Assembly: GCA_934408725.1 (NCBI GenBank)
Contig: CAKRVB010000004.1
Span: 58,536-122,535 of the forward strand
Source of the DNA: an uncultured Marvinbryantia sp.
Lineage (GTDB): Bacteria; Bacillota; Clostridia; Lachnospirales; Lachnospiraceae
Direction of reading: 5' to 3'
Length of the DNA: 64,000 bases
Below are positions 1 to 64,000 of the stretch, piece after piece. The notes below the pieces were generated by a model, which saw only the letters and a list, made by a program, of their open reading frames with translations, made no database searches and was not told where the DNA came from. Numbering within the stretch: position 1 is the first letter of the stretch; each line of letters starts with the position of its first letter. Made by a program: the position numbers and the translations under genes.

Positions 1-55
1 TTTTTACGTTGAATTTTCGTTTTATAGATCGAAACACAGGCACTGAACAGATACG
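1..55. repeat. End of a GTAWCTGTTCAG-type dispersed element, cut by window edge
   Basis: CTGAACAGATACG at 43-55 is the reverse complement of the terminal motif CGTATCTGTTCAG seen at 59146. The rest of the element lies left of the window, so only this edge can be supported. Confidence 0.45.
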
Positions 56-59
56 AAAT

Positions 60-977
60 TTATAAGAACATCGCCACAATCGGTATGCTCACCACAGACA
101 GCACGGTACTGAAAAAGATTCCTTTGGATACCAGCTGTACATCTCCATCATACTGAATAGCCAGCATCGTTGCATTCGTCGCTACTGGTGTTGCTGCCAG
201 TATCACTGCCGTTCCCCGGATCAGATACTGCTGTTCATGAAGCAGATTCATGGCCACCAGCACGGCAATTGGCATGAGTACCAGTCGAAATACGGTAAAT
301 ACATAGACCCGCCAGTCATCGAACAGTTCTTTTAGCTTCATCTTTGCAATGGTTCCACCCAGAATCATCATGGCCAGCGGTGTGGTCAGATTTCCCAAAT
401 AGTTCAAAGCATCGGTCAGATATTCCGGCAGTGGCACTGAGGTAAAGAACAGACCAAGAGAAATCACTGCCACCACCATCGGTGTATTGATCAGCAGTCT
501 TGGATTGAACTTTCCAGCTTTCTTTCCTCCAATCAGAACAATTCCAAGGGAATACACCACAAAGCTGAATATGACATTAAAAATAACGGCATAGATCATG
601 GCTTCGATTCCAAAAACAGCCTGTATCACGGGATATCCCATAAAACCCACATTTCCGAAAATCAGCATGAAGGTATAAGTGCCCCACTGCTTTTTCGGTG
701 CCCTTGTCACCACCAGAAAGACTGCCGCAACCAGAAAATAAACCAGATAACAAAACAGGCTAATACCTGTCACTTCCAAAAGGGTCAGATTCGATACCTT
801 CCCCCGGTTGGATAAAAAAGAAACCAGTATCTGCGCAGGCAGCGATACATTCAGCACCAGACTGGTCAGATTCCGAATTGCCCCATCGTTGGTCACATGT
901 GTCTTATATGCTATATAGCCTGTTACCAGAAGCAAAAATAAAGCCAGCATCTGGTAAGTAATAATTACAATATCCAT
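60..977 (-). CDS. AEC family transporter (auxin efflux carrier type)
   Basis: Inner-membrane permease of the auxin efflux carrier family. The 305-residue product is hydrophobic throughout, with about ten membrane segments in two halves separated by a short basic loop around residues 150-160 (GGKKAGKFNP). The second half carries the family-typical stretch TPLAMMILGGTIA near residue 200. Bacterial members often move organic acids such as malate, but the sequence does not reveal the substrate. The ATG at 977 follows GGAGGAG. The gene begins 29 nt after the upstream helicase stop on the same strand, so the two are probably cotranscribed, although no functional link is evident. Confidence 0.88.
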   Translation of the reverse strand: MDIVIITYQMLALFLLLVTGYIAYKTHVTNDGAIRNLTSLVLNVSLPAQILVSFLSNRGKVSNLTLLEVTGISLFCYLVYFLVAAVFLVVTRAPKKQWGTYTFMLIFGNVGFMGYPVIQAVFGIEAMIYAVIFNVIFSFVVYSLGIVLIGGKKAGKFNPRLLINTPMVVAVISLGLFFTSVPLPEYLTDALNYLGNLTTPLAMMILGGTIAKMKLKELFDDWRVYVFTVFRLVLMPIAVLVAMNLLHEQQYLIRGTAVILAATPVATNATMLAIQYDGDVQLVSKGIFFSTVLSVVSIPIVAMFL

Positions 978-1006
978 ACTCTCCTCCGTATTCTCTCTCC
1001 TCTTCC

Positions 1007-3412
1007 TTACTTGTCATCAGGAACTATGCATCCTTTCCAGAATCGTTCCAGCTTCTCTTTTACATTCCGTAATGTGCAGGTCTCATAATCTGCCCATTCC
1101 CTCGGAAAGCTGCTGCGATACTGTGCTTGTCCAAATCGCTCATCCAGCAGCACAATCACTCCGGTATCTTCATCTGTCCGAATAACTCTTCCCGCTGACT
1201 GCATGACCTTGTTCATCCCCGGATAACGATAAGCGTGATCAAATCCATCCATGTCACGCCTGTCATAGTACTGCTTCAGGATCTCCCGCTCATTGCAGAC
1301 CTGTGGAAGCCCTGGTCCCACAACGATTGCTCCGATCAGCCGGTCTTTCTTCAGGTCAATTCCCTCTCCAAAAATGCCTCCCATTACACAGAAGCCGATC
1401 AGCGTGCCACTCTCACGCTCCTGAAACTGCTCCAGGAACTCTTCTCTCTGAGCTTCACTCATATGCATGCTCTGCTCCAGAATCTCCGTATCATCCTGCA
1501 CTTCAGCTTCAAAATATTCCCTTACATCCGTCATCATCTTATAAGATGGGAAAAAGACCAGATAATTTCCCTGTCTGCTATCTGTAATCTGCCGAATATA
1601 CGAAGCAATCTTCTGATACTCTGCCGGTGTCCGTCTGGTGTATTTGGTACTCACATCCAGCCCCAGCAGCACTTTCTTCTTTGCAGGATCAAAGGTAGAC
1701 TTTGCATAGACTGCATAATCTTCTGGTTTGCCAGATAGTAATTCCATATAATACTGCACCGGCAAAAGCGTAGCAGAAAACAGGATCGATGCCCTGCCTT
1801 TTTCCAGACACTGCCCGATCTTGTCCGCTGTATGAATACAGTATAATTTCAAAGCAAAGCGTCCCTCCCGGTCATGCTGTACATAAATCTCATAGCTGTC
1901 ATCCAATTCTTCATAGATCTCCAGAAAGGCACGTACCTGAAAATAAAAGTCCAGTGTCTTTTTCTTTCCTTCTTCTATTTCGCTGTCTGTGGATGGCCGA
2001 TTCATCACTGACTCCCGATCCTCCAGGAGTTGTTCCAGTGCATGACTGACATTGAACAGATTCAATGCAAAGGAATCGATATTCGAAAGCAGTGTATACT
2101 CCCCGCATTCCCGCTTCCACTCCAGCAGATACTTATTTCCCCGTTCCAGAGCCGCCACAGCCTTTCTGCTGAACGGCTTCAGGAACCGCTTTACTTCCAG
2201 AAAGTCTTCTTTATAAAGGGTCGCACTGTACATCTCCCGTCCACGTTCCACCAGATTGTGAGCTTCGTCAATGAGAAACAGATAATCTCCTTTTACCCCT
2301 TCTGCAAAAAAACGTTTTAACTTCGCCTGTGGATCAAAGACATAGTTATAATCGCAGATAATGGCATCCGACCATAACGACACATCCAGCGCCATCTCAA
2401 ATGGACATACCTTCCATTTTTCTGCCTGTTCCATAATCCGCTCCCGGCTATAGTTGGCCGAATTCTCTTCATAAGAAGTCAGCAGCTCATAGACAGCATC
2501 GTTCACCCGGTCAAAGTGTCCCCTTGCATAAGGACATTTTTCCGGATTGCAGTCCGGTTCTTCACAAAAACAGATTTTTTCTTTGGCGGTCAGGGTCAGC
2601 ACTTTATAATGAAGCCCCTGCTTCTTCAAAAGTGAAAATGCCTCTTCTGCCACGGTTCTCGTAATCGTCTTGGCCGTCAGATAAAAAATCTTATCCCCCA
2701 GCTCCTGTCCCACGGCCTGTACTGCTGGAAATACAGTAGACAACGTCTTTCCCACTCCTGTAGGTGCCTGAATAAACAGCTTCTTTCCATGCCAGATCGT
2801 GCGGTAAACCGCTGCTGCCAGATCTTTCTGTCCCTCCCGGTAAGGATAGGGAAAAACTGTTTTGCCAATGGATGCTTTTCTCTCTGCTTTCCATTTCAGC
2901 TGCATCTGTGCCCATTTTTGATAGGCTTCTGTCAGATGCGTAAACCACTCCTCCAGCTCGCTCCTTGTATAGCTGCTGGAAAAGCGCCGTATTTCCTCTG
3001 TATCCAGATTGGCATAGGTCATCTGTACTCCTATCTTTTCCAGATTCTGCTGTTCTGCATAGATACAGGCATAACACCTGACCTGTGCCAGATGGACCGG
3101 ATCTGGCTCTTCCATTCGCTCCACATCTCGAAAAACGCCTTTGATTTCATCAATTACCGTCTGTCCATCCTGTTCAAAGATCCCGTCTGCCCTTCCTTCT
3201 ACTATCAGCAGGAATCCGTCACAATCTATCTGTGTTCGCAGCGGTACTTCCGCATGATAATCTGCCCCCATCTTTCCCTGAATCTTCCGGTGCAGTCTGC
3301 TGCCCATCTGCATGGCATCTTTATCTGCCATCGCACCTCTTCGATTGTCAATATCTCCGCTGCGCAAAATGAACTCCACCAGATTGCGCACAGATACCCT
3401 GATTTCTTCCAC
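1007..3412 (-). CDS. Rad3/XPD-like DNA helicase with N-terminal PD-(D/E)XK nuclease domain
   Basis: Superfamily 2 DNA helicase of the DinG/Rad3 type with an extra N-terminal nuclease-like domain. Numbered from a possible upstream TTG at 3433, residues 60-160 carry GRADG, IDEIKG and HLAQVRCYACIYA, the D...ExK...Q arrangement of Cas4/RecB-type nucleases. Walker A is APTGVGKT at about 223-230. A cysteine cluster (CFCEEPDCNPEKC, then a later C in KVCPFEMA) sits where XPD proteins bind a 4Fe-4S cluster, followed by the DEAH box LIDEAHNL. The C-terminal lobe has GGIFGEGIDL and QSAGRVIRT. I chose the GTG at 3412 because AGGAG lies 4 nt upstream; the TTG has no good site. A role in DNA repair or branched-DNA processing is inferred. 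Confidence 0.87.
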   Translation of the reverse strand: MEEIRVSVRNLVEFILRSGDIDNRRGAMADKDAMQMGSRLHRKIQGKMGADYHAEVPLRTQIDCDGFLLIVEGRADGIFEQDGQTVIDEIKGVFRDVERMEEPDPVHLAQVRCYACIYAEQQNLEKIGVQMTYANLDTEEIRRFSSSYTRSELEEWFTHLTEAYQKWAQMQLKWKAERKASIGKTVFPYPYREGQKDLAAAVYRTIWHGKKLFIQAPTGVGKTLSTVFPAVQAVGQELGDKIFYLTAKTITRTVAEEAFSLLKKQGLHYKVLTLTAKEKICFCEEPDCNPEKCPYARGHFDRVNDAVYELLTSYEENSANYSRERIMEQAEKWKVCPFEMALDVSLWSDAIICDYNYVFDPQAKLKRFFAEGVKGDYLFLIDEAHNLVERGREMYSATLYKEDFLEVKRFLKPFSRKAVAALERGNKYLLEWKRECGEYTLLSNIDSFALNLFNVSHALEQLLEDRESVMNRPSTDSEIEEGKKKTLDFYFQVRAFLEIYEELDDSYEIYVQHDREGRFALKLYCIHTADKIGQCLEKGRASILFSATLLPVQYYMELLSGKPEDYAVYAKSTFDPAKKKVLLGLDVSTKYTRRTPAEYQKIASYIRQITDSRQGNYLVFFPSYKMMTDVREYFEAEVQDDTEILEQSMHMSEAQREEFLEQFQERESGTLIGFCVMGGIFGEGIDLKKDRLIGAIVVGPGLPQVCNEREILKQYYDRRDMDGFDHAYRYPGMNKVMQSAGRVIRTDEDTGVIVLLDERFGQAQYRSSFPREWADYETCTLRNVKEKLERFWKGCIVPDDK

Positions 3413-3805
3413 GTTTCTCCTGTATCCTTCCAAAACCTGCTGCTGTTCACTCCGTGACCGACAGCCAGAACTTCACATCTTTTCCAGTATACCGCACCTG
3501 ACGAAGAAATGTAAAGAATGTTATCATTGCCAGCAATATATCAACCACATACAACTGGACGCGAAGCGATCCATTATACCTATCTAACAGTTACGGGAAT
3601 ATGTATATTCTTTTAAAAAATGTAAATTTTCTGCTAAATATATGACATATATTTGCATTTTTATACATTTTATGTTATATTACTTTCTACCAAAAATTTA
3701 TATATTTTTTATAATCTACATATTTCGTTTAGAATTGACAATGAGGTCAGACATGATCTCAGATGCTGACATCTGGGATCTTTTTCATATTACAGGAGTT
3801 AGCAT
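3413..3805. other. Intergenic region between divergent helicase and cstA operons
   Basis: About 390 bp, very AT-rich from 3600 to 3735, with a TATAAT at 3710-3715 and a TTGACA at 3735-3740 that lack clear partners at 17 bp. It ends in a terminator-like hairpin (separate entry) and the AGGAG of the next gene. No small gene was found in it. Confidence 0.5.
3755..3785 (+). terminator. Leader terminator/attenuator hairpin before the cstA operon
   Basis: GATCTCAGATG (3755-3765) pairs with CATCTGGGATC (3770-3780) through a CTGA loop, 11 pairs with one G-T, followed directly by TTTTT. It lies only 20 nt before the start codon of the first gene of the cstA unit, so it would act on transcripts entering that operon. 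Confidence 0.65.
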
Positions 3806-4351
3806 ATGAATCATTCAAAGTTAGAGTTAAACCGGGAGGAAATCCTTGAGAAACTGATCCGTTCCTACGAGGGGTACTTCGACATTGAACGTTCCAATGA
3901 CATGGAACCGCCGCTGGAGGCTGTCTGTCATTTTAATGTGCGTTCTGCCAAATATGTGCTGCTGAAGAAAGCAGAACTGTGGAGTGCCACTTCCAACGAA
4001 CATGTATACATCTTCTCTGTTCCGGAATTAACCGAAGAGATTTATCGCGCATGTGAGAAAAAGGCTTACGACGAGGGTATGAAACTCATCGATCCAAAGC
4101 CTGGACATATGTATACCTATATTACTGCCGTATTTATCTGTGATACCTGCACACCAGAAGCGAAAAAACTTCTGAAAAAATGCAGAATTTACAAAAGTTT
4201 TCATTTTTCGCTGCACGGCTGGATGGATTTCCATACAGTCCTTATCCAGCGGGGGGCATCGGATTTTCCGACCAACCGCAGTGGTAAGAGCAATGCGAAA
4301 TTTATGAAAAATATATTCATGAAGAAAAATAAAAAGAAAAGGAGAGTGTAA
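3806..4351 (+). CDS. Unknown protein encoded immediately upstream of cstA
   Basis: A 181-residue soluble protein I do not recognise. It has no signal peptide or membrane segment. Residues 90-150 are mixed hydrophobic/charged (YITAVFICDTC, FHFSLHGWMDF) and contain a CDTC pair. The C-terminus is strongly basic (MKKNKKKRRV) and could contact RNA, DNA or membrane. AGGAG precedes the ATG, and the stop is 3 nt before cstA, so translation is probably coupled and a role in CstA expression or activity is the natural inference. It sits behind the leader hairpin at 3755-3785. Confidence 0.75.
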   Translation: MNHSKLELNREEILEKLIRSYEGYFDIERSNDMEPPLEAVCHFNVRSAKYVLLKKAELWSATSNEHVYIFSVPELTEEIYRACEKKAYDEGMKLIDPKPGHMYTYITAVFICDTCTPEAKKLLKKCRIYKSFHFSLHGWMDFHTVLIQRGASDFPTNRSGKSNAKFMKNIFMKKNKKKRRV

Positions 4352-4354
4352 TTC

Positions 4355-6076
4355 ATGAATGCAGCATTATTGTTAGTAGTAGGTTGCGTGATCCTGATCG
4401 TAGGTTACGTAACATACGGTAAATGGCTCGCACAGCAGTGGGGCATTGATGAGAACCGTGTAACACCGGCTCATGAACTGGAAGACGGTAACGATTACGT
4501 TCCGGCTAAAGCACCAGTCCTGATGGGTCACCATTTTTCCTCTATCGCAGGAGCAGGTCCTATCAACGGACCAATTCAGGCAGCCGTATTTGGCTGGGTA
4601 CCTGTTCTTCTGTGGGTACTGGTCGGAGGTATCTTCTTCGGAGCAGTACATGACTTCGGAGCGTTATTTGCTTCTATCCGTCACAAAGGACAGTCTATCG
4701 GTGAAGTTATCGAAGACAGCATGGGCACAAGCGCAAAGAGATTATTCATCATCTTCTCTTACCTGACCCTGATCCTTGTTGTAGCAGCCTTTGCTTCTAT
4801 CGTAGCAAACACATTTAAAGCAACTTACGATGAAAGTGGCGTACTTGATAAAGTAGCAAGTTCAGCAAATGCTTCTACAGCAATGATTTCTATCTTATTC
4901 ATCTTAGTAGCTATTGTATTTGGTTTCCTGGTATACAGAAGAAACGCAGGTCTTGGAATCTCTACCGTAATCGGTGTAGCAGCGATCGTGCTCTGCATGG
5001 CTATCGGTCTGAACTTCCACCCACTGTATCTGAATGGTACAACCTGGATGATCATCGTTGGTATCTATATCACAGTAGCATCTGTAACTCCTGTATGGAT
5101 TCTGCTTCAGCCACGTGACTATTTAAGCTCCTTCCTTCTTTACGGAATGATGATCGTAGCCATTGTTGGTATCGTTGGAGCACATCCTACCATCGACATT
5201 CCTGCATTTACAGGATTTGTTGACCAGGCTACAAACGGTTCCGGTGTATCTCTTGGTACCCTGTTCCCAGCCCTGTTCATCACCATCGCCTGTGGTGCTA
5301 TTTCCGGTTTCCACTCACTGGTTGGTTCCGGTACAACAGCAAAACAGCTGGATAACGAAAGAGACGCCCGTCCAATCGCATACGGCGGTATGTTGATTGA
5401 ATGTGCACTGGCACTGATTTCTCTGTGTGCCGTAGGTTATATCTGGAACGAATACGTTCCAGGCGGAGTTACCACTCCTACAGCCGTATTTGCAACCGGT
5501 ATCTCACGTATGTGTGCTACCATCCCATTCCTTGCAGGCGCAGAACACGTTATTTACTCTCTGCTGATCCTTGCAGTATCTGCTTTCTGTCTGACTTCTC
5601 TGGACACTGCAACACGTCTTGCACGTTACATGTTCCAGGAATTCTGGCTGAATCCAGGTGAGGATGTTTCTTCCGTAACAGGATTCAGAGCCATCCTTGT
5701 AAAGCCAATCGTTGCAACACTGATCACAGTAGTTCTTGGTATCTTCCTTGGACTGAACGGATATGCAAACATCTGGGCTCTGTTCGGAGCAGCAAACCAG
5801 TTACTTGCAGCTCTGGGTCTGATGGCTGTTGCTACCTGGCTTGGACAGATCGGTAAGAACAACAAGATGTTCTTCATCCCAATGTTCTTCATGCTGATCG
5901 TAACCATCTGCTCACTGCTTCTGACCATCAAGACAAACCTTGGTGCAATCGGTGCAGAAGGTGCAGGTTCTTGGCCAATCGTTCGTCTGGTACTTGCAGT
6001 ACTGCTGATCGTACTTTCACTGATCCTTGCAGTAAAAGCTGTTAAGACCATCAGCGGACAGAAAAAGAATGCTTAA
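4355..6076 (+). CDS. cstA: Carbon starvation protein A (CstA family transporter)
   Basis: Polytopic membrane transporter of the CstA family, which in enterobacteria imports peptides and/or pyruvate during carbon limitation. The 573-residue product opens with the typical segment VGYVTYGKWLAQQWGID and has about sixteen hydrophobic helices. Family-diagnostic stretches include GPINGPIQAAVFGWVP, GAVHDFGALFASIRHKG, GFHSLVGSGTTAKQL and SLDTATRLARY. AAAAGGAG precedes the ATG at 4355. It is cotranscribed with the unknown 181-residue gene and ends in a clear terminator at 6095-6135. Codon use is more biased than in the neighbours, consistent with high expression. Confidence 0.95.
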   Translation: MNAALLLVVGCVILIVGYVTYGKWLAQQWGIDENRVTPAHELEDGNDYVPAKAPVLMGHHFSSIAGAGPINGPIQAAVFGWVPVLLWVLVGGIFFGAVHDFGALFASIRHKGQSIGEVIEDSMGTSAKRLFIIFSYLTLILVVAAFASIVANTFKATYDESGVLDKVASSANASTAMISILFILVAIVFGFLVYRRNAGLGISTVIGVAAIVLCMAIGLNFHPLYLNGTTWMIIVGIYITVASVTPVWILLQPRDYLSSFLLYGMMIVAIVGIVGAHPTIDIPAFTGFVDQATNGSGVSLGTLFPALFITIACGAISGFHSLVGSGTTAKQLDNERDARPIAYGGMLIECALALISLCAVGYIWNEYVPGGVTTPTAVFATGISRMCATIPFLAGAEHVIYSLLILAVSAFCLTSLDTATRLARYMFQEFWLNPGEDVSSVTGFRAILVKPIVATLITVVLGIFLGLNGYANIWALFGAANQLLAALGLMAVATWLGQIGKNNKMFFIPMFFMLIVTICSLLLTIKTNLGAIGAEGAGSWPIVRLVLAVLLIVLSLILAVKAVKTISGQKKNA

Positions 6077-6094
6077 TTGATCTACATCAATTTT

Positions 6095-6135
6095 AAAAAA
6101 GAGATATCTGAAGAGATTCGGATATCTCTTTTTTT
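6095..6135 (+). terminator. Intrinsic terminator of cstA
   Basis: AAAAAAGAGATATC (6095-6108) pairs with GATATCTCTTTTTT (from 6121), followed by a T tract. The A-rich left arm makes it bidirectional in principle, but only cstA reaches it. Confidence 0.85.
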
Positions 6136-6177
6136 GCTCTATATGTCTTTAATGTGCGTACATTTGTATTTTTACAG

Positions 6178-6206
6178 TTGACACTTTGTTTCATTAAAGT
6201 TATAAT
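6178..6206 (+). promoter_or_regulatory. SigmaA promoter of glyA
   Basis: TTGACA (6178-6183), a 17-bp spacer and TATAAT (6201-6206): both hexamers match consensus. The transcript would begin about 80 nt before the glyA ATG. Confidence 0.85.
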
Positions 6207-6291
6207 TGTTTCTAACTTTGGTCGTTGGACATTCCTTTTTACACCTGTCTGACGCCATTACTTACAATTATACAATCAGGAGGAACCCAAC

Positions 6292-7530
6292 ATGTATTCA
6301 TTAGAAGAAATCCGATCCGTAGACCCTGAAATCGCTGCTGCTATCGAAGCAGAAGCTGCACGGCAGAATTCTCATATCGAGCTGATTGCTTCCGAGAACT
6401 GGGTAAGCAAAGCTGTTATGGCTGCCATGGGAAGCCCTTTGACCAACAAATATGCCGAAGGCTATCCCGGCAAGCGATATTACGGTGGGTGTGAATGTGT
6501 AGATGTTGTGGAAGAACTTGCACGGAAACGTGCCTGTGAATTGTTTGGATGCGAATATGCCAATGTGCAGCCGCATTCTGGTGCCCAGGCAAATATGGCT
6601 GTAGAATTCGCTATGTTAAAACATGGTGACACTCTGATGGGTATGAACCTTGCACACGGCGGCCATCTGACTCATGGAAGTCCAGCGAACTTCTCTGGTT
6701 CTTATTTTCATGTAGTTTCTTATGGGGTAAATGACGATGGTTTTATTGACTATGAACAGGTGCGTCAGATCGCCCTCGAAAATAAACCCAAACTAATCAT
6801 TGCAGGCGCCAGCGCCTATGCCCGTACCATTGATTTCAAGAGATTCCGTGAGATTGCCGATGAAGTGGGTGCTTATCTGATGGTAGATATCGCCCATATT
6901 GCAGGTCTGGTTGCTGCTGGTCTCCATCCAAGTCCAATCCCATACGCACATGTAACAACCACTACCACTCACAAGACCCTGCGTGGCCCAAGAGGTGGTA
7001 TGATCCTGTGCAGCAATGAAATTGCTAAGAAATTCAACTTTAATAAAGCTATTTTCCCAGGTATTCAAGGTGGTCCTCTGATGCATGTGATCGCAGCCAA
7101 GGCAGTCTGCTTCCAGGAAGCTCTGCAGCCAGAATTCCGTACTTATCAGGAGCAGGTAGTAAAGAACAGTGCTGCACTCTGTAATGGACTGATGAAGCGT
7201 GGCGTAAACATTGTCTCCGACGGCACCGATAATCATCTGATGCTGGTAGACCTGCGCGGAACCGGTATTACCGGAAAAGAGATGGAACATCTCCTGGATG
7301 ATGCTAATATCACCTGCAACAAAAATGCAATTCCAAATGATCCGGAATCCCCATTCGTAACCAGTGGTGTCCGCCTTGGAACAGCAGCCATCACCTCCAG
7401 AGGTCTGAAAGAAAACGATATGGATCAGATCGCAGAAGCTATCTTCCTGATGATCCAGAGTCCTGATAATAAAGAAAAAGCCAGAGCCATTGTAAAGACT
7501 CTGACCGACCGATATCCTCTTGATGTCTAA
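6292..7530 (+). CDS. glyA: Serine hydroxymethyltransferase
   Basis: PLP enzyme interconverting serine plus tetrahydrofolate with glycine plus 5,10-methylene-tetrahydrofolate, the main one-carbon supply in the cytosol. The 412-residue length is normal for bacteria. The N-terminal region shows LIASENWVS and [15 protein letters not shown]; the PLP lysine lies in [14 protein letters not shown] near residue 226; the C-terminal part has [22 protein letters not shown] precedes the ATG. It is a single-gene unit behind a consensus promoter and ends against a GC-rich palindrome shared with the convergent DUF362 gene. Confidence 0.97.
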
Positions 7531-7534
7531 GATC

Positions 7535-7588
7535 CAATGGGGACGGAGTTTTCTGGCTTTCACAGGCCAGAAAACTCCGTCCCCATTG
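7535..7588. repeat. GC-rich palindromic repeat, copy 1 (between glyA and the DUF362 gene)
   Basis: A perfect 23-bp stem (7535-7557 with 7566-7588) around an 8-nt loop, containing GGGGACGGAGTTTTCTGGC. The same core recurs at 9350-9397. It lies between two convergent genes and has no long T tract, so it resembles a REP-like element more than a normal terminator, although it could stop transcription from both sides. Confidence 0.85.
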
Positions 7589-7591
7589 ACT

Positions 7592-8785
7592 TTATTTCAC
7601 TTTTATCGCATGCTTCGGACACATTTCCTGACAGCAGTAGCATCGGATACATTTTTTATAATCGTATACCGGTGGCTGTCCCTTGCCCTTCTTAAAGCTT
7701 ACTGCCTTGCCGGGTACCGGACAGTGGGACACGCAGATTCCGCATTTTATGCATTTTTCTTTTTCTATAACCGGACGGCGAATCAAGCGGGTCATAAAGT
7801 CAGAATATCTGCTTAAAAATGTCTTCTTTCTTCCTGTACGATCCACATCAAAGTTGGGATTACCGTACTTTTTCTGCATTTCCTTCATGGTTATATTTCT
7901 GCTTATCACCGTTTCGCTGCTTACCTCATTGGCACTGTTTTTCCGGCTGGAAACAGAAACTTCTGTAATCTGTATCTCTTCCTCTTTATAAGTACCAATC
8001 TCCATTGCCTGCCCCTGCACACAGGTCGGCACCATCTGTGGATCAAGATACACCATATGACAGAATACACTGTCCAACGCTACCGGATCGTCAGAAAAGA
8101 GAAGTACCTTCATATCAATCGGCGTCCCAGATCCTGGTCCATTTCCTTCCATAGCCGTGATCCCATCCATAATATGCAGTCGGATGTCTGTACATCTGTG
8201 AATATCTGCAAGTGCCCTTGCAAATACACTGGCATTTGGATACTTCACATGGCCTGCTGCCTTTCTCGCCCCGCAGATAAAGCCATATACATTTTTCACC
8301 GCTCCCGTTACTTTTTCCAGCGCATGGGTTTTCATTTTACAGATATTGATGATCGCATCTGCCTCTGTAATCCCCTTTGCAAAATGAAATTCTTTTGCTG
8401 TCTTTCCATCTGGAAATGAAGTCAGTACTTCCTCTTCCATGTTTGCCCGTTTCACTCCGTAACGCTCCGCTGCTTCTTCCAGCCCGATCTTTCCGGCGGC
8501 CGCCTGACAGCTTCCATGTCCCGGTGAATCTCCGTACTGTACCTGGCAATATCCCTCTTCCTGCAGAATACGAAATACTGCTTCGATCACCACTGGATGT
8601 GTCGTTACCGCTTTCTCCGGCACGGCCGCTGAAAGGAAATTCGGTTTTACCAGAATCTTTTCTGACTTGTCCAGGAATCGCCCCATTCCACCAAGTGCTT
8701 CTATTCCTGCCTTTACGGATCTATATACCTGTTCTTTTTCATAACTGTCACAGGGTACTATGATTACCTTCGATTTTTCTGACAT
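7592..8785 (-). CDS. DUF362 domain protein with two C-terminal 4Fe-4S motifs
   Basis: A 397-residue cytosolic iron-sulfur protein. Residues 1-300 form a DUF362 domain (KILVKPNFLSA, YGDSPGHGS, INICKMKTHALEKVTGAVKNVYG). The C-terminus carries two ferredoxin-type motifs, CIKCGICVSHCPVPGKA and CIRCYCCQEMCPKHA, each able to bind a 4Fe-4S cluster. Family members are assumed to be redox proteins, but no reaction is established. The gene appears monocistronic and converges on glyA, separated only by the palindromic repeat. Confidence 0.88.
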   Translation of the reverse strand: MSEKSKVIIVPCDSYEKEQVYRSVKAGIEALGGMGRFLDKSEKILVKPNFLSAAVPEKAVTTHPVVIEAVFRILQEEGYCQVQYGDSPGHGSCQAAAGKIGLEEAAERYGVKRANMEEEVLTSFPDGKTAKEFHFAKGITEADAIINICKMKTHALEKVTGAVKNVYGFICGARKAAGHVKYPNASVFARALADIHRCTDIRLHIMDGITAMEGNGPGSGTPIDMKVLLFSDDPVALDSVFCHMVYLDPQMVPTCVQGQAMEIGTYKEEEIQITEVSVSSRKNSANEVSSETVISRNITMKEMQKKYGNPNFDVDRTGRKKTFLSRYSDFMTRLIRRPVIEKEKCIKCGICVSHCPVPGKAVSFKKGKGQPPVYDYKKCIRCYCCQEMCPKHAIKVK

Positions 8786-8809
8786 ATTTATTTCCTTTCT
8801 GTCACTATC

Positions 8810-8838
8810 TTGTATTTTTTCCCGAACAAGAGTATAGT
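8810..8838 (+). promoter_or_regulatory. Predicted promoter of the HbpS-like gene
   Basis: TTGTAT (8810-8815), 17-bp spacer, TATAGT (8833-8838), then GGAGGTGG ahead of the ATG at 8860. Confidence 0.6.
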
Positions 8839-8859
8839 AGTCTCATTGGAGGTGGTACT

Positions 8860-9375
8860 ATGATAGAAGAATTACTTGCTATGCTGGAGATGCAGGAAGA
8901 GATCCTGCAATTCACTCATTTCACCAATGAAGATGCCTGGGAGCTGGGAAAACTGCTCGTTTCCGAGATACAGCGCCAGAAGCTTCCGGTTGCTGTCACG
9001 ATACGCCTGAACAATGGGTATATCGTTTTCCGTTATGCGGCAAATGGCACCAACATCCAAAATGAGAACTGGATGCAGCGTAAGTTCAATACCGTACGCA
9101 CACTGGAAACCAGCACACTTCATGCAGCCATGCTTCTGAAAAAATCCGAACAGACACTGGCTGACTGGTTTCTGGATGAGAAAGAGTATGCAGCCGCAGG
9201 TGGCGGTTTCCCGATTCGTATCGAAGAAGTGGGCGTCATCGGAGCTGTCATCGTCTCCGGACTTCCACATTTTGCAGATCATGATCTGATCGTCAAATGC
9301 ATCAGTCGTTATCTTCATGTTGATGAAGTTCCACGCATTCGTGGGCCATTGGAGACGGAGTTTTCTGGCTTTTAA
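8860..9375 (+). CDS. HbpS/GlcG-like (DUF336, UPF0303) protein
   Basis: A 171-residue cytosolic protein of the family often annotated as heme-degrading domain proteins. Family members share a PAS-like heme-binding fold, but catalytic heme degradation is not established, so the annotation should be read as fold only. Matching parts are the N-terminal helix region, LPVAVTIRLNNGYIVFRY, and GGGFPIRIEEVGVIGAVIVSGLPHFADHDLIVKCISRYL at about residues 110-150. The start follows GGAGGTGG. The last seven residues, ETEFSGF, are encoded by the palindromic repeat at 9350-9397 and are identical to the end of the convergent pseudouridine synthase. Confidence 0.82.
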   Translation: MIEELLAMLEMQEEILQFTHFTNEDAWELGKLLVSEIQRQKLPVAVTIRLNNGYIVFRYAANGTNIQNENWMQRKFNTVRTLETSTLHAAMLLKKSEQTLADWFLDEKEYAAAGGGFPIRIEEVGVIGAVIVSGLPHFADHDLIVKCISRYLHVDEVPRIRGPLETEFSGF

Positions 9376-9397
9376 AAGCCAGAAAACTCCGTCTCCA
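9350..9397. repeat. GC-rich palindromic repeat, copy 2 (coding for both flanking C-termini)
   Basis: A continuous 24-bp inverted repeat centred between 9373 and 9374, with core GGAGACGGAGTTTTCTGGC, and imperfect pairing extending outward to about 9344/9403. The TAA stops of both convergent genes fall at its exact centre (9373-9375 plus, 9374-9372 minus). It is related to copy 1 at 7535-7588. Confidence 0.9.
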
Positions 9398-10265
9398 TCG
9401 GCCACCACGGTGGATCTGCCTTGAACTGCATCTGCTCCCCGGTGATGGGATGCCGAAAGGCCAGTTTCCAGGAATGCAGGGCCTGATGATACAGAATTCG
9501 ATAGTCTGGATGATACAGATAATCTCCTGTCAGTGGATGTCCAATATACTTCATGTGTACCCGAATCTGATGGGTTCTCCCTGTTTCCAGTTTCAATCGA
9601 ACCAATGAATATCCATTCCACTCATCCAGCCTCCAGAAATGAGTCACCGCCCGGTCACCTTTTTCAAAATCCACGCACCGCTCAATCACAGATTCTTCTT
9701 TTCTGGCAATCGGTGCATCGATCACACCCGATTCCGGCACCTTGCCTTCCGCAAGAGCCAGATACTCCCTGTGTATTTCCCTCTTTTTGCTCATATCGGA
9801 AAGTATTCCGCCACTAAGCATATTTTTTGCCACAATCAAGAGCCCTGTGGTATCCCGGTCCAGTCGATTGATACAGCGATAGACAAAGGGTTGTCCCTGT
9901 TTTTCAAAATACCACATCAACGCATTGGCCAGCGTATTATCATAATTATTGATCGATGGATGGATTGGCATATCTGCCGGTTTATTGATGACCATCAGGT
10001 CTTCATCCTCATAGACAATAGTAAGCGGGAGCTCCCTTGCCACAATCTGCTCCGAGGATTCTTCCTCAACAATATGGATTTCCAGCACATCGCCTTCTTT
10101 CAGTGTCTGTCCCACATAAGCCCATTCTCCGTTTAGAAGAATACCATGTTCTGTTTTTTTCAGGTGAATGATCACATGTCTGGAATAGCCCTGGCTCCGT
10201 AGGAAATCTCCGATCCGCATACCTGCATTTTCCGCATTTCCCCGATATCGTAATGTTCTGTTCAT
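9372..10265 (-). CDS. RluA family RNA pseudouridine synthase
   Basis: Enzyme converting specific uridines in rRNA or tRNA to pseudouridine. The 297-residue product has an N-terminal S4-like RNA-binding part (residues 10-60, DFLRSQGYSRHVIIHLKK) and a catalytic domain with the family motif INRLDRDTTGLLIVAKN, in which the aspartate is the nucleophile, then LETGRTHQIRVHMKYIGHPLTGDYLY. I chose the ATG at 10265 because AAAGGAG lies 7 nt upstream. Several RluA paralogues are usual in Firmicutes, so the target uridine cannot be assigned. The final residues ETEFSGF come from the palindromic repeat; the normal family end would be slightly earlier. Confidence 0.92.
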   Translation of the reverse strand: MNRTLRYRGNAENAGMRIGDFLRSQGYSRHVIIHLKKTEHGILLNGEWAYVGQTLKEGDVLEIHIVEEESSEQIVARELPLTIVYEDEDLMVINKPADMPIHPSINNYDNTLANALMWYFEKQGQPFVYRCINRLDRDTTGLLIVAKNMLSGGILSDMSKKREIHREYLALAEGKVPESGVIDAPIARKEESVIERCVDFEKGDRAVTHFWRLDEWNGYSLVRLKLETGRTHQIRVHMKYIGHPLTGDYLYHPDYRILYHQALHSWKLAFRHPITGEQMQFKADPPWWPMETEFSGF

Positions 10266-10320
10266 GCTCTTGCTCCTTTGCTCTGTATCCATTTGCTATG
10301 TGCATCTTCACACTGCTGTC

Positions 10321-11235
10321 TCATTCATTGATTCCCTCTCCGTCAAATGCCGGTATGAAGCTCTCACCCACCGGATCTCCCTCCTGGAAAAATCCATTCT
10401 CGATCCCAAGTTCCATCGCAAAATCCAGAAGCCGATTATACTCCCGTCTGGTTACCCTCCGGTTCAGCTCTGGATAAGCAGCAATCTGAGGCATTGGAGT
10501 ATACTGGCTCATAATGCTGATGAAGATCTGATCCCGATAGGTTGTATAAAGATAGTTCAATACGGCCTTTGAATCCTTTACATGCCCCGGCAATAACAGA
10601 TGCCGCACAATGACCCCTTTTCTCATCAGGCCACGCTCATCAAATTCTGCTTTCGGACACTGCCTCACCATCTCCGCCAGCGCTATCTTCGCCACCTCAG
10701 GATAATCTCCTGCACGGGAATACTTTCTTGCCAGATCTGCATCCATATATTTCATATCCGGCAGATAAATATCTACCAGTCCATCCAGAAGACGCAGTGC
10801 TTCTGGCTTCTCATAGCCGCTGCTGTTGTATACCACCGGTATCTGCAGTCCCTGTACCTTTGCCAGCTTCAAAGCTTCAGCCACTGCCGGCAGATAATGT
10901 CCTGCCGTCACCAGATTGATATTATTTGCCCCCTGTGCCTGCAGATTCAGGCAGATCCGGGCCAGTTGCTCTACGGTCACAGTCTTTCCTGCCTGGCCTC
11001 TGGAAATGTCTGTATTCTGGCAAAAAACGCATCCCAGGGCACATCCTGTGAAAAAGATCGCTCCCGATCCTTCCTTTCCTGATATACAAGGCTCCTCCCA
11101 GAAATGAAGGGCGGCTCTTGCCACCCTCATCTGTGCGTCTGTATGACAGGCCCCTGTATTCCCGGTTATTCTGTTCACTCCACAGGCTCTTGGGCACAAC
11201 GTGCAGTGTTCTAATTGTTTCATCCATTCTTCCAT
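10321..11235 (-). CDS. Radical SAM protein, PflA-like activase homologue
   Basis: A 304-residue radical SAM enzyme with the cluster motif CALGCVFC (CxxxCxxC) near residue 68. An additional N-terminal cysteine set, CTLCPRACGVNR, is typical of this subgroup, often labelled pyruvate formate-lyase activating enzyme-like. Later segments include VTAGHYLPAVAEAL, VYNSSGYEKPEAL, DIYLPDMKYMD and IVRHLLLPGH. It lacks a neighbouring glycyl-radical enzyme, so the true substrate is unknown. It runs in the same direction as, and about 55 nt upstream of, the pseudouridine synthase. Confidence 0.85.
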   Translation of the reverse strand: MEEWMKQLEHCTLCPRACGVNRITGNTGACHTDAQMRVARAALHFWEEPCISGKEGSGAIFFTGCALGCVFCQNTDISRGQAGKTVTVEQLARICLNLQAQGANNINLVTAGHYLPAVAEALKLAKVQGLQIPVVYNSSGYEKPEALRLLDGLVDIYLPDMKYMDADLARKYSRAGDYPEVAKIALAEMVRQCPKAEFDERGLMRKGVIVRHLLLPGHVKDSKAVLNYLYTTYRDQIFISIMSQYTPMPQIAAYPELNRRVTRREYNRLLDFAMELGIENGFFQEGDPVGESFIPAFDGEGINE

Positions 11236-11279
11236 ATCTTTTTTTTCATCGTTCCTATGTCTGTATCTGTTTGCCTGAT

Positions 11280-11326
11280 GTAACTGTTCCGTTCCCTCAC
11301 AGTTACAGTGAGTTCTGAATAGTTAT
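11280..11326. repeat. Short copy of the GTAWCTGTTCAG hairpin element
   Basis: GTAACTGT (11280-11287) pairs with ACAGTTAC (11299-11306) across TCCGTTCCCTC, and the right edge CTGAATAGTTAT (11315-11326) mirrors the left. It resembles the ends of the 143-bp element at 59146-59288 without its central hairpins. Confidence 0.55.
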
Positions 11327-11336
11327 TTCCTGACAT

Positions 11337-13424
11337 TTAAGTATCCAGATATTCCAGTGGCGCAAACTGCCGGATAAATTCCTTTTTTCCATAATCTGGA
11401 AATTCCACCACGATCTGCATCTCTTTTTCTTCTACGATCTCTCCGATTCCATACTTGGCATGACGTACACGCCGGCTCCGGGCTGTAGTATCGACCGCCA
11501 CACTTTCTCTGCTTCCCACCTGTTCCATTGGCACCGCCTCTGTGACCTGCACATTTTCTTTCTGTCTGACCTGTTCCATCTGCTTCTTGATATCCTGCAG
11601 ATGTGCCTGCGCACTTCCCCGGTCTCTTCTCTGTTCCCTGAAATCCTCTGGGGCTTCCACCAGCCGTTCTGGCAGGAAACGTAAGAACCTGCCTGGTCCC
11701 GGCATTACCCGTGGTCCGTCCGGACTGGTATAATAGGACAGTTCCAGATATTCTTTTGCTCTGGTCATTCCTACAAAAAACAGACGCCGCTCTTCTTCCT
11801 CTGATTCCATTCCACCTGAAAGCAGCGGAATCAGTCCATAATTCACTCCGATCAGAAAAACATAATCAAATTCCAGTCCTTTGGATGCATGCAGAGTCAT
11901 CAGCTTTACTTTGTCTGACTGCTCTGTCTCCTGCTCATCTAACTGCATGCCGGAAAGTGCCAGCTGATTCAGACACGCCCCTAATCCCTGGTTCTGAATG
12001 TCCATTCTCTCAAGACTGTTCAACATCTGTTTTACATCATGCATATCCTTCTGATACGAAGCACTGGTGGGAAGAATCTGCTCCTCCAGATGCAGCTGCG
12101 CAAGCAGCGTCTCCTTCCAGTTTTCCGTTTTTTCCGCATCTGTGCCTTTTTCCTGCAGGCACAGAATGCGTTCCAGGAGATTTGAATTCTTCCTCAATCC
12201 CGCTTCTCTCTTTTCAATTCTGGCTTTTTCCAGCTCTTTCGCTGCCTTTTTCTGCGTCCACCCTTCTCCATACTGCTTATCACACAGTACCTGCATCAGA
12301 CTGGCTTCATCCTCTGGATAACAGATGGACTTCAACACATAGAAAAACCAGTGCAATACCGGAATCTCCTGCATACTCTTTTTGACCGATACCTGACAGG
12401 GAATTCCATAGCGCTGCAACGTCTTTTCCAGAATCTCCGACTGACTCTGCAAACGGTAAAAAATACCGATTTCGCCATATGCAATCCCCTGCTGATGCAG
12501 CGCCCGGATTCTCCCTGCCAGATAATCCGCCTCCTGAAATGAATCATAATGTTTCTTTATAACAATCTTCTGCCCCTGCTCCCGGCAGCCTTCCAATGGT
12601 GCACCATTTTGCAGAAATCGCTTTGCCGCTTCCAGGATCGTCCCGGTTGATCGATAATTGACCGGAAGTGACAGCTCTCTTGCCTGATATTTCATGCGCA
12701 GAAGCGGAAAAATCTGAAATACACTTCCACGCCAGCTGTAGATCACCTGATTGGGATCCCCTACTGCAAACAAATGCGTCTCCGGCTTCTTCAACTGTTC
12801 CAGGAATGCCATTTGAAGCTGATCACAGTCCTGTACTTCGTCAATAATGATCCACTGTAAGACAAGCATTTCCGGGTGACTTTGCAGTAACTGTGTCGCA
12901 TTTTGCAAAAGTTCCCGATATGTCATCTTATTCTGCTTTTTCTTTTCTGCCTTCAATAACTCCATCAGCTGGGGCCAGTCATCCTGATACCGCACCTTTC
13001 GACCATCTGTCCGTTCTTCCTGATCCAGCCGTTTTTTCATACGATTCTTATATTTAATCTTCAGCCCATGCTCTCCTGCCAGCTGCAGCGCCATCTCCAG
13101 TTCTTCTTCCGGTGTCATCACCTGAAAATCAGACTGATATCCCAATTCTTCCACTGGCAAATACTCCTGCAGCATTCTTAATGCCACTCCATGAAACGTG
13201 CCAGACAGATCATACTGGCAGCCCATACGATCCCGAATCTCTCCTGCCGCCTTATTCGTAAAAGTCAATACACACATTTCGGAAAAGGGTACCTGCTTTT
13301 CTTCATGAAGATAACGAATCTTCTCAATTAAAACAGTGGTCTTTCCACTTCCCACATTAGCATTTACCAGACAGGCATTGCTTTCATCCAGAACCGCCTC
13401 CTGCTGATATCGATTTAACTGCAT
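11337..13424 (-). CDS. UvrD/PcrA-like ATP-dependent DNA helicase
   Basis: Superfamily 1A 3'-5' DNA helicase of 695 residues. Motifs in order: Q motif LNRYQQEAV, Walker A NANVGSGKTT, motif Ia TNKAAGEI, Walker B IIDEVQDCD, GDPNQVIYSWRG, NYRSTGTI, LMTLHASKGLEFDYVFLIGV and MTRAKEYLELSY. The C-terminus (KYGIGEIVEEKEMQIVVEF) is the Tudor-like domain that in PcrA binds RNA polymerase. I chose the ATG at 13424 with AAGGG upstream; an alternative ATG at 13454 overlaps the preceding gene. At about 700 residues it is near the normal length of PcrA but more divergent, so it may be a second UvrD-family helicase next to a repair-type MrfA homologue. Confidence 0.9.
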   Translation of the reverse strand: MQLNRYQQEAVLDESNACLVNANVGSGKTTVLIEKIRYLHEEKQVPFSEMCVLTFTNKAAGEIRDRMGCQYDLSGTFHGVALRMLQEYLPVEELGYQSDFQVMTPEEELEMALQLAGEHGLKIKYKNRMKKRLDQEERTDGRKVRYQDDWPQLMELLKAEKKKQNKMTYRELLQNATQLLQSHPEMLVLQWIIIDEVQDCDQLQMAFLEQLKKPETHLFAVGDPNQVIYSWRGSVFQIFPLLRMKYQARELSLPVNYRSTGTILEAAKRFLQNGAPLEGCREQGQKIVIKKHYDSFQEADYLAGRIRALHQQGIAYGEIGIFYRLQSQSEILEKTLQRYGIPCQVSVKKSMQEIPVLHWFFYVLKSICYPEDEASLMQVLCDKQYGEGWTQKKAAKELEKARIEKREAGLRKNSNLLERILCLQEKGTDAEKTENWKETLLAQLHLEEQILPTSASYQKDMHDVKQMLNSLERMDIQNQGLGACLNQLALSGMQLDEQETEQSDKVKLMTLHASKGLEFDYVFLIGVNYGLIPLLSGGMESEEEERRLFFVGMTRAKEYLELSYYTSPDGPRVMPGPGRFLRFLPERLVEAPEDFREQRRDRGSAQAHLQDIKKQMEQVRQKENVQVTEAVPMEQVGSRESVAVDTTARSRRVRHAKYGIGEIVEEKEMQIVVEFPDYGKKEFIRQFAPLEYLDT

Positions 13425-13443
13425 CTTGTCCCTTTCTGTTTTC

Positions 13444-16104
13444 CTATTTTTCATATCTGCGAAGCATTTTATCCTGCTTTGCTTTTCGATCCTGCTGTAT
13501 TTCTGCAGACTTCTGGCTTTGATCTGCCATCACAGTCAGTCTGGTACCCACCGGCAGTTCTACATAATAATCCAGTACATTTTTCAATCCGGCCAGATTG
13601 GTATCTGCCATGGCCCAGTCTGCATAAAACTGATGCTTCACTGTCAGACAAATGGTCTTTTCTGATACCTGCACCTGCTTTACACTGGCAAAAAATGCCG
13701 CAAACGTTTCTCCATTTTCTCTTGCATTCCGTACAAATTCCGGCCATTTTTCAGAAAGATTCTTCAACGTAAATGGCTTTTGTTTCCAGATCGTTGGTGC
13801 CCAGGAAACTACTTTCGTACTTTTTGGCACATCTTCTTCTGCAAGCAGATTCTTCAGCCCCCACAGCACAATCTGTTTATCCAGACGGTGGTCCCCCACG
13901 CAGGCCACACAGCCATCTTTGCACTTGCAGCCGCTTACCATGCGAATCGCCTGCTGCACTGCCTGGGGTATCAGATCATAGATTTTTTCTGAAAATCCCA
14001 GTCCACCCACATAACGGTCATAGAAAAACAGCTCTGTCTCCTGATCAGTAAATCCAGCCAGTTCCATGGCATTTAATGACGTTGTCACACCAATGTCTTC
14101 CTGTTCCGTCATAGTCACCATCTGCGCTGCATTTTTCAATGCAAAACAGAGTCCTTCAAAATGATTGTTTCGAATATATCTGCCCTCTTTATCTGGCTGC
14201 AATAGCCCACGATAAGTGCGCACTACATTGTCCGGAATCCAAATCCAGGTTCCTTCCGTCTCATATTCTTTCGTCAGCGGCTTTCGAAGCTGCTCCCATC
14301 CCAGATTCTGATGATTGTGAAACTGCAGCTTCTTATACATATAGACATAATCTTCTACTTTCAAATCTCCAAACTGAAGCCTGGTTCGCTCCCAGGTCTG
14401 ACTCTTGTGCTCATGCACAATCTCAATATTTGTCTCACCACCAGATACCGTATAATAGTTTCCATGAAAAGGAATGGCATAGCCGGTCTTACTCTCCAGA
14501 TTCAGCTCCACTACCTGCCAGGAATCTCCGTCATGCAGATAAACTGCACCCGGATAAATCTCCCGAAAGGCCTGGCTCTCATCCATTCGTGTGATCACTT
14601 TTCCGTTGTCACGTGCAATCAGCTGATACTGATTTTCATCTATATTACGCATGGAAAATTCACCTGCCGGATATTCTCCGCCTGCCCATGCAAATCGTCC
14701 ATTCTGACTGCGCACTTCATCCATATTCAAAAGTACCGGAATCGCTTCCCCAAGATCCGGGAATACTGCCATATCATCCAGTGAAAGTGGTAACTCCGCT
14801 GCTGCGGCCCGGATATGAGCCAGTTCAATCAACAGATTATCCGGATCAATCACAGCATTCTCACTGCTGTTTGCAAAGAGCCAGTCTGGCTCCAGTGCAA
14901 TATACTGATCCATTGGCTGCTGATCCAGAATCAGATAGCTGGTACTTCCTTTCCCGCTTCGTCCCGCTCGTCCGGTCTGCTGCCAGAAGGAAGCTCTGGT
15001 TCCCGGATATCCCACCAGCACGGTAGTACTGATCTGCCCGATATCGATTCCCAGTTCCAGCGCATTGGTGGATACCAGTCCCAGCAACTCTCCCGCAATC
15101 ATTTTGCGCTCGATCTCTTTTCGTTCTTCCGGTGTATAACCACCCCGGTAACCTGAGATCAAACCTGCCTGATCCAGGCGGTCTCTGGTCTCTTTCAGCA
15201 CAATCTCTACATTTCTTCTGGAACGTGTAAATGCCAGAAAACTCTTTTCTTCTTCTATCAACCGGGGCAGCATCTGCGCTGCTACCGCTGCCGTAGACTC
15301 CTGTCCATAGTAATTTCCATCTTTCCCCTGAATCTTAGGGGGCTGCACCAGACAATATCTGCGCTCTGCTGCACCAGATCCATCATGGCTGACACAGGCA
15401 AAGGATTTCCCACAGATCTTTTCTGCCAGTTCTACCGGATTGGCTATGGTGGCCGAACTGCACAAGAACTGCGGTGCTCCATGATAATACCGGCAGATAC
15501 GATCCATACGGCGACAGACATTTGCCATATGCGATCCAAAAGCTCCACGATAAGTATGCAGTTCATCCAGTACCACAAACTTTAAATTGGCAAAAATGAA
15601 ATCAAATCCATACTTGCTGTGATTCGGAAGCATCGATCCGTTCAGCATCTCCGGATTTGTCAGAATAATATTGGCACTTTTTCGAATACGGCTGCGTTCC
15701 GCCACCGGTGTGTCCCCGTCATACACTCCCGCACTGATCCTGCTTTTTCCAAAATAGTTCAGCATTGGCTGTAAGGCACGGTACTGATCTGCCGCCAGTG
15801 CCTTGGTTGGGTAGACAAAGATTGCACGAGTCTGTGGATTTTCCAAAACAGCCTGCACCACCGGAAGCAGAAAGCTTAAAGTCTTTCCACTGGCCGTAGA
15901 TGTGGTGATTACCACATGCTTCTTCTCCTGTGCAAGTTCAAACATCTCTGCCTGATGGACATAAAGTTTTTCTATTTTCTGTTCTTTCAGATATGCTTTT
16001 AACTCCTGATGCAGCATTTCCGGGTACTCTGCATATTCTGCTGTTCTTTCCGGTATGATTTTTTCATAAATAATGCAGTCATCCCCATACTTGTCGAAAG
16101 CCAT
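13444..16104 (-). CDS. DEAD/DEAH helicase with DUF1998, MrfA/YprA-like
   Basis: An 886-residue superfamily 2 helicase resembling Bacillus subtilis MrfA (YprA), which acts in repair of mitomycin-C damage. Motifs: TTSTASGKTLSFLLP (Walker A, about residue 77), DELHTYRG (motif II with H-type ending), SSATIANP and QQTGRAGRSGKG. The C-terminal MrfA-specific zinc region carries four cysteines in CKCKDGCVACVGDHRLDKQ near residue 730. Family knowledge supports 3'-5' DNA unwinding with a nuclease partner (MrfB in Bacillus), which I do not see in this window. It sits between a small unknown gene and the UvrD-like helicase, both on the same strand, suggesting a repair cluster. Confidence 0.9.
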   Translation of the reverse strand: MAFDKYGDDCIIYEKIIPERTAEYAEYPEMLHQELKAYLKEQKIEKLYVHQAEMFELAQEKKHVVITTSTASGKTLSFLLPVVQAVLENPQTRAIFVYPTKALAADQYRALQPMLNYFGKSRISAGVYDGDTPVAERSRIRKSANIILTNPEMLNGSMLPNHSKYGFDFIFANLKFVVLDELHTYRGAFGSHMANVCRRMDRICRYYHGAPQFLCSSATIANPVELAEKICGKSFACVSHDGSGAAERRYCLVQPPKIQGKDGNYYGQESTAAVAAQMLPRLIEEEKSFLAFTRSRRNVEIVLKETRDRLDQAGLISGYRGGYTPEERKEIERKMIAGELLGLVSTNALELGIDIGQISTTVLVGYPGTRASFWQQTGRAGRSGKGSTSYLILDQQPMDQYIALEPDWLFANSSENAVIDPDNLLIELAHIRAAAAELPLSLDDMAVFPDLGEAIPVLLNMDEVRSQNGRFAWAGGEYPAGEFSMRNIDENQYQLIARDNGKVITRMDESQAFREIYPGAVYLHDGDSWQVVELNLESKTGYAIPFHGNYYTVSGGETNIEIVHEHKSQTWERTRLQFGDLKVEDYVYMYKKLQFHNHQNLGWEQLRKPLTKEYETEGTWIWIPDNVVRTYRGLLQPDKEGRYIRNNHFEGLCFALKNAAQMVTMTEQEDIGVTTSLNAMELAGFTDQETELFFYDRYVGGLGFSEKIYDLIPQAVQQAIRMVSGCKCKDGCVACVGDHRLDKQIVLWGLKNLLAEEDVPKSTKVVSWAPTIWKQKPFTLKNLSEKWPEFVRNARENGETFAAFFASVKQVQVSEKTICLTVKHQFYADWAMADTNLAGLKNVLDYYVELPVGTRLTVMADQSQKSAEIQQDRKAKQDKMLRRYEK

Positions 16105-16113
16105 TGATTCCTG

Positions 16114-16371
16114 TTACCCTTCTACAATCAGGTATCTGCCATCTGGAAGTGGAAATACTTCACTGGCTTCCAGAATCTCTTCCTCAGACATACCGGCAAT
16201 ATCCATATTGTCCTTGAAATATTTTTTTACTTCTTTCATATCCTTTTTTACAACAGCCAGAGAATCCTCCAGAAAATACTCTGCTTCTTCCAAAGTCTCT
16301 GCTACCGGCTCGTCAAATAACTGGGTCTGTTTCTCTAAAAATGTCTCCAGGCAAACTTTATCATACTGCAT
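16114..16371 (-). CDS. Small acidic protein of unknown function
   Basis: An 85-residue acidic, helical protein that I do not recognise (ETLEEAEYFLEDSLAVVKKDMKEVKKYF, then PLPDGRYLIVEG). No signal or membrane segment. The ATG at 16371 is preceded by AGGAGG at the right distance, better than an upstream ATG at 16416. It lies 9 nt before the MrfA-like helicase, so cotranscription is likely, but no function can be inferred beyond that. Confidence 0.7.
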   Translation of the reverse strand: MQYDKVCLETFLEKQTQLFDEPVAETLEEAEYFLEDSLAVVKKDMKEVKKYFKDNMDIAGMSEEEILEASEVFPLPDGRYLIVEG

Positions 16372-16479
16372 AATTATCCTCCTGTTCGTCCCGTGAAAGG
16401 GTTGCTTTTCTTCCATTAGAATCCTATAATAAACTGCGAACGCTAATTCTACCTACTATTATATATTCTGGGGGTATTT

Positions 16480-17202
16480 ATGAACAGTTATAATTTACAA
16501 AATTTTCGTGACGGGCTCCGGGACGGCATTCCCATTGCTCTCGGCTACCTTGCCGTATCTTTTACACTTGGTATTGCCGCCAGGAATTTTGGCATTCATG
16601 CGTTTCCTGCCACCATCATGAGCCTGACGAACTTTACTTCTGCCGGAGAATTTGCAGCTTTAAGTATTATCAGTATGGGAGCTCCTTATCTGGAACTGGC
16701 ACTGTCTCAGGCCATTATCAATCTGCGTTATCTGCTGATGTCCTGTGCTCTGTCTCAGAAGCTGTCAGAAGACACCTCTCTGTTTCACCGCTTCTGGACG
16801 GGTTTCTTCATCACAGATGAGATCTTTGGCGTTTCTTCGTCGCGGTCTGGAAAGCTGAATCCATTTTATACATATGGAACTGCCGCAGTGGCGATCCCTG
16901 GATGGGCACTGGGCACCTGTCTTGGCGTAGTTCTTGGAACTGCATTGCCTGCCCGGATCACCAGAGCCTTAAGTGTGGCTCTGTATGGCATGTTTCTGGC
17001 TGTCATCATTCCTCCTGCAAGAAAAAATAAAGTCATTGCAGGACTGGTGATCACAGCCATGCTATGCAGCAGTCTGTTCTCTTATCTGCCATTCCTGTCA
17101 GGTATTTCTACCGGTATGAAAGTCATTATCCTGACCATTTTGTTATCCGGTGCTGCCGCAATTCTTTTTCCAGTAAAGGAGGATAACAAAGATGACGAAT
17201 AA
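16480..17202 (+). CDS. azlC: AzlC family branched-chain amino acid exporter subunit
   Basis: Large membrane subunit of the AzlCD exporter, which in Bacillus exports branched-chain amino acids and their analogues. The 240-residue product has about seven membrane helices and the family stretches RDGIPIALGYLAVSFTLG, FTSAGEFAALS, INLRYLLMSCALS and FFITDEIFGVS. GGGGG lies 6 nt before the ATG. It overlaps azlD by 11 nt. No Lrp-type regulator is adjacent. Confidence 0.93.
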   Translation: MNSYNLQNFRDGLRDGIPIALGYLAVSFTLGIAARNFGIHAFPATIMSLTNFTSAGEFAALSIISMGAPYLELALSQAIINLRYLLMSCALSQKLSEDTSLFHRFWTGFFITDEIFGVSSSRSGKLNPFYTYGTAAVAIPGWALGTCLGVVLGTALPARITRALSVALYGMFLAVIIPPARKNKVIAGLVITAMLCSSLFSYLPFLSGISTGMKVIILTILLSGAAAILFPVKEDNKDDE

Positions 17203-17503
17203 TATTTATATCTATATTGCAATCATGGTACTCGTTACCTCTCTGATCCGCATTTTGCCACTGACACTGATTCGTAAGGAAATCAAGAACGTTACCCTTC
17301 GTTCCTTTCTGTATTACATTCCTTACGTCACTCTGGCTGTTATGACCTTCCCGGCCATTTTATCTGCTACCGGAAGTCTCATCTCCGCATGGGCAGCTCT
17401 GGCTGTTGCTGTGATCGCCGCCTGGATGGGAAAAAGCCTCTTTTTTGTCTCCTCCGCAGCCTGCATCGTAGTATTTGTGTTGGAACTGATCATGCGGATA
17501 TAG
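17192..17503 (+). CDS. azlD: AzlD family branched-chain amino acid exporter subunit
   Basis: A 103-residue small membrane subunit with three or four hydrophobic segments, containing the typical RILPLTLIRKEI and SFLYYIPYVTLAVMTFPAIL. Its start lies inside the end of azlC and AAAGGAGG precedes it, so the two proteins are translationally coupled, as is usual for this pair. Confidence 0.92.
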   Translation: MTNNIYIYIAIMVLVTSLIRILPLTLIRKEIKNVTLRSFLYYIPYVTLAVMTFPAILSATGSLISAWAALAVAVIAAWMGKSLFFVSSAACIVVFVLELIMRI

Positions 17504-17529
17504 AGCATGAATAAATTTACAAAAATTGC

Positions 17530-17558
17530 TTGACAGTTTAGTACTCATATGGTAGTAT
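17530..17558 (+). promoter_or_regulatory. Promoter of tRNA-Thr
   Basis: TTGACA (17530-17535), 17-bp spacer, TAGTAT (17553-17558), 28 nt before the mature 5' end of the tRNA. Confidence 0.8.
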
Positions 17559-17585
17559 ATCTAACTGTAGCGAGCAATCGCTCAG

Positions 17586-17658
17586 GCTGATGTGGCACAG
17601 GTGGTAGCGCACCTCATTGGTAATGAGGAGGTCACGGGTTCAACTCCCGTCATCAGCT
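17586..17658 (+). tRNA. tRNA-Thr (anticodon GGT)
   Basis: GCTGATG (17586-17592) pairs with CATCAGC (17651-17657), discriminator T. The anticodon stem CCTCA/TGAGG encloses loop TTGGTAA with anticodon GGT, and the T arm is ACGGG/CCCGT around TTCAACT. The D stem GCAC/GCGC carries one mismatch. CCA is not encoded. Confidence 0.95.
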
Positions 17659-17663
17659 TGCTT

Positions 17664-17694
17664 AACGGATGATCAGACGATTATCCGTTTTTTG
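17664..17694 (+). terminator. Terminator of tRNA-Thr
   Basis: AACGGAT (17664-17670) pairs with ATCCGTT (17683-17689), followed by a run of T. Confidence 0.75.
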
Positions 17695-17749
17695 TTGCAT
17701 AGGAATCTTGCATAAGCATGGACTTTGATTTATTGCTCGCATAAATGTC

Positions 17750-17792
17750 AAAAGCCTCATCCCATTTCTTTTCAGATTTGGGTGAGGCTTTA
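17750..17792 (-). terminator. Probable terminator of the Ig-like gene operon
   Basis: AAAGCCTCA and TGAGGCTTT arms flank an AT-rich loop with inner CCCA/TGGG pairing. Read on the minus strand it lies about 100 nt after the stop at 17896 and ends in TTTT, so it is the likely end of the cysS-mrnC-rlmB-Ig transcript. Confidence 0.5.
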
Positions 17793-17895
17793 CAGACTGG
17801 AAACATTTATGATTATAGCAGATTATTTTGCTAATTTTCTATTTTTGCAAAATCGGCAGTTTAAAAAGCAAAATCGTCAATTTCGTCCCATTGGC

Positions 17896-18639
17896 TTACC
17901 GCACTGTGACTTTTATCTTTCGTTTTTTGCTGCCGGATTTCACTGTGATGTACGTTGTTCCTTTCTTTTTCGCTGTAACGATACCTTTTCCTGATACAGA
18001 GGCAATCTTTTTCCTGCTGCTCTGAAAAGTCGCTTTCTCACTGGAGGTCAGTGGCTGCCTTTCCCAGATAATGCGGTATGTTTCTCCTTTCTTTAGGGTA
18101 ATGGCTGTTTTTCCGACATTCAGCTTCTTTGTCTTTACTCTTCCTTTCTGGACTTTAATCAGACATTTTGCTGTGGCACCACTTTGCATTGTTACGGTTA
18201 TTGTAGTCTTTCCCGTCTTTCTGGCTGTGATCTTTCCTGTTCTGGCATTGACGACAGCTGCTTTTTTGTTTGAGCTGCTCCAGCTGGCTACCGCATCTCC
18301 TGCGCTGTACTCTTTTATTTTTAACGTTGTGGTACTCTTTTTCACCTGAAGAGGAAGACTGGTAGCGTTCAACTTAACTATAGCCGGAATTGCTGCATCA
18401 TTTTCATTAACTTTTGCATTACTAAAAGTCAGTTTTCCGGTACTTTCCGTATTTTCTTCCCCCGCATTTACAATCACTACATATTCACCGCTGTATGTTT
18501 TTCCCGGTTCTCCTTCCGTAACAGCAGCACAGGCTTCCTGCCCGCTGATCATGACGATCAGCAGGAACAGAAAGCCTGCAAAATATCCGGTATGATTTCC
18601 TGTTCTATTTTTCGCCAAGCCGTTGACGCACGATCTCAT
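17896..18639 (-). CDS. Secreted Ig-like (BIG2-type) domain protein
   Basis: A 247-residue exported protein. The N-terminus has a basic stretch and hydrophobic core (FAGFLFLLIVMIS) ending near ACA, a plausible Sec signal. The body holds two bacterial Ig-like repeats: one around residues 95-160 (ASWSSSNKKAAVVNARTGKITARKTG) and one around 165-247 (TFQSSRKKIASVSGKGIVTAKKKG). Such domains bind surfaces or carbohydrate. The start overlaps rlmB by 35 nt and has no strong ribosome site, so the true start is uncertain and translation may be coupled. It has no evident functional link to the rRNA-processing genes ahead of it. Confidence 0.75.
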   Translation of the reverse strand: MRSCVNGLAKNRTGNHTGYFAGFLFLLIVMISGQEACAAVTEGEPGKTYSGEYVVIVNAGEENTESTGKLTFSNAKVNENDAAIPAIVKLNATSLPLQVKKSTTTLKIKEYSAGDAVASWSSSNKKAAVVNARTGKITARKTGKTTITVTMQSGATAKCLIKVQKGRVKTKKLNVGKTAITLKKGETYRIIWERQPLTSSEKATFQSSRKKIASVSGKGIVTAKKKGTTYITVKSGSKKRKIKVTVR

Positions 18640-19351
18640 AAGCTAATACCCCCGCTGCCACCGATGCATTCAGAGAATCAATATCTCCTTTCATCGGGAT
18701 CGATGCTACATAGTCACATTTCTCTTTTACCAGTCTGCTGACGCCCTCTCCTTCATTGCCGATTACCAGACCGATCGGACCGGTCAGATTCAGATGATAC
18801 ATACTCTCTCCGCCCATATCGGCACAGACAAACCACATACCCTGTTTTTTCAGCTCTTCAATGGTCTTGGTTAAATTGGTCACCTTAGCCACTGGTGTGT
18901 AGTTCAGTGCCCCTGCAGAGGTTCTGGCTACGGTAGCCGTCAGTCCAACCGCACGACGTTTTGGGATAATCACTCCATGAGCACCCGCCAGGTTCGCGGT
19001 ACGGATAATAGCACCCAGATTGTGCGGATCTTCAATATTATCCAGCAGGAAAATAAATGGAGGTTCTCCTTTTTCTGCTGCCAGAGCCAGAATATCCTCT
19101 ACTTCTGCATATTCATAAGCTGCTGCTATGGCAATGACGCCCTGATGTTTTCCTGTCTCACTCATCTGATCCAGTCGTTCTTTTGCCACAAAATTGATAA
19201 TTGTGTCATGTTTTTTGGCTTCCCGAAGAATGGTTCTTACCGGTCCATCCTGGCAGCCATCCAGAACAAATAACTTATCAATGGTTTTTCCAGAACGAAA
19301 TGCCTCTGTGACGGCATTTCTTCCCTCAATTGTTAATTCTTCGTATCTCAT
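18605..19351 (-). CDS. rlmB: 23S rRNA (guanosine-2251-2'-O)-methyltransferase
   Basis: SpoU/TrmH-family (SPOUT) methyltransferase of 248 residues using S-adenosylmethionine to methylate the ribose of a guanosine in 23S rRNA. The N-terminal substrate-binding domain (residues 1-80) is followed by the knotted catalytic domain with LDNIEDPHNLGAIIRTANLAGAHGVI, IGLVIGNEGEGVSRL and SIPMKGDIDSLNASVAAGVLAYE, the three family motifs. It is the third gene of the cysS-mrnC-rlmB unit, the standard clostridial order. RlmB is the best match for this context, although TrmH-type enzymes are hard to separate by eye. Confidence 0.92.
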   Translation of the reverse strand: MRYEELTIEGRNAVTEAFRSGKTIDKLFVLDGCQDGPVRTILREAKKHDTIINFVAKERLDQMSETGKHQGVIAIAAAYEYAEVEDILALAAEKGEPPFIFLLDNIEDPHNLGAIIRTANLAGAHGVIIPKRRAVGLTATVARTSAGALNYTPVAKVTNLTKTIEELKKQGMWFVCADMGGESMYHLNLTGPIGLVIGNEGEGVSRLVKEKCDYVASIPMKGDIDSLNASVAAGVLAYEIVRQRLGEK

Positions 19352-19423
19352 GTTTTCCTCACTTATAAAGATTCAGAGCCATGCTCATACTCGATATATA
19401 TGGCTCTGAATTCTTGCACTCTT

Positions 19424-19888
19424 TTAATGTTCTTTGTGTTCTCCGTGATGGTTGTGGATATCCACTCTTTTAAAGTCTTCCCCTTCCAGCCCAATCTTCA
19501 CCAGATCAATGATGCGCTCAGTCTTCTTCTGAAGATACAGATACCCAATCAAAGCCTCAAATCCGGTAGCCTTCCGGTAGGTTCCGGTAGATGCATTCTT
19601 GGCCTTGGTACAAGACTTGGCATTACGTCCTCTACGGTACACTGCCATCTCTTCTTCTGTAAGATGGTCCATCATCCGGTCTATCATCTCTGCCTGATTC
19701 TCAGCCTTCACAAGCGTACTGGTCCGCCTATGGAGTTTTTGCACCGGGCTGTTATCCTGCCGTACCATAATCGTCCGGATAATCAGCTCGAACACACCAT
19801 CGCCAATATAGGCCAGCACCAGAGGCGAATACTGGCGCAGATCCTTCTCTTCCAGATGCATCTGCACTTCCAGATAATCCTGGTTCAT
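19424..19888 (-). CDS. mrnC: Mini-ribonuclease 3
   Basis: RNase III-like nuclease lacking the double-stranded-RNA-binding domain, which in Bacillus matures the ends of 23S rRNA. The 154-residue product has the signature LAYIGDGVFELIIR with the catalytic acidic residues, and later ATGFEALIGYLYL. The ATG at 19888 overlaps the cysS stop (TAATG) and has GGGAGAG upstream. The C-terminus ends in an unusual histidine-rich tail (DIHNHHGEHKEH), which could bind metal or simply be neutral. Confidence 0.93.
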   Translation of the reverse strand: MNQDYLEVQMHLEEKDLRQYSPLVLAYIGDGVFELIIRTIMVRQDNSPVQKLHRRTSTLVKAENQAEMIDRMMDHLTEEEMAVYRRGRNAKSCTKAKNASTGTYRKATGFEALIGYLYLQKKTERIIDLVKIGLEGEDFKRVDIHNHHGEHKEH

Positions 19889-21297
19889 TATGCTCTCTCC
19901 CATTTTACGCCTTCTCTGGTATCCTTTAATACAATTCCTTTTTCCAGCAGAAGGTTACGGATCTCATCTGCTCTTGCAAAATTCTTTTCTTTTCTGGCTG
20001 CCTGACGTTCTTCGATCAGCTTTTCAATATCGCTGTCCAGAATTTCTTCTTCTTTTTCCACAATCAGACCAAGAATATCTGCCAGGCTGACGATTCTCTC
20101 TTTTACTGTGTTGATAAATACCTTTGTATTATCTGCCGTCACATTGCTGTTGGCATATTTTACCAGTTCAAAGATCGCTGCGATAGCATCCGCAGTATTG
20201 AAGTCATCATCCATAGCTTCATCAAACTTCTTCTCATACTCAGCGAGACCTTCCACTTCTTTCTGTTCCGCTTCTGTCATCTCACCTTCTGCTCCATTCC
20301 CTGCCAGGAACTTCAGGTTCTCTACTGCATTGATGATACGATCCAGCGCATTCTTAGACGCTTCCATCAGATCCGCACTGAAGTTCAATGGACTTCTGTA
20401 ATGTGCGCTGAGCATGAAGAAACGCAGTACCTGCAGATCATATTTTTCTCCGATCTCACGAACAGTGAAAAAGTTGCCAAGAGACTTGGACATCTTACGG
20501 TTATCAATGTTCAGGAATGCATTGTGCAGCCAATATCTTGCAAATTCCTTTCCGTTGCAGCATTCGCTCTGTGCAATCTCATTCTCATGATGTGGGAAAA
20601 TCAGGTCTTCCCCGCCTGCATGAATATCGATCTCTTCTCCCAGATACTTTTTAGACATCACGGAACACTCAATATGCCAGCCAGGACGTCCGTCGCACCA
20701 TGGAGACGGCCAGGATGGTTCTCCCTCTTTCTTCGGCTTCCAGAGTACGAAATCCAGCGGATCTTCCTTCTGATCTTCTCCTGATACCAGAAGGGATCTG
20801 TTTCCGGCTCTCAGATCATCCAGATTCTTGTGAGACAGCTTGCCATATTCTTTAAACTGGCGGGTACGGAAATATACCGTTCCATCTGCCGCTGGATACG
20901 CATAGCCCTTTTCAATCAATGTGGAGATCATATCAATCATTCCATCGATCTCCTGTGTCGCCAGTGGATGTGTGGTGGCCGGCTTCACATTCATGTCTGC
21001 CATATCTTTCTTGCATTCTGCAATATAGCGCTGGGATACTTCTTCTGCAGTAATCCCTTCTTCAATGGCTTTCTTAATAATCTTATCGTCCACATCTGTA
21101 AAATTAGATACATAATTTACCTCATATCCCTTATGCTCCATATAACGTCTTACGGTATCGAACACAATCATCGGACGTGCATTTCCAATATGAATCAGGT
21201 TGTACACAGTCGGGCCGCATACATACATGCTTACTTTACCAGGTACCAGAGGCACAAACTCCTCTTTTTTCTTTGTCATCGTATTATAAACTCTCAT
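19888..21297 (-). CDS. cysS: Cysteinyl-tRNA synthetase
   Basis: Class I aminoacyl-tRNA synthetase that charges tRNA-Cys. The 469-residue length is typical. Visible motifs are YVCGPTVYNLIHIGNARP (HIGN signature), zinc-ligand region GWHIECSVM with HAGGEDLIFPHHENEIAQSE, and KMSKSLGN (KMSKS loop, near residue 268). I chose the ATG at 21297, preceded by GGAGAAATAAC, over an upstream ATG. It is transcribed from a consensus promoter at 21371-21399; I see no T-box in its 75-nt leader, although a hairpin of the GTAWCTGTTCAG type lies there. Confidence 0.97.
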   Translation of the reverse strand: MRVYNTMTKKKEEFVPLVPGKVSMYVCGPTVYNLIHIGNARPMIVFDTVRRYMEHKGYEVNYVSNFTDVDDKIIKKAIEEGITAEEVSQRYIAECKKDMADMNVKPATTHPLATQEIDGMIDMISTLIEKGYAYPAADGTVYFRTRQFKEYGKLSHKNLDDLRAGNRSLLVSGEDQKEDPLDFVLWKPKKEGEPSWPSPWCDGRPGWHIECSVMSKKYLGEEIDIHAGGEDLIFPHHENEIAQSECCNGKEFARYWLHNAFLNIDNRKMSKSLGNFFTVREIGEKYDLQVLRFFMLSAHYRSPLNFSADLMEASKNALDRIINAVENLKFLAGNGAEGEMTEAEQKEVEGLAEYEKKFDEAMDDDFNTADAIAAIFELVKYANSNVTADNTKVFINTVKERIVSLADILGLIVEKEEEILDSDIEKLIEERQAARKEKNFARADEIRNLLLEKGIVLKDTREGVKWERA

Positions 21298-21327
21298 GTT
21301 ATTTCTCCATTTTATCATTCATTATCT

Positions 21328-21355
21328 ATATCTGTTTAATGCCTTCACAGATACG
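21328..21355. repeat. GTAWCTGTTCAG-type hairpin in the cysS leader
   Basis: ATATCTGT (21328-21335) and ACAGATAC (21347-21354) pair around TTAATGCCTTC; the loop is nearly the same as TCAGTACCTTC at 59155-59165. It falls inside the predicted 5' untranslated region of cysS. Confidence 0.55.
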
Positions 21356-21370
21356 TTTTCATTCTTTCTA

Positions 21371-21399
21371 AGTGTATGAAAAAAACAGGCATTTGTCAA
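21371..21399 (-). promoter_or_regulatory. Promoter of the cysS operon
   Basis: On the minus strand, TTGACA (21399-21394), 17-bp spacer, TACACT (21376-21371). It separates the cysS operon from the repeat array upstream. Confidence 0.8.
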
Positions 21400-21439
21400 C
21401 ATATCTCCTGCTCGCTTCTCATGTTCTACCGGCTATTTT

Positions 21440-22222
21440 GTGAGTTTCTCTTATCCGGTACATGACCTCGGATTTCACTTGCTTCTTCTTTTCCGGGGCC
21501 GTTCCACTCATGGTTATCCGGTACATGACCTCGGATTTCGCTTGCTTCTTCTTTTCCGGGGTCGTTCCACTCATGGCTATCCGGTACATGACCTCGGATT
21601 TCACTTGCTTCTTCTTTTCCGGTGTCATTCCACTCACGGTTATCCGGTACATGACCTCGGATTTCGCTTGCTTCTTCTTTTCCGGGGTCGTTCTACTCAC
21701 GGTTACCCGGTACATGACCTCGGATTTCGCTTATTTCTTCTTTTCCGGGGTCGTTCTACTCACGGTTACCAGGTATATGACCTCGGATTTCACTTGCCTC
21801 TTCTTTTCCGGGGACATTCCACCCACGGTTACCCGGTACATGACCTCAGATTCTGCTTGCTTCTTATTTTCCGGGGTCGTTCCACTCACGGTTACCCGGT
21901 ATATGACCTCGGATTCAACTTGCTTCTTATTTTCCGGGGCCGTTCCACTCACGGTTCCCCGGTACATGACCTCGGATTTAGCTTGTTTCTACTTTTCCGG
22001 GGGCGTTCCACTCACGGTTACCCGGTACATGGCCCCGGATTTCACTAGTTTCTTCTTTTCCGGGGCCGTTCCACTCACGGTTACCCGGTTCATGACCTCG
22101 GATTTAGCTTGCTTCTTATTTTCCGGGGCCGTTCCACTCACGGTTCCCCGATTCATGGCCTCGGATTTCACTTGTTTCTTCTTTTCCAGGGGCGTTCCAC
22201 TCACGGTTCCCCGGTACATGGC
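21440..22222. repeat. 63-bp tandem repeat array 1 (12 units)
   Basis: The GACCTCGGA-like anchor recurs at 21464, 21527, 21590 and every 63 bp to 22157, then a partial unit at 22220, with substitutions but no indel. The conserved part is anchor, about 19 nt including GCTTGCTTCTTCTTT, then TCCGGGGTC. The anchor and TCCGGGGTC can pair (9 bp, one G-U on the plus strand), so each unit can fold a hairpin. Because 63 is a multiple of three, several frames stay open (one plus-strand frame for 262 codons), but none has a ribosome site; minus-strand frames carry nonsense changes. I therefore call it repeat, not gene. It follows the DUF1284 stop directly. Confidence 0.9.
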
Positions 22223-22729
22223 CTATCTGGAAAACAGCTTAGGAAAATGATCCTGCCACATCGCATAATTACACAGTCCCTGTTCTCTCCATGAACATTT
22301 TCCGCAGGATTTTTCAAACACTGCTTCCGTCATATTTTTCTGCACAGTTGCCACCAGTTCCTCTGCGGTATACACAGTGCCTCCGGTCAGTCCAAATGCT
22401 TCCAGCAACATGCTGTCCTTTGTGGAAGTTCGTGATTCATGTTTACAGGATCGTCCTGCCACCCGTGGATCTTCGGATCGTACCAGCTCCCGGTTCAGTG
22501 CATTTCCTTCCAGGTCCACTTCTGCTTCCGACACCGGCTGCAGATTCGGACAATGGCTGCACACCTCATCCGGCGTGGGCAAAATCCGTAAGGATGCCTT
22601 TCCTGTATGCAGATAGTCGATTACCTCCGACATATGCTGACAAAATTCTTCACTGTATCCATGTCCGGAATACATCGGCATACATAATAAATGATGTGCC
22701 CGCAGTTCTACAATTTCTTTTTCTTCCAT
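22223..22729 (-). CDS. DUF1284 domain protein
   Basis: A 168-residue cytosolic protein opening with the family signature LRAHHLLCMPMYSGHGYS. It has cysteine pairs in EVCSHCPNL (about residues 56-64) and a C-terminal CGKCSWREQGLC, suggesting that it binds iron-sulfur or zinc. Function is unknown for the family. The start at 22729 lies 30 nt after the acetyltransferase-like gene on the same strand. Its stop codon abuts the 63-bp repeat array, which would form the 3' untranslated region of this message. Confidence 0.82.
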   Translation of the reverse strand: MEEKEIVELRAHHLLCMPMYSGHGYSEEFCQHMSEVIDYLHTGKASLRILPTPDEVCSHCPNLQPVSEAEVDLEGNALNRELVRSEDPRVAGRSCKHESRTSTKDSMLLEAFGLTGGTVYTAEELVATVQKNMTEAVFEKSCGKCSWREQGLCNYAMWQDHFPKLFSR

Positions 22730-22759
22730 AATGTGTCTCCCCTCACTGTTTTTTTCTTA

Positions 22760-23944
22760 TCAGACAATTTCATTTAAATATACAGGCTCCAGCAGACAAA
22801 TATCGCTCTGCGGAATCTTCTCATTTCGTTCCACACCATACAGCGCTGCCGCAAGCTCTGAAATGGTCAGTTCCGGGATCTCTCCTGCCCCCTTATTCTG
22901 CTCTGTATTTTCTTCCATACGAGTCAGCGTTGCATTTTCTCTTCCAACTTCAAAACAGAATGTGCCGCAATTCTCCGGTATGATGGGATCTTTTATATAA
23001 AGTACAAACTGCACTGGCTTCTTTGCCCGAATCCTGCTCACAAACGCTTCCAGATTCACAATTCGTACCATGGTCATTGGCCGATATGTCATCTCACTTA
23101 ATGGAATTCCATCTATATAAGACTCTGGCAGGAAACCGCAGATACGCATTGGCAGCTGATCCTTTTCGCCAAACCAGCGTGTCAGTGCTTCTACCGCCCT
23201 GCGATTGGCCAATGCCTGAGAATCTGAAGCTGCCCGGAGTTCTGAGCCTGTTTTCCCTTCTGGATTATCTGCTTCCACCGCGATCTCCCATGCTTCTCCG
23301 CTGCCCTCATAACCAGTAAAACAATAGCCTTTCATCTGACTGCCTTCATAAAAGAGCAGGATCTGACCATTCATGGATTCCTGTTCTTTCCAGATACGTT
23401 TATAATAGTCTTCTGTTCTCACAGTCGATATCTCACTGTGATTTTGTAAAAATACGTTTGACCATTCTGCCAGTTCTTTTAACTGCTCCCAACGGCAGGG
23501 TATACAGTGCCAGCAATTATCATTACTCCCTGGTATCACTACTCCGCAGGTAAACAGACTCTGCCGGTACACTGTCACAAAATCAAAAGGCAAATAGATG
23601 GATTCCGAGGCCGGCATGAGAAACGTAAATGGTATCTTTTCCTGGTACATCTGCTGTAATGCTTCTGCCAGAAGCCGCCGCATTCTTCCCTGATGGCGAC
23701 AGCTTTCTCTGGTGGCCACCGCCACAATATAGTAACTGTCTGCTTCTGTCTCTCCCATATGCACCCGGTAAGGGTTAAGCTGCACCATGGAAACAACATC
23801 TCCCGCTTCCTCTTCAGCAAAGATCTGGTTATGATCTGCCATATAATCCTCATAGTAATCAAGGAATTTCTCTGTATCCTCTTCAAACACTTCTTCCCAC
23901 AGCTTCCGCGCTTTTTTCCATTCTGTGTGTTCCAGTATCGCCAT
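22760..23944 (-). CDS. Eis-like GNAT N-acetyltransferase
   Basis: A 394-residue protein with the tripartite layout of Eis-type acetyltransferases: N-terminal GNAT domain (acetyl-CoA loop VAVATRESCRHQGRMRRLLAEAL near residues 72-95), a second GNAT-like region, and a C-terminal sterol-carrier-type domain (about 300-394). Family members acetylate amines, including aminoglycosides in mycobacteria, but gut Firmicute homologues have no known substrate. It starts 6 nt after the ispF stop and is the second gene of an ispF-GNAT-DUF1284 series. Confidence 0.83.
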   Translation of the reverse strand: MAILEHTEWKKARKLWEEVFEEDTEKFLDYYEDYMADHNQIFAEEEAGDVVSMVQLNPYRVHMGETEADSYYIVAVATRESCRHQGRMRRLLAEALQQMYQEKIPFTFLMPASESIYLPFDFVTVYRQSLFTCGVVIPGSNDNCWHCIPCRWEQLKELAEWSNVFLQNHSEISTVRTEDYYKRIWKEQESMNGQILLFYEGSQMKGYCFTGYEGSGEAWEIAVEADNPEGKTGSELRAASDSQALANRRAVEALTRWFGEKDQLPMRICGFLPESYIDGIPLSEMTYRPMTMVRIVNLEAFVSRIRAKKPVQFVLYIKDPIIPENCGTFCFEVGRENATLTRMEENTEQNKGAGEIPELTISELAAALYGVERNEKIPQSDICLLEPVYLNEIV

Positions 23945-23950
23945 ATGTGC

Positions 23951-24499
23951 TTACCTGCTCTGGCAGCCGCCACATCCTGCACAGCCACCGCCAGCCTGTC
24001 CCATATAATCAAAACTGCTGATATCCATCACCGGTGTCAGCATGCAGATGGCCTGAGAAGAGATGCCCTCTCCACTTCCGGTAAATCCCAGCCCTTCTTC
24101 TGTAGTTGCCTTGATATTCACCTGGTCTTCTTCCAGTCCCAGTGCACTGGCCACATTCTTCACCATCTGCGGTATATGTGGCAGCATCTTCGGTCTCTGT
24201 GCAATAATGGTAGCATCTATATTCTCGATCACATAATTATGCTCTTCCAGAAGTTCTCCCACATGCTCCAGCAGCTTCATGCTGGAAGCCCCTTCGTAGG
24301 CCGGATCGGTATCTGGAAAATGCTTTCCGATATCTCCCAGTGCTGCAGCTCCCAGAAGTGCATCCATAATCGCATGCAGCAGCACATCTGCATCCGAATG
24401 TCCCAGCAGCCCCTTTTCATAAGGAATCTCCACACCTCCCAGGATCAGCTTACGTCCTTCCACCAGGCGGTGTACATCATATCCCATTCCAACTCTCAT
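23951..24499 (-). CDS. ispF: 2-C-methyl-D-erythritol 2,4-cyclodiphosphate synthase with Cys-rich tail
   Basis: Enzyme of the MEP isoprenoid pathway forming the cyclic diphosphate from CDP-methylerythritol phosphate. Typical motifs: [11 protein letters not shown] (metal-binding D and H), [46 protein letters not shown] and [24 protein letters not shown]. The catalytic domain ends near residue 157, its usual length. About 25 further residues follow, ending [13 protein letters not shown], with three cysteines among glycines, a tail I do not associate with the family. No ispD is adjacent. Confidence 0.94.
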
Positions 24500-24577
24500 T
24501 GTACGACTCCTTTCTTCGTAATCGTTCCATACCTGTCCAGTTATTTTCTGCTACTTAGTATACACTAAACAGAGAAT

Positions 24578-24612
24578 AAAAAAAAGCACCGTGAGAAATT
24601 TCTCACAGTGCC
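24578..24612 (-). terminator. Terminator of the small lipoprotein gene
   Basis: On the minus strand GCACTGTGAGAAA pairs with TTTCTCACGGTGC (one T-G), followed by eight T. Confidence 0.85.
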
Positions 24613-24637
24613 TGTTCGCTTCTTAATTCGAAATGAA

Positions 24638-24874
24638 TTATTCTGCTGCTTCTGTTGTAGCTTCTTCGGAAGCTGCCTCTGTAGCTGCTGCTTCTGTAGC
24701 TTCTTCTGTGTCAACAGTTGTTTCTGCTTCGGAAGCTGCTTCTGTAGATTCTGTAACAGCTGTTGTAGCTGCTTCTGTAGCTGCTTCTGTTTCTTTCTTA
24801 CTGCTTCCACATCCAACCATAACAACACCTGCTAATGCAACGACTGCTGTTAATGCTAATAATTTCTTTTTCAT
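24638..24874 (-). CDS. Small Ala/Glu/Thr-rich lipoprotein
   Basis: A 78-residue predicted lipoprotein. MKKKLLALTAVVALAGVVMVGC is a classic signal peptide with the lipobox cysteine at residue 22. The mature part is a low-complexity, acidic, disordered stretch built from A, E, T and S (ETEAATEAATTAVTEST), like a surface spacer with no folded domain. The ATG at 24874 follows GAGGAGGAAG. It has its own promoter (24921-24948) and terminator, so it is a single-gene unit. Function unknown. Confidence 0.85.
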   Translation of the reverse strand: MKKKLLALTAVVALAGVVMVGCGSSKKETEAATEAATTAVTESTEAASEAETTVDTEEATEAAATEAASEEATTEAAE

Positions 24875-24920
24875 GATAACTTCCTCCTCTTTATCAGTGC
24901 TTTTCTTTAACACTGAAGTT

Positions 24921-24948
24921 ATTCTACCACTTTTTTCAGAAAATTCAA
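24921..24948 (-). promoter_or_regulatory. Promoter of the small lipoprotein gene
   Basis: Minus strand TTGAAT (24948-24943), 16-bp spacer, TAGAAT (24926-24921). Confidence 0.6.
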
Positions 24949-24987
24949 TACCTTGTTCTATAATAATTTGTGAATTTTTTATGAAGA

Positions 24988-25016
24988 TTGACTTTTCCCA
25001 TTCCTTGCTTCATACT
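24988..25016 (+). promoter_or_regulatory. Predicted promoter of luxS
   Basis: TTGACT (24988-24993), 17-bp spacer, CATACT (25011-25016), about 58 nt before the luxS ATG, which has AAAGGAG in front. Confidence 0.65.
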
Positions 25017-25073
25017 AAGGAATAAAGCAACATTTTACATTGATACTGCTATGAAATAAAGGAGAATCTTATT

Positions 25074-25550
25074 ATGGAAAAAATAGCAAGCTTTACTGTC
25101 AATCATCTTACTTTAAGACCAGGGGTCTACGTATCCCGTAAGGATCATGTAGGTGCAGAGGTGCTGACTACTTTTGATCTGCGTATGACTACTCCAAATC
25201 TGGAGCCGGTGATGAACACCGCTGAGATTCATGCCATCGAGCATCTGGGTGCCACTTTTCTGCGCAACCATCCGGAATACAAAGATAAGACTGTCTATTT
25301 CGGACCGATGGGCTGCCGTACCGGATTTTATCTGATTCTGGCTGGCGATTATGAATCGAAAGATATCGTTGATCTGATGATCGAGATGTATCAGTTTATC
25401 CGTGATTATGAAGGGCAGATTCCTGGTGCTTCCGCAAGAGACTGCGGTAACTATCTGGATCTGAATCTTTCCATGGCTCACTACTGGGCAAACCGTTACC
25501 TTCAGGTACTGGAGAATATCACAGAAGATCGCCTGGTATATCACGACTAA
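25074..25550 (+). CDS. luxS: S-ribosylhomocysteine lyase
   Basis: Metalloenzyme that splits S-ribosylhomocysteine into homocysteine and DPD, the precursor of autoinducer-2, in the activated methyl cycle. The 158-residue product has the metal-binding HAIEHLGATFLRNH (HxxxH) and the catalytic/ligand cysteine regions PMGCRTGFY and DCGNY. It is a single-gene unit with terminator 25569-25601. Convergent metY on the other side uses homoserine-derived sulfur chemistry, so the two genes are metabolically related. Confidence 0.97.
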   Translation: MEKIASFTVNHLTLRPGVYVSRKDHVGAEVLTTFDLRMTTPNLEPVMNTAEIHAIEHLGATFLRNHPEYKDKTVYFGPMGCRTGFYLILAGDYESKDIVDLMIEMYQFIRDYEGQIPGASARDCGNYLDLNLSMAHYWANRYLQVLENITEDRLVYHD

Positions 25551-25568
25551 TATCCAGTTATCAAAACA

Positions 25569-25601
25569 AAGCCCACGGCTGAGACCGCGGGCTTGTTTTT
25601 T
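25569..25601 (+). terminator. Terminator of luxS
   Basis: AAGCCCACGG (25569-25578) pairs with CCGCGGGCTT (25585-25594) with one mismatch, then a T run. Confidence 0.8.
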
Positions 25602-25602
25602 C

Positions 25603-26907
25603 TTATTTTACTGCTTCAAACGCTGCATCCAGTGCTGCAATCAGGTCTTCTGCTTTTTCAATACCAATAGAAAGACGGATGGTATTTGGCTTGATGCCCT
25701 GATCTAACAGCTCTTCTTCGGTACACTGGCTGTGTGTAGTAGTAGCCGGATGAATAACCAGAGATTTAACATCAGCTACATTGGCCAGCAGTGAGAAAAT
25801 GGACAGATGATCGATAAAGTTCTGTGCTGTCTTTTCATCTCCTTTGATCTCAAATGTGAAGATGGATCCACCACCGTTTGGAAGGTATTTTTTGTAAAGT
25901 TCGTGGCTTGGTTCACTTGGCAGTGATGGATGGTGTACTGCTTCCACCTGTGGATGATTGTTCAGGTATTCTACAATCTTCAGTGCGTTGCTTACATGTC
26001 TTTCTACTCTCAGAGAAAGTGTTTCCAGACCCTGCAGGAAGATAAATGCGTGGAATGGAGAAAGTGTAGCTCCTGTATCACGAAGGAGTACGGCACGGAT
26101 ATAAGTAACAAATGCTGCAGGTCCTGCTGCTTCGCTGAAGGATACTCCGTGATAGCTTGGGTTTGGATCTGAGATCCATGGATATTTGCCGGATGCCTTC
26201 CAGTCAAAGCTTCCTCCGTCGATGATCACACCACCGATGGCAGTTCCATGTCCACCGATGAATTTCGTTGCAGAATGTACTACGATATCTGCTCCGTATT
26301 CCAGTGGACGAATCAGGAACGGTGTCGCAAAGGTGGAATCCACTACCAGTGGAATATTGTGTGCATGGGCTACTTTTGCAACTGCTTCAATATCAATCAG
26401 ATTGGAATTTGGATTTCCCAGTGTTTCGATAAAGATTGCTTTGGTATTTTCCTGAATGGCTGCTTCAAAGGAACCTTCTACTTCCGGATCTACGAATGTT
26501 GTGGTAATTCCAGATGTCAGTGGCAGAGTATGCGCCAGCAGGTTGGAAGTTCCACCATAAATGGTCTTTGCTGCTACGATATGTTCTCCTGCCTTTGCCA
26601 GTGCCTGGAAGGTATAGGAGATTGCGGCTGCTCCTGATGCTACGGCCAGTGCTGCACTTCCACCTTCCAGTGCTGCGATACGTTCTTCAAATACGCTCTC
26701 TGTCGGGTTTGTCAGTCTTCCGTAGATATTTCCTGCATCTCTTAAGCCAAATCTGTCTGCTGCATGCTGTGAATTATGGAATACATAAGAAGTTGTTGCA
26801 TAAATCGGAACGGCTCTTGCATCGGTTACCGGATCAGCCTGTTCCTGTCCGATATGCAGCTGTTTTGTTTCAAATCCCCAGTTTTTAGAATCGTTAATGT
26901 TTGCCAT
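25603..26907 (-). CDS. metY: O-acetylhomoserine sulfhydrylase / aminocarboxypropyltransferase
   Basis: PLP enzyme of the Cys/Met metabolism family that makes homocysteine from O-acetylhomoserine and sulfide. The 434-residue length and the insert-containing architecture fit MetY rather than MetB/MetC. Visible: ETKQLHIGQEQADPVTDARAVPIYATTSYVF at the N-terminus and the PLP lysine in HSATKFIGGHGTAIGG near residue 216. AGGAAAA precedes the ATG. The predicted promoter at 26972-27000 lies in a 135-bp leader that is too short for a SAM riboswitch. Confidence 0.94.
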   Translation of the reverse strand: MANINDSKNWGFETKQLHIGQEQADPVTDARAVPIYATTSYVFHNSQHAADRFGLRDAGNIYGRLTNPTESVFEERIAALEGGSAALAVASGAAAISYTFQALAKAGEHIVAAKTIYGGTSNLLAHTLPLTSGITTTFVDPEVEGSFEAAIQENTKAIFIETLGNPNSNLIDIEAVAKVAHAHNIPLVVDSTFATPFLIRPLEYGADIVVHSATKFIGGHGTAIGGVIIDGGSFDWKASGKYPWISDPNPSYHGVSFSEAAGPAAFVTYIRAVLLRDTGATLSPFHAFIFLQGLETLSLRVERHVSNALKIVEYLNNHPQVEAVHHPSLPSEPSHELYKKYLPNGGGSIFTFEIKGDEKTAQNFIDHLSIFSLLANVADVKSLVIHPATTTHSQCTEEELLDQGIKPNTIRLSIGIEKAEDLIAALDAAFEAVK

Positions 26908-26971
26908 AGTTGTTTTCCTCCGTGTTCTCTATATGATATTTCGATTTGTGTTTTCGTTTTTTGATGTAATC

Positions 26972-27000
26972 ATAGTAACACAGTAGGTTTATGCTGTCTA
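26972..27000 (-). promoter_or_regulatory. Promoter of metY
   Basis: Minus strand TAGACA (27000-26995), 17-bp spacer, TACTAT (26977-26972). The spacer holds AAACCTACTGTGTTA, which could be a repressor half-site; this is only a suggestion. Confidence 0.55.
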
Positions 27001-27042
27001 ATATATGGAAAAAATATCCTGTTATAGTTTCAATCTATAGCT

Positions 27043-27741
27043 TTAACGTACAACAGGTTTGTTTCCAATGACCGCCTGTACCCCCATCCGTTCCAGACGA
27101 TGCGCTTCTTCTCCTTCATTCACGGTCCATGCATGGATCTCCAGTCCCCGCATCAATGCTTCCTGCGCATAACGTTCGGTTACAGTGTAATACACCGGAT
27201 GAAGAAAATCCATATGCAGGTCCTGGGCATATTCTGCCATTCCCACCATCCTGCTTTCCTCCAGCAGCCCACATTTGATGTTTGGTGAAAGCCGCTTGAA
27301 ACGCAACGCTGAAAAATGATTAAAAGAAGAAATCCAGATCTTTTCTCTCACATCAAACTCATCAATCAGTGCCAGCACTTTTTCTTCAATTCCATGATAT
27401 TCATTCCAGCTGGTTTTCAGTTCGATATTGGTAATCATGGAAGATGGATAGATTGCTTCAAAATATTCTCTCAAGGTAGGGATTCTCTGTATTCCATATG
27501 CATCTGACTCTAATACTTTCATCTGCTTCAGTTCTTCCAGTGTATACTCCCAGACAAATCCTGCTTCTCCGGTTACCCTTTTCAGTTTCTCATCATGAAT
27601 TACCACCAGTTCTCCGTCTCTGGAAAGCTGTACATCCAGCTCTATTCCGTCAAATCCTGCTTCCTTCGCCTTTTCAAATGCCAGAAGCGTATTTTCCGGA
27701 TACTGGTCCGAGAATCCTCTGTGTGCCAGATTTAAGATCAT
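27043..27741 (-). CDS. Glycerophosphodiester phosphodiesterase
   Basis: A 232-residue GDPD enzyme hydrolysing glycerophosphodiesters to glycerol-3-phosphate and an alcohol. No signal peptide, so cytosolic. The catalytic HRG and acidic residues are visible in LAHRGFSDQYPENTLLAFEKA and DGIELDVQLSRDGELVVIHDE. A C-terminal GLEIHAWTVNE is also typical. It is the last gene behind an ABC importer (27776-31502) with a 34-nt gap, suggesting that the importer may deliver a phosphodiester, although this is inference. Confidence 0.93.
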   Translation of the reverse strand: MILNLAHRGFSDQYPENTLLAFEKAKEAGFDGIELDVQLSRDGELVVIHDEKLKRVTGEAGFVWEYTLEELKQMKVLESDAYGIQRIPTLREYFEAIYPSSMITNIELKTSWNEYHGIEEKVLALIDEFDVREKIWISSFNHFSALRFKRLSPNIKCGLLEESRMVGMAEYAQDLHMDFLHPVYYTVTERYAQEALMRGLEIHAWTVNEGEEAHRLERMGVQAVIGNKPVVR

Positions 27742-27775
27742 TTGAATTTCCCCTTTCTGTTTTCAAATCGACATT

Positions 27776-28786
27776 TTAATAATAAATGCAGTCTTTTTTC
27801 TTCAACTGAAGCCGGCATTCCTGTCCTGCCTGACAACCTTCCCCTTCCTGGAACAGCGTATCCACATGGATCTGCTGACCATTGGCTTCCACTGTGTATC
27901 GTAATACATTTCCATGAGAAATCTGTGATTTTACCGTTCCCTTTATCCAGAAACAGTCAGCATCATCTCTGCTGCTGTCGCTAAATACTACTGCTTCCGG
28001 ACGGAATACCACCTGTTCTGCCTCCTGCTTTTCACCAGTCAGAGCAGCGAACTGGGTTCCTGTATAGCTGTTATAGTTTCCGATAAAGGATGCTGCAAAT
28101 CTGGTAGCCGGATGCAGGTACATCTCTGTAGGAGACGCCGACTGCTCAATCTGCCCCTGATGCAACAGATGAATTCGGTCTGACATCACCATGGCTTCAC
28201 TCTGGTCGTGTGTCACAAACACTGCTGTGATGTTCAGTTCCTGCTGAATTCTGCGAATCTCTGTCTGCAGAGTACGGCGCAGCAAGGCATCAATGGCAGA
28301 CAAGGGTTCATCCAGTAACAGCACCTTTGGCTCCGTCACAATAGCACGAGCCAGAGCCGCTCTTTGCTGCTGTCCACCGGATAACTGAGACGGATACCGG
28401 TTTGCCTGCTCAGAAAGTCCTACGATCTCCAGCATGTTTTTTACCTTTTCTCTGATCTCTGCCTCCGGCTTCTTTTTCAGCTTCAAACCAAAAGCAGTGT
28501 TCTGTGTTACTGTCATATTCGGAAACAGACTATACTGCTGGAATACCATTCCGATCTCTCTTTTTCGTGGTTCCAGTGTGGTGATCTCCTGATCGTCCAG
28601 GAAAATCTGTCCCTCTGTCACCTCTTCCAGACCAGCCAGACACCGCAGAAGGGTGCTTTTTCCACATCCGGAAGGGCCAAGCAGGGTGACCAGCTCTCCC
28701 TTTTCAATCCCCAGATCAATGCCTTTTAAAACACTGGTCACACCATAATTTTTTACGATATGTTTCATTTCTATATAATAAGACAT
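27776..28786 (-). CDS. ABC importer ATPase, PotA/FbpC/ThiQ-like
   Basis: ATP-binding subunit of 336 residues for the import system encoded upstream. Walker A GPSGCGKST, Q-loop GMVFQQYSLFPNM, signature LSGGQQQRA and Walker B LLLDEPLSAIDA are all intact, and a C-terminal TOBE domain (about residues 240-336) follows, as in polyamine, iron and phosphonate importers. The start is uncertain: ATG at 28786 is preferred, while a GTG at 28798 overlaps the permease end and neither has a strong ribosome site. Substrate unknown. Confidence 0.9.
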   Translation of the reverse strand: MSYYIEMKHIVKNYGVTSVLKGIDLGIEKGELVTLLGPSGCGKSTLLRCLAGLEEVTEGQIFLDDQEITTLEPRKREIGMVFQQYSLFPNMTVTQNTAFGLKLKKKPEAEIREKVKNMLEIVGLSEQANRYPSQLSGGQQQRAALARAIVTEPKVLLLDEPLSAIDALLRRTLQTEIRRIQQELNITAVFVTHDQSEAMVMSDRIHLLHQGQIEQSASPTEMYLHPATRFAASFIGNYNSYTGTQFAALTGEKQEAEQVVFRPEAVVFSDSSRDDADCFWIKGTVKSQISHGNVLRYTVEANGQQIHVDTLFQEGEGCQAGQECRLQLKKKDCIYY

Positions 28787-28787
28787 G

Positions 28788-29573
28788 TTATTTTTCACTT
28801 TCTTTGTTTTTCAGATAAAGAGTCACTGCTGTAATCAGGAAGGTGATCATCATAATCACGACAAATACGGCACTTGCTTTGGTGCTGTCTGACTTCATAG
28901 TCTGGTACAGATAAATCTGCATATTTTGGAACGAAGTTCCGGTCAGGTTCCGCACCAGTACATAGTCTCCAAAAATAATCCCCACCGCAAGCAGGGAAGA
29001 TACCACTATTGAAGATAGAATGTTTGGCACAATAATCCGGAAAAATGCATAGAGTCTGGTTGCTCCCAGCATCTCTGCTGCCTCAGTCAGAACTTTTACA
29101 TGGATGGCACTCATACCATTTTTAATTCCCTGATAAATATATGGCATAATGATGACACTGTAAGCGCCAAAAAGCATCACAAGCCTGTTTCCCAGAAAGC
29201 CTCCTGCACGAATATAGGCTGACAGGATGCTGACAGAAAGGATCACGCCCTGAATCGTATACGGAATCATGCAGATGATCTGCACGTATTTATCCAACGC
29301 TGGAAAATATACAGTTGTCACGAACATAGCCAGCAGTATGATACACACGGTAATGGCAATAGGAATGACACAGGCGGCCAGCGTTCGCACGATGCAAAGC
29401 AGAAATTCCTTATCCTGCAAAATGGTGACATAGCTTTCCAGTGAAAACTGCTCCGGTACAATATCGGTCCATTTTCGGAACAGCGAATATACAATCGTTA
29501 CCACCAGCGGCAGTAACAGATAGATCATAATCAGAATCATCAAAAAGGTGGCTGCCTTCGTTTTTTTCTTCAT
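28788..29573 (-). CDS. ABC importer permease 2
   Basis: A 261-residue membrane permease with six helices and the cytoplasmic EAA loop EAAEMLGATRLYAFFRIIVPNIL near residue 165, where it contacts the ATPase. The ATG at 29573 overlaps the upstream permease stop (ATGA) and has AGGAGG before it, so the two permeases are translationally coupled. It belongs to the PotC/PhnV-like class. Confidence 0.9.
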   Translation of the reverse strand: MKKKTKAATFLMILIMIYLLLPLVVTIVYSLFRKWTDIVPEQFSLESYVTILQDKEFLLCIVRTLAACVIPIAITVCIILLAMFVTTVYFPALDKYVQIICMIPYTIQGVILSVSILSAYIRAGGFLGNRLVMLFGAYSVIIMPYIYQGIKNGMSAIHVKVLTEAAEMLGATRLYAFFRIIVPNILSSIVVSSLLAVGIIFGDYVLVRNLTGTSFQNMQIYLYQTMKSDSTKASAVFVVIMMITFLITAVTLYLKNKESEK

Positions 29574-30421
29574 AAAGGATTTCCTCCTTTCTGAAAGTGC
29601 CGGGATATACGGTTTGTCAACAGGATCATCAGACACATCAGAACCATCATGACGACAGATAATGCACCTCCCAGTCCCGGTCTGGTCTTCGCCTCTCCTA
29701 CATAGCTTCCTGCGATCTGAATTGGAAGCAAGGAAATATTATTCATCATCAAAGCATATACCGTTGCATAAGCTGCCAGCGCATTGGCGAACAGTACGCT
29801 GAAGGTTCCAAGGATCTCCGGCATCAGTACCGGAATCCCTACTTTTCTCCAGAAAAGTCCTTCTTTCCCACCCAGCAGCGCCACCGCTTCTTTCCATTCT
29901 TTTCGAATGCCGGCAAATGCCGGAACCAGCAGCAGAGTTGCCAGCGGAATCTGGAAATAAACATAAATCATGCTCATACCATCTGAGGTATACAGATTAA
30001 AATTCGCCAATGCCGAAATTCCAAGTTTTTGTCCCACATGTACCATAAATCCTGCATTTCCCAGCAATACCATGTAAGCAAAGGCCAGCGGGACACCTGC
30101 AAAATTGGATACCATGTTCAGTATGGTCATGAACAGATTAGCAATTTTTCCCTTACTCTCAGCAATGGCTTTGGCTCCAAGAAAAGCCACCACAATTCCT
30201 CCCAGTGAGGAGATCAGAGATATCCGTACACTATTAAAGATTGCTTTCTGATAAAGCAGTTTCTCCGCAATGGTCTGATAATTTTCCAGGGTGATTCCTG
30301 CCCCTGTATCCGACTGAAAGCTGTTCCTAATCACCATGAGCAGCGGGACGATTTCATATAAAAGCGCTACTACCAGAAATGGGAGCAGCGCCATAAGATA
30401 AATGTTCTTCTTTTTATTCAT
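29570..30421 (-). CDS. ABC importer permease 1
   Basis: A 283-residue permease, the partner of the following gene. N-terminal helix YLMALLPFLVVALLYEIVPLLMVI, about six further helices and an EAA-like loop (EAVALLGGKEGLFWRKVGIPVLMPEIL) near residue 195. It begins 1 nt after the binding-protein stop, in the order binding protein, permease, permease, ATPase. Confidence 0.9.
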   Translation of the reverse strand: MNKKKNIYLMALLPFLVVALLYEIVPLLMVIRNSFQSDTGAGITLENYQTIAEKLLYQKAIFNSVRISLISSLGGIVVAFLGAKAIAESKGKIANLFMTILNMVSNFAGVPLAFAYMVLLGNAGFMVHVGQKLGISALANFNLYTSDGMSMIYVYFQIPLATLLLVPAFAGIRKEWKEAVALLGGKEGLFWRKVGIPVLMPEILGTFSVLFANALAAYATVYALMMNNISLLPIQIAGSYVGEAKTRPGLGGALSVVMMVLMCLMILLTNRISRHFQKGGNPL

Positions 30422-30422
30422 G

Positions 30423-31502
30423 TTACTGTACCAGCAGTGGAATGATCTCTTCCTGCCATCTTGTCACTACATTTTCACAGGCTTTTGCATAAGCATCGGT
30501 ATCTTCCATTGGAATCGCATTGGCATAAGCATCCGAAGAGAAAGAAGCTTCCTGCACATCCTGTGGAATCTCTACATCTGTTCTGGTAGGAATCGCTCCA
30601 GCCAGTGCCAGATTGGCCTGTCCATCATCACTGAAGATGTATTCTCTTGCCAGTGCAGCTGCATATGGATGTGGTGCATATTTGTTGATGACAGATGCAT
30701 AACCACTCATGATGGAGCCATCAGATGGAATGGTTGCTTCCATATTGTACTGAGTGATGGCATTCTTATATGGGATTGCAGTAAAACTCCAGATCACACC
30801 AACCGGTACTTCTCCGGTCTCAAAGTTCTGCTGCAGGATATCCAGTGTATTGATACGTCCATCTTCTGCCATCTGTGTCCAGAAATCAAATGCCGGATCC
30901 AGATTATCCAGATCTCCGCCAAAAGCATATGCTGAAGCAATCACTGCTGCCTGTGCATTTCCGCCATTGATATCACCGATTGCTACGGTATAATCTCCAT
31001 CTTTAAGATCAGCCCAGGATGTCGGTGCATTTTCTACTTCATCGGTATTGGTCAGGAATGTGGTTGCACCTGTATAGGCAATCATCCATTTTCCATCCTC
31101 ACCTTTGGCCCAGTCCGGAACACTGTCCCAGTAAGAGGTCTTATATCCCTGTACCAGATCCTGCTCCACTGCCTGTGGGCCAAATGCCTGTCCTACGTCA
31201 CCGATATCCTTTGTTCCTTTATCGCCTTCTGTGGCAAACATCTGAAGCTCCTCCGCAGATGACATATCTGCATCTGCATGGCTGATTCCATATTCTTCTT
31301 CCAGTGCTGTCCAGCTTAATCCCCAGTTAGCCCATGTATCCGGCATACCTACTGATTCAACAGCGCCTTCTTCTTTTGCTTTTTCTACAATTTCATCCAG
31401 TGATGCTGCATTCAAATCCACTGCATCCTCTGCATAGCATACCGAAGCAGATGCCAGAACGGTACTCATCATCAGAAATGCTGCCAGTGTTTTTTTCTTC
31501 AT
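30423..31502 (-). CDS. ABC importer extracellular solute-binding protein
   Basis: A 359-residue exported binding protein. The signal peptide MKKKTLAAFLMMSTVLASASVCYA ends in an A-x-A site with no lipobox, so it would be released or held by other means. The mature part resembles family 1 binding proteins of iron, thiamine, polyamine and aminoethylphosphonate importers (YTGATTFLTN, PTSWADLKDGDYTVAIGDINGG, FETGEVPVGVIWSF). Ligand unassigned; the cotranscribed phosphodiesterase hints at a phosphate-containing substrate. The ATG follows GAGGAGG. The upstream region has an 11-bp direct repeat (TGTAAAATCTG at 31568-31578 and 31602-31612). Confidence 0.88.
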   Translation of the reverse strand: MKKKTLAAFLMMSTVLASASVCYAEDAVDLNAASLDEIVEKAKEEGAVESVGMPDTWANWGLSWTALEEEYGISHADADMSSAEELQMFATEGDKGTKDIGDVGQAFGPQAVEQDLVQGYKTSYWDSVPDWAKGEDGKWMIAYTGATTFLTNTDEVENAPTSWADLKDGDYTVAIGDINGGNAQAAVIASAYAFGGDLDNLDPAFDFWTQMAEDGRINTLDILQQNFETGEVPVGVIWSFTAIPYKNAITQYNMEATIPSDGSIMSGYASVINKYAPHPYAAALAREYIFSDDGQANLALAGAIPTRTDVEIPQDVQEASFSSDAYANAIPMEDTDAYAKACENVVTRWQEEIIPLLVQ

Positions 31503-31567
31503 GTTTTATTTTCCTCCTCATGTCAGTTCCCTTGTTGGAACTTCTACAAGGAATTTTATGGGTTGTG

Positions 31568-31612
31568 TGTAAAATCTGCTATCAGGGAAATGAAAAGATT
31601 ATGTAAAATCTG
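31568..31612. promoter_or_regulatory. Direct repeat upstream of the ABC importer operon
   Basis: TGTAAAATCTG occurs at 31568-31578 and 31602-31612, 34 bp apart (about three helical turns), upstream of the solute-binding protein gene. It could be an operator; no regulator gene is nearby. Confidence 0.4.
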
Positions 31613-31628
31613 TGTGTAATAAGAAATG

Positions 31629-31653
31629 AAAAAACCTGGACAAACTGTCCAGG
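31629..31653 (-). terminator. Terminator of the tRNA-Val/tRNA-Met unit
   Basis: Minus strand CCTGGACA and TGTCCAGG pair around a 3-nt loop, then six T. Confidence 0.85.
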
Positions 31654-31661
31654 CTGTGTAG

Positions 31662-31735
31662 TAGCGGAAGGGAGATTTGAACTCTCGACACCACGGGTAT
31701 GAACCGTGTGCTCTAGCCAACTGAGCTATTCCGCC
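31662..31735 (-). tRNA. tRNA-Met (anticodon CAT)
   Basis: GGCGGAA and TTCCGCT form the acceptor (G-U at the first pair) with discriminator A. Anticodon stem CACGG/CCGTG, loop TTCATAC. It matches elongator tRNA-Met of Firmicutes better than initiator, since the first pair is not mismatched and the anticodon stem lacks three G-C pairs; an Ile-type CAT tRNA cannot be fully excluded. Confidence 0.9.
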
Positions 31736-31772
31736 ATATTTTTGCTTTTGTGATCGATACCGAAAAAATAAG

Positions 31773-31845
31773 TGGGGCCTACAGGGCTCGAACCTGTGAC
31801 CCTCTGCTTGTAAGGCAGATGCTCTCCCAGCTGAGCTAAGACCCC
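31773..31845 (-). tRNA. tRNA-Val (anticodon TAC)
   Basis: GGGGTCT/AGGCCCC acceptor, discriminator A; anticodon stem CTGCC or TCTGC region with loop CTTACAA and anticodon TAC; T arm ACAGG/CCTGT with TTCGAGC. Confidence 0.95.
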
Positions 31846-31875
31846 ACATTGATCGGTTCTCTCGAACACTTCATT

Positions 31876-31904
31876 AGTATACAATGAATTATGCCATTCG
31901 TCAA
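31876..31904 (-). promoter_or_regulatory. Promoter of the tRNA-Val/tRNA-Met unit
   Basis: Minus strand TTGACG (31904-31899), 17-bp spacer, TATACT (31881-31876). Confidence 0.85.
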
Positions 31905-31937
31905 GCACTTTTTTATATTTTTTTTGCCATATGGCAC

Positions 31938-31966
31938 TTGAAAAAATCAAGCGCCATATGTATAAT
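31938..31966 (+). promoter_or_regulatory. Promoter of the candidate antitoxin RNA
   Basis: TTGAAA (31938-31943), 17-bp spacer, TATAAT (31961-31966). It overlaps a palindrome (CATATGGC...GCCATATG, 31928-31960). No open reading frame follows before the terminator hairpin at 32042-32071. Confidence 0.65.
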
Positions 31967-31972
31967 CTACTT

Positions 31973-32081
31973 AGAAGTAATCAAAAGACAGTCGTGAGTC
32001 TGGTGATTTTGCTTCGGATGCATGAATAATTTATAGTTATCAGCTATCCTCTACGGTCATAGAGGATAGCTATTTTCGTTT
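31973..32081 (+). ncRNA. Candidate type I antitoxin RNA
   Basis: From the promoter at 31938-31966 a transcript of about 105 nt would end at the hairpin AGCTATCCTCTA (32042-32053) / TAGAGGATAGCT (32060-32071) followed by TATTTTCGTTT. It also holds a 5' hairpin (AATCA..AGAC with GTCT..TGATT, 31979-32008). It converges with the toxin message and overlaps its 3' end, the txpA/ratA type of arrangement. Confidence 0.6.
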
Positions 32082-32144
32082 CTGATGATTTTCTATGTAT
32101 GTCAACACATTAAAAATTACCAACACCAGTGTCAACACTTCCAT
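32070..32144 (-). CDS. Candidate type I toxin peptide (24 residues)
   Basis: ATG at 32144, TAG at 32070. The peptide starts MEVLTLVLVIFNVLTYI, a single hydrophobic helix, and ends in a charged tail ENHQKRK, the shape of TxpA/BsrG/Fst-like membrane toxins. GGAGGAAAAGGAG lies 9 nt upstream and a promoter at 32230-32258. A 14-nt segment at the end of the coding region (32081-32094) is fully complementary to the 5' leader (32182-32195), allowing a long-range fold as in known type I toxin messages. The stop codon lies at the foot of the hairpin shared with the converging RNA. It is too small for routine annotation; activity is inferred. Confidence 0.65.
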   Translation of the reverse strand: MEVLTLVLVIFNVLTYIENHQKRK

Positions 32145-32195
32145 TGTGTTCATCTCCTTTTCCTCCGTTTTTTATTTCCGAAGAAAATCATCAGA
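32081..32195 (-). promoter_or_regulatory. Long-range pairing arms in the toxin message
   Basis: TCTGATGATTTTCT (plus strand 32081-32094) and AGAAAATCATCAGA (32182-32195) are exact reverse complements. In the minus-strand RNA one arm is upstream of the ribosome site and the other near the stop codon. Confidence 0.75.
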
Positions 32196-32229
32196 CCTAT
32201 CCCCTGACTTCTGTTCAATTATGTTTTTA

Positions 32230-32258
32230 ATTATATCTCATTTTGTTATTTATAGCAA
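32230..32258 (-). promoter_or_regulatory. Promoter of the candidate toxin message
   Basis: Minus strand TTGCTA (32258-32253), 17-bp spacer, TATAAT (32235-32230). It lies about 42 bp inside from the IS element end. Confidence 0.65.
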
Positions 32259-32378
32259 CTTATCATTTGACATATATTCAAAAAAAATAACCACATACTA
32301 TGGTGTGCTACCCGTCAAGAGAACAATGAAAAATAATAATTTTTTTTCCGTCAGCCTATTAACCGGCTGGCGGTATTT

Positions 32379-33203
32379 TTATGCTGCTTTCAACGTAAGT
32401 TCATGAAAGGCCATCGGTGTCATTATATGCAACTTACGCTGTAGTCGTCGGTTGTTATAGTATTCAATATAGTCTTGGATGCTTTGGATTAATTCTTCTT
32501 TTGATGTAAAGCGTTTCCCATAATACATTTCCCGTTTTAAGATTCCCCAAAATCCTTCCATTGGTCCATTGTCAATACAGTGTGCAACTCTGGACATACT
32601 TTGTTTCATATGATGTTTCTTCAGCCGCCTATAAAATGCCTGACTGGTATATTGGAATCCCCGGTCCGAATGAAAAAGCGGATGCGCATCAGGCTCTGCC
32701 GTTACCGCCTGATCAAATGTATCCATAACAAGGGAATTATCATTATGCGCGCTGATTTTATACGAAACAATCCTGCGGTCGCACAGATCAAGAATCGCAC
32801 TTAAATATATTTTGTGTACTTCTACCCCTATATAATATTTGAACTCTGTTACATCTGTCAGCCATTTCTCATTCGGTTTATCTGCGTGAAACTCCCGGTG
32901 AAGAAAGTTTTTCGCAATGTGGGAGGGATTCCTGTCTGCTTTCGTACAGCTCTTCGGTTTCCATTTGATAGATGACTGTATTCCGATTTTCCGGCAGATT
33001 CTCAGGATCCTCTTATCATTGGCAGGAATCCCATAATTTACAGCCAGTTCATCACGGATACGCCGATAACCCATATCTGGATGCAGCTGATGTATTTTCC
33101 TGATAATATCGGCAATCTGTTCATTCCTGATCTCATTGTCACTTTTTGGATGTTTCAGCCATCGGTAATAAGAAGAACGAGTAATTCCAAGGTATCTGCA
33201 CAT
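32379..33203 (-). CDS. IS3-family transposase OrfB (DDE catalytic part)
   Basis: A 274-codon stretch from the first ATG; the same frame is open upstream to about 33310, so the protein is normally made as an OrfA-OrfB fusion. The N-terminal part has the IS3 HTH-like region ITRSSYYRWLKHPKS. The DDE catalytic triad is visible as WLTDVTEFKYY, LFHSDRGFQYTS and GFWGILKREMYYG. The C-terminal YIEYYNNRRLQRKLHIMTPMAF is typical. Confidence 0.93.
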   Translation of the reverse strand: MCRYLGITRSSYYRWLKHPKSDNEIRNEQIADIIRKIHQLHPDMGYRRIRDELAVNYGIPANDKRILRICRKIGIQSSIKWKPKSCTKADRNPSHIAKNFLHREFHADKPNEKWLTDVTEFKYYIGVEVHKIYLSAILDLCDRRIVSYKISAHNDNSLVMDTFDQAVTAEPDAHPLFHSDRGFQYTSQAFYRRLKKHHMKQSMSRVAHCIDNGPMEGFWGILKREMYYGKRFTSKEELIQSIQDYIEYYNNRRLQRKLHIMTPMAFHELTLKAA

Positions 33204-33271
33204 TTGTCTGACCGGATATCCCTTTGATTTGGACAGTTCCCTGATTGCCTGATATTCACATAATTTATGTA

Positions 33272-33958
33272 TTAAAGAAAGCGATCCCTCCTTTCTAATT
33301 CCCTTACTTTTTTTAACAGGTCATTCTCCATCTGTAAGTCTTTATTTTTACGTTCCAGCTCTGCGATACGGTCCCGTAATTCTTCTTCTGGAGTGCGGCT
33401 TGGCTTAGAGCCGATCCGCCTGCCTCTCCGATCCTCCAAACCGGCACTTCCCATTTTTTCATACCGGTCCACCCAATTTCGGATCTGTTGATAGGAGCAA
33501 TCATACTTCAAGGCCATTGACCCATAATTCCGGTCATGGTCAAGACAGTCTTTTACAATGCAGATTCGTTCCTCCAGTGTTGTTTTTCTTGCTTTCTTCA
33601 TAGCGCTACCTCCGGTAAGTTCTTTTAATTCCTTACCTTCATTATACGCCTTGATCCAACTTGAAAGTTGAGGATGTTGTCGGATTCCGAATCTTACACA
33701 TATTTCATCTAACGAGCCCTCTCCGGAAAGGTACGCATGAACTGCCTGCAATTTCAATTCTTTTGAGTAGCGTTTATTTGTCTTAGGGGACAGTAAACTT
33801 TCTGGTCCGTCTGTCTTATAGATCCTAATCCAATCCTGAACACTCCGCTTATTTACACCGCACATTTTTGCGGCACCTTTTTGGCTAAGTTCTCCGTTCA
33901 GGTACTTTTCTACGATTTCTACCTTTTTTACTGCATCAATTTTACTTTTTCTGGACAT
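33272..33958 (-). CDS. IS3-family transposase OrfA (DNA binding)
   Basis: A 228-residue protein with two helix-turn-helix units: residues 10-50 (VEIVEKYLNGELSQKGAAKMCGVNKRSVQDWIRIY) and 125-175 (ERICIVKDCLDHDRNYGSMALKYDCSYQQIRNWVDRYEK). A leucine-rich coiled coil follows at the end (ELERKNKDLQMENDLLKK). It is longer than the common 90-residue OrfA because both HTH domains are retained. The A7 run at 33314-33308 within TTA AAA AAA GTA allows a -1 shift into the OrfB frame. Confidence 0.92.
   Translation of the reverse strand: MSRKSKIDAVKKVEIVEKYLNGELSQKGAAKMCGVNKRSVQDWIRIYKTDGPESLLSPKTNKRYSKELKLQAVHAYLSGEGSLDEICVRFGIRQHPQLSSWIKAYNEGKELKELTGGSAMKKARKTTLEERICIVKDCLDHDRNYGSMALKYDCSYQQIRNWVDRYEKMGSAGLEDRRGRRIGSKPSRTPEEELRDRIAELERKNKDLQMENDLLKKVRELERRDRFL
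33307..33314 (-). promoter_or_regulatory. Programmed -1 frameshift site of the IS element
   Basis: AAAAAAAG on the minus strand, near the end of orfA. After a -1 shift the frame reads through without a stop into orfB (SKGIRKEGSLSLIHKLCEY). Confidence 0.7.
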
Positions 33959-34050
33959 AAAATACCCCCAAGTAGGTTTTTATATTTTTGTGTCCTACTT
34001 GAGGGTATCATATCACTACTCCATTGCATAGCATGTGGTTATTACTTTTT

Positions 34051-35037
34051 CTACAGCAGATGTGCCCGGATCTCTTCACCGCTCATTGCGGACAGATAGG
34101 CCGGTGCGATATCAAATACGGTCTTGCATCCGGATACGCCTTCGTCTGCCAGTCTCTTGGCTGCTCTTGCGTATGCAACCAGAATACTAGATGTGAATTC
34201 CGGATTGGAATCCAACTTCAGTCTGTATTCAATGATGTGCTTGTTGGTGCCGTCTCCAGTTGCACCACTGCGGATCACGAATCCGCCGTGTGGAATTCCT
34301 TTATGGTTTTTATCCAGTTCCTCCTGTGAAATGAAGTGAACTGTGGTGTCGTAATCTGCAAAGTAGTTCGGCATTGTTACAATATCATGTTCGATCTGCT
34401 TCAGATCTGCGCCTTCTTTTGCTACCACATAGCATTCTCTGGTATGCTTCTGTCTGGTAGTCAGTTCCGGATTCTCTCCATTACGAACTGATTCTACTGC
34501 CGCTTCTACCGGTACGGTATACTGTCTTGCGTCCTGTACACCTTCCACACGTCTGATGGCATCAGAATGTCCCTGGCTGACACCACGTCCCCAGAATGTA
34601 TAATCCTTTCCTTCTGGAAGAATCACATTGCCATAGAGACGATTCAGAGAGAACATTCCCGGATCCCAGCCTACAGAAATAATACCAACATGTCCGCTTT
34701 CTTTTGCAGCTGCATCTACATTTGCAAAATGCTCTGGAATTCTTGCATGAGTGTCAAAGCTGTCTACTACATTAAACATCTTTGCAATCTCCGGTGTCTG
34801 CTTTGGCAGATCAGTTGCGCTTCCACCGCATACAATGCAGACATCAATTTCATCTTTATGTGCTGCCAGTTCACTGACCGGATATACCTTTCCACCTTCT
34901 GTAGTGATCTTTACAGCAGCCGGATCACGTCTTGTGAAGACTCCGGCCATCTCACAGTCCGGATTCTGCTTAATCGCAGCTTCTACACCGCGTCCGATAT
35001 TACCATAGCCAATGATACCAATTCTTACTTTGCTCAT
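34051..35037 (-). CDS. ddh: meso-Diaminopimelate dehydrogenase
   Basis: NADPH-dependent enzyme making meso-diaminopimelate directly from tetrahydrodipicolinate, a one-step route to lysine and peptidoglycan precursors. The 328-residue product begins MSKVRIGIIGYGNIGRGVEAAI (NADP-binding glycine motif) and contains SVGWDPGMFSLNRLYG and WGRGVSQGHSDAIRRVEGV, all typical. The ATG at 35037 follows AAGGAG. Expression probably passes a leader hairpin (35070-35094). The IS element is inserted 36 bp after the stop, so the gene is intact but may have lost its terminator. Confidence 0.96.
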   Translation of the reverse strand: MSKVRIGIIGYGNIGRGVEAAIKQNPDCEMAGVFTRRDPAAVKITTEGGKVYPVSELAAHKDEIDVCIVCGGSATDLPKQTPEIAKMFNVVDSFDTHARIPEHFANVDAAAKESGHVGIISVGWDPGMFSLNRLYGNVILPEGKDYTFWGRGVSQGHSDAIRRVEGVQDARQYTVPVEAAVESVRNGENPELTTRQKHTRECYVVAKEGADLKQIEHDIVTMPNYFADYDTTVHFISQEELDKNHKGIPHGGFVIRSGATGDGTNKHIIEYRLKLDSNPEFTSSILVAYARAAKRLADEGVSGCKTVFDIAPAYLSAMSGEEIRAHLL

Positions 35038-35069
35038 ATCCTTAAATCTCCTTTTTATCCAATTTAAAA

Positions 35070-35094
35070 GCCGAAAAGTGTCCAATTTTTCGGC
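35070..35094 (-). promoter_or_regulatory. Leader hairpin of ddh
   Basis: GCCGAAAA and TTTTCGGC pair around nine nucleotides, then CTTTTAAATT. It lies between the promoter and the ribosome site, so a terminator or attenuator role is possible. It is too small for a lysine riboswitch. Confidence 0.55.
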
Positions 35095-35118
35095 CTTTCT
35101 GTTCTCTTTACGGGATTT

Positions 35119-35147
35119 ATCATATCACAATCGCATACGGCATGCAA
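35119..35147 (-). promoter_or_regulatory. Promoter of ddh
   Basis: Minus strand TTGCAT (35147-35142), 17-bp spacer, TATGAT (35124-35119). Confidence 0.65.
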
Positions 35148-35193
35148 ATTAAGAAAATGTGTGGTACTTATGCATTTTATTCATTAGTATTCT

Positions 35194-36231
35194 CTAATAT
35201 GCCCGGTCTTTGATCAGGGTTTCCAGATCCATATCAGGGTCAAAATATGTCTCGTCCACGTATTGGATCTTCTCTACTTCTTCTCCATTTTCCAGTCTCT
35301 TGATCGTCTCTGCCAGCTTCGGTCCCTGCAATGGATTGCACTCAAAATCAACATTGATCTCGCCTGCCTGCATGGCTTCCAACGCAGCCCGAACTGCATC
35401 AAAGGAGATCATTATCATATCCCCTTTCGGTCCGCAGGATTTTCCTGCCGCCTGAATGGCATCCACGGCTCCAAACGTCATATTATCATTCTCACTGATC
35501 ACCACGTCAATGTCATCGTATTTTTTCAGAAATGTCTCCATGGATTCCCGTCCCTTGGCCTGAGTAAAATCTCCGCCAAGCTGTTCCAGAATCGTCCAGT
35601 TCTTATGCTGGCTGGCTACCTCTGTAAATCCTTCTGTACGTCCAATCTGTGCAGAAGCACCATCCGTTCCAAGCAACATCACGATATTGATCTCTTCATT
35701 TTCCCTGCCCTGTTCTTTCAGATATTCTTCCAGCCAGTGCCCTGCATTTTTTCCTTCACTTAAAAAATCTGTACCGACCAGTGTGGTATACAGACTTTCA
35801 TCTTCCACCTCCACATTTCGGTCAATCAATATCACCGGGATTTCCGCCTCTTTTGCATTCTGTAACACATTATCCCAGCCACTCATAACAATCGGATCCA
35901 GGACAATATAGTCCACTTCCTGCAGGATAAAGTTGCGAATCGCCTTAATCTGATTTTCCTGCTTCTGCTGGGCATTATCAAAAATCATGTAAAACCCGTT
36001 TTCTGCTGTCAGCGCCTCTTTAATGGAATTGGTCTGTGCAATTCTCCAGTCTGACTCAGCTCCCACCTGAGATACCCCGACCACGATCAGATTCTCATCG
36101 ATCTCTGTCTCGGTCTGATTCATTACGGAAGTATAAGTGGTCTCATTCTGCCCGGCTTCTCTGCCTGCGCATCCGCTGAAGATCAGTGCCATACCAAGTG
36201 CCACCATGCCTACTGCTGCTTGCTTCTTCAT
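35194..36231 (-). CDS. Second sugar ABC substrate-binding lipoprotein (YtfQ-like)
   Basis: A 345-residue periplasmic-binding-type lipoprotein: MKKQAAVGMVALGMALIFSGC gives a lipobox cysteine at about residue 21, so it is anchored at the outer face of the membrane. The domain is of the LacI/ribose-binding type (VGVSQVGAESDWR, DNAQQKQENQIKAIRNFILQEVDYIVLDPI, LIDRNVEVEDESLY). It is a paralogue of the protein at 40048-41034, which lacks the lipobox. It follows the permease genes after an intra-operon hairpin (36244-36275), so it may be expressed less. A paralogue in one operon suggests sensing or a second ligand, which is inference. Confidence 0.9.
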   Translation of the reverse strand: MKKQAAVGMVALGMALIFSGCAGREAGQNETTYTSVMNQTETEIDENLIVVGVSQVGAESDWRIAQTNSIKEALTAENGFYMIFDNAQQKQENQIKAIRNFILQEVDYIVLDPIVMSGWDNVLQNAKEAEIPVILIDRNVEVEDESLYTTLVGTDFLSEGKNAGHWLEEYLKEQGRENEEINIVMLLGTDGASAQIGRTEGFTEVASQHKNWTILEQLGGDFTQAKGRESMETFLKKYDDIDVVISENDNMTFGAVDAIQAAGKSCGPKGDMIMISFDAVRAALEAMQAGEINVDFECNPLQGPKLAETIKRLENGEEVEKIQYVDETYFDPDMDLETLIKDRAY

Positions 36232-36243
36232 GAAGTCCTCCTG

Positions 36244-36275
36244 AAAAAAAGGACCTGAAATATCAGGCCCTTTTT
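36244..36275 (-). terminator. Intra-operon terminator between permease and second binding protein
   Basis: Minus strand GGGCCTGA pairs with TCAGGTCC (one G-T), flanked by A and T runs, so it works in both directions. Confidence 0.7.
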
Positions 36276-36285
36276 ATATGTATCC

Positions 36286-37302
36286 TTATTTTTTGCTTTC
36301 TTTGATCTTTGCGAAAATACTCTGCAGAATAATGAAGAAGCAAAGCAGAATCGCAGTCACGATATTTGCCCAGGAACTGATCAGTTTACCGTTCGCTTTT
36401 ACCAGTGCGGAAATGGTACCATTGATCAGTACTCCGAAGAGTGACCCAATCACATTTCCCACACCACCGGTCAGCAGTGTTCCACCGATAACGGCTGAAG
36501 AAATGGCATCCATTTCCAGACCGGTTGCCTGTGTGGTGGTTCCTGCCATGGTATTCAGACAGAAGCAAATACCACCAATGGAGGTCAGGAAACTGGATAA
36601 CATATAGGTTTTCAGTTTTGTCTTCTTTACATCCAGACCCATCAGGGTTGCTGACTGCTGATTTCCGCCGATCGCATAAATGCTGCGGCCGAATTTAGTA
36701 TACTTCAGCATCAGGTAAATTGCAACTACCACGATCAGCGCTGCGATAACGGTGATTCGGATATATGGAAGTACCAGCACACCTTTTTTATTTACGGTTC
36801 CGCCAAACGGGAACTGAATCTTGAAGTTGGACAGTGCCGTAAAGATCTTGTCAGATACAATACTTACCTGCTCTTTACAGATCACAGCTGTCATACCACG
36901 GGCAAAGAACAATCCCGCCATGGTAACGATAAATGGCTGAATGTCCAGATAAGCGATACAGAAGCCCTGTACGAATCCAAACAAGATACCGATAGCCAGA
37001 ATGAACAACATCAGTACCGGGCTGCTCCAGTGCCAGCGTTCAATACCAACTGCCAGGATCATACAGTCCATGGCAATCAGGGAACCAACCGAGATATCAA
37101 TACCACCGGTCAGCATTACGCAGGTCATACCTGCAGTCACACAGATCAGGCCGGCATTATTAATCAGAATGTTCATAAAGTTCTGTACTTTTGTAAAACC
37201 TTTGCTCGCATAGACACCACATCCAGCCAGGTACATTACGAAAAACAGTACGATTGTAATCAGGAGCAGCAGATTGTTACTGCTGATTTTTGATTTCTTC
37301 AT
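36286..37302 (-). CDS. Sugar ABC permease (YjfF-like)
   Basis: A 338-residue permease of the ribose/galactofuranose type (BPD_transp_2 family) with about ten helices. Visible: GLICVTAGMTCVMLTGGIDISVGS, FCIAYLDIQPFIVTMAGLFFARG, IYAIGGNQQSATLMGLDVKKTKLKTYMLS and GGVGNVIGSLFGVLING. The ATG follows GGAGG and lies 1 nt after the partner permease stop. By homology to YtfQRT-YjfF, the importer takes furanose sugars, and the adjacent araBAD genes suggest L-arabinofuranose. Confidence 0.92.
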   Translation of the reverse strand: MKKSKISSNNLLLLITIVLFFVMYLAGCGVYASKGFTKVQNFMNILINNAGLICVTAGMTCVMLTGGIDISVGSLIAMDCMILAVGIERWHWSSPVLMLFILAIGILFGFVQGFCIAYLDIQPFIVTMAGLFFARGMTAVICKEQVSIVSDKIFTALSNFKIQFPFGGTVNKKGVLVLPYIRITVIAALIVVVAIYLMLKYTKFGRSIYAIGGNQQSATLMGLDVKKTKLKTYMLSSFLTSIGGICFCLNTMAGTTTQATGLEMDAISSAVIGGTLLTGGVGNVIGSLFGVLINGTISALVKANGKLISSWANIVTAILLCFFIILQSIFAKIKESKK

Positions 37303-37303
37303 C

Positions 37304-38365
37304 TTATGCTGCCTCCTTTGCCTGTGTTCTTTTTGCTGTCAGTTTCTTCATATAAGCTTTAAATGGCTCAGCCTGAATAACTACGATCAGAATAACTACG
37401 ATAGCCTTAAATACCGGTGCCTGTGCAGAAGATACACCCAGCGCATACAGAGTTGTGGTAATTGCCTGAATGGTGTAAGCTCCGATAATGGAACCTGCCA
37501 GGTTAAACTTACCACCGCCAAGACTGTTGCCGCCAAGGGCTACGGAAAGGATGGCATCCATTTCCATGTTCAGACCAATGTTGTTGGTATCTGCGGAATA
37601 GATACGGGATGTTGCCACCATACCGGCCAGACCTGCACAAAGACCACAGATGATATAAGTCAGCAGGATAATCTTTGCCGAGTTAAATCCGGCAATTCTG
37701 GATGCTTTTTTGTTGATACCAACACTCTGGATATAAGTTCCCAGAGCAGTAAACTTCAGTACACTTGCTGCAATGGCGATACAGATTGCTGCAACAATGA
37801 TTGGTGTCGGGATAATTCCTGTGTATGCACCAAGCTTCTGGAAAGAAGGTACACGTACATATACGATCTGGCTGTTACAGAGCAAAAGTCCTATCGCACG
37901 TCCCGCCGACCATAGAATCAACGTGGCGACCATCGGCTGAATATTCAGATACGCTACCAGCAGACCATTAAACAAACCACAGATGGTAGTAACTGCAAGA
38001 CCACCAAGAATACCAACCAGCAACGGATGTGCATAACTGGAAACATTAACATTACCGTAACCAGCCAGGATCATACAGCAAACACCTGCATACAGACTCA
38101 TGACAGATCCAACGGAAATATCGGTTCCGGCTGAGGAAGATACTACCAGTGTCATACCAATTGCCAGAATGGCAATCTCACTGCCTCGGTTCAGGACATC
38201 GATCAGACGTCCGTATAAAACGCCATTCTTAATGGTAATTACGAAGAACTGTAATGGCATATTACCACATGCGATATCGTAAATTACATTAATGAGCATG
38301 ACTAAAATCATACTGAAGATCGGCAGGAACAGGCGCTTCTGTGTCAGTTTTTTCAGACTACTCAT
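37304..38365 (-). CDS. Sugar ABC permease (YtfT-like)
   Basis: A 353-residue permease, partner of the following one. Signatures: ILAIGMTLVVSSSAGTDISVGSVMSLYAG, NIQPMVATLILWSAGRAIGLL, YIQSVGINKKASRIAGFNSAKIILLTYIICG. The ATG at 38365 is preferred because GGAGG lies 8 nt upstream within the ATPase end; an upstream GTG has none. Overlap with the ATPase by 8 nt indicates coupled translation. Confidence 0.92.
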   Translation of the reverse strand: MSSLKKLTQKRLFLPIFSMILVMLINVIYDIACGNMPLQFFVITIKNGVLYGRLIDVLNRGSEIAILAIGMTLVVSSSAGTDISVGSVMSLYAGVCCMILAGYGNVNVSSYAHPLLVGILGGLAVTTICGLFNGLLVAYLNIQPMVATLILWSAGRAIGLLLCNSQIVYVRVPSFQKLGAYTGIIPTPIIVAAICIAIAASVLKFTALGTYIQSVGINKKASRIAGFNSAKIILLTYIICGLCAGLAGMVATSRIYSADTNNIGLNMEMDAILSVALGGNSLGGGKFNLAGSIIGAYTIQAITTTLYALGVSSAQAPVFKAIVVILIVVIQAEPFKAYMKKLTAKRTQAKEAA

Positions 38366-39875
38366 TCTTCTCACCTCCTGCGATTGCTTTCATGACACTC
38401 ATCTGGTTCATGTCGCATTCATCAATTTCTCCAACTTTTGCACCGTCACGAAGAACCGCCATACGATTACAGGTACGAAGCATCTCTTCGATCTCGGAAG
38501 AAATGAAGATCAGGCTCTTTCCTTCATCCGCCAGCTGGCGAACCAGCTTCTGAATCTCAGTCTTCGTTCCGATATCAATACCACGGGTCGGCTCATCCAG
38601 AATCAGAAAATCCGGATTGGTAGCCAGCCAGCGGGCCAGAATAACCTTCTGCTGATTACCACCAGAGAGCTGTTTGATCAGAGTCTCACGGCTTGCACAC
38701 TTGATCTGAAGAAGATCTATGTATTTGTCAGTAATCTCAATCTGTTTTGCCATTGGAATTCGTTTCATGATTCCGGCCTTAGCCTGAATAGCAAGAATAA
38801 TATTCTCTCTGATAGAAAGATCTCCGATGATACCTTCTGCTTTACGGTCATCCGGAAGAAGTCCCATACCAAGCTTCATAGCATCAATTGGCTGTTTGAT
38901 CTTTACTTCTTTTCCTTTTACCTTCAAAGTACCGGTCTGAGCTCTGTCAGCTCCATAGATAGCACGGGCCAGCTCGCTTCGTCCAGATCCCAGAAGACCT
39001 GTCAGACCGATTACTTCACCTTTGTGGATCTCCAGATCGAATGGCTTAATGGTTCCTGCATGGCTGATGCCTTTTGCTTCAATGACCATCGGCTCTTTTC
39101 TCTTATCTCCTGTATTTTCCGGCTTAATAGCTGCCAGATCATCGAAGTCTTTCCCCATCATTGCTGCTACCAGCTTCACTCTAGGTAAATCTGCAATCTC
39201 ATATTCTCCAACCAGAGTACCGTTTCGCAATACGGTGATACCGTCACAGACTGCATATACCTGCTCCAGGAAATGGGTTACGAAGATAATCGCTACTCCT
39301 TTTGCTTTCAGGTTCCGCATCATGGTGAACAGCTTTTCTACTTCATTGTCATCCAGTGAAGAGGTCGGTTCATCCAGAATCAACACTTTACTATCCATAT
39401 CTACAGCACGGGCAATGGCAATCATCTGCTGCAATGCCAGTGAATATTCTTCAAGATTTCTTGTCACGTCTACATCCAGATCTAACTCCTTCATCAGAGA
39501 CGCTGCACGTTTGTTCATTTCCTTTCGGTTTACTGTTCCGATCTTGGTCAGAGGTTCACGTCCGATGTAAAGATTTTCCGCTACGGAAAGGTTCGGACAG
39601 AGGTTAACCTCCTGATATACAGTGGAAATACCCTTGTTCTGGGCATCCATGGTATCTTTGTTTACAATCTGCTGTCCATCGAGGAAGATTTCACCTCTCT
39701 GGAACTTGTTTACACCGGTCAGACATTTGATCAGTGTAGATTTACCGGCACCATTTTCCCCCATCAGTGCCCGGATCTCGCCTTTTTTCAGTGTGAAATC
39801 TACATCTTCCAGAGCTTTGACTCCAGGGAATTCCATGCAGATTCCTTTCATTTTCAATACTACGCCTGTTTCCAA
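38358..39875 (-). CDS. Sugar ABC ATPase with two nucleotide-binding domains (YtfR-like)
   Basis: A 505-residue ATPase with two fused ABC domains, as in RbsA/MglA/YtfR. The first has GENGAGKST (Walker A), YSLALQQMIAIARA (degenerate signature) and LILDEPTSSLD; the second has GLLGSGRSE, LSGGNQQKVILARWLATNPDFLILDEPTRGID. The start appears to be a TTG with GGAGGAG 7 nt upstream. The gap to the upstream binding-protein gene is 172 nt and holds a strong hairpin (39952-39991). Confidence 0.93.
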   Translation of the reverse strand: METGVVLKMKGICMEFPGVKALEDVDFTLKKGEIRALMGENGAGKSTLIKCLTGVNKFQRGEIFLDGQQIVNKDTMDAQNKGISTVYQEVNLCPNLSVAENLYIGREPLTKIGTVNRKEMNKRAASLMKELDLDVDVTRNLEEYSLALQQMIAIARAVDMDSKVLILDEPTSSLDDNEVEKLFTMMRNLKAKGVAIIFVTHFLEQVYAVCDGITVLRNGTLVGEYEIADLPRVKLVAAMMGKDFDDLAAIKPENTGDKRKEPMVIEAKGISHAGTIKPFDLEIHKGEVIGLTGLLGSGRSELARAIYGADRAQTGTLKVKGKEVKIKQPIDAMKLGMGLLPDDRKAEGIIGDLSIRENIILAIQAKAGIMKRIPMAKQIEITDKYIDLLQIKCASRETLIKQLSGGNQQKVILARWLATNPDFLILDEPTRGIDIGTKTEIQKLVRQLADEGKSLIFISSEIEEMLRTCNRMAVLRDGAKVGEIDECDMNQMSVMKAIAGGEKNE

Positions 39876-39951
39876 AGTTTCTCCTCCCTTCGCTGTCTGT
39901 GTAAATGATACACAGTTTTGCCGGGTTATATTTTATTTCATCATCAAACAA

Positions 39952-39991
39952 CAGGAGGGAGAAACACCCTTTCGGGAATTTCTCCCTCCTG
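39952..39991 (-). terminator. Intra-operon hairpin between binding protein and ATPase
   Basis: CAGGAGGGAGAAA and TTTCTCCCTCCTG form a 13-bp stem; on the minus strand it is followed by TTGTTTGATG, a weak T tract. It is likely to stabilise the binding-protein message and let only part of the transcription through. Confidence 0.65.
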
Positions 39992-40047
39992 CTTATTTGG
40001 CTAATTGATTGCGAAAGTAACGCTAATTTACCTGCTAAACAAGTGGA

Positions 40048-41034
40048 TTAGTATGCACGACCTGCCAGAATATCTTCTGTCATTGTTGTTGCATATTCGC
40101 TTTCGATACCAGGAGCTACGAATGCAGAGTCTTCTACCAGAGTAGTCTTGTCATAGTCTTCTCCAGCTTCCATCTTCTGGATTACACCAGCAACAACTTC
40201 TGCCTGAATTGGGTTACATTCAACATCACAGTTGATCTTGCCATCCAGTGTGTACTGAAGTCCATCATGTGTAGCATCGAAAGAAATCAGAGTAACATCA
40301 CCGTCAACACCGTATGTGATACCAGCTGCATCCATTGCATCCATTGCACCGTATGCTTCGTTATCATTGTGGCAAACAACTACATTGAACTGTCCTTCGT
40401 AAGATTTGATGAAGGATTCCATAACTTCCTGTCCACCATCCTGTGTGAAGTCACCAGACTGGGAATCAAGGATCTTCCATTCGTCATGCTCAGCTGCTAC
40501 CTGATTAAATCCATCAGAACGTCCAAGTGCTGCAGATGCTCCAACAGAGCCTTCGATTACAAGGATGTTCGCTTCTTTTCCATCCAGGTTTTCTGCCAGC
40601 CAGTTACCTGCTGTGATACCTTCGTTTGTGGTGTTTGTTCCTACCCATGCATCATACAGATCATCAGATGCTTCGATTTCACGGTCAGCGATAATAACAG
40701 GGATTCCTGCATCCTGTGCTTCCTGAAGTACAGTGTCCCATCCTGCAGACTGGATTGGAGCGATTACGATGTAATCCAGTTCCTGGTTGATGAAGTTACG
40801 AACTGCTTCGATCTGAGCTGCGTTGTCGTTATCGCAGTCTACGAAAGAAAGTTCATATCCGTTTTCTTCTGAGAATACATCCTGATAGTTCTGTGTGTTA
40901 GCGGTACGCCAGTCAGATTCATGACCAACCTGAGCATAACCAACTTTGATCAGCTCGTCTGAAGCAGATGCTCCGATTGCCATAGAAGCTGCTACTGCAC
41001 TACAAGCTACCACACCGATAATTTTTTTGTTCAT
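40048..41034 (-). CDS. Sugar ABC substrate-binding protein (YtfQ-like)
   Basis: A 328-residue secreted binding protein: MNKKIIGVVACSAVAASMAIGASAS is a Sec signal without a clear lipobox cysteine at the cleavage site. The mature part starts VGYAQVGHESDWRTANT, typical of YtfQ-like furanose-binding proteins, with FDCDNDNAAQIEAVRNFINQELDYIVIAPIQSAGW. The ATG at 41034 follows AGGAGG by 9 nt. It is the first gene after the sensor kinase and has its own predicted promoter and a direct repeat (41111-41140), consistent with high, regulated expression. Confidence 0.92.
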   Translation of the reverse strand: MNKKIIGVVACSAVAASMAIGASASDELIKVGYAQVGHESDWRTANTQNYQDVFSEENGYELSFVDCDNDNAAQIEAVRNFINQELDYIVIAPIQSAGWDTVLQEAQDAGIPVIIADREIEASDDLYDAWVGTNTTNEGITAGNWLAENLDGKEANILVIEGSVGASAALGRSDGFNQVAAEHDEWKILDSQSGDFTQDGGQEVMESFIKSYEGQFNVVVCHNDNEAYGAMDAMDAAGITYGVDGDVTLISFDATHDGLQYTLDGKINCDVECNPIQAEVVAGVIQKMEAGEDYDKTTLVEDSAFVAPGIESEYATTMTEDILAGRAY

Positions 41035-41090
41035 TTTTACCATCCTCCTGATTTTTCACGAACTATTTAGTCCTTATTGACTATGTCTGT

Positions 41091-41140
41091 ATTCTATCGC
41101 CTTTTTCTTTTGTTGAATACAGATAGAATTTTGAAAACAG
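41091..41140 (-). promoter_or_regulatory. Promoter and direct-repeat operator of the sugar ABC operon
   Basis: On the minus strand CTGTTTTCAAAA (41140-41129) and CTGTATTCAACA (41122-41111) form a direct repeat 18 bp apart. The proximal copy overlaps the -35 region of a TAGAAT -10 box (41096-41091). AraC-type regulators bind such repeats, so the adjacent AraC-domain response regulator is the probable activator. Confidence 0.55.
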
Positions 41141-41202
41141 TTCGTTTTTTTTGTTACATTTTTCAGTCAAGCATAAAAAAGTATATTTTTTTTTGAAAAT
41201 GG

Positions 41203-42657
41203 TTATTTTTTTATTGCCGGGATCTCTACTCTGGCTTCCGTCCCCTCTCCATAGGTACTGGACAGCCAGATTCCATACTGTGGGCCGTAATTCAGTTTAA
41301 TTCTCTGCACTACATTATATAGTCCAAATCCTGACGGATCGATATTCTGTTCATCCAGATGTTCACTGTTCATTTCACGCTGAACTTCTGCCAGTCTCTC
41401 CGGCGTCATTCCCATACCATTGTCTGTTACCAGAAATACCAGATAACCGGAATCGATATGACCGGACACCCGGATCCGTCCCATGCCACGTTTATTCTTA
41501 ATTCCATGGTACAGGGCATTTTCCACCAAAGGCTGTAGGGTCAGCTTCAGGATCTGATATTCATGCATTTCTTTTGGAATATCAATCTCATATTCCAGGA
41601 TATCCTGATAACGGAACTGCTGAATCTGCAGATAACTGCGGATATGGGATTCTTCTTCTTCTACGGTAATATAATCCCGTCCTTTACTTAACGTTGTGCG
41701 AAAGAAATCCGACAAAGCCGTCACCATCATGATCACCTGTTCTTTTTCCCCCGCCTCAGCCAGCCAGATAATGGCATCCAGTGTATTATAAAGAAAATGT
41801 GGATTGATCTGTGCCTGGAGAAGCTTTTGCTCTGTTGTCCGCAGATTGAGCTGTTCAATCTGAATATCTTCCACCAGATTGCCGATTCGTTCCACCATCT
41901 GGTTGAAGCCTTCTGCCAGTTCCTCCAGTTCCTCATCCCCGTCCTGCATATCAGCCCGGACAGAGAAATCTCCATGTCCTGCTTTTCGTGTCACCATACG
42001 AAGCTGATCAATTCCACTGGTCAGGTTATGACTGATCTTCCGGCTCAACAATAGTGTCGTGATCAGTATGATACAGATGATGATGATCGTTGCGATGATG
42101 GCAGTCGTTACATCTTTGCGGACGCCCTCTCTCAGAGATTCCAGATCACTGGCTTCATGATAGATATACTCCTGAATCTGTTCCTGAATCAGTTCTGTCT
42201 GCACCCGGATATCCAGATCCAGACGTTCCAGATTGCGGTCATAATTACCGGTGACGGTAGCATCCTGGCGGATCTCGTCTACACTGGTCTCCAGCGACTG
42301 CAGTGATTTGAGAATACGCTGGAGATTGTTTCTGGCATAAGACGCACCGGCAGAATCATACAATTCTTTAAAATCTTCTCTGGCCTGCGCGATCAGCTGT
42401 TGAGGTGTATCGATATCAACCAGCTCCTCTGCCCGTTCTGAATTGACCACAATGATATACATGGTGTAATCTACCTGTTCTTTCAAATCCAGATTGTATG
42501 CATTGGCTGTCGTGATATTCTGAACTGTCTCATCATATCGCTCTGAAAAACGATACAACATAATAACCAGATACATGGCAATGACCAGAAGAGGGATAAA
42601 ACAAACTACTACCAGTACGTTCAGACGACTGTTCAGTGATGTTTTTCTCTTTTCCAT
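41203..42657 (-). CDS. YesM-type sensor histidine kinase
   Basis: A 484-residue membrane kinase: N-terminal helix VLVVVCFIPLLVIAMYLVIML, an extracellular sensor region (about residues 35-185), a second helix (TTAIIATIIIICIILITTLLL), HAMP (LLSRKISHNLTSGIDQLRMV) and a His_kinase domain with INPHFLYNTLD containing the phosphoacceptor histidine, then a HATPase with LVENALYHGIK and DNGMGM. It lies 18 nt after the response-regulator gene; the pair is built like YesM/YesN systems that sense plant carbohydrate. Position inside the arabinose operon suggests that it controls this regulon. Confidence 0.92.
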   Translation of the reverse strand: MEKRKTSLNSRLNVLVVVCFIPLLVIAMYLVIMLYRFSERYDETVQNITTANAYNLDLKEQVDYTMYIIVVNSERAEELVDIDTPQQLIAQAREDFKELYDSAGASYARNNLQRILKSLQSLETSVDEIRQDATVTGNYDRNLERLDLDIRVQTELIQEQIQEYIYHEASDLESLREGVRKDVTTAIIATIIIICIILITTLLLSRKISHNLTSGIDQLRMVTRKAGHGDFSVRADMQDGDEELEELAEGFNQMVERIGNLVEDIQIEQLNLRTTEQKLLQAQINPHFLYNTLDAIIWLAEAGEKEQVIMMVTALSDFFRTTLSKGRDYITVEEEESHIRSYLQIQQFRYQDILEYEIDIPKEMHEYQILKLTLQPLVENALYHGIKNKRGMGRIRVSGHIDSGYLVFLVTDNGMGMTPERLAEVQREMNSEHLDEQNIDPSGFGLYNVVQRIKLNYGPQYGIWLSSTYGEGTEARVEIPAIKK

Positions 42658-42675
42658 ATTGTTTCCATACTCCTG

Positions 42676-44292
42676 CTACTTTCGGTTACGGTACTCTTTT
42701 GGACTGCAGCCCACCACCTTCTTAAAAATATAGCTAAAATAGTGGGAGTCTTTATAGCCAACTTCATATCCGATCTCTGCTGTCCGCATGTTAGAACACA
42801 TCAGTAGTTCTTTTGCCTTTTCCAGACGTACATGAGTCAGGTACTCCACAAACGTCTGCCCCATTTCACTGCTGAAAATCGTACTGAAATAGCTGGGACT
42901 GATATTCACCTGTGCCGCTACCGTATTCAGTGACATCTCATCATGTTTATAGTTTTCATCGATAAAAGCTTTGGCATCCTCCAGCAGCTCACTGTATTTC
43001 TTCTTGGAATGACCGTCTCGAAGCTGCATGGTCTCAGTGAACAGATTTCCGATCTGGTAACGCAAATTCTCTGCATCCTCCGCTTTTTCCACAATCTGAT
43101 TAATATCCCTGCATTCCTCTGGCAGATTTTCAATATCAATCTCCAGATTTCCAAGAAAATCTGATGCGCAGAAAAACAAATCCATCACCACATACTGACG
43201 GTACAGCAGAGATTTACAGTTCTGTTCCCCGATATTCTGAAACAGCTCATCCAGAAAGCTGTCTACTTCTTCTGTGGTTCCGTTTTTTAAGAATCTCTCT
43301 ACCAGCTCATGTTCCCGCTTTTTCGACAGCATTTTACTGACATCAATCTTTCCATCCTGTTCCGTCTGCACCCTCACCATCTCTGCACTGTCTGCGATCT
43401 GATTGGCATCCAGGAAGAAACGGCTGGAAAATGCCCGTGCAGCTTCTTTATAAGAAGTCTGGATGTCACCAATGCGGTGTACCACATTGCCGATTCCACC
43501 AAAATACTCAACCTTCGGATAACCATCTACCAGTTCCAGCAGTTCTTTTCTGGTCTCCAGATAGGTGCTTTGCACTTCTTCTTCGGATTCTCCCTTAATC
43601 AGAAACGCCCATCCCTCCGGACTTCGGTCAAAACTCAACACATGCTCCCAGCTTCCTGCCAGTTCATTGACCTTCTCCGAAGCACGGTTCAGTTCCTCGG
43701 AACATCCTGTGGCATCTCCCTCCTGCATCAGCTTGAACAGAAATACCTGATAGGCTGATGCGGTAAAATCGATTCCCAGGCGCTGTCCTTTTTCCAGCAG
43801 TTCAATAGTGGATAATCGGTTGGATGCCAGTGCTCCCCACAATTTGTGTTTTTCCTGAAGGATATTTTCCTCCATCTCTTTTTCATATCGCTTGATCAGA
43901 CGGGCATTATCCTGCTCTTTTTCGATCATATCTGCCACTTTTTTTACTGCTTCCAGAAGCTTTGCTGAACTGATCGGCTTCAGCAGATAATCGGTCACTC
44001 CGATATTGATGGCCGTCTTGGCATAGTCAAATTCATTATATCCACTTAAAATAATGATCTTGATCTGTGGCAGTTCTTTTTTTACCAGTCTGCTAAGTTC
44101 AAGACCATCCATAAATGGCATACGGATATCTGTGATCAGAATATCCGGCTTTTCTTTCTTTATAAGCGGATAGGCCAGCTCTCCATCGCTGGCCTCTCCT
44201 GCAAATTCAAATCCTTCCTGCTCCCACGGAATATTGTTCTTGATTCCGTTTCGCATAACAACTTCATCTTCTACTAAAAAAACCTTCAACAT
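42676..44292 (-). CDS. YesN-type response regulator with AraC DNA-binding domain
   Basis: A 538-residue regulator. Receiver domain at residues 1-120: LVEDEVVMRNGI and PDILITDIRMPFMDG with the phosphoacceptor aspartate near residue 55. A linker of about 280 residues follows, including a coiled region. The C-terminal AraC HTH pair (about 440-538) shows VAAQVNISPSYFSTIFSSEMGQTF and TAEIGYEVGYKDSHYFSYIFKKVVGCSPKEYR. The AraC domain would bind direct repeats such as those at 41111-41140. Confidence 0.92.
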   Translation of the reverse strand: MLKVFLVEDEVVMRNGIKNNIPWEQEGFEFAGEASDGELAYPLIKKEKPDILITDIRMPFMDGLELSRLVKKELPQIKIIILSGYNEFDYAKTAINIGVTDYLLKPISSAKLLEAVKKVADMIEKEQDNARLIKRYEKEMEENILQEKHKLWGALASNRLSTIELLEKGQRLGIDFTASAYQVFLFKLMQEGDATGCSEELNRASEKVNELAGSWEHVLSFDRSPEGWAFLIKGESEEEVQSTYLETRKELLELVDGYPKVEYFGGIGNVVHRIGDIQTSYKEAARAFSSRFFLDANQIADSAEMVRVQTEQDGKIDVSKMLSKKREHELVERFLKNGTTEEVDSFLDELFQNIGEQNCKSLLYRQYVVMDLFFCASDFLGNLEIDIENLPEECRDINQIVEKAEDAENLRYQIGNLFTETMQLRDGHSKKKYSELLEDAKAFIDENYKHDEMSLNTVAAQVNISPSYFSTIFSSEMGQTFVEYLTHVRLEKAKELLMCSNMRTAEIGYEVGYKDSHYFSYIFKKVVGCSPKEYRNRK

Positions 44293-44302
44293 GTACTGTT
44301 AC

Positions 44303-44998
44303 TTACCTCTGTCCATAATATGCGTTGGCACCATGCTTGCGATAATAATGCTTATCCTGGAGTTCCTGCGGTGCCGGCTGGATTCTCGGATTGATCTGTT
44401 CTGCACGGGCTGCCATCTTGGCTACCTCTTCCAGAACGACTGCATTGTGTACTGCTTCGTGTCCGTCCTTTCCCCAGGTAAATGGTCCATGATTCTTGCA
44501 CAGGACTGCCGGAACAGCTTCGTAATCACGATCTTTGAATACATCTACGATCAGAAGACCGGTATTTTTCTCGTACTCATCAAATTCATGTCCGGTCAGA
44601 CATCTTGCACACGGGATCTCGCCATACATATAATCTGCATGTGTAGTGCCATAGCATGGAATGGATCTTCCTGCCTGTGCCCAGCTGGTAGCCCATGGAG
44701 AATGAGTATGTACCACGCCGCCGATCTTTGGGAATGCCTTATACAGCTCCAGATGGGTGGCAGTATCTGAAGATGGGTTATATCTTCCTTCTACTTTATT
44801 GCCATTTAAGTCCATCAGTACCATATCATCCGGTGTCAGCCTGTCATAATCCACACCGCTTGGTTTGATAGCGAAAATACCGCTTTCCCGGTCGATCTCG
44901 CTGACGTTTCCCCAGGTAAATGTAACCAGTCCGTATTTTGGAAGAAGCATATTTGCTTCATATACCCGTTTTTTTAATTCTTCTAACATAATCTGCAT
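44303..44998 (-). CDS. araD: L-ribulose-5-phosphate 4-epimerase
   Basis: Zinc enzyme converting L-ribulose-5-phosphate to D-xylulose-5-phosphate, the third step of L-arabinose catabolism. The 231-residue product shows YGLVTFTWGNVSEID, TPDDMVLMDLNGNKVEGRYNPSSDTATHLELYKAF, GGVVHTHSPWATSWAQAG (zinc histidines) and the C-terminal YYRKHGANAYYGQR. It lies 5 nt after araB. Confidence 0.96.
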   Translation of the reverse strand: MQIMLEELKKRVYEANMLLPKYGLVTFTWGNVSEIDRESGIFAIKPSGVDYDRLTPDDMVLMDLNGNKVEGRYNPSSDTATHLELYKAFPKIGGVVHTHSPWATSWAQAGRSIPCYGTTHADYMYGEIPCARCLTGHEFDEYEKNTGLLIVDVFKDRDYEAVPAVLCKNHGPFTWGKDGHEAVHNAVVLEEVAKMAARAEQINPRIQPAPQELQDKHYYRKHGANAYYGQR

Positions 44999-45003
44999 TC
45001 TCC

Positions 45004-46605
45004 TTAGCTGTTTACTTTTAATGTCTCTACGGCTGCCTTTTCTGCTGCCAGTACCGGTACATAAGATGCCATAAAGTCTTCAAATCCTTTTACATCCGCT
45101 GGATCCGGTGCCATGGTAGTTCCTTCCTGTCCGGCAAACACTTCTTTGCTTAAGTACTCATCCAGCGTCTGTCCTTCTGCTTTGTTCTTCATATAGGAAG
45201 CCAGAAGTGCAATACCCCATGCGCCGCCTTCTCCGGCTGTCTCCATAACGGTAACCGGTGTGTTCATAGCTGCTGCCATGATGCTCTGTCCAACACCTTT
45301 GGTCTTGAACAGTCCGCCGTGGCCCATGAGACGATCCAGTTCTACATTTTCCTGCTGTGTCAGGATATCCATACCCATCTTCAGAGTAGCTACGGAAGAA
45401 TACAGGTGAGATCTCATAAAGTTGGCCAGGTTAAAGTGTGCATTCGGAGTACGTACGAATAATGGGCGTCCCTCTTCCAGTCCGGAGATCGGTTCTCCTG
45501 AGAAGTAGTTGTAAGATACCAGTCCGCCGCAGTCTTTGTCACCTTCCATTGCCTTGTTGTACAGAGTTCCGTACAGATTATTCATATCTACTTCCATTCC
45601 CATAGTCTCCATGAACTCACGGAACAGACCTACCCATGCATTCAGATCAGATGTACAGGTATTGCAGTGAACCATAGCTACCAGACTGCCATCTGGTGTG
45701 GTTACCATATCCAGTTCCGGATAAGCCTTGGACAGATCCTTTTCCAGAACTGCCATCAGGAAAATAGAGGTTCCGGCAGATACGTTACCGGTACGCTGTT
45801 TGACACTGTTCGTTGCTGCCATACCGGTACCTGCATCACCTTCTGCCGGGCAAACTGGAATACCGCTTTTCAGCTTGCCGGATACATCCAGCTTCTTTGC
45901 ACCTTCTTCTGTCAGAACTCCGGCTTTTTCACCAGCTGTCAGAACCTTTGGAAGGATATCTCTCAGTTTCCATGGGAAGTGCTTATCTGCTACCAGTGCA
46001 TCAAACTTCTGTACCATGGTCTCATCATAATCCTTTTTGCTGCAATCGATCGGGAACATACCAGATGCATCACCGATACCCAGATTCTTTTCTCCGGTCA
46101 GCTGCCAGTGAATATAACCAGCCAGTGTGGTGAAGTATGTGATATCTTTTACATGTTCTTCTTCATTTAAGATTGCCTGGTACAGATGTGCAATGCTCCA
46201 TCTCTGTGGAATGTTGTAATTAAATTCTTTAAACAGTTTCTCTGATGCTTCTGCTGTGATCGTATTTCTCCAGGTACGGAACGGAACCAGAAGCTCATCC
46301 TCTTTGCCAAATGCCATGTATCCATGCATCATAGCAGAAAATCCGATAGCACCGATGTTCTCCAGTTCTACGTCATACTGCTTCTTCACATCTGCTGCCA
46401 TGTCTGCGTAGGCATCCTGCAGTCCACCCCAGATATCTTCCAGCGTATAAGTCCAGATACCGTTATCCAGGCGATTCTCCCATTCATGGCTTCCGGATGC
46501 GATCGGTGCATTGGTGGAATCTACCAGAACAGCTTTGATTCTGGTGGAACCGAATTCGATGCCAAGTGCTGTCTTTGCATTTAAAATATCTTCTCTAATA
46601 CCCAT
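45004..46605 (-). CDS. araB: L-ribulokinase (FGGY family)
   Basis: A 533-residue FGGY kinase phosphorylating L-ribulose. N-terminal [32 protein letters not shown]; later [27 protein letters not shown] and the ATP-binding [44 protein letters not shown]. It belongs to the clade of ribulokinases beside araA and araD in Firmicutes. The gap to araA contains a hairpin (46632-46664). Confidence 0.94.
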
Positions 46606-46631
46606 TTTTCTTCTTCTCCTTTAACCCATAG

Positions 46632-46664
46632 TACCGAGGGCAGATTTTTGCTCTGTCCTCGGTA
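46632..46664 (-). promoter_or_regulatory. Hairpin between araA and araB
   Basis: Minus strand ACCGAGG..CAGA pairs with TCTG..CCTCGGT, one mismatch, without a following T run on the minus strand. It may be a processing or stabilising element of the ara message. Confidence 0.5.
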
Positions 46665-46729
46665 ATTTTTACTTTGTTTATCTGATTACACGATTTGTTC
46701 CATGCTTCGCACTCCTGTAATCATGATAT

Positions 46730-48226
46730 CTATCTGTAGAAAATGCTTCCAAGCTGCAGATCTCTCTTGAAGTCTCTGATCTTGGTATCTTTGTCAATGT
46801 AAACAGCTTCGATACCCATTGCTGCTGCCCAGTCCCCCATCTGCTCTGCAGTCAGGTCATAAGAAAATGCAGTATGATGAGCTCCACCAGCCAGGATCCA
46901 TGCTTCTGCACCAGTTGCCAGACTCGGCTGCGGTGTCCAGAATGCAGTTGCCACCGGAAGCTTCGGCATTGGTTTTTCTACCTTCTTGCAGTCTACATCG
47001 TTGATGATCAGACGGAAGCGGTTACCCAGATCAACCAGTGAAGTGGCAATCGCCGGACCTGTCTTGGAGGTATAAACCAGACGCGCCGGATCTTCTCTGT
47101 CACCCATGGAAAGTGGGCAAACTTTGATGCCGATCGGGCCATCTGCGATGGTCGGGCAAACTTCCAGCATATGCGCTTCCAGAATACCTTCTTTTCCAGG
47201 AACCAGATTGTATGTATAGTCTTCCATGAAGGAAGTACCCTTTGGATTCTTCACACCGGCGGTCATGATCTTCATCAGACGAACCATAGCTGCGGTCTTC
47301 CAGTCACCTTCCGCTCCGAATCCATAACCTTTTTCCATCAGTCTCTGCATAGCCAGACCAGGAAGTTGCTGCAATGCTCCCAGATCACCGAAGTGAGTAA
47401 CGACTGCCTGATAATTCTTCTCTTCCAGGAACTTTTCAAAACCAATCTCGATGGCAGCCTGCACTGCTACATGTTTCTTAAATTCCTGAGGATCTCTTCC
47501 CTCCAGAATGATATCGTACTTGCTGTAGTACTCTTCTACCAGAGTATCGATCTCATTCTGTGGAACAGCAGATACATATTCTGCTACTTCGTTTACCGGA
47601 TAAGCATCTACTTCCCAGCCGAACTTGATCTGAGCTTCTACCTTGTCGCCTTCGGTAACAGCTACGTTTCTCATATTATCTGCCACACGGCATACACGGA
47701 TGTGACTGCTCTCCATGATACCGATTGCAGTAAGCATCCAGCTGGCGATTCGTTCCTGCACCTCTCTGTCAGCCCAGTAACCAACTACTACTTTTCTCTC
47801 GATTCCCATTCTGGAAACAATGTGGCCATATTCTCTGTCACCATGTGCAGACTGGTTCTCATTCATGAAATCCATATCAATGGTATCATATGGGATCTCA
47901 CGGTTAAACTGTGTATGAAGGTGCATCAATGGTTTGCGATATTCCTGCAGACCAAGAATCCATGACTTTGCAGGAGAGAAGGTGTGCATCCAGGTAATCA
48001 CACCTGCACATTCTTCATCTGCATTTGCTTCATTAAAGGTCTTACGAATCAGTTCATTCGTAATCAGAGTCGGCTTCCATACGATCTCATAAGGAAGTAC
48101 TCCGGACTTATTCAGCTCTTCCACAATCTTCTGTGAGTGCTCTGCTACATGTGCCAGACATTCGTCACCATACAGATCCTGAGAACCTGTACAAAACCAG
48201 AATTTGTAATTTTTCATTGTTTTCAT
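46730..48226 (-). CDS. araA: L-arabinose isomerase
   Basis: A 498-residue isomerase converting L-arabinose to L-ribulose, the first catabolic step. Visible motifs: YKFWFCTGSQDLYG, ITWMHTFSPAKSWILGLQEYRKPLMHLHTQFNREIPYDTIDMDFMNENQSAHGDREYG and TGAEAWILAGGAHHTAFSYDL. GGAGG lies 9 nt before the ATG. It is the promoter-proximal gene of the ara regulon; the region 48279-48332 holds a promoter and a direct repeat. Confidence 0.97.
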   Translation of the reverse strand: MKTMKNYKFWFCTGSQDLYGDECLAHVAEHSQKIVEELNKSGVLPYEIVWKPTLITNELIRKTFNEANADEECAGVITWMHTFSPAKSWILGLQEYRKPLMHLHTQFNREIPYDTIDMDFMNENQSAHGDREYGHIVSRMGIERKVVVGYWADREVQERIASWMLTAIGIMESSHIRVCRVADNMRNVAVTEGDKVEAQIKFGWEVDAYPVNEVAEYVSAVPQNEIDTLVEEYYSKYDIILEGRDPQEFKKHVAVQAAIEIGFEKFLEEKNYQAVVTHFGDLGALQQLPGLAMQRLMEKGYGFGAEGDWKTAAMVRLMKIMTAGVKNPKGTSFMEDYTYNLVPGKEGILEAHMLEVCPTIADGPIGIKVCPLSMGDREDPARLVYTSKTGPAIATSLVDLGNRFRLIINDVDCKKVEKPMPKLPVATAFWTPQPSLATGAEAWILAGGAHHTAFSYDLTAEQMGDWAAAMGIEAVYIDKDTKIRDFKRDLQLGSIFYR

Positions 48227-48278
48227 TGATGCAATCCTCCATATATTTTATAACTGTTTTACAAAAAAATCTATCTTA

Positions 48279-48332
48279 AATATATCGTGAATGGCATTTT
48301 CTCACAAGGGAAGAATTTGCGAATTTGGTTGG
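48279..48332 (-). promoter_or_regulatory. Promoter of araA with adjacent direct repeat
   Basis: Minus strand TTGTGA (48307-48302), 17-bp spacer, TATATT (48284-48279). Just upstream AAATTCGCAAATTC repeats AAATTC/CAAATTC, a possible operator. Confidence 0.55.
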
Positions 48333-48348
48333 ATATTTTTGTGATACT

Positions 48349-48378
48349 AAAAATGCCGCCAGCTTCCTGACGGCATTT
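48349..48378 (-). terminator. Terminator of the YqeY gene
   Basis: AAATGCCGTCAG and CTGGCGGCATTT form a hairpin ending in T on the minus strand, separating yqeY from the ara promoter. Confidence 0.75.
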
Positions 48379-48387
48379 CTCTCTATC

Positions 48388-48825
48388 TTATTTACACAGC
48401 TCTGCAACTACCTGATTAATGACTTTTCCATCGGCCTTGCCCTTCAGTTCAGCCATCACGGTCTTCATAATCATTCCTTTGTTCTTCGTTGCCAGTACTT
48501 CTGCGAACTTCTCCTGAAGCACTGCTTTTACTTCTTCTGCAGACATCTGCTGTGGTGCAAATTCCTGCATCACATTATAACGGAACTGATATTCATCCTT
48601 CAGGTCTGCTCTGCTGTCCGGGCAGGTATCAATCTGCTCTTTTACAGACTTCAGCTCTTTTAAGATTACCTGATCTACCATAGATGTCGGAATATCTTCT
48701 CTGCATCCTGCATCGATTCCTGCTTTTTTCACTGCGGAAACCAGTGCGGAAATAGCATCCTTTCTTGGCTTGTCCTTTGCTTTCATTGCTGCGATCATTG
48801 CAGACTGTAATGTTGCTAATTCCAT
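48388..48825 (-). CDS. yqeY: GatB/YqeY domain protein
   Basis: A 145-residue protein of the YqeY family, related to the tail domain of the GatB subunit of tRNA amidotransferase. Visible: MKAKDKPRKDAISALVSAVKKAGIDAG, FAPQQMSAEEVKAVLQEKF, and the C-terminal KTVMAELKGKADGKVINQVVAELCK. It probably binds tRNA, but its role is not established. The ATG at 48825 (GAGG at 9 nt) is preferred to a TTG at 48834. Confidence 0.92.
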   Translation of the reverse strand: MELATLQSAMIAAMKAKDKPRKDAISALVSAVKKAGIDAGCREDIPTSMVDQVILKELKSVKEQIDTCPDSRADLKDEYQFRYNVMQEFAPQQMSAEEVKAVLQEKFAEVLATKNKGMIMKTVMAELKGKADGKVINQVVAELCK

Positions 48826-48924
48826 ATCATCCAACCTCTTTTCTCAATGTGTTCTGGATTTAATCTATCACAGGTTTCTCCGTATTTCAATATAAGCTGC
48901 CGAAAAAACTTCCTATAAGTTTCC

Positions 48925-48953
48925 TTGCATTATCATATGGTTTTTGCTACACT
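48925..48953 (+). promoter_or_regulatory. Promoter of the secreted SH3-like protein
   Basis: TTGCAT (48925-48930), 17-bp spacer, TACACT (48948-48953). Confidence 0.65.
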
Positions 48954-49009
48954 AAATTTGTCAGAATATACTAACTGACTAAACTATCCAAAAGTGAGGG
49001 AAATGAATT

Positions 49010-49882
49010 ATGAAAGCATTCAAAAAACTATCCATGTGTCTCTTATCCGGTATGCTTTGCTTCGGTCTCGGTGCCACCACTCAGGCTGCAACGAAGGTCG
49101 GAAATGGTGTCTATGAAATGTCTACCTGGGCAGATGAAGGCGCTGAAACAGACACACTTACTTCCGTTGATATCACCGGTGATGGTAAAACCGACAAAAT
49201 CGAAACCGTAACTACCAGTGATGAAATTGAACTGAAGGTAAATGATAAGATCGTCAGAATGTATCTTACCGGCAGCACCAATATCCAGGTTGTTACCCTT
49301 TCCCAAAAATCCTTTTTCGAAATCACTACTTATGAAAATGGTAACAAGATCAACTGTGGCTTATACGAAATGAAAAAGAACAAGCTGACTCGTGTTCTGG
49401 ATTATAAAAAACTGGTGAACCTGAAGCAGTATGTGAAAAACAACTTTATTACCAGTAACGGCTGCTGGGGTGGTTTCCAGGCAACAAAAGTAAAAGGAAA
49501 TACCATTTATCTGCGTGGATGGTTCGGAACTAAGAATCTTGGCCAGGTAAATGCCTTCAACCTTCCGCTTTCTTATTCCGGGAAAAAATTCACACTGAAA
49601 TCAACAGCAGTTTCTGCAAATGTTGGTATCATTCCTTCCAACAGCGAAGACTTTACAAGAACCTTTACCGCAGCTCAGAAAATCCAGACCTACAAATCCG
49701 CTGGTTCTTCCAAAAAGGCGTTTGTCATTAAGAAAAACGCTAAATTTGCTGTGAAAAAACTAGCTGTTGTGAAAAAGAATATCTACGTTCAGATAAAATC
49801 CGGAAGCAAGACCGGATGGATCAAGTTAAATACATCCAATAAAAAGATGGTAAAATATGCATCTATTTCGGTTGCAGGTTAG
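49010..49882 (+). CDS. Secreted protein with SH3-like C-terminus, unknown function
   Basis: A 290-residue exported protein I cannot assign to a known family. The signal peptide MKAFKKLSMCLLSGMLCFGLGATTQA ends in an A-x-A site. Residues 45-110 look like an EF-hand-like or FG-GAP-like segment (DITGDGKTDKIETV). The C-terminal 70 residues (AKFAVKKLAVVKKNIYVQIKSGSKTGWIKL) resemble bacterial SH3 domains. GTGAGGG lies before the ATG. It is a single-gene unit, with terminator 49917-49955 separating it from repeat array 2. Confidence 0.8.
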   Translation: MKAFKKLSMCLLSGMLCFGLGATTQAATKVGNGVYEMSTWADEGAETDTLTSVDITGDGKTDKIETVTTSDEIELKVNDKIVRMYLTGSTNIQVVTLSQKSFFEITTYENGNKINCGLYEMKKNKLTRVLDYKKLVNLKQYVKNNFITSNGCWGGFQATKVKGNTIYLRGWFGTKNLGQVNAFNLPLSYSGKKFTLKSTAVSANVGIIPSNSEDFTRTFTAAQKIQTYKSAGSSKKAFVIKKNAKFAVKKLAVVKKNIYVQIKSGSKTGWIKLNTSNKKMVKYASISVAG

Positions 49883-49916
49883 GCACTTGTTCTAACATTC
49901 CAGATAATTTCAAAAT

Positions 49917-49955
49917 GGTACATCGTATTCCATCATGCGATGTACCGTTTTTTTT
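49917..49955 (+). terminator. Terminator of the secreted SH3-like protein
   Basis: GGTACATCG pairs with CGATGTACC, then eight T. Confidence 0.9.
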
Positions 49956-49980
49956 GACTCGTTTGATGCGCTATCCCAGT

Positions 49981-50525
49981 TTTTTCGGATTCAACTTGTT
50001 TTTTCTTTTCCGGGGTCGGATCAGCCCCGGTTACCCGATACCTGACCGCGGATTTCGCTCGCTTCTTCTTTTCCGCGGTCGGCGCAGACCTTGCTACCCA
50101 CTACCTGACCGCGGATTCCGCTTGCTTCTTCTTTTCCGCGGTCGGCGCAGGACTGGCTACCCACTACCTGACCGCGGATTCCGCTTGCTTCTTCTTTTCC
50201 GGGGTCGGCGCAGACCTTGCTACCCACTACCTGACCGCGGATTCCGCTTGCTTCTTCTTTTCCGGGGCCGGCGCAGACCTTGCTACCCGATACCTGACTG
50301 CGGATTCCGCTTGTTTCTTCTTTTCCGGGGGCGAATCAGGACTGGCTACCCGATACCTGACCGCGGATTCGGCTTGCTTCTTCTTTTCCGGGGTCGGCAC
50401 AGACCTGGTTACCCACTACCTGACCGCGGATTCAGCTTGCTTCTTCTTTTCCGGGGTCGGCGCAGACCTGGCTACCCACTACCTGACCGCGGATTTCGCT
50501 TGCTTCTTCTTTTCCTGGGCCAGGC
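49981..50525. repeat. 63-bp tandem repeat array 2 (eight units plus a degenerate one)
   Basis: The GACCGCGGA-like anchor recurs at 50044, 50107, 50170, 50233, 50296, 50359, 50422 and 50485, exactly 63 bp apart; a degenerate unit starts near 49981. The conserved block (anchor, 19 nt with GCTTGCTTCTTCTTT, TCCGGGGTC or TCCGCGGTC) matches array 1 at almost all positions, while the other 25 nt of the unit differ. At 50044 and 50107 the two arms pair perfectly over 9 bp. A plus-strand frame is open for 219 codons, but no ribosome site is seen. Terminators bound the array on both sides (49917-49955, 50563-50599). Confidence 0.9.
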
Positions 50526-50562
50526 TAGCGCAAACGCAATAAAAAATAACGCTTTTCCGTAT

Positions 50563-50599
50563 AAAAAAAGATGATAATTTGTTATTTATCATCTTTTTT
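50563..50599. terminator. Bidirectional terminator of the trp operon
   Basis: AAAAAAGATGATAA pairs with TTATCATCTTTTTT with flanking A and T runs, between trpA and array 2. Confidence 0.85.
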
Positions 50600-50635
50600 C
50601 TGCTCTGTACTATATCACTATTCATTTGTATTCTT

Positions 50636-51415
50636 CTACCGAACTTCTCTCACTGCATCTTTCATGCTCTTAATATAGTCTTTCACATATGGTACGCATT
50701 CTTCTCCATACTGTCCACACAGTTTCACAATCGCACTTCCCACGATGGCTCCGTCTGATACGGCTGCCATCTTTGCTGCCTGTTCTGGTGTGGAGATGCC
50801 GAATCCGATGGCGCACGGGATGTCTTTTGCTTCTTTGACCAGTTTCACCATGGCACCGATGTCGGTAGTGATCTCTTTTCGCACACCGGTTACCCCCAGG
50901 GATGAGACACAGTAAACGAATCCACTGGCTTCTTTTGCGATCATGGAAATGCGTTCATGGGAGGTCGGAGCTATCAGAGAAATCAGATCCAGACCGTATT
51001 TTTTACACGGTTCATCAAATTCTGCTTTTTCTTCGAATGGCACATCCGGAAGAATCAGTCCATCCATACCGATCTCCGCAGCTGTTTGCAAAAAGCGGTC
51101 GGTTCCGTAGGAATATACCACATTGGCATAAGTCATAAACACCAGCGGAATCTGTGTGTTTTTGCGGATTTTCCGCACCATATCAAAGATCTTATCGGTG
51201 GTCACGCCGCCGCTTAACGCACGGATATTTGCCGCCTGAATGACCACCCCTTCTGCAGTCGGATCTGAGAATGGAATACCCAGTTCGATCAGGTCTGCCC
51301 CTGCTTCTTCCGCCGCATAGACCAGTTGCTCTGTCACTTCCAGAGACGGATCTCCACAGGTAATAAATGGAATAAATGCTTTTCCGTTTTCAAATGCTTT
51401 CTTTACGTTACTCAT
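50636..51415 (-). CDS. trpA: Tryptophan synthase alpha subunit
   Basis: A 259-residue TIM-barrel subunit splitting indole-3-glycerol phosphate to indole. Visible: [49 protein letters not shown] and GVRKEITTD. The start at 51415 overlaps the trpB stop region (ATGAGTAA) and follows GGGGAGG. It is the last gene of the operon. Confidence 0.96.
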
Positions 51416-52595
51416 GGATATCCTCCCCTCTGTATCTGGCGATTGCTGCACAGTCCTTATCTCCTCTTCCAGAAATTGTAATGACAATGATCTGATCTCT
51501 GCTCATGGTCGGTGCCAGTTTTCTTGCATAAGCTACGGCATGAGCACTCTCAATGGCCGGAATGATGCCTTCAGTTCTGGAAAGATATTCAAAGGCCTCT
51601 ACTGCTTCCTCATCGGTCACTGGCACATATTCTGCTCTTCCGATATCATAAAGATGTGCATGTTCCGGTCCGATACCTGGATAATCCAGCCCTGCGGAAA
51701 TCGAGTAAACCGGAGCAATCTGTCCATATTCATCCTGACAGAAGTAAGACTTCATACCATGGAAAATGCCCAGACGACCTGTTGCAATCGTAGCTGCTGT
51801 CTCTGCAGTATTGACACCTCTTCCTGCTGCCTCACAACCGATAAGACGTACATCTTTATCTTCAATAAAGTTATAAAATGTTCCGATGGCATTGGAGCCG
51901 CCGCCCACGCAGGCCAGTACAGCATCTGGGAGTCTGCCCTCTTTTTCCAGCATCTGCTCTTTGATCTCTTTGGAAATCACAGCCTGAAAATCTCTCACAA
52001 TGGTCGGGAATGGATGCGGACCCATAACAGATCCCAGACAATAGTGAGTATCCTCCATCCGGTTGGTCCATTCACGGAATGCTTCTGATACAGCATCCTT
52101 CAGGGTTCCGGTACCGGATTTTACAGGGATGACCGTTGCTCCCAGAAGTCTCATACGATATACATTCAATGCCTGACGGATGGTATCTTCTTCTCCCATA
52201 TATACCACACATTCCATATCCAGAAGCGCTGCTGCGGTGGCGGTAGCCACACCATGCTGACCGGCTCCTGTCTCCGCAATCAGACGGGTCTTTCCCATCT
52301 TCTTAGCCAGCAGTGCCTGTCCCAGTACGTTATTGATTTTATGTGCTCCGGTATGGTTCAGATCCTCTCGCTTCAGATAGATCTTTGCCCCGCCCAGATC
52401 CTTTGTCATACGTTCTGCATAATACAGACGGGATGGTCTTCCTGCATAGTCATTTAACAGCTGTGTCAGTTCTGCCTGAAACTCCGGGTCTTTTTTATAA
52501 TGTTCGTAGGCTGCTTCCAGTTCAATCACTGCATTCATCAGTGTCTCTGGAATGTACTGTCCTCCGTGGACGCCAAATCTTCCTTTACTAGACAT
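51408..52595 (-). CDS. trpB: Tryptophan synthase beta subunit
   Basis: A 395-residue PLP subunit joining indole with serine. The PLP lysine lies in [27 protein letters not shown] near residue 85; the conserved [28 protein letters not shown] and [15 protein letters not shown] are intact. It follows trpC directly, without the usual trpF. Confidence 0.97.
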
Positions 52596-52679
52596 CTTCT
52601 CTTGCTCCTTTTGTTCTTAAAATTATCTCTGGCTATATTGCTATATATCTTTACACAACCAGTTGCATCTGCATCATAG

Positions 52680-53495
52680 TTATATTGTAGTTCCGTTTTT
52701 CAACTCATCCAGCATTGCTTTCTTATCTGCTGCCCGCATCAGGGTCTCTCCGATCAGCACTGCATCGGTTCCGTTTTCCCGAAGTGCCTGTATATCCGTA
52801 TGGTTTTTGATACCACTTTCCGATACAAAAAGTACATCAGATGGCACCATACTGCGAAGCCTTCTGCTCTGTTCCACATCCACTGTGAAGTTCTTCAGGT
52901 TCCGGTTATTGACTCCCAGAATCTTTGCCCCAGCTTTCAAAGCACGATCGATTTCTTCTTCCGTATGTGCTTCTGTCAGTACGGACAGCCCAAGTTCTGC
53001 TGCCAGCTGATGCCATGCCGCAAGCTGTCCATCATCTAAGATTGCACAGATCAGCAGGATGGCTGACGCTCCCAGATTCTTAGCCTGATAAATCATATAT
53101 TCATCAATAATAAAATCCTTGCGCAGTACCGGGATCTGTACCTGGTCTGTGATTTCTTTTAAATATGCATCCTTTCCCAGAAACCAGAAGGGTTCCGTCA
53201 GACAGGAGATGGCTGAAGCTCCTGCCTGTTCGTATTCTCTGGCAATCTGCAGATAAGGGAATTCTTCTGCAATGATCCCCTTGGATGGGGATGCTTTCTT
53301 TACCTCACAGATAAAGGAAATGTCTTCCCCTGCCAGTGCCTGCTGAAAACGGTAGTGAAACTTCCCATTCCCGGCTGCTTTTTCAGCAGCTGTCTTCTCT
53401 TCTGCCATCCCTCTGACCGTCTCCAGTGATACCTTTTTCTTTTCTGCCTCGGTTCGTTCACGGGTCTTTGCTGCGATCTCGTCTAAAATATTCAT
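52680..53495 (-). CDS. trpC: Indole-3-glycerol phosphate synthase
   Basis: A 271-residue TIM-barrel enzyme with ICEVKKASPSKGIIAEEFPYLQIAREYEQAGASAISCLTEP, LRKDFIIDEYMIYQAKNLGASAILLI, GVNNRNLKNFTVD and VSESGIKNHTDI. It is of normal single-domain length, so it is not fused to trpF. Confidence 0.96.
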   Translation of the reverse strand: MNILDEIAAKTRERTEAEKKKVSLETVRGMAEEKTAAEKAAGNGKFHYRFQQALAGEDISFICEVKKASPSKGIIAEEFPYLQIAREYEQAGASAISCLTEPFWFLGKDAYLKEITDQVQIPVLRKDFIIDEYMIYQAKNLGASAILLICAILDDGQLAAWHQLAAELGLSVLTEAHTEEEIDRALKAGAKILGVNNRNLKNFTVDVEQSRRLRSMVPSDVLFVSESGIKNHTDIQALRENGTDAVLIGETLMRAADKKAMLDELKNGTTI

Positions 53496-53509
53496 GTTGC
53501 TGTCCTCTG

Positions 53510-54520
53510 CTATGCGTTACTTCTGACAATAAATTCTTCCAGTTTCTTCATCGCTGCACCACTGTCAATGAGCTGTTCTGCCATGCGCACGCCCTCTTCC
53601 AGTGTCTCAGTTTTTCCTGCAATATACAATGCTGCTCCCGCATTCATGCAGACGGCATTTCTCCTGGTTCCTTTTTCCGTTCCATTTAAAATGGCTTTTG
53701 TAATCGCTGCATTTTCCTGCGGTGTGCCTCCGGTCAGTTCTTCCGGTTTCCCTGCTGCGTAACCGAACTGTTCCGGTGTAATCTCATAAGAAGTGAATCC
53801 TCCATTCTTGATTTCACATACGACTGTCGGTCCGCAGGCGGAGATCTCATCCAGCTTTTCTTTTCCAAAAACTACCATGCCGCGTTTTACGCCAAGATTT
53901 GCCATAACCTGTGCCAGAGGCTCTACCAGCAGTTCGTCGTAGACACCCATCAGTTCCATGTTGGCACCTGCCGGATTGGACAGTGGGCCTAAAATATTAA
54001 ATACCGTACGGATACCCAGTTCTTTTCGAACCGGAGCCACATACTTCATAGCAGTATGATATTTCTGTGCAAACAGGAAACAAATGTTGATATTTTTCAA
54101 TAAGGCCAGGCTCTCCTCAGGCTCCAGTGTAATCTTCACACCAAGGGCTTCCAGTACATCTGCTGCCCCGCTCTTTGAAGATGCAGCACGGTTTCCGTGT
54201 TTGGCCACCGGCACACCGCCTGCTGCGATAACCAGTGAAGATGTGGTGGAAATGTTAAAAGAATTGGATCCGTCTCCGCCGGTTCCTACGATCTCCAGCA
54301 CATCCATATCATGAAGAAGCTTCGTTCCATGAGCTCTCATAGCCGCTGCAGAAGCGGTGATCTCATCAATGGTTTCTCCCTTCAGTGCCAGAGCTGTCAG
54401 GTAAGATGCCATCTGAATCTGGCTGGCTTCTCCACTCATAATCTCATCCATGACTTTTTCAGCCTGTTCATACGTTAAATCCTGTTTCTTCGCCAGTGCG
54501 ATAATTGCTTCTTTGATCAT
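53510..54520 (-). CDS. trpD: Anthranilate phosphoribosyltransferase
   Basis: A 336-residue enzyme with [50 protein letters not shown] (phosphoribosyl pyrophosphate site), [11 protein letters not shown] and CMNAGAALY. Its stop lies 15 nt before trpC. Confidence 0.97.
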
Positions 54521-54535
54521 GATCTGTTTCCTCCA

Positions 54536-55114
54536 TTATTGTTCTTTACTGATATTCAAAAAATTTTCGATTAACATCATGCCTTTCGATGTGAGTACGG
54601 ATTCCGGATGGAACTGTAAGCCATACACCGGATAGTCTCTGTGTTCCACTGCCATCACCTCGCCGTCAGTCGTCTCTGCGGTAACTTTCAACTCATCTGG
54701 GAGTGTATTCCGGAGAGCCGCCAGTGAATGATATCTTGCCACTTGCATTTCTGTTCCGATCTTTCGGAAAAGTGGTGACTCTTCCAGGATCTGTGCCATA
54801 GAGCTTTTTCCATGCATCAGCTCTTTTGCATAAGAAACCGTTCCTCCAAAGGCTTCGCAGATGGCCTGATGCCCCAGACAAACTCCAAGGATCGGTACTT
54901 TATCTTTGAAATACCGGATTGCCTCAATGCAGATACCTGCATCAGACGGTTTCCCCGGTCCCGGTGAAATCACAATCGCCTGTGGATGCATCTCTTCGAT
55001 CTCTGTCAGGGTGCAGAAATCGTTTCGGATGACCCGGATGTCCGGCTCCAGTGCTCCGATATACTGCACCAGATTGTAAGTAAAGCTGTCATAATTATCA
55101 ATCAGAAGTATCAT
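54536..55114 (-). CDS. trpG: Anthranilate synthase component II (glutamine amidotransferase)
   Basis: A 192-residue class I glutamine amidotransferase supplying ammonia to TrpE. Begins MILLIDNYDSFTYNLVQYIG; GPGKPSDAG, the nucleophile cysteine in GVCLGHQAI, and FHPESVLT with the catalytic histidine and glutamate are present. The ATG overlaps the trpE stop (ATGA). Confidence 0.96.
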   Translation of the reverse strand: MILLIDNYDSFTYNLVQYIGALEPDIRVIRNDFCTLTEIEEMHPQAIVISPGPGKPSDAGICIEAIRYFKDKVPILGVCLGHQAICEAFGGTVSYAKELMHGKSSMAQILEESPLFRKIGTEMQVARYHSLAALRNTLPDELKVTAETTDGEVMAVEHRDYPVYGLQFHPESVLTSKGMMLIENFLNISKEQ

Positions 55115-56622
55115 TCGTCCAGTCCTCCTTCTGCCAGCCGGATCGCCTGCACCACGGCTCTTGCTTTGTTGCAGCATTCCTGATATTCCTTTTCCGGTAC
55201 ACTGTCTGCCACGATTCCTGCTCCTGACTGAACGCATACCTTTCCGTTTTTCTTATATGCCAGCCGGATACCAATACAGGTATCCAGGTTGCCGGTAAAG
55301 TCCAGATATCCCACAGCTCCTCCGTAGATACCTCTCTTTCTTCCTTCCAGTTCCTGAATAATCTCACATGCCCGGATCTTCGGTGCCCCGGAAAGGGTAC
55401 CTGCCGGAAGGATAGAATCCACTGCATTCACTGCATCCATATCTTCCCGAATCTTGCCCGATACCGTAGACCCGATGTGCATCACACAGGAATAACGGTG
55501 AATCGTACAATACTGTTCCACTTTCACACTGCCCAGCTGACTGATTTTGCCGATGTCATTTCTTCCCAGATCCACCAGCATATTGTGCTCTGCCAGTTCT
55601 TTTTCATCCTGCAGCAATTCTTTTTCCAACTGAAGATCCTCTTCCTCTGTTTTCCCCCTTGGTCTGGTTCCAGCCAATGGGAATGTGAACAACTTCCCAT
55701 CTTCCAGTTTCACCAATGTCTCCGGCGATGCTCCTGCGATCTCCACATCATCACTGGAGAAGTAAAACATATACGGGGACGGATTGCTGGTTCGCAGTAC
55801 CCGGTAAGTATCAAACAGGCTTCCTTCTGCTTTGGCGGTCTGAGGATTGGATAACACCACCTGGAAAATATCACCTTCGTGGATGTACTGTTTTGCTTTG
55901 TTCACCATCTCCGTGTAACGTTCCTGTGAAAAATCCGGTGTCAGTTCTTCCTTTAAACGAATCGGCTTGAAAATGGCTTTTGCGCCACTGTTCAGCAGCT
56001 TCTTCATCTCTTCCAGTTCTTCTTCTGCCTTCTGATAGGAGGCTTCGATATCAGAAGTATCTACACCCGAAATGAGAATCAGCTTCTGACGATAATGATC
56101 AAATACCAGTGCCTTGGTAAATAACATCAGATCCACATCCCGAAAGTCTTCACTGCCTGACAGATATTTTTTCAATGTTGGTTCTGCATATTTCAGATAA
56201 TCGTAGGAAAAATATCCCACCATGCCACCGGTAAATGGAGGCATTCCCTTGATCTTCGGGCTCTTATACTCTGCCAGAATCTTTCGGATCAGCTCGCCCG
56301 GATGGGCCACCTCGGTATATTCCTCTTTTAAGAAAGATTCCTTCATGGACGGGGCAATCTGTTCTTCTTCCGTTCGGATCCGCACCTTTCCGTCCAGACA
56401 GGACAGCTCCAGAATCGGTTCATATCCAAGCATGGAATAGCGTCCCCATTTCTGATCATTCTCTGCACTTTCCAGCAGATAGCAATGCCTGCTGGCTGCC
56501 CGTAATGTTCTCATAACTTCTACCGGAGTAAAACGGTCTGCATAAAGTTCCCTGCAAACCGGGATCCGCCGGTAGTCTCCCTGCGATGCAATTACCTTTA
56601 CTTCTTCCAAAGATGGATACAT
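55111..56622 (-). CDS. trpE: Anthranilate synthase component I
   Basis: A 503-residue chorismate-utilising enzyme. Starts MYPSLEEVKVIASQGDYRRIPVCRELYAD; later PSPYMFYFSSDDVEIAGASPETLVKLEDG, PLAGTRPRG, VDLGRNDIGKIS and SGAPKIRACEIIQELEGRKRGIYGGAVGY. I chose the ATG at 56622 preceded by CAGGAGG. It is the first gene of the operon, controlled by the T-box directly upstream. Confidence 0.97.
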   Translation of the reverse strand: MYPSLEEVKVIASQGDYRRIPVCRELYADRFTPVEVMRTLRAASRHCYLLESAENDQKWGRYSMLGYEPILELSCLDGKVRIRTEEEQIAPSMKESFLKEEYTEVAHPGELIRKILAEYKSPKIKGMPPFTGGMVGYFSYDYLKYAEPTLKKYLSGSEDFRDVDLMLFTKALVFDHYRQKLILISGVDTSDIEASYQKAEEELEEMKKLLNSGAKAIFKPIRLKEELTPDFSQERYTEMVNKAKQYIHEGDIFQVVLSNPQTAKAEGSLFDTYRVLRTSNPSPYMFYFSSDDVEIAGASPETLVKLEDGKLFTFPLAGTRPRGKTEEEDLQLEKELLQDEKELAEHNMLVDLGRNDIGKISQLGSVKVEQYCTIHRYSCVMHIGSTVSGKIREDMDAVNAVDSILPAGTLSGAPKIRACEIIQELEGRKRGIYGGAVGYLDFTGNLDTCIGIRLAYKKNGKVCVQSGAGIVADSVPEKEYQECCNKARAVVQAIRLAEGGLDE

Positions 56623-56660
56623 ATGTGAACCTCCTGTTTTTTCTGGATATTTACAAATAC

Positions 56661-56960
56661 AAAAAACCGCCCTCGACAAAATCCTCTGATTCTGTCAAGG
56701 GCGGGTAAAATTCTAATCCCGTGGTGCCACCTCGATTCACGGCAAGCCGTGCGCTTTCCAAGATACTAACATATCTCTGGCAACTAACGTATGCCTTACG
56801 TCATAGAATACTCGATCAATTCTGATCTTTGACTATGCCCTCAGCGGTCCATTTAGCTGCCTGCATTTCAATCCGGCTCTCAGCACCCCGGAATCTCTGT
56901 GTGCGCATCTGCTGCTTTTATCTCCGCTTCAACGGTTTGTTCTTTTTCAATTCAACGCTT
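56661..56960 (-). promoter_or_regulatory. Tryptophan T-box riboswitch
   Basis: On the minus strand the leader carries stem I with GCGG and CCGC arms closing a specifier loop that contains TGG (56851-56849), the Trp codon. The T-box bulge reads TGGCACC (56729-56723), whose C matches the G discriminator expected for tRNA-Trp. The terminator CCGCCCTTGACA / TGTCGAGGGCGG followed by TTTTTT occupies 56704-56661. Uncharged tRNA-Trp would turn on the trp operon. Confidence 0.9.
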
Positions 56961-56966
56961 TACCAT

Positions 56967-56995
56967 AATATAGTACGAACTAACCAATTTGTCAA
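56967..56995 (-). promoter_or_regulatory. Promoter of the trp operon
   Basis: Minus strand TTGACA (56995-56990), 17-bp spacer, TATATT (56972-56967), just before the T-box. Confidence 0.85.
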
Positions 56996-57007
56996 GTATG
57001 AATTTTT

Positions 57008-58300
57008 TTATCTGCGAAATCTCATATACGGATATCGCTTTGCCATCCGTTCATCCGGGAAATGCTCATCAATCATTTTCACAACCGGATTCTCTGTATC
57101 TGCTGCGGCCGGATCGCAGTTTCTGGCTGTGTATCGAATGACTGAAGCAGAAGAAATGATCATATTTACAATCATGAATACTGCCAGCAGCCAGGCACAG
57201 ATATGACCGGCTTTCCTGGGAATCCTGTCAATCAGATCAGACAGCCGCGGATAGATTCCTTTGATCCATACTACGCTGGCAATGCCCCAGAAAAAGCAGA
57301 ACAACAGGTTGATTCGTCCGCCCAGGTTAAATGGCAGACTGCTGTAATTCCAGAATACAGCTCCGAATACCACTTCGGTAAATACACTGCATACATATTC
57401 GTAAGCTCCGCCAAGAACGGTTCCCCATAAGAACACGTATCGGTCGCTTTTCTCCCGAAACTGATAGAGAAAGATCGTTGCCAGTACGCATGCCAGTCCC
57501 CACACAATGCTGAACTGTCCATATACCACACTGCTTCGGCAGACCAGTTTTCCTGTTGTTGCCAGCATGAAAATCGTCTCTGTAATATCTCCCAGGAAGG
57601 AAGCGATCATAAAGATCATGAACAATTTATAGATTCCGCATCCGGCACCAAATACGGAAATATCCTTCTCCCGTGCTTCCGGGAATGCTTTCATCATACG
57701 TTTCTGAATCTGACGGGTCAGGGCATTTTCCAGCAGCCTGGATGTCTTACTCAATTCTTCCCTGATACTGTCAATCTGTTCATTCTTACGCAGTCCCAGA
57801 ATCGCCGCAAAGGATCCCAGATAATCCGCTGCCAGCAGACCAAGTAATACCCAGACGCAGATCCATCCGATTGGTTTTGGAATCAGATGGATCAAATGAA
57901 TCAGCAGTCCATTCCCCATTTTAATGGCAAACACGCCACATGCACCCCATAACAGTGATGTTGGCAGGGAAATCATGCCATTCAGGTTGTAATGGAATCT
58001 GGAATAATCCCACCACATTTTGCCGGTTATCGCCGTCAGACATTTGCCGGTTATGTATTCAATAAAGGATGCCAGAATCATAGCTCCCAGGAACAGGAAC
58101 ACCCAGTCATCTTTCAGATCCGGCAGAAATATGGCAAACGCAAATGCTCCCAGCCCGTAAATCGGACATAACGGACCGGTAATAAAACCACGGTTGACAA
58201 ACTTATGCTGCTTTATTACAGAAACAGCAACTTCACCGCACCATCCTATAAAGGAATAGATCAGGAAAAACCAGAAAAGCTGATACCATGTATATGTCAT
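57008..58300 (-). CDS. Tandem-repeat membrane protein of the putative ABC-transporter type (PF06541-like)
   Basis: A 430-residue polytopic membrane protein annotated in many Firmicutes as putative ABC transporter permease, but no ATPase or binding protein is adjacent. It is an internal duplication: residues 1-150 (IGWCGEVAV, RGFITGPLCPIYGLGAF, EYITGKCLTAITGKMWWDYS) and 225-385 (LGDITETIFM, SVVYGQFSIVWGLACV, YEYVCSVFTEVVFGAVFWNYS) share their pattern. The first half has about four helices, as does the second. The stop overlaps none; its start overlaps the HAD gene by 4 nt. Function unknown. Confidence 0.78.
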   Translation of the reverse strand: MTYTWYQLFWFFLIYSFIGWCGEVAVSVIKQHKFVNRGFITGPLCPIYGLGAFAFAIFLPDLKDDWVFLFLGAMILASFIEYITGKCLTAITGKMWWDYSRFHYNLNGMISLPTSLLWGACGVFAIKMGNGLLIHLIHLIPKPIGWICVWVLLGLLAADYLGSFAAILGLRKNEQIDSIREELSKTSRLLENALTRQIQKRMMKAFPEAREKDISVFGAGCGIYKLFMIFMIASFLGDITETIFMLATTGKLVCRSSVVYGQFSIVWGLACVLATIFLYQFREKSDRYVFLWGTVLGGAYEYVCSVFTEVVFGAVFWNYSSLPFNLGGRINLLFCFFWGIASVVWIKGIYPRLSDLIDRIPRKAGHICAWLLAVFMIVNMIISSASVIRYTARNCDPAAADTENPVVKMIDEHFPDERMAKRYPYMRFRR

Positions 58301-58980
58301 AATGCCAGATCCTCATAATCATTGATAAAATACTCTGCAAGTTCTATTTTCTCCTGTCTCATGTCCTTTGAATAATCATCTTCAATGGCTATCACAGTCA
58401 TTCCTGCTGCATTTCCTGCCTTGATTCCAGCCGGAAGATCTTCAAAAACCAGACAGCGTGACGGCTCCACATCCAGACGCTCAGCCACTACCAGATAGAC
58501 ATCCGGTGCCGGTTTGCCCTTCTTTGCCTCACAAGATGTCATGATACAGTCAAAATATTCATCAAAATGAAGGATTTTTCCCACTGCATCCACCAGTTCT
58601 CTGGAATTGCTGGTCGCTACCCCCAGTTTCTTTCCATTTGCTTTACAGTACTCCAGGAATTTCAGGGCACCTTTTTTATAAGGCACTTTTGTACAGTAGA
58701 TTTCATATGCCATCTGATTCCAATCCTGCTTAATCTGCTCCAGCGAATCTGTAATCCTGAATTTTTCTTTAAAATAAATGGCTGTCTCAGTAAAGCTCAT
58801 GCCCTCGATCTCTTTCTGGATGGTCTCGATCTGCTGTGAATCATGAGGTGCTGCCACACCATACCGCTTCAGGTAATCAATATCAATCTTCTTCCACATC
58901 CACATGGAATCCACCAATGTTCCATCCATATCAAAAATCACAGCATCGTGATCCGGCAGTGTTATCTTTTGTCTGTTCAT
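58297..58980 (-). CDS. HAD family phosphatase, beta-phosphoglucomutase-like
   Basis: A 227-residue haloacid dehalogenase phosphatase. The nucleophile aspartate is in AVIFDMDGTLVDSM; motif II VATSNSREL, motif III KGKPAPDVYL and DLPAGIKAGNAAGMTVIAIEDD complete the set. A cap domain inserted after motif I assigns it to the beta-phosphoglucomutase/phosphatase subgroup. The ATG at 58980 follows AAAGGAAA. The substrate is unknown. Confidence 0.9.
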   Translation of the reverse strand: MNRQKITLPDHDAVIFDMDGTLVDSMWMWKKIDIDYLKRYGVAAPHDSQQIETIQKEIEGMSFTETAIYFKEKFRITDSLEQIKQDWNQMAYEIYCTKVPYKKGALKFLEYCKANGKKLGVATSNSRELVDAVGKILHFDEYFDCIMTSCEAKKGKPAPDVYLVVAERLDVEPSRCLVFEDLPAGIKAGNAAGMTVIAIEDDYSKDMRQEKIELAEYFINDYEDLAL

Positions 58981-59134
58981 GTAGTTTCCTTTCTGATGCA
59001 ATACTCCTGTTGTGTCTCTGTTTCTTTTCGTTATTGCAGATTTTGAACAGCCACCCTGGGCTGCATGCCCTTTCAGTATATAAGAAGCCGGAACAGATTA
59101 CAATCTTTTCCTGTACTCACTGTTCTGGCAGTGT

Positions 59135-59140
59135 TATAAT
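59135..59140 (+). promoter_or_regulatory. Possible -10 box upstream of the PqqD-HprK gene
   Basis: TATAAT at 59135-59140 in the divergent region, directly before the hairpin element at 59146. No good -35 was found, so this is weak. Confidence 0.35.
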
Positions 59141-59145
59141 TTATC

Positions 59146-59288
59146 CGTATCTGTTCAGTACCTTCACAGATACGAAGCCAAAATTCAATAGAATCGCCTT
59201 GGGCGATGGAATTTTGGTGTGCATGTCTCGGAATTTTGGCATATACATGCCAAAACACCTCGCGGGACAGTGGATTCTGAACAGTTAC
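59146..59288. repeat. 143-bp structured element with GTAWCTGTTCAG ends
   Basis: The left end CGTATCTGTTCAG and the right end, read from the other strand, GTAACTGTTCAG, are inverted repeats. Inside are three hairpins: CGTATCTGT/ACAGATACG (59146-59174), CCAAAATTC/GAATTTTGG around nested ATCGCC/GGCGAT (59178-59217), and TTTTGGCAT/ATGCCAAAA (59234-59255). Part copies occur at 1-55, 11280-11326 and 21328-21355, so it is a dispersed, MITE-like or structured-RNA family. It occupies most of the spacer before the PqqD-HprK gene. Confidence 0.75.
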
Positions 59289-59331
59289 ATTTATCTCATG
59301 AATGACTTACGAAAGAAAGGTAACCCGTTTC

Positions 59332-60501
59332 ATGATATTCAAATGTCAATCCGGATATACGCTCCGGCAAATCGAAAATGATTTTTATCTGCTTCCCTAT
59401 GGGCAGCAGATTGCCGATCAGAAAAAGGGGCTTCTCCTAAATGAAACCAGTGTTTTTCTGTGGAGGAATCTGCAGGAACGAGGCAATGCAACCTCTGAGC
59501 AGCTTGCCGCTGCACTGACCAGCTATTACCAGATTCCAGATGCATCCTTTTCTTCTGTTGTGACAGATGTGAAAGACTGGATCCATCAGCTGTGCCAGCT
59601 GGGAATGCTCACTGCATCCCTGCATTCTGTCCCGGAAGACGCTTCCTGCTGTCTTTCCATTGCCGGACTGATCCTGCATCTGTATGATCCATCTGATCTT
59701 GTGAGTGCCTCGTTTGATGCTTTTCGCACAGACTCTTTTGCACAGCTTCCGGATCAGCGCATAGATCTTCTGACCGCACCGCCGGAAAGCCGTTCTTATG
59801 AACAGGTTCTGCTGCAAAATAGAGAAATGACTATTTTTCAGAATTCTGACCGTTATGTGATACTTTTTCCTACTATGCCGGATATTTACGAAGCACATAT
59901 GGCTCTGGATGGCAGTTATGTACGTATCTTCTGCCAGGCTGTGCATACCGGCGAAGCATCCGATGACCTGTTTCACGCCATCCGGCTGTTCTTTCTGTAC
60001 CTTGCCCAGAGAAAAGGCATATTTGCCCTTCATTCAGCCTCCATTCTGTACCGTGATAAAGCCTGGCTGTTCTCCGGTCACTCCGGCATGGGCAAGTCCA
60101 CACATACAGCCCTGTGGCACGAACTGTTTCAGACTCCATATCTGAATGGAGATCTGAATCTGATCGGCAGCCAGAACGGAAGCTTATGTGTCTATGGCAT
60201 CCCATGGTGCGGAACTTCCGGTATCTACACTACCAGACAGTATCCACTGGGCGGTATTATACTTCTCGGGCGACACCCTGATCAGGATGTCATAGACGAA
60301 CTGTCCACGCAGGAAAAAATACTGCGTGTCATGCAGCGTATGATCTCACCTGCCTGGACTGCAGAACTGTTGGATCAGAACCTGTCTTTTGCATCCAAAA
60401 CAGCGGATAAGGTTCCTGTATTTCACCTGTCCTGTACCATGCGTCCTTCTGCTGCTCAGACTGCCAGAGAAGCCATTGACCGTCTGGAGGATCTGTCATG
60501 A
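59332..60501 (+). CDS. PqqD-like RRE domain fused to HPr-kinase-like domain
   Basis: A 389-residue cytosolic protein with two parts. Residues 1-95 look like the PqqD/RRE fold that binds leader peptides (YTLRQIENDFYLLPYGQQIADQKKGLLLNETSVFLWRNLQ, IHQLCQLGML). Residues 100-389 resemble HPr-kinase-like enzymes found in RiPP clusters, with Walker A SGHSGMGKST at 248-257 and a following LNGDLNL. The ATG at 59332 is preferred, 12 nt after AAAGG. The gene ends in an ATGA overlap with the ABC exporter. By analogy with paeninodin-type kinases it could phosphorylate a leader-bearing peptide; this is inference. Confidence 0.82.
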   Translation: MIFKCQSGYTLRQIENDFYLLPYGQQIADQKKGLLLNETSVFLWRNLQERGNATSEQLAAALTSYYQIPDASFSSVVTDVKDWIHQLCQLGMLTASLHSVPEDASCCLSIAGLILHLYDPSDLVSASFDAFRTDSFAQLPDQRIDLLTAPPESRSYEQVLLQNREMTIFQNSDRYVILFPTMPDIYEAHMALDGSYVRIFCQAVHTGEASDDLFHAIRLFFLYLAQRKGIFALHSASILYRDKAWLFSGHSGMGKSTHTALWHELFQTPYLNGDLNLIGSQNGSLCVYGIPWCGTSGIYTTRQYPLGGIILLGRHPDQDVIDELSTQEKILRVMQRMISPAWTAELLDQNLSFASKTADKVPVFHLSCTMRPSAAQTAREAIDRLEDLS

Positions 60502-62267
60502 AAAAGAAACTTCTGCTGATTCAAAAATACCTGAAACAGGGCACTCTGAAGAAAATGTGGGCTCAGACATTGTGGATCTATCAGTATGGCCGCCGCTACT
60601 GGAAAGCTATGATCCTGTATACCCTGCTTGGACTCATGGGCACCGGTGTCTCTCTGATCTCCAGCCTGATCTCCAAAGATCTGGTGGATATCATTACCGG
60701 TCACCAGACCGGGCAGCTTCTTGGCACCTTTGCCGCCATGATCGGTTTTTCCATTGCAAACATTCTGGTTTCCCAGGCTTCCGGATATGCTTCCACTTTT
60801 ATCAGCCTGAAGGTGGATACAGAGATTAAAAATGAAATTTTTGCGAAAATGCTGGTGACGGACTGGGAATCTCTGACAGATTACCATACCGGTGATCTGG
60901 TTACCCGGTGGAGCTCGGATGCATCCAATATATCCAGCGGTATTCTGAACTGGATTCCGAACCTGATCATCTATAGCTTCCGTTTTATCAGTGCACTGGC
61001 AATCGTATTGTATTATGACCCTACCTTTGCCCTGTTTGCACTCCTTGGCATGCCTTTCAGTGCACTCCTTTCCCGTCCTCTCCTGCGCAGAATGACAAAA
61101 AACAATGAACGCAGCGCTGCCATGAATGCCAGGCTGTACGGATTTAACCAGGAAGCATTTTCCAATATCCAGACCATTAAGGCTTTTGACCTGATCCATT
61201 TCTATACATCCAAACTGAAAAGCCTTCAGGATGAATACATCCATATGCGTCTGGATTTTCAGAAAATGTCCATGCTGACCTCTGTTCTGATGTCCATTAT
61301 CAGCTTCATTGTATCCTATAGTTGTTACGGATGGGGGATCTACCGGGTATGGAGCAATGCCATCAGTTACGGAACCATGACCATGTTTCTGTCTCTCTCC
61401 GGCACACTGACCGGTGCGGTAAATTCTCTGGTCAGCCTGGTTCCATCTGCTATTTCCCTGACTATTTCAGCAGGGCGTCTGATGGATATCGTGGAAATGC
61501 CTCAGGAAGATTACAGCCAGGACGCTGCTGTGTGTCACTTTGAAAAACAGTATCGTTCTGAGGGAATTGGCCTGAATATGCAGAATCTGAGTTATGCCTA
61601 CCATAATGGCACGTCGGTTTTTGCCGATGCTTCCATGGAAGCTTATCCCCACGAAATCGTTGCACTGGTCGGTCCATCCGGTGAAGGGAAGACCACCATG
61701 CTGCGTCTGATTCTTTCTCTTTTAACGCCACAGGCCGGATCATTCCACGTCTGTGCCGGGGCTCAGCATGAGCACTATATAGAAATGTCCCCTTCCACCA
61801 GGAAATTGTTCTCCTATGTGCCACAGGGCAATACCATGTTTTCCGGAACGATTGCTGATAATATGCGAAATGTAAAACCGGATGCCACCGATGAAGAAAT
61901 AATCGAAGCCATGAAGCTTGCCTGTGCATGGGACTTCGTGGAAAAACTTCCGGACGGCATCTACAGCGAGATCAAGGAACGGGGCGGCGGCTTCTCAGAA
62001 GGACAGGCACAACGTCTCTCCATCGCCCGGGCACTTCTCCGTAAATCCCCGATCCTGCTGCTGGACGAAGCTACCTCTGCCCTGGATGTGGCAACGGAAC
62101 GAAAAGTCCTGCGCAATATCATGCAGGACACCTATCCTCGGACCTGTATCGTGACCACCCACAGGCCAACGGTTCTGAATATCTGCACCAGAGTCTATGC
62201 AATACGGGATAAAAAATGCGATGTGCTGAATGAAGAAGAGATTCAAAAAATGATGAAAGAATTTTAA
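60498..62267 (+). CDS. ABC exporter (fused membrane and ATPase domains), no C39 peptidase
   Basis: A 589-residue exporter. Residues 30-330 hold six membrane helices with LLGLMGTGVSLISSLISKDLVD at the first. The ATPase half has Walker A GPSGEGKTT (392-400), Q-loop FSYVPQGNTMFSGTI, a non-standard signature FSEGQAQRLSIARA and Walker B ILLLDEATSALD, with the H-loop in VTTHRP. It lacks the N-terminal cysteine peptidase of GG-leader exporters, so processing would need a separate enzyme, such as the peptidase at 63813. It starts inside the stop of the PqqD-HprK gene, so the two are coupled. Confidence 0.88.
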   Translation: MKKKLLLIQKYLKQGTLKKMWAQTLWIYQYGRRYWKAMILYTLLGLMGTGVSLISSLISKDLVDIITGHQTGQLLGTFAAMIGFSIANILVSQASGYASTFISLKVDTEIKNEIFAKMLVTDWESLTDYHTGDLVTRWSSDASNISSGILNWIPNLIIYSFRFISALAIVLYYDPTFALFALLGMPFSALLSRPLLRRMTKNNERSAAMNARLYGFNQEAFSNIQTIKAFDLIHFYTSKLKSLQDEYIHMRLDFQKMSMLTSVLMSIISFIVSYSCYGWGIYRVWSNAISYGTMTMFLSLSGTLTGAVNSLVSLVPSAISLTISAGRLMDIVEMPQEDYSQDAAVCHFEKQYRSEGIGLNMQNLSYAYHNGTSVFADASMEAYPHEIVALVGPSGEGKTTMLRLILSLLTPQAGSFHVCAGAQHEHYIEMSPSTRKLFSYVPQGNTMFSGTIADNMRNVKPDATDEEIIEAMKLACAWDFVEKLPDGIYSEIKERGGGFSEGQAQRLSIARALLRKSPILLLDEATSALDVATERKVLRNIMQDTYPRTCIVTTHRPTVLNICTRVYAIRDKKCDVLNEEEIQKMMKEF

Positions 62268-62304
62268 AAAATGGTGGCAGACCATGAAGAATGATCTGCC
62301 GCCA
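62266..62304. terminator. Terminator between exporter and precursor genes
   Basis: GTGGCAGA-like arms form a GC-rich hairpin (62273-62304); on the minus strand it is followed by TTTTTT, so it mainly ends the precursor transcript. Confidence 0.65.
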
Positions 62305-62323
62305 CTTACTTTCTCTCTTTGAT

Positions 62324-62737
62324 TTAAGCTGTATATCCTGAATCGGTTATTGATACCAGTGTTGCTTTTAAGCTAGATGCTTCTCCTGATACAGGCTGAA
62401 CAACCACATTAAACATTCCCTGATCTGCCCCACTGTTATTCATGGATGAATTTCTGACAAATGTCAATGTATTTGTACCATCGCCACTCTGTAAGAAATT
62501 CTGTGCACTTCCATCCACAACCTTTACCGGTGCATTTAATCTAACTACAACGATCTGTGCAGTGTTGGAATGATCTCTTGTCTCATGTGTGTAGTATACA
62601 GCGAAACGATATTTATTACCCATACCACCCTCATAGCTTTCATCAGCAATACGTCCTACAAGACATCCGCTGGCTGCGTAAATACCTTCTGCTAATCCAT
62701 TGTCCACTGTTACTACTGGTTTTGCATATTCTCTCAT
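62324..62737 (-). CDS. Leader-bearing small protein 1 (KPVVTVD...YAASG)
   Basis: A 137-residue protein with the shared leader (MREYAKPVVTVDNGLAEG, then IYAASG), followed by a body of about 113 residues rich in V, T, N and G with alternating hydrophobic strands (YRFAVYYTHETRD, TAQIVVVRLNAPVKVVDG, TNTLTFVRN, GMFNVVVQPV), so probably a beta-sandwich. The leader has no hydrophobic core and is not a Sec signal. A cysteine follows YAASG directly (YAASGC). GGGGGAAG precedes the ATG. Exported by a leader-dependent route is inferred. Confidence 0.8.
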   Translation of the reverse strand: MREYAKPVVTVDNGLAEGIYAASGCLVGRIADESYEGGMGNKYRFAVYYTHETRDHSNTAQIVVVRLNAPVKVVDGSAQNFLQSGDGTNTLTFVRNSSMNNSGADQGMFNVVVQPVSGEASSLKATLVSITDSGYTA

Positions 62738-62784
62738 GCTTCTTCCCCCATTCTTCTCTTATAAGAAATAAAACACTATTGTTT

Positions 62785-63150
62785 TTATGTATTCGATGCT
62801 GAGCAGCCTGTGATCTTGAGCTGTTTAATTACACCATTTGCCTGTACTGTGATCTCAGCTGTTTCCGGTGCTGAATACCAAGATAAAGTCAGCTGATTTC
62901 CTGAGTAACTACCTGATGCGTTACCACCCCATCCACCGCTGATATTATTATTAAACCTCACTGTAACTGTCAGCTGTGAACGGTTCGCATTCGTCAGATC
63001 CAGAGTAAAATTAGCCTGACCGCCGCCTCCCCAGTCACTCACAACACTCAGATCACTTGCTGACACGCCATTTTCTGCTCCGCTGGCTGCATAAACGCCT
63101 TCTGCCTGTCCCGCATCTACGGTAATTACCGGCTTTTCATACATCTTCAT
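62785..63150 (-). CDS. Leader-bearing small protein 2 (KPVITVD...YAASG)
   Basis: A 121-residue protein sharing the leader (MKMYEKPVITVDAGQAEG, then VYAASG). The body is Gly/Ser/Asn-rich and beta-like (NFTLDLTNANRSQLTVTVRFNN, GGWGGNASGSYSGNQLTLSW), resembling carbohydrate-binding modules in composition, and ends in LKITGCSASNT. AAGGAG lies 8 nt before the ATG at 63150. It is 19 nt from its upstream neighbour. Confidence 0.8.
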   Translation of the reverse strand: MKMYEKPVITVDAGQAEGVYAASGAENGVSASDLSVVSDWGGGGQANFTLDLTNANRSQLTVTVRFNNNISGGWGGNASGSYSGNQLTLSWYSAPETAEITVQANGVIKQLKITGCSASNT

Positions 63151-63169
63151 TCTTGCAACTCCTTACCAC

Positions 63170-63553
63170 TTATTTAACAGAATAACTATGTCCCGTTATC
63201 TCTAAATTATCAATACTGGTTCCATGATTCAGATGAATACCGATGGTCAATGGATTGGAAGCTGTACTAACAAATGTCAGTGTTGCTGTATTGCCTGACC
63301 ATGTCGTTTGTACAGAAGCATCATTTGTCTCGATTTCATCTACTGTATCATTAAAACTAATGTACAGGGTAATGGTTCCGTTGATATCGGACCAGTCTGC
63401 AACTGCAAGTCCTTTTCCGCCGTTGGTGCCCCATCTGTCCCATACACCATAATAGGTTACATTCAAAGTTCCCTGTGCTGCTCCGCTGGCTGCATAAATC
63501 CCCTCTGCCAGTCCCGCATCCACAGTAACTACCGGTTTTCTATATTCTCTCAT
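63170..63553 (-). CDS. Leader-bearing small protein 3 (KPVVTVD...YAASG)
   Basis: A 127-residue protein with the same leader (MREYRKPVVTVDAGLAEG, then IYAASG). The body has TITLYISFNDTVDEIET, TWSGNTATLTFV and IGIHLNHGTSIDNLEITG, again a beta-rich fold. The ATG at 63553 is supported by leader alignment to its paralogues; a longer reading from 63592 adds unrelated residues. It is the promoter-proximal gene of the three, with a consensus promoter at 63619-63647. Confidence 0.8.
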   Translation of the reverse strand: MREYRKPVVTVDAGLAEGIYAASGAAQGTLNVTYYGVWDRWGTNGGKGLAVADWSDINGTITLYISFNDTVDEIETNDASVQTTWSGNTATLTFVSTASNPLTIGIHLNHGTSIDNLEITGHSYSVK

Positions 63554-63618
63554 AATTACTTTTATCTCCTCATGTCTGTCTTCTTCAGGCAAATCTTTTC
63601 ATCTTTTTTTCTGTTTTT

Positions 63619-63647
63619 AATATAGCTATCCAACATCCAAAAGTCAA
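63619..63647 (-). promoter_or_regulatory. Promoter of the three leader-bearing genes
   Basis: Minus strand TTGACT (63647-63642), 17-bp spacer, TATATT (63624-63619). Confidence 0.8.
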
Positions 63648-63687
63648 GTAATTCAGCGAAAAATGTCCTTCTGAATTTCGTTTTTTC

Positions 63688-63716
63688 TTGTTCTTTTTCT
63701 GTCACAATGTTATAAT
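63688..63716 (+). promoter_or_regulatory. Promoter of the S26-like peptidase gene
   Basis: TTGTTC (63688-63693), 17-bp spacer, TATAAT (63711-63716), about 97 nt before the ATG. Confidence 0.7.
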
Positions 63717-63812
63717 ACCTCTGTTTTGAATTCAGCAGAATTTACAGGCATTTTCTATATCATTTTAACGCTGCATATCATTCTGTTTATCTTTTACAGG
63801 GAGTTTTATATT

Positions 63813-64000
63813 ATGAAAAAACAGCCTCATTTGCTTCATACGAATCAGACGGATTCTTCTGACCGTCAGATTGATCTGGAACAACTTCTGAAAGACGGTA
63901 ATATCATCCGTATCCATCCCCAGGGCTACAGTATGTATCCTATGTTTCTGCCGGGACGGGATGAGGCTCTGATTGAATCTGTCTGTGCAGATTCCTGTCG
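63813..64000 (+). CDS. S26/S24-like serine peptidase, truncated by window edge
   Basis: Only 62 codons are present. GGGAG lies before the ATG at 63813. The sequence IRIHPQGYSMYPMFLPGRDEALIE contains the signal-peptidase-type SMYP motif with the catalytic Ser at residue 40. No membrane segment precedes it, unlike SipS-type enzymes, so it would be cytosolic. It could cleave the YAASG leaders; this is inferred from proximity. The lysine partner lies beyond the window. Confidence 0.8.
   Translation, partial: MKKQPHLLHTNQTDSSDRQIDLEQLLKDGNIIRIHPQGYSMYPMFLPGRDEALIESVCADSC

Follow-up and report, generated by a model that had tools for sequence, protein, structure and literature searches.

An LPP-like gene cluster of Lachnospiraceae with an RRE-kinase fusion and one N-terminal tag on unrelated small proteins

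The window analysed here is a stretch of 64,000 nucleotides from an uncultured Marvinbryantia sp. (Lachnospiraceae). The gene set at 59332-64000 encodes a fusion of an RRE (PqqD) with a kinase, an MsbA-like ABC exporter, three small proteins bearing a tag, and an S26-type peptidase of which only the beginning lies within the window (Table 1). All of the genes named in the initial annotation are present in this region, and the start of the exporter gene overlaps the stop of the fusion gene by 4 bases. The divergent promoters that had been proposed fare less well: the genes do diverge, but promoter-like sites in the region are at chance level (11 versus 8.5 +/- 3.2 in shuffles). Terminator-like sites number 7, compared with 4.2 +/- 2.1 in shuffles.

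Table 1. Features of the cluster, in positions of the window.
Feature	Position	Strand	Remark
RRE (PqqD-type winged helix) + HprK/PEPCK-fold kinase fusion	59332..60501	+	389 aa
RRE half	59332..59613	+	predicted leader-binding domain
Kinase half	59614..60498	+	P-loop GHSGMGKST, NGD motif, HSAS motif
MsbA-like ABC exporter	60498..62267	+	without C39 peptidase domain
Terminator-like hairpin	62276..62300	-	end of substrate genes; 10-pair stem + T run
Tagged substrate 1	62324..62737	-	137 aa; body cluster 0; leader 62666-62737
Tagged substrate 2	62785..63150	-	121 aa; CBM2-like body; leader 63079-63150
Tagged substrate 3	63170..63553	-	127 aa; body cluster 3; leader 63482-63553
Best promoter-like site ahead of substrate genes	63619..63647	-	TTGACT-17-TATATT
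S26/SipW-type leader peptidase	63813..64000	+	truncated by window end; catalytic Ser in QGYSMYP visible

The N-terminal half of the fusion matches Pfam PqqD (29.9 bits, for a cut-off of 23.4), and the fusion profile, when compared with PDB sequences, gave only four matches, all of which are RREs, including LppB (9x8z) and 9x90. The kinase half is more difficult to classify. Its match to NCBIfam HprK_rel_B has an E-value of 0.006 and lies far under the cut-off, so that the HprK label given to it at the outset has weak support in sequence profiles, which alone are marginal, but good support in the fold, the predicted structure matching PEPCK/HprK. H234, G252, G254, K255, D274, and R336 are identical in 60/60 fusions. 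The kinase half is predicted to be a modifying enzyme present in the cluster itself.

As had been claimed, the exporter lacks a peptidase domain: Pfam finds only ABC_membrane, from residue 38, and ABC_tran. In NCBIfam, it is most similar to HlyB- and MsbA-type exporters, with scores that do not reach the cut-offs. Of 31 fusion loci (the window plus 30 from relatives), 28 have an exporter in the vicinity of the fusion; in the other three (L061, L067, and L069), the fusion is present with no exporter within the fetched stretch. In the genome of L061 (G138), the exporter, the S26 peptidase, and tags lie some 36 kb from the fusion.

Since the window copy of the S26 peptidase ends after the catalytic Ser, the Ser, His, and Asp residues were judged on homologues. 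In an alignment of 15 sequences, the Ser of SMYP is invariant, and HR and GDN are nearly so. The homologue in L003 matches TIGR02228 with an E-value of 3e-8 and 33.6 bits, under the cut-off of 51.85. The description of this peptidase as soluble can be judged from relatives alone: in the 23 homologues scored, the window fragment being excluded, hydropathy does not exceed 1.42 in any 19-residue window. The peptidase is found in 22 of the 28 loci having both fusion and exporter, and elsewhere in the genome in five of the remaining six.

The continuation of the cluster to the right of the window, which had been anticipated, is seen in a close relative, L188, where there is a gene similar to that of tagged substrate 3. 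The L188 contig runs past the window edge and carries there a complete S26 counterpart (L188:719-1207), a second RRE in the form of a further discrete PqqD, and an NTP transferase. NTP_transf_5 occurs in 17 of the 28 fetched loci (one of these matching weakly, where its contig ends) and in two further genomes, L188 and L189, and there is none in the visible part of the window. The further maturation enzyme suspected to be missing from view is met with in L188, where NTP_transf_5 adjoins S26; the kinase half is a predicted modifier within the window. Clusters often adjoin polysaccharide genes, and the surroundings of the L046 cassette include a protein with a transglutaminase domain. Fourteen neighbour groups recur in at least 3 of the 28 loci, and no cyclase, dehydratase, or radical enzyme was found in the members of these groups that were scanned; of 143 rarer groups, the scan covered single members.

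The three window substrates open with closely similar 24-residue tags. Across 49 tagged proteins, the bodies, of 53-138 residues, fall into 11 clusters, and tag identity is 0.54 within clusters and 0.53 between them, which shows that the tag is separate from its cargo. E, [YF], S, and G are kept in 49/49 tags, P in 48, and Y in 47; the L004 leader is one of the two without Y and the only one without P. No hydrophobic signal was found in these 49 leaders, in which the highest 11-residue mean is 1.30, in keeping with the earlier claim that no Sec signal is visible. When 397 Lachnospiraceae-family genomes were searched with a 24-position leader profile, which had been seeded with a motif, 24 gave matches at E <=0.001, with E-values down to 2e-15; the sharing of the leader is far above chance. 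Several tagged genes are far from any exporter.

Is the tag bound to the rest of the system? In 25 of the 28 fusion and exporter loci, tagged genes lie within the locus, and the genomes of the other three (L053, L060, and L001) carry them on a different contig. These 28 loci were chosen for having fusion and exporter, the unselected rate being the 28/31 given above, and L048 and L049 are near-identical, so the counts are not fully independent. L065, L068, L070, L071, L073, and L074 were excluded as split or kinase-only matches; in L065, L068, and L074, exporter and S26 are present and no tag was found, and in the first two of these, the RRE and the kinase are split. Among the 397 genomes of the family, 23 carry the tag (E 1e-7), and the fusion is present in 22 of these; the tag occurs in 1 of 372 genomes without the fusion; 25 fusion genomes were counted by table reading, with G051 and G224 taken as split. 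Because 20 sequences in a set of 28 tags were taken from these same genomes, the family sample is a non-independent test. In a sample of the order, from which G1037 was dropped as kinase-only, the fusion accompanies the tag in all 9 genomes that carry the latter, and the tag occurs in 0 of 343 without the fusion; five of the fusion genomes were new, and three of these five have the tag. The motif is therefore not one that occurs mostly without these genes, which is the case that the initial annotation had set against itself, and its central idea, one leader on unrelated bodies beside an RRE, an exporter, and an S26 peptidase, is supported. In a wider sample of 391 genomes from the class, only G001 and G026 have fusions at E <=1e-30, and 24 other genomes have kinase-only relatives. 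Nine of these 24 have a discrete PqqD at a distance of up to about 1.5 kb, and 10 have an S26 protein at such a distance; leader-like short ORFs occur near about half, with weak scores (E 0.03-4.7).

As regards the cargo, the model of tagged substrate 2 has a leader with pLDDT below 50 at residues 7-25, followed by a body at about 90 with eight strands arranged as a CBM2 beta-sandwich. The products had been called beta-rich, and this holds for the single body modelled. The 16 best Foldseek matches to this body are cellulose-, chitin-, or xylan-binding modules or enzymes carrying one. The body profile scores 37.5 against real CBM2 domains (16.3 for the best of 60 column shuffles and 18.8 for the reversed profile). 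An alignment of the window protein with 53 of 186 homologues (54 sequences in all) shows W40, W74, and W91 to be invariant; two of them align exactly with CBM2 tryptophans, and the third is two columns off. In CBM2, three surface tryptophans have a binding role. By sequence alone, the window protein has no CBM_2 match in Pfam at E-values up to 1, and PDB searches gave no CBM match; the second substrate of L003 is above the Pfam CBM2 cut-off (27.3 versus 24). This middle cargo of the window is predicted to fold like the CBM2 cellulose- and chitin-binding domains. It resembles CBM2 (PF00553) in predicted fold and profile match and differs from it in being free-standing and tagged rather than part of a Sec-secreted glycosidase. 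The assignment of CBM2 to all bodies was rejected, only clusters 4 and 7 matching; for cluster 0, which holds tagged substrate 1, any link to cluster 4 is a distant one (probability 54). Two of the body clusters, 1 and 2, are Cys-rich.

The system had been described as a candidate undescribed one. Its architecture, however, is that of the linear polyphosphorylated peptides (LPPs), RiPPs described by Popov et al. (Nat Commun 2026; PMC13381572). According to that description, an LPP set comprises an SpI peptidase, an RRE, an HprK kinase, an NTP transferase, and an MsbA-like exporter, with one to three precursors of 35-200 aa that have YxxP leaders, a conserved N-terminus from Y-x-x-P, and variable C-termini; the final products and biological role are left open there. 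Both systems have an archaeal/SipW-type S26 peptidase with Ser/His/Asp, an RRE, an HprK-like kinase (here by fold and by the invariant P-loop, His, and Asp), an NTP transferase, an MsbA-like exporter, precursors of the kind just described, and a polysaccharide neighbourhood. In LPPs, the kinase phosphorylates one Ser several times; the candidate Ser of the present system occurs in 49/49 tags. The differences are that the LPP RRE is discrete whereas that of the window is fused to the kinase; that the leader ends here in AEGVYAASG and in LPPs in HQxIxFETxxS, a difference in the putative box for cleavage and phosphorylation; that the cargo here includes a predicted CBM2-like domain; and that the relatives here are Lachnospiraceae, while Lachnospir*/Clostridi* do not appear in the main text of the LPP paper (PMC13381572). 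Of the LPP motif YxxPxVLxHQxIxFETxxS, the full form is found in 0/49 tags, YxxP in 47/49, and Px9Fx[T/A] in 0/49. The cluster is classed here as LPP-like, a new variant that is not itself an LPP and is likely to be a new branch; searches of the open-licence PMC literature yielded no paper that deals with such a branch in Lachnospiraceae or with CBMs as cargo.

Two other known systems are relevant. Paeninodin-like lasso peptides have an HprK-like kinase, an NTP transferase, and a discrete B1 RRE (via PMC13381572), and the resemblance extends to the RRE (9x90 is among the four PDB matches) and to a [Y/W]xxP leader; here, however, the motif has Y and not W (47/49), and the bodies are of the length given above. 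No lasso macrolactam cyclase or B2 peptidase was matched among the scanned members of the recurrent neighbour groups or the window and L188 proteins. The L003 S26 peptidase also matches weakly the nickel superoxide dismutase maturation protease (TIGR02754; E 7e-4, a score of 20 for a cut-off of 63), another small S26-type enzyme. The latter removes the leader of an enzyme that is folded, and it is not known to have an RRE, kinase, or exporter partner.

From what is observed directly, namely the gene set, its conservation, the decoupling of tag and body, and the predicted folds, we infer phosphorylation, cleavage, and export in this cluster. The reading that we consider probable is that the cluster works in an LPP-like manner: the tag would be recognised by the RRE, phosphorylated by the kinase on an invariant Ser, and cut off by the peptidase, and the cargo secreted by the exporter would be small folded domains, of which one or more are predicted to bind cellulose- or chitin-like glycans. 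On the basis of fold and conserved residues, the Y-x-x-P part of the leader would be bound by the RRE half. By analogy with LppK, the Ser of YAASG (49/49) would then be phosphorylated by the kinase half. The S26 peptidase would most likely cut at [YF]-x-[AGS] | S-G, leaving this Ser at or near the new N-terminus; another possibility is a cut at V-Y-A | A-S-G. YAASG thus probably spans the cut site, contrary to the initial annotation, in which the bodies start after it. The cargo would be moved out by the MsbA-like exporter, and the phosphate might be further modified by the nearby NTP transferase and polysaccharide genes.

A rival explanation would be plain leader-guided secretion, in which RRE, peptidase, and exporter form the path, the kinase half is regulatory or a degenerate nucleotide-binding domain, and the cargo is unmodified. 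Export needs no other maturase, and the modelled body resembles an ordinary folded domain, but the P-loop, His, Asp, and Arg of the kinase half are identical in all 60 fusions, and the tag ends in Ser-Gly in all 49 tagged proteins. Since substitutions just past the cut site leave LPP cleavage unimpaired, as reported in PMC13381572, this invariance would need a reason other than cleavage, and we regard secretion of unmodified cargo as unlikely. Another explanation is a canonical RiPP natural product, an antimicrobial or a signal, the bodies being long precursors later trimmed to short modified peptides. The RRE, leader, exporter, and NTP transferase are all RiPP-like, the Cys-rich bodies could be crosslinked peptides, and the transglutaminase-domain protein might be counted in favour; the window cargo, however, is predicted to be a complete domain with CBM2 relatives, and the scanned neighbours hold none of the three enzyme types sought, which makes this explanation quite improbable. 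Finally, the tag might mark proteins for a cytosolic role or storage while the exporter serves another substrate, as the tagged genes distant from any exporter would allow. The regular presence of the exporter near the fusion and the likeness of one body to extracellular glycan-binding modules speak against this, and we give it very little credence.

The probable LPP-like reading has a bolder form, which is doubtful at present. Lachnospiraceae may have a Sec-independent secretion system for whole folded domains, in which a portable N-terminal tag, carried by unrelated genes genome-wide, is read by the RRE-kinase fusion. The phosphoserine at the cut end might be the point at which the exported glycan-binding domain is attached to surface polysaccharide via a phosphodiester, through the action of the NTP transferase and of Stealth enzymes of the capsule type; this would be a new kind of protein-glycan anchor.

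The folded, predicted glycan-binding domain is the first concrete hint that we have found of what LPP-type cargo may be. With its clear tag, its naturally occurring RRE-kinase fusion, and its several classes of cargo, this branch is open to experiment: the phosphorylated residue, the position of the peptidase cut, the reason for the polysaccharide-gene neighbourhood, and the transport of folded cargo by an ABC exporter without a peptidase domain are all directly testable now. If it proves portable, the tag could serve as a tool for Sec-independent secretion.

The cassette was followed in three sources, namely one genome-contig scan, the 397 genomes of the family, and fetched neighbourhoods, which yielded 31 loci encoding the fusion of an RRE (PqqD) with an HprK-like kinase. 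The MsbA-like exporter lies nearby in 28 of them. Genes for proteins bearing the tag (the common N-terminal leader) are found within 25 of these 28 loci and, for the remaining 3, on another contig of the same genome; the SipW-type peptidase gene, S26, is present within 22 and elsewhere in the genome for 5 of the other 6. NTP_transf_5 is present in 17 of the 28 fetched loci with both fusion and exporter. In these 28 loci, 14 groups of neighbours recur in at least three loci: they comprise the core genes and the tags, NTP transferase/Stealth proteins, a flippase, DUF4832/4874 proteins, glycosyltransferases (three groups), an epimerase, one short group without a family assignment, and one group of ORFs that, from their coordinates, read antisense to S26.

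The tag and the fusion also occur together across genomes. A leader profile matched 23 of the 397 family genomes at E 1e-7 or better, and 22 of these 23 are among the 25 that encode the fusion (Fisher p 7e-32, a value that is circular in part because the sequences of the tag profile come partly from the same genomes). In a sample of the order (354 genomes), all 9 tag genomes fall among the 11 fusion genomes. The exception in the family is G149, a genome of 1.6 Mb with three tagged proteins, where neither the fusion nor S26 was found at the thresholds used; one of these proteins, on L105, has a weak match to the ubiquitin family. In another genome, G138, S26, the exporter, and two tagged proteins are encoded together on L111, with no fusion within the fetched 18 kb, and a lone fusion is found about 52 kb along the same contig.

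The tag, in the 49 tagged proteins collected, has a consensus close to M-K-x-Y-E-K-P-V-V-x-x-x-x-E-x-A-E-G-V-Y-A-A-S-G, and it precedes bodies of 53 to 138 residues, which fall into 11 clusters (blastp, E 1e-3). Leader identity is 0.54 within body clusters versus 0.53 between them, so the leader varies independently of the body that it precedes. Some of the tagged genes are located well away from any cassette. Body cluster 1 (L048, L049, L050, L063, and others) contains ten Cys-rich tagged bodies with motifs of the GCxGCxA..CG and DNGKRKPSWE types, and the two members scanned gave no Pfam match above the cut-off.

A model for the working of this system is offered by the linear polyphosphorylated peptides (LPP). 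Popov et al. 2026 (PMC13381572) show that a Y-x-x-P leader is bound by an RRE, that an HprK-like kinase attaches as many as four phosphates to a single Ser near the position of cleavage, and that cleavage itself, after F-E-T, is carried out by a SipW-type peptidase that requires the RRE, also when GFP or thioredoxin is attached. The five functions of LPP are found or predicted in the present system too. The tag ends in [YF]-x-[AGS] followed by S-G, which resembles the F-x-[T/A] of LPP in that P3 is aromatic and P1 small, and, on the basis of this resemblance, the peptidase would cut the tag before S-G. This Ser-Gly pair is invariant even though LPP cleavage did not depend on core residues (PMC13381572), and phosphorylation is predicted to take place there. 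The cargo would be exported by the MsbA-like exporter, since this protein is usually present.

The initial annotation had guessed that the gene cluster continues to the right of the window, and such a continuation is seen in a relative. The fusion of this relative, L001, is 76% identical to that of the window and was the best match in the genome-contig scan. Another contig of its genome, L188, starts inside the tagged genes and extends past the point at which the window stops, with the order: substrate, S26, discrete PqqD, NTP_transf_5, glycosyltransferase, and a protein without a Pfam match that is called flippase-like by resemblance.

Coordinates of features in related loci
Locus	Position	Feature	Remark
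L188	1326-1598	discrete PqqD protein	after S26 gene
L188	1734-3026	NTP_transf_5 protein	after S26 gene
L002	13538-15772	Stealth_CR1/CR2 + NTP_transf_5	single protein
L105	8763-9176	tagged protein	G149
L106	8474-8956	tagged protein	G149
L107	2301-2660	tagged protein	G149
L111	4834-8224	S26, exporter, two tagged proteins	G138
L111	3150-4748	ORF adjoining S26	start similar, by eye, to the L046 protein
L046	12604-14196	transglutaminase-like core protein (Pfam 36.4 bits)	near cassette

Stealth enzymes carry out sugar phosphate transfer in capsule synthesis. A search of 48 loci found Stealth-like proteins in 8; seven of these loci have a cassette, and the remaining one has a tagged gene on its own. 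The joining of Stealth and NTP transferase domains in one L002 protein hints at an NTP transferase that acts with a sugar-phosphate transferase. With such enzymes encoded nearby, the predicted phosphoserine left by cleavage suggests a putative phosphodiester link to a surface glycan, a bold and rather unlikely reading.

Kinase-only relatives (L121-L144) occur across the class, with a discrete PqqD beside 9 of the 24 and an S26 protein beside 10; short ORFs nearby often start like MKxYxKP, with weak leader scores. These loci may represent a broader group of LPP-like systems in which the precursors are shorter.

Two marks of the LPP were tested in the system itself. The RRE of the window is fused rather than discrete (a relative has a second, discrete one), and 0 of the 49 tagged proteins have a leader ending in FETxxS. 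The system is, therefore, LPP-like, a new variant, and not an LPP. Variable C-termini and precursors of up to 200 aa have already been reported for LPP (PMC13381572), so the variety of the cargo alone is not new. What is new, as far as our searches show, is a folded, predicted glycan-binding cargo, together with the fusion of RRE and kinase and a different tag end.
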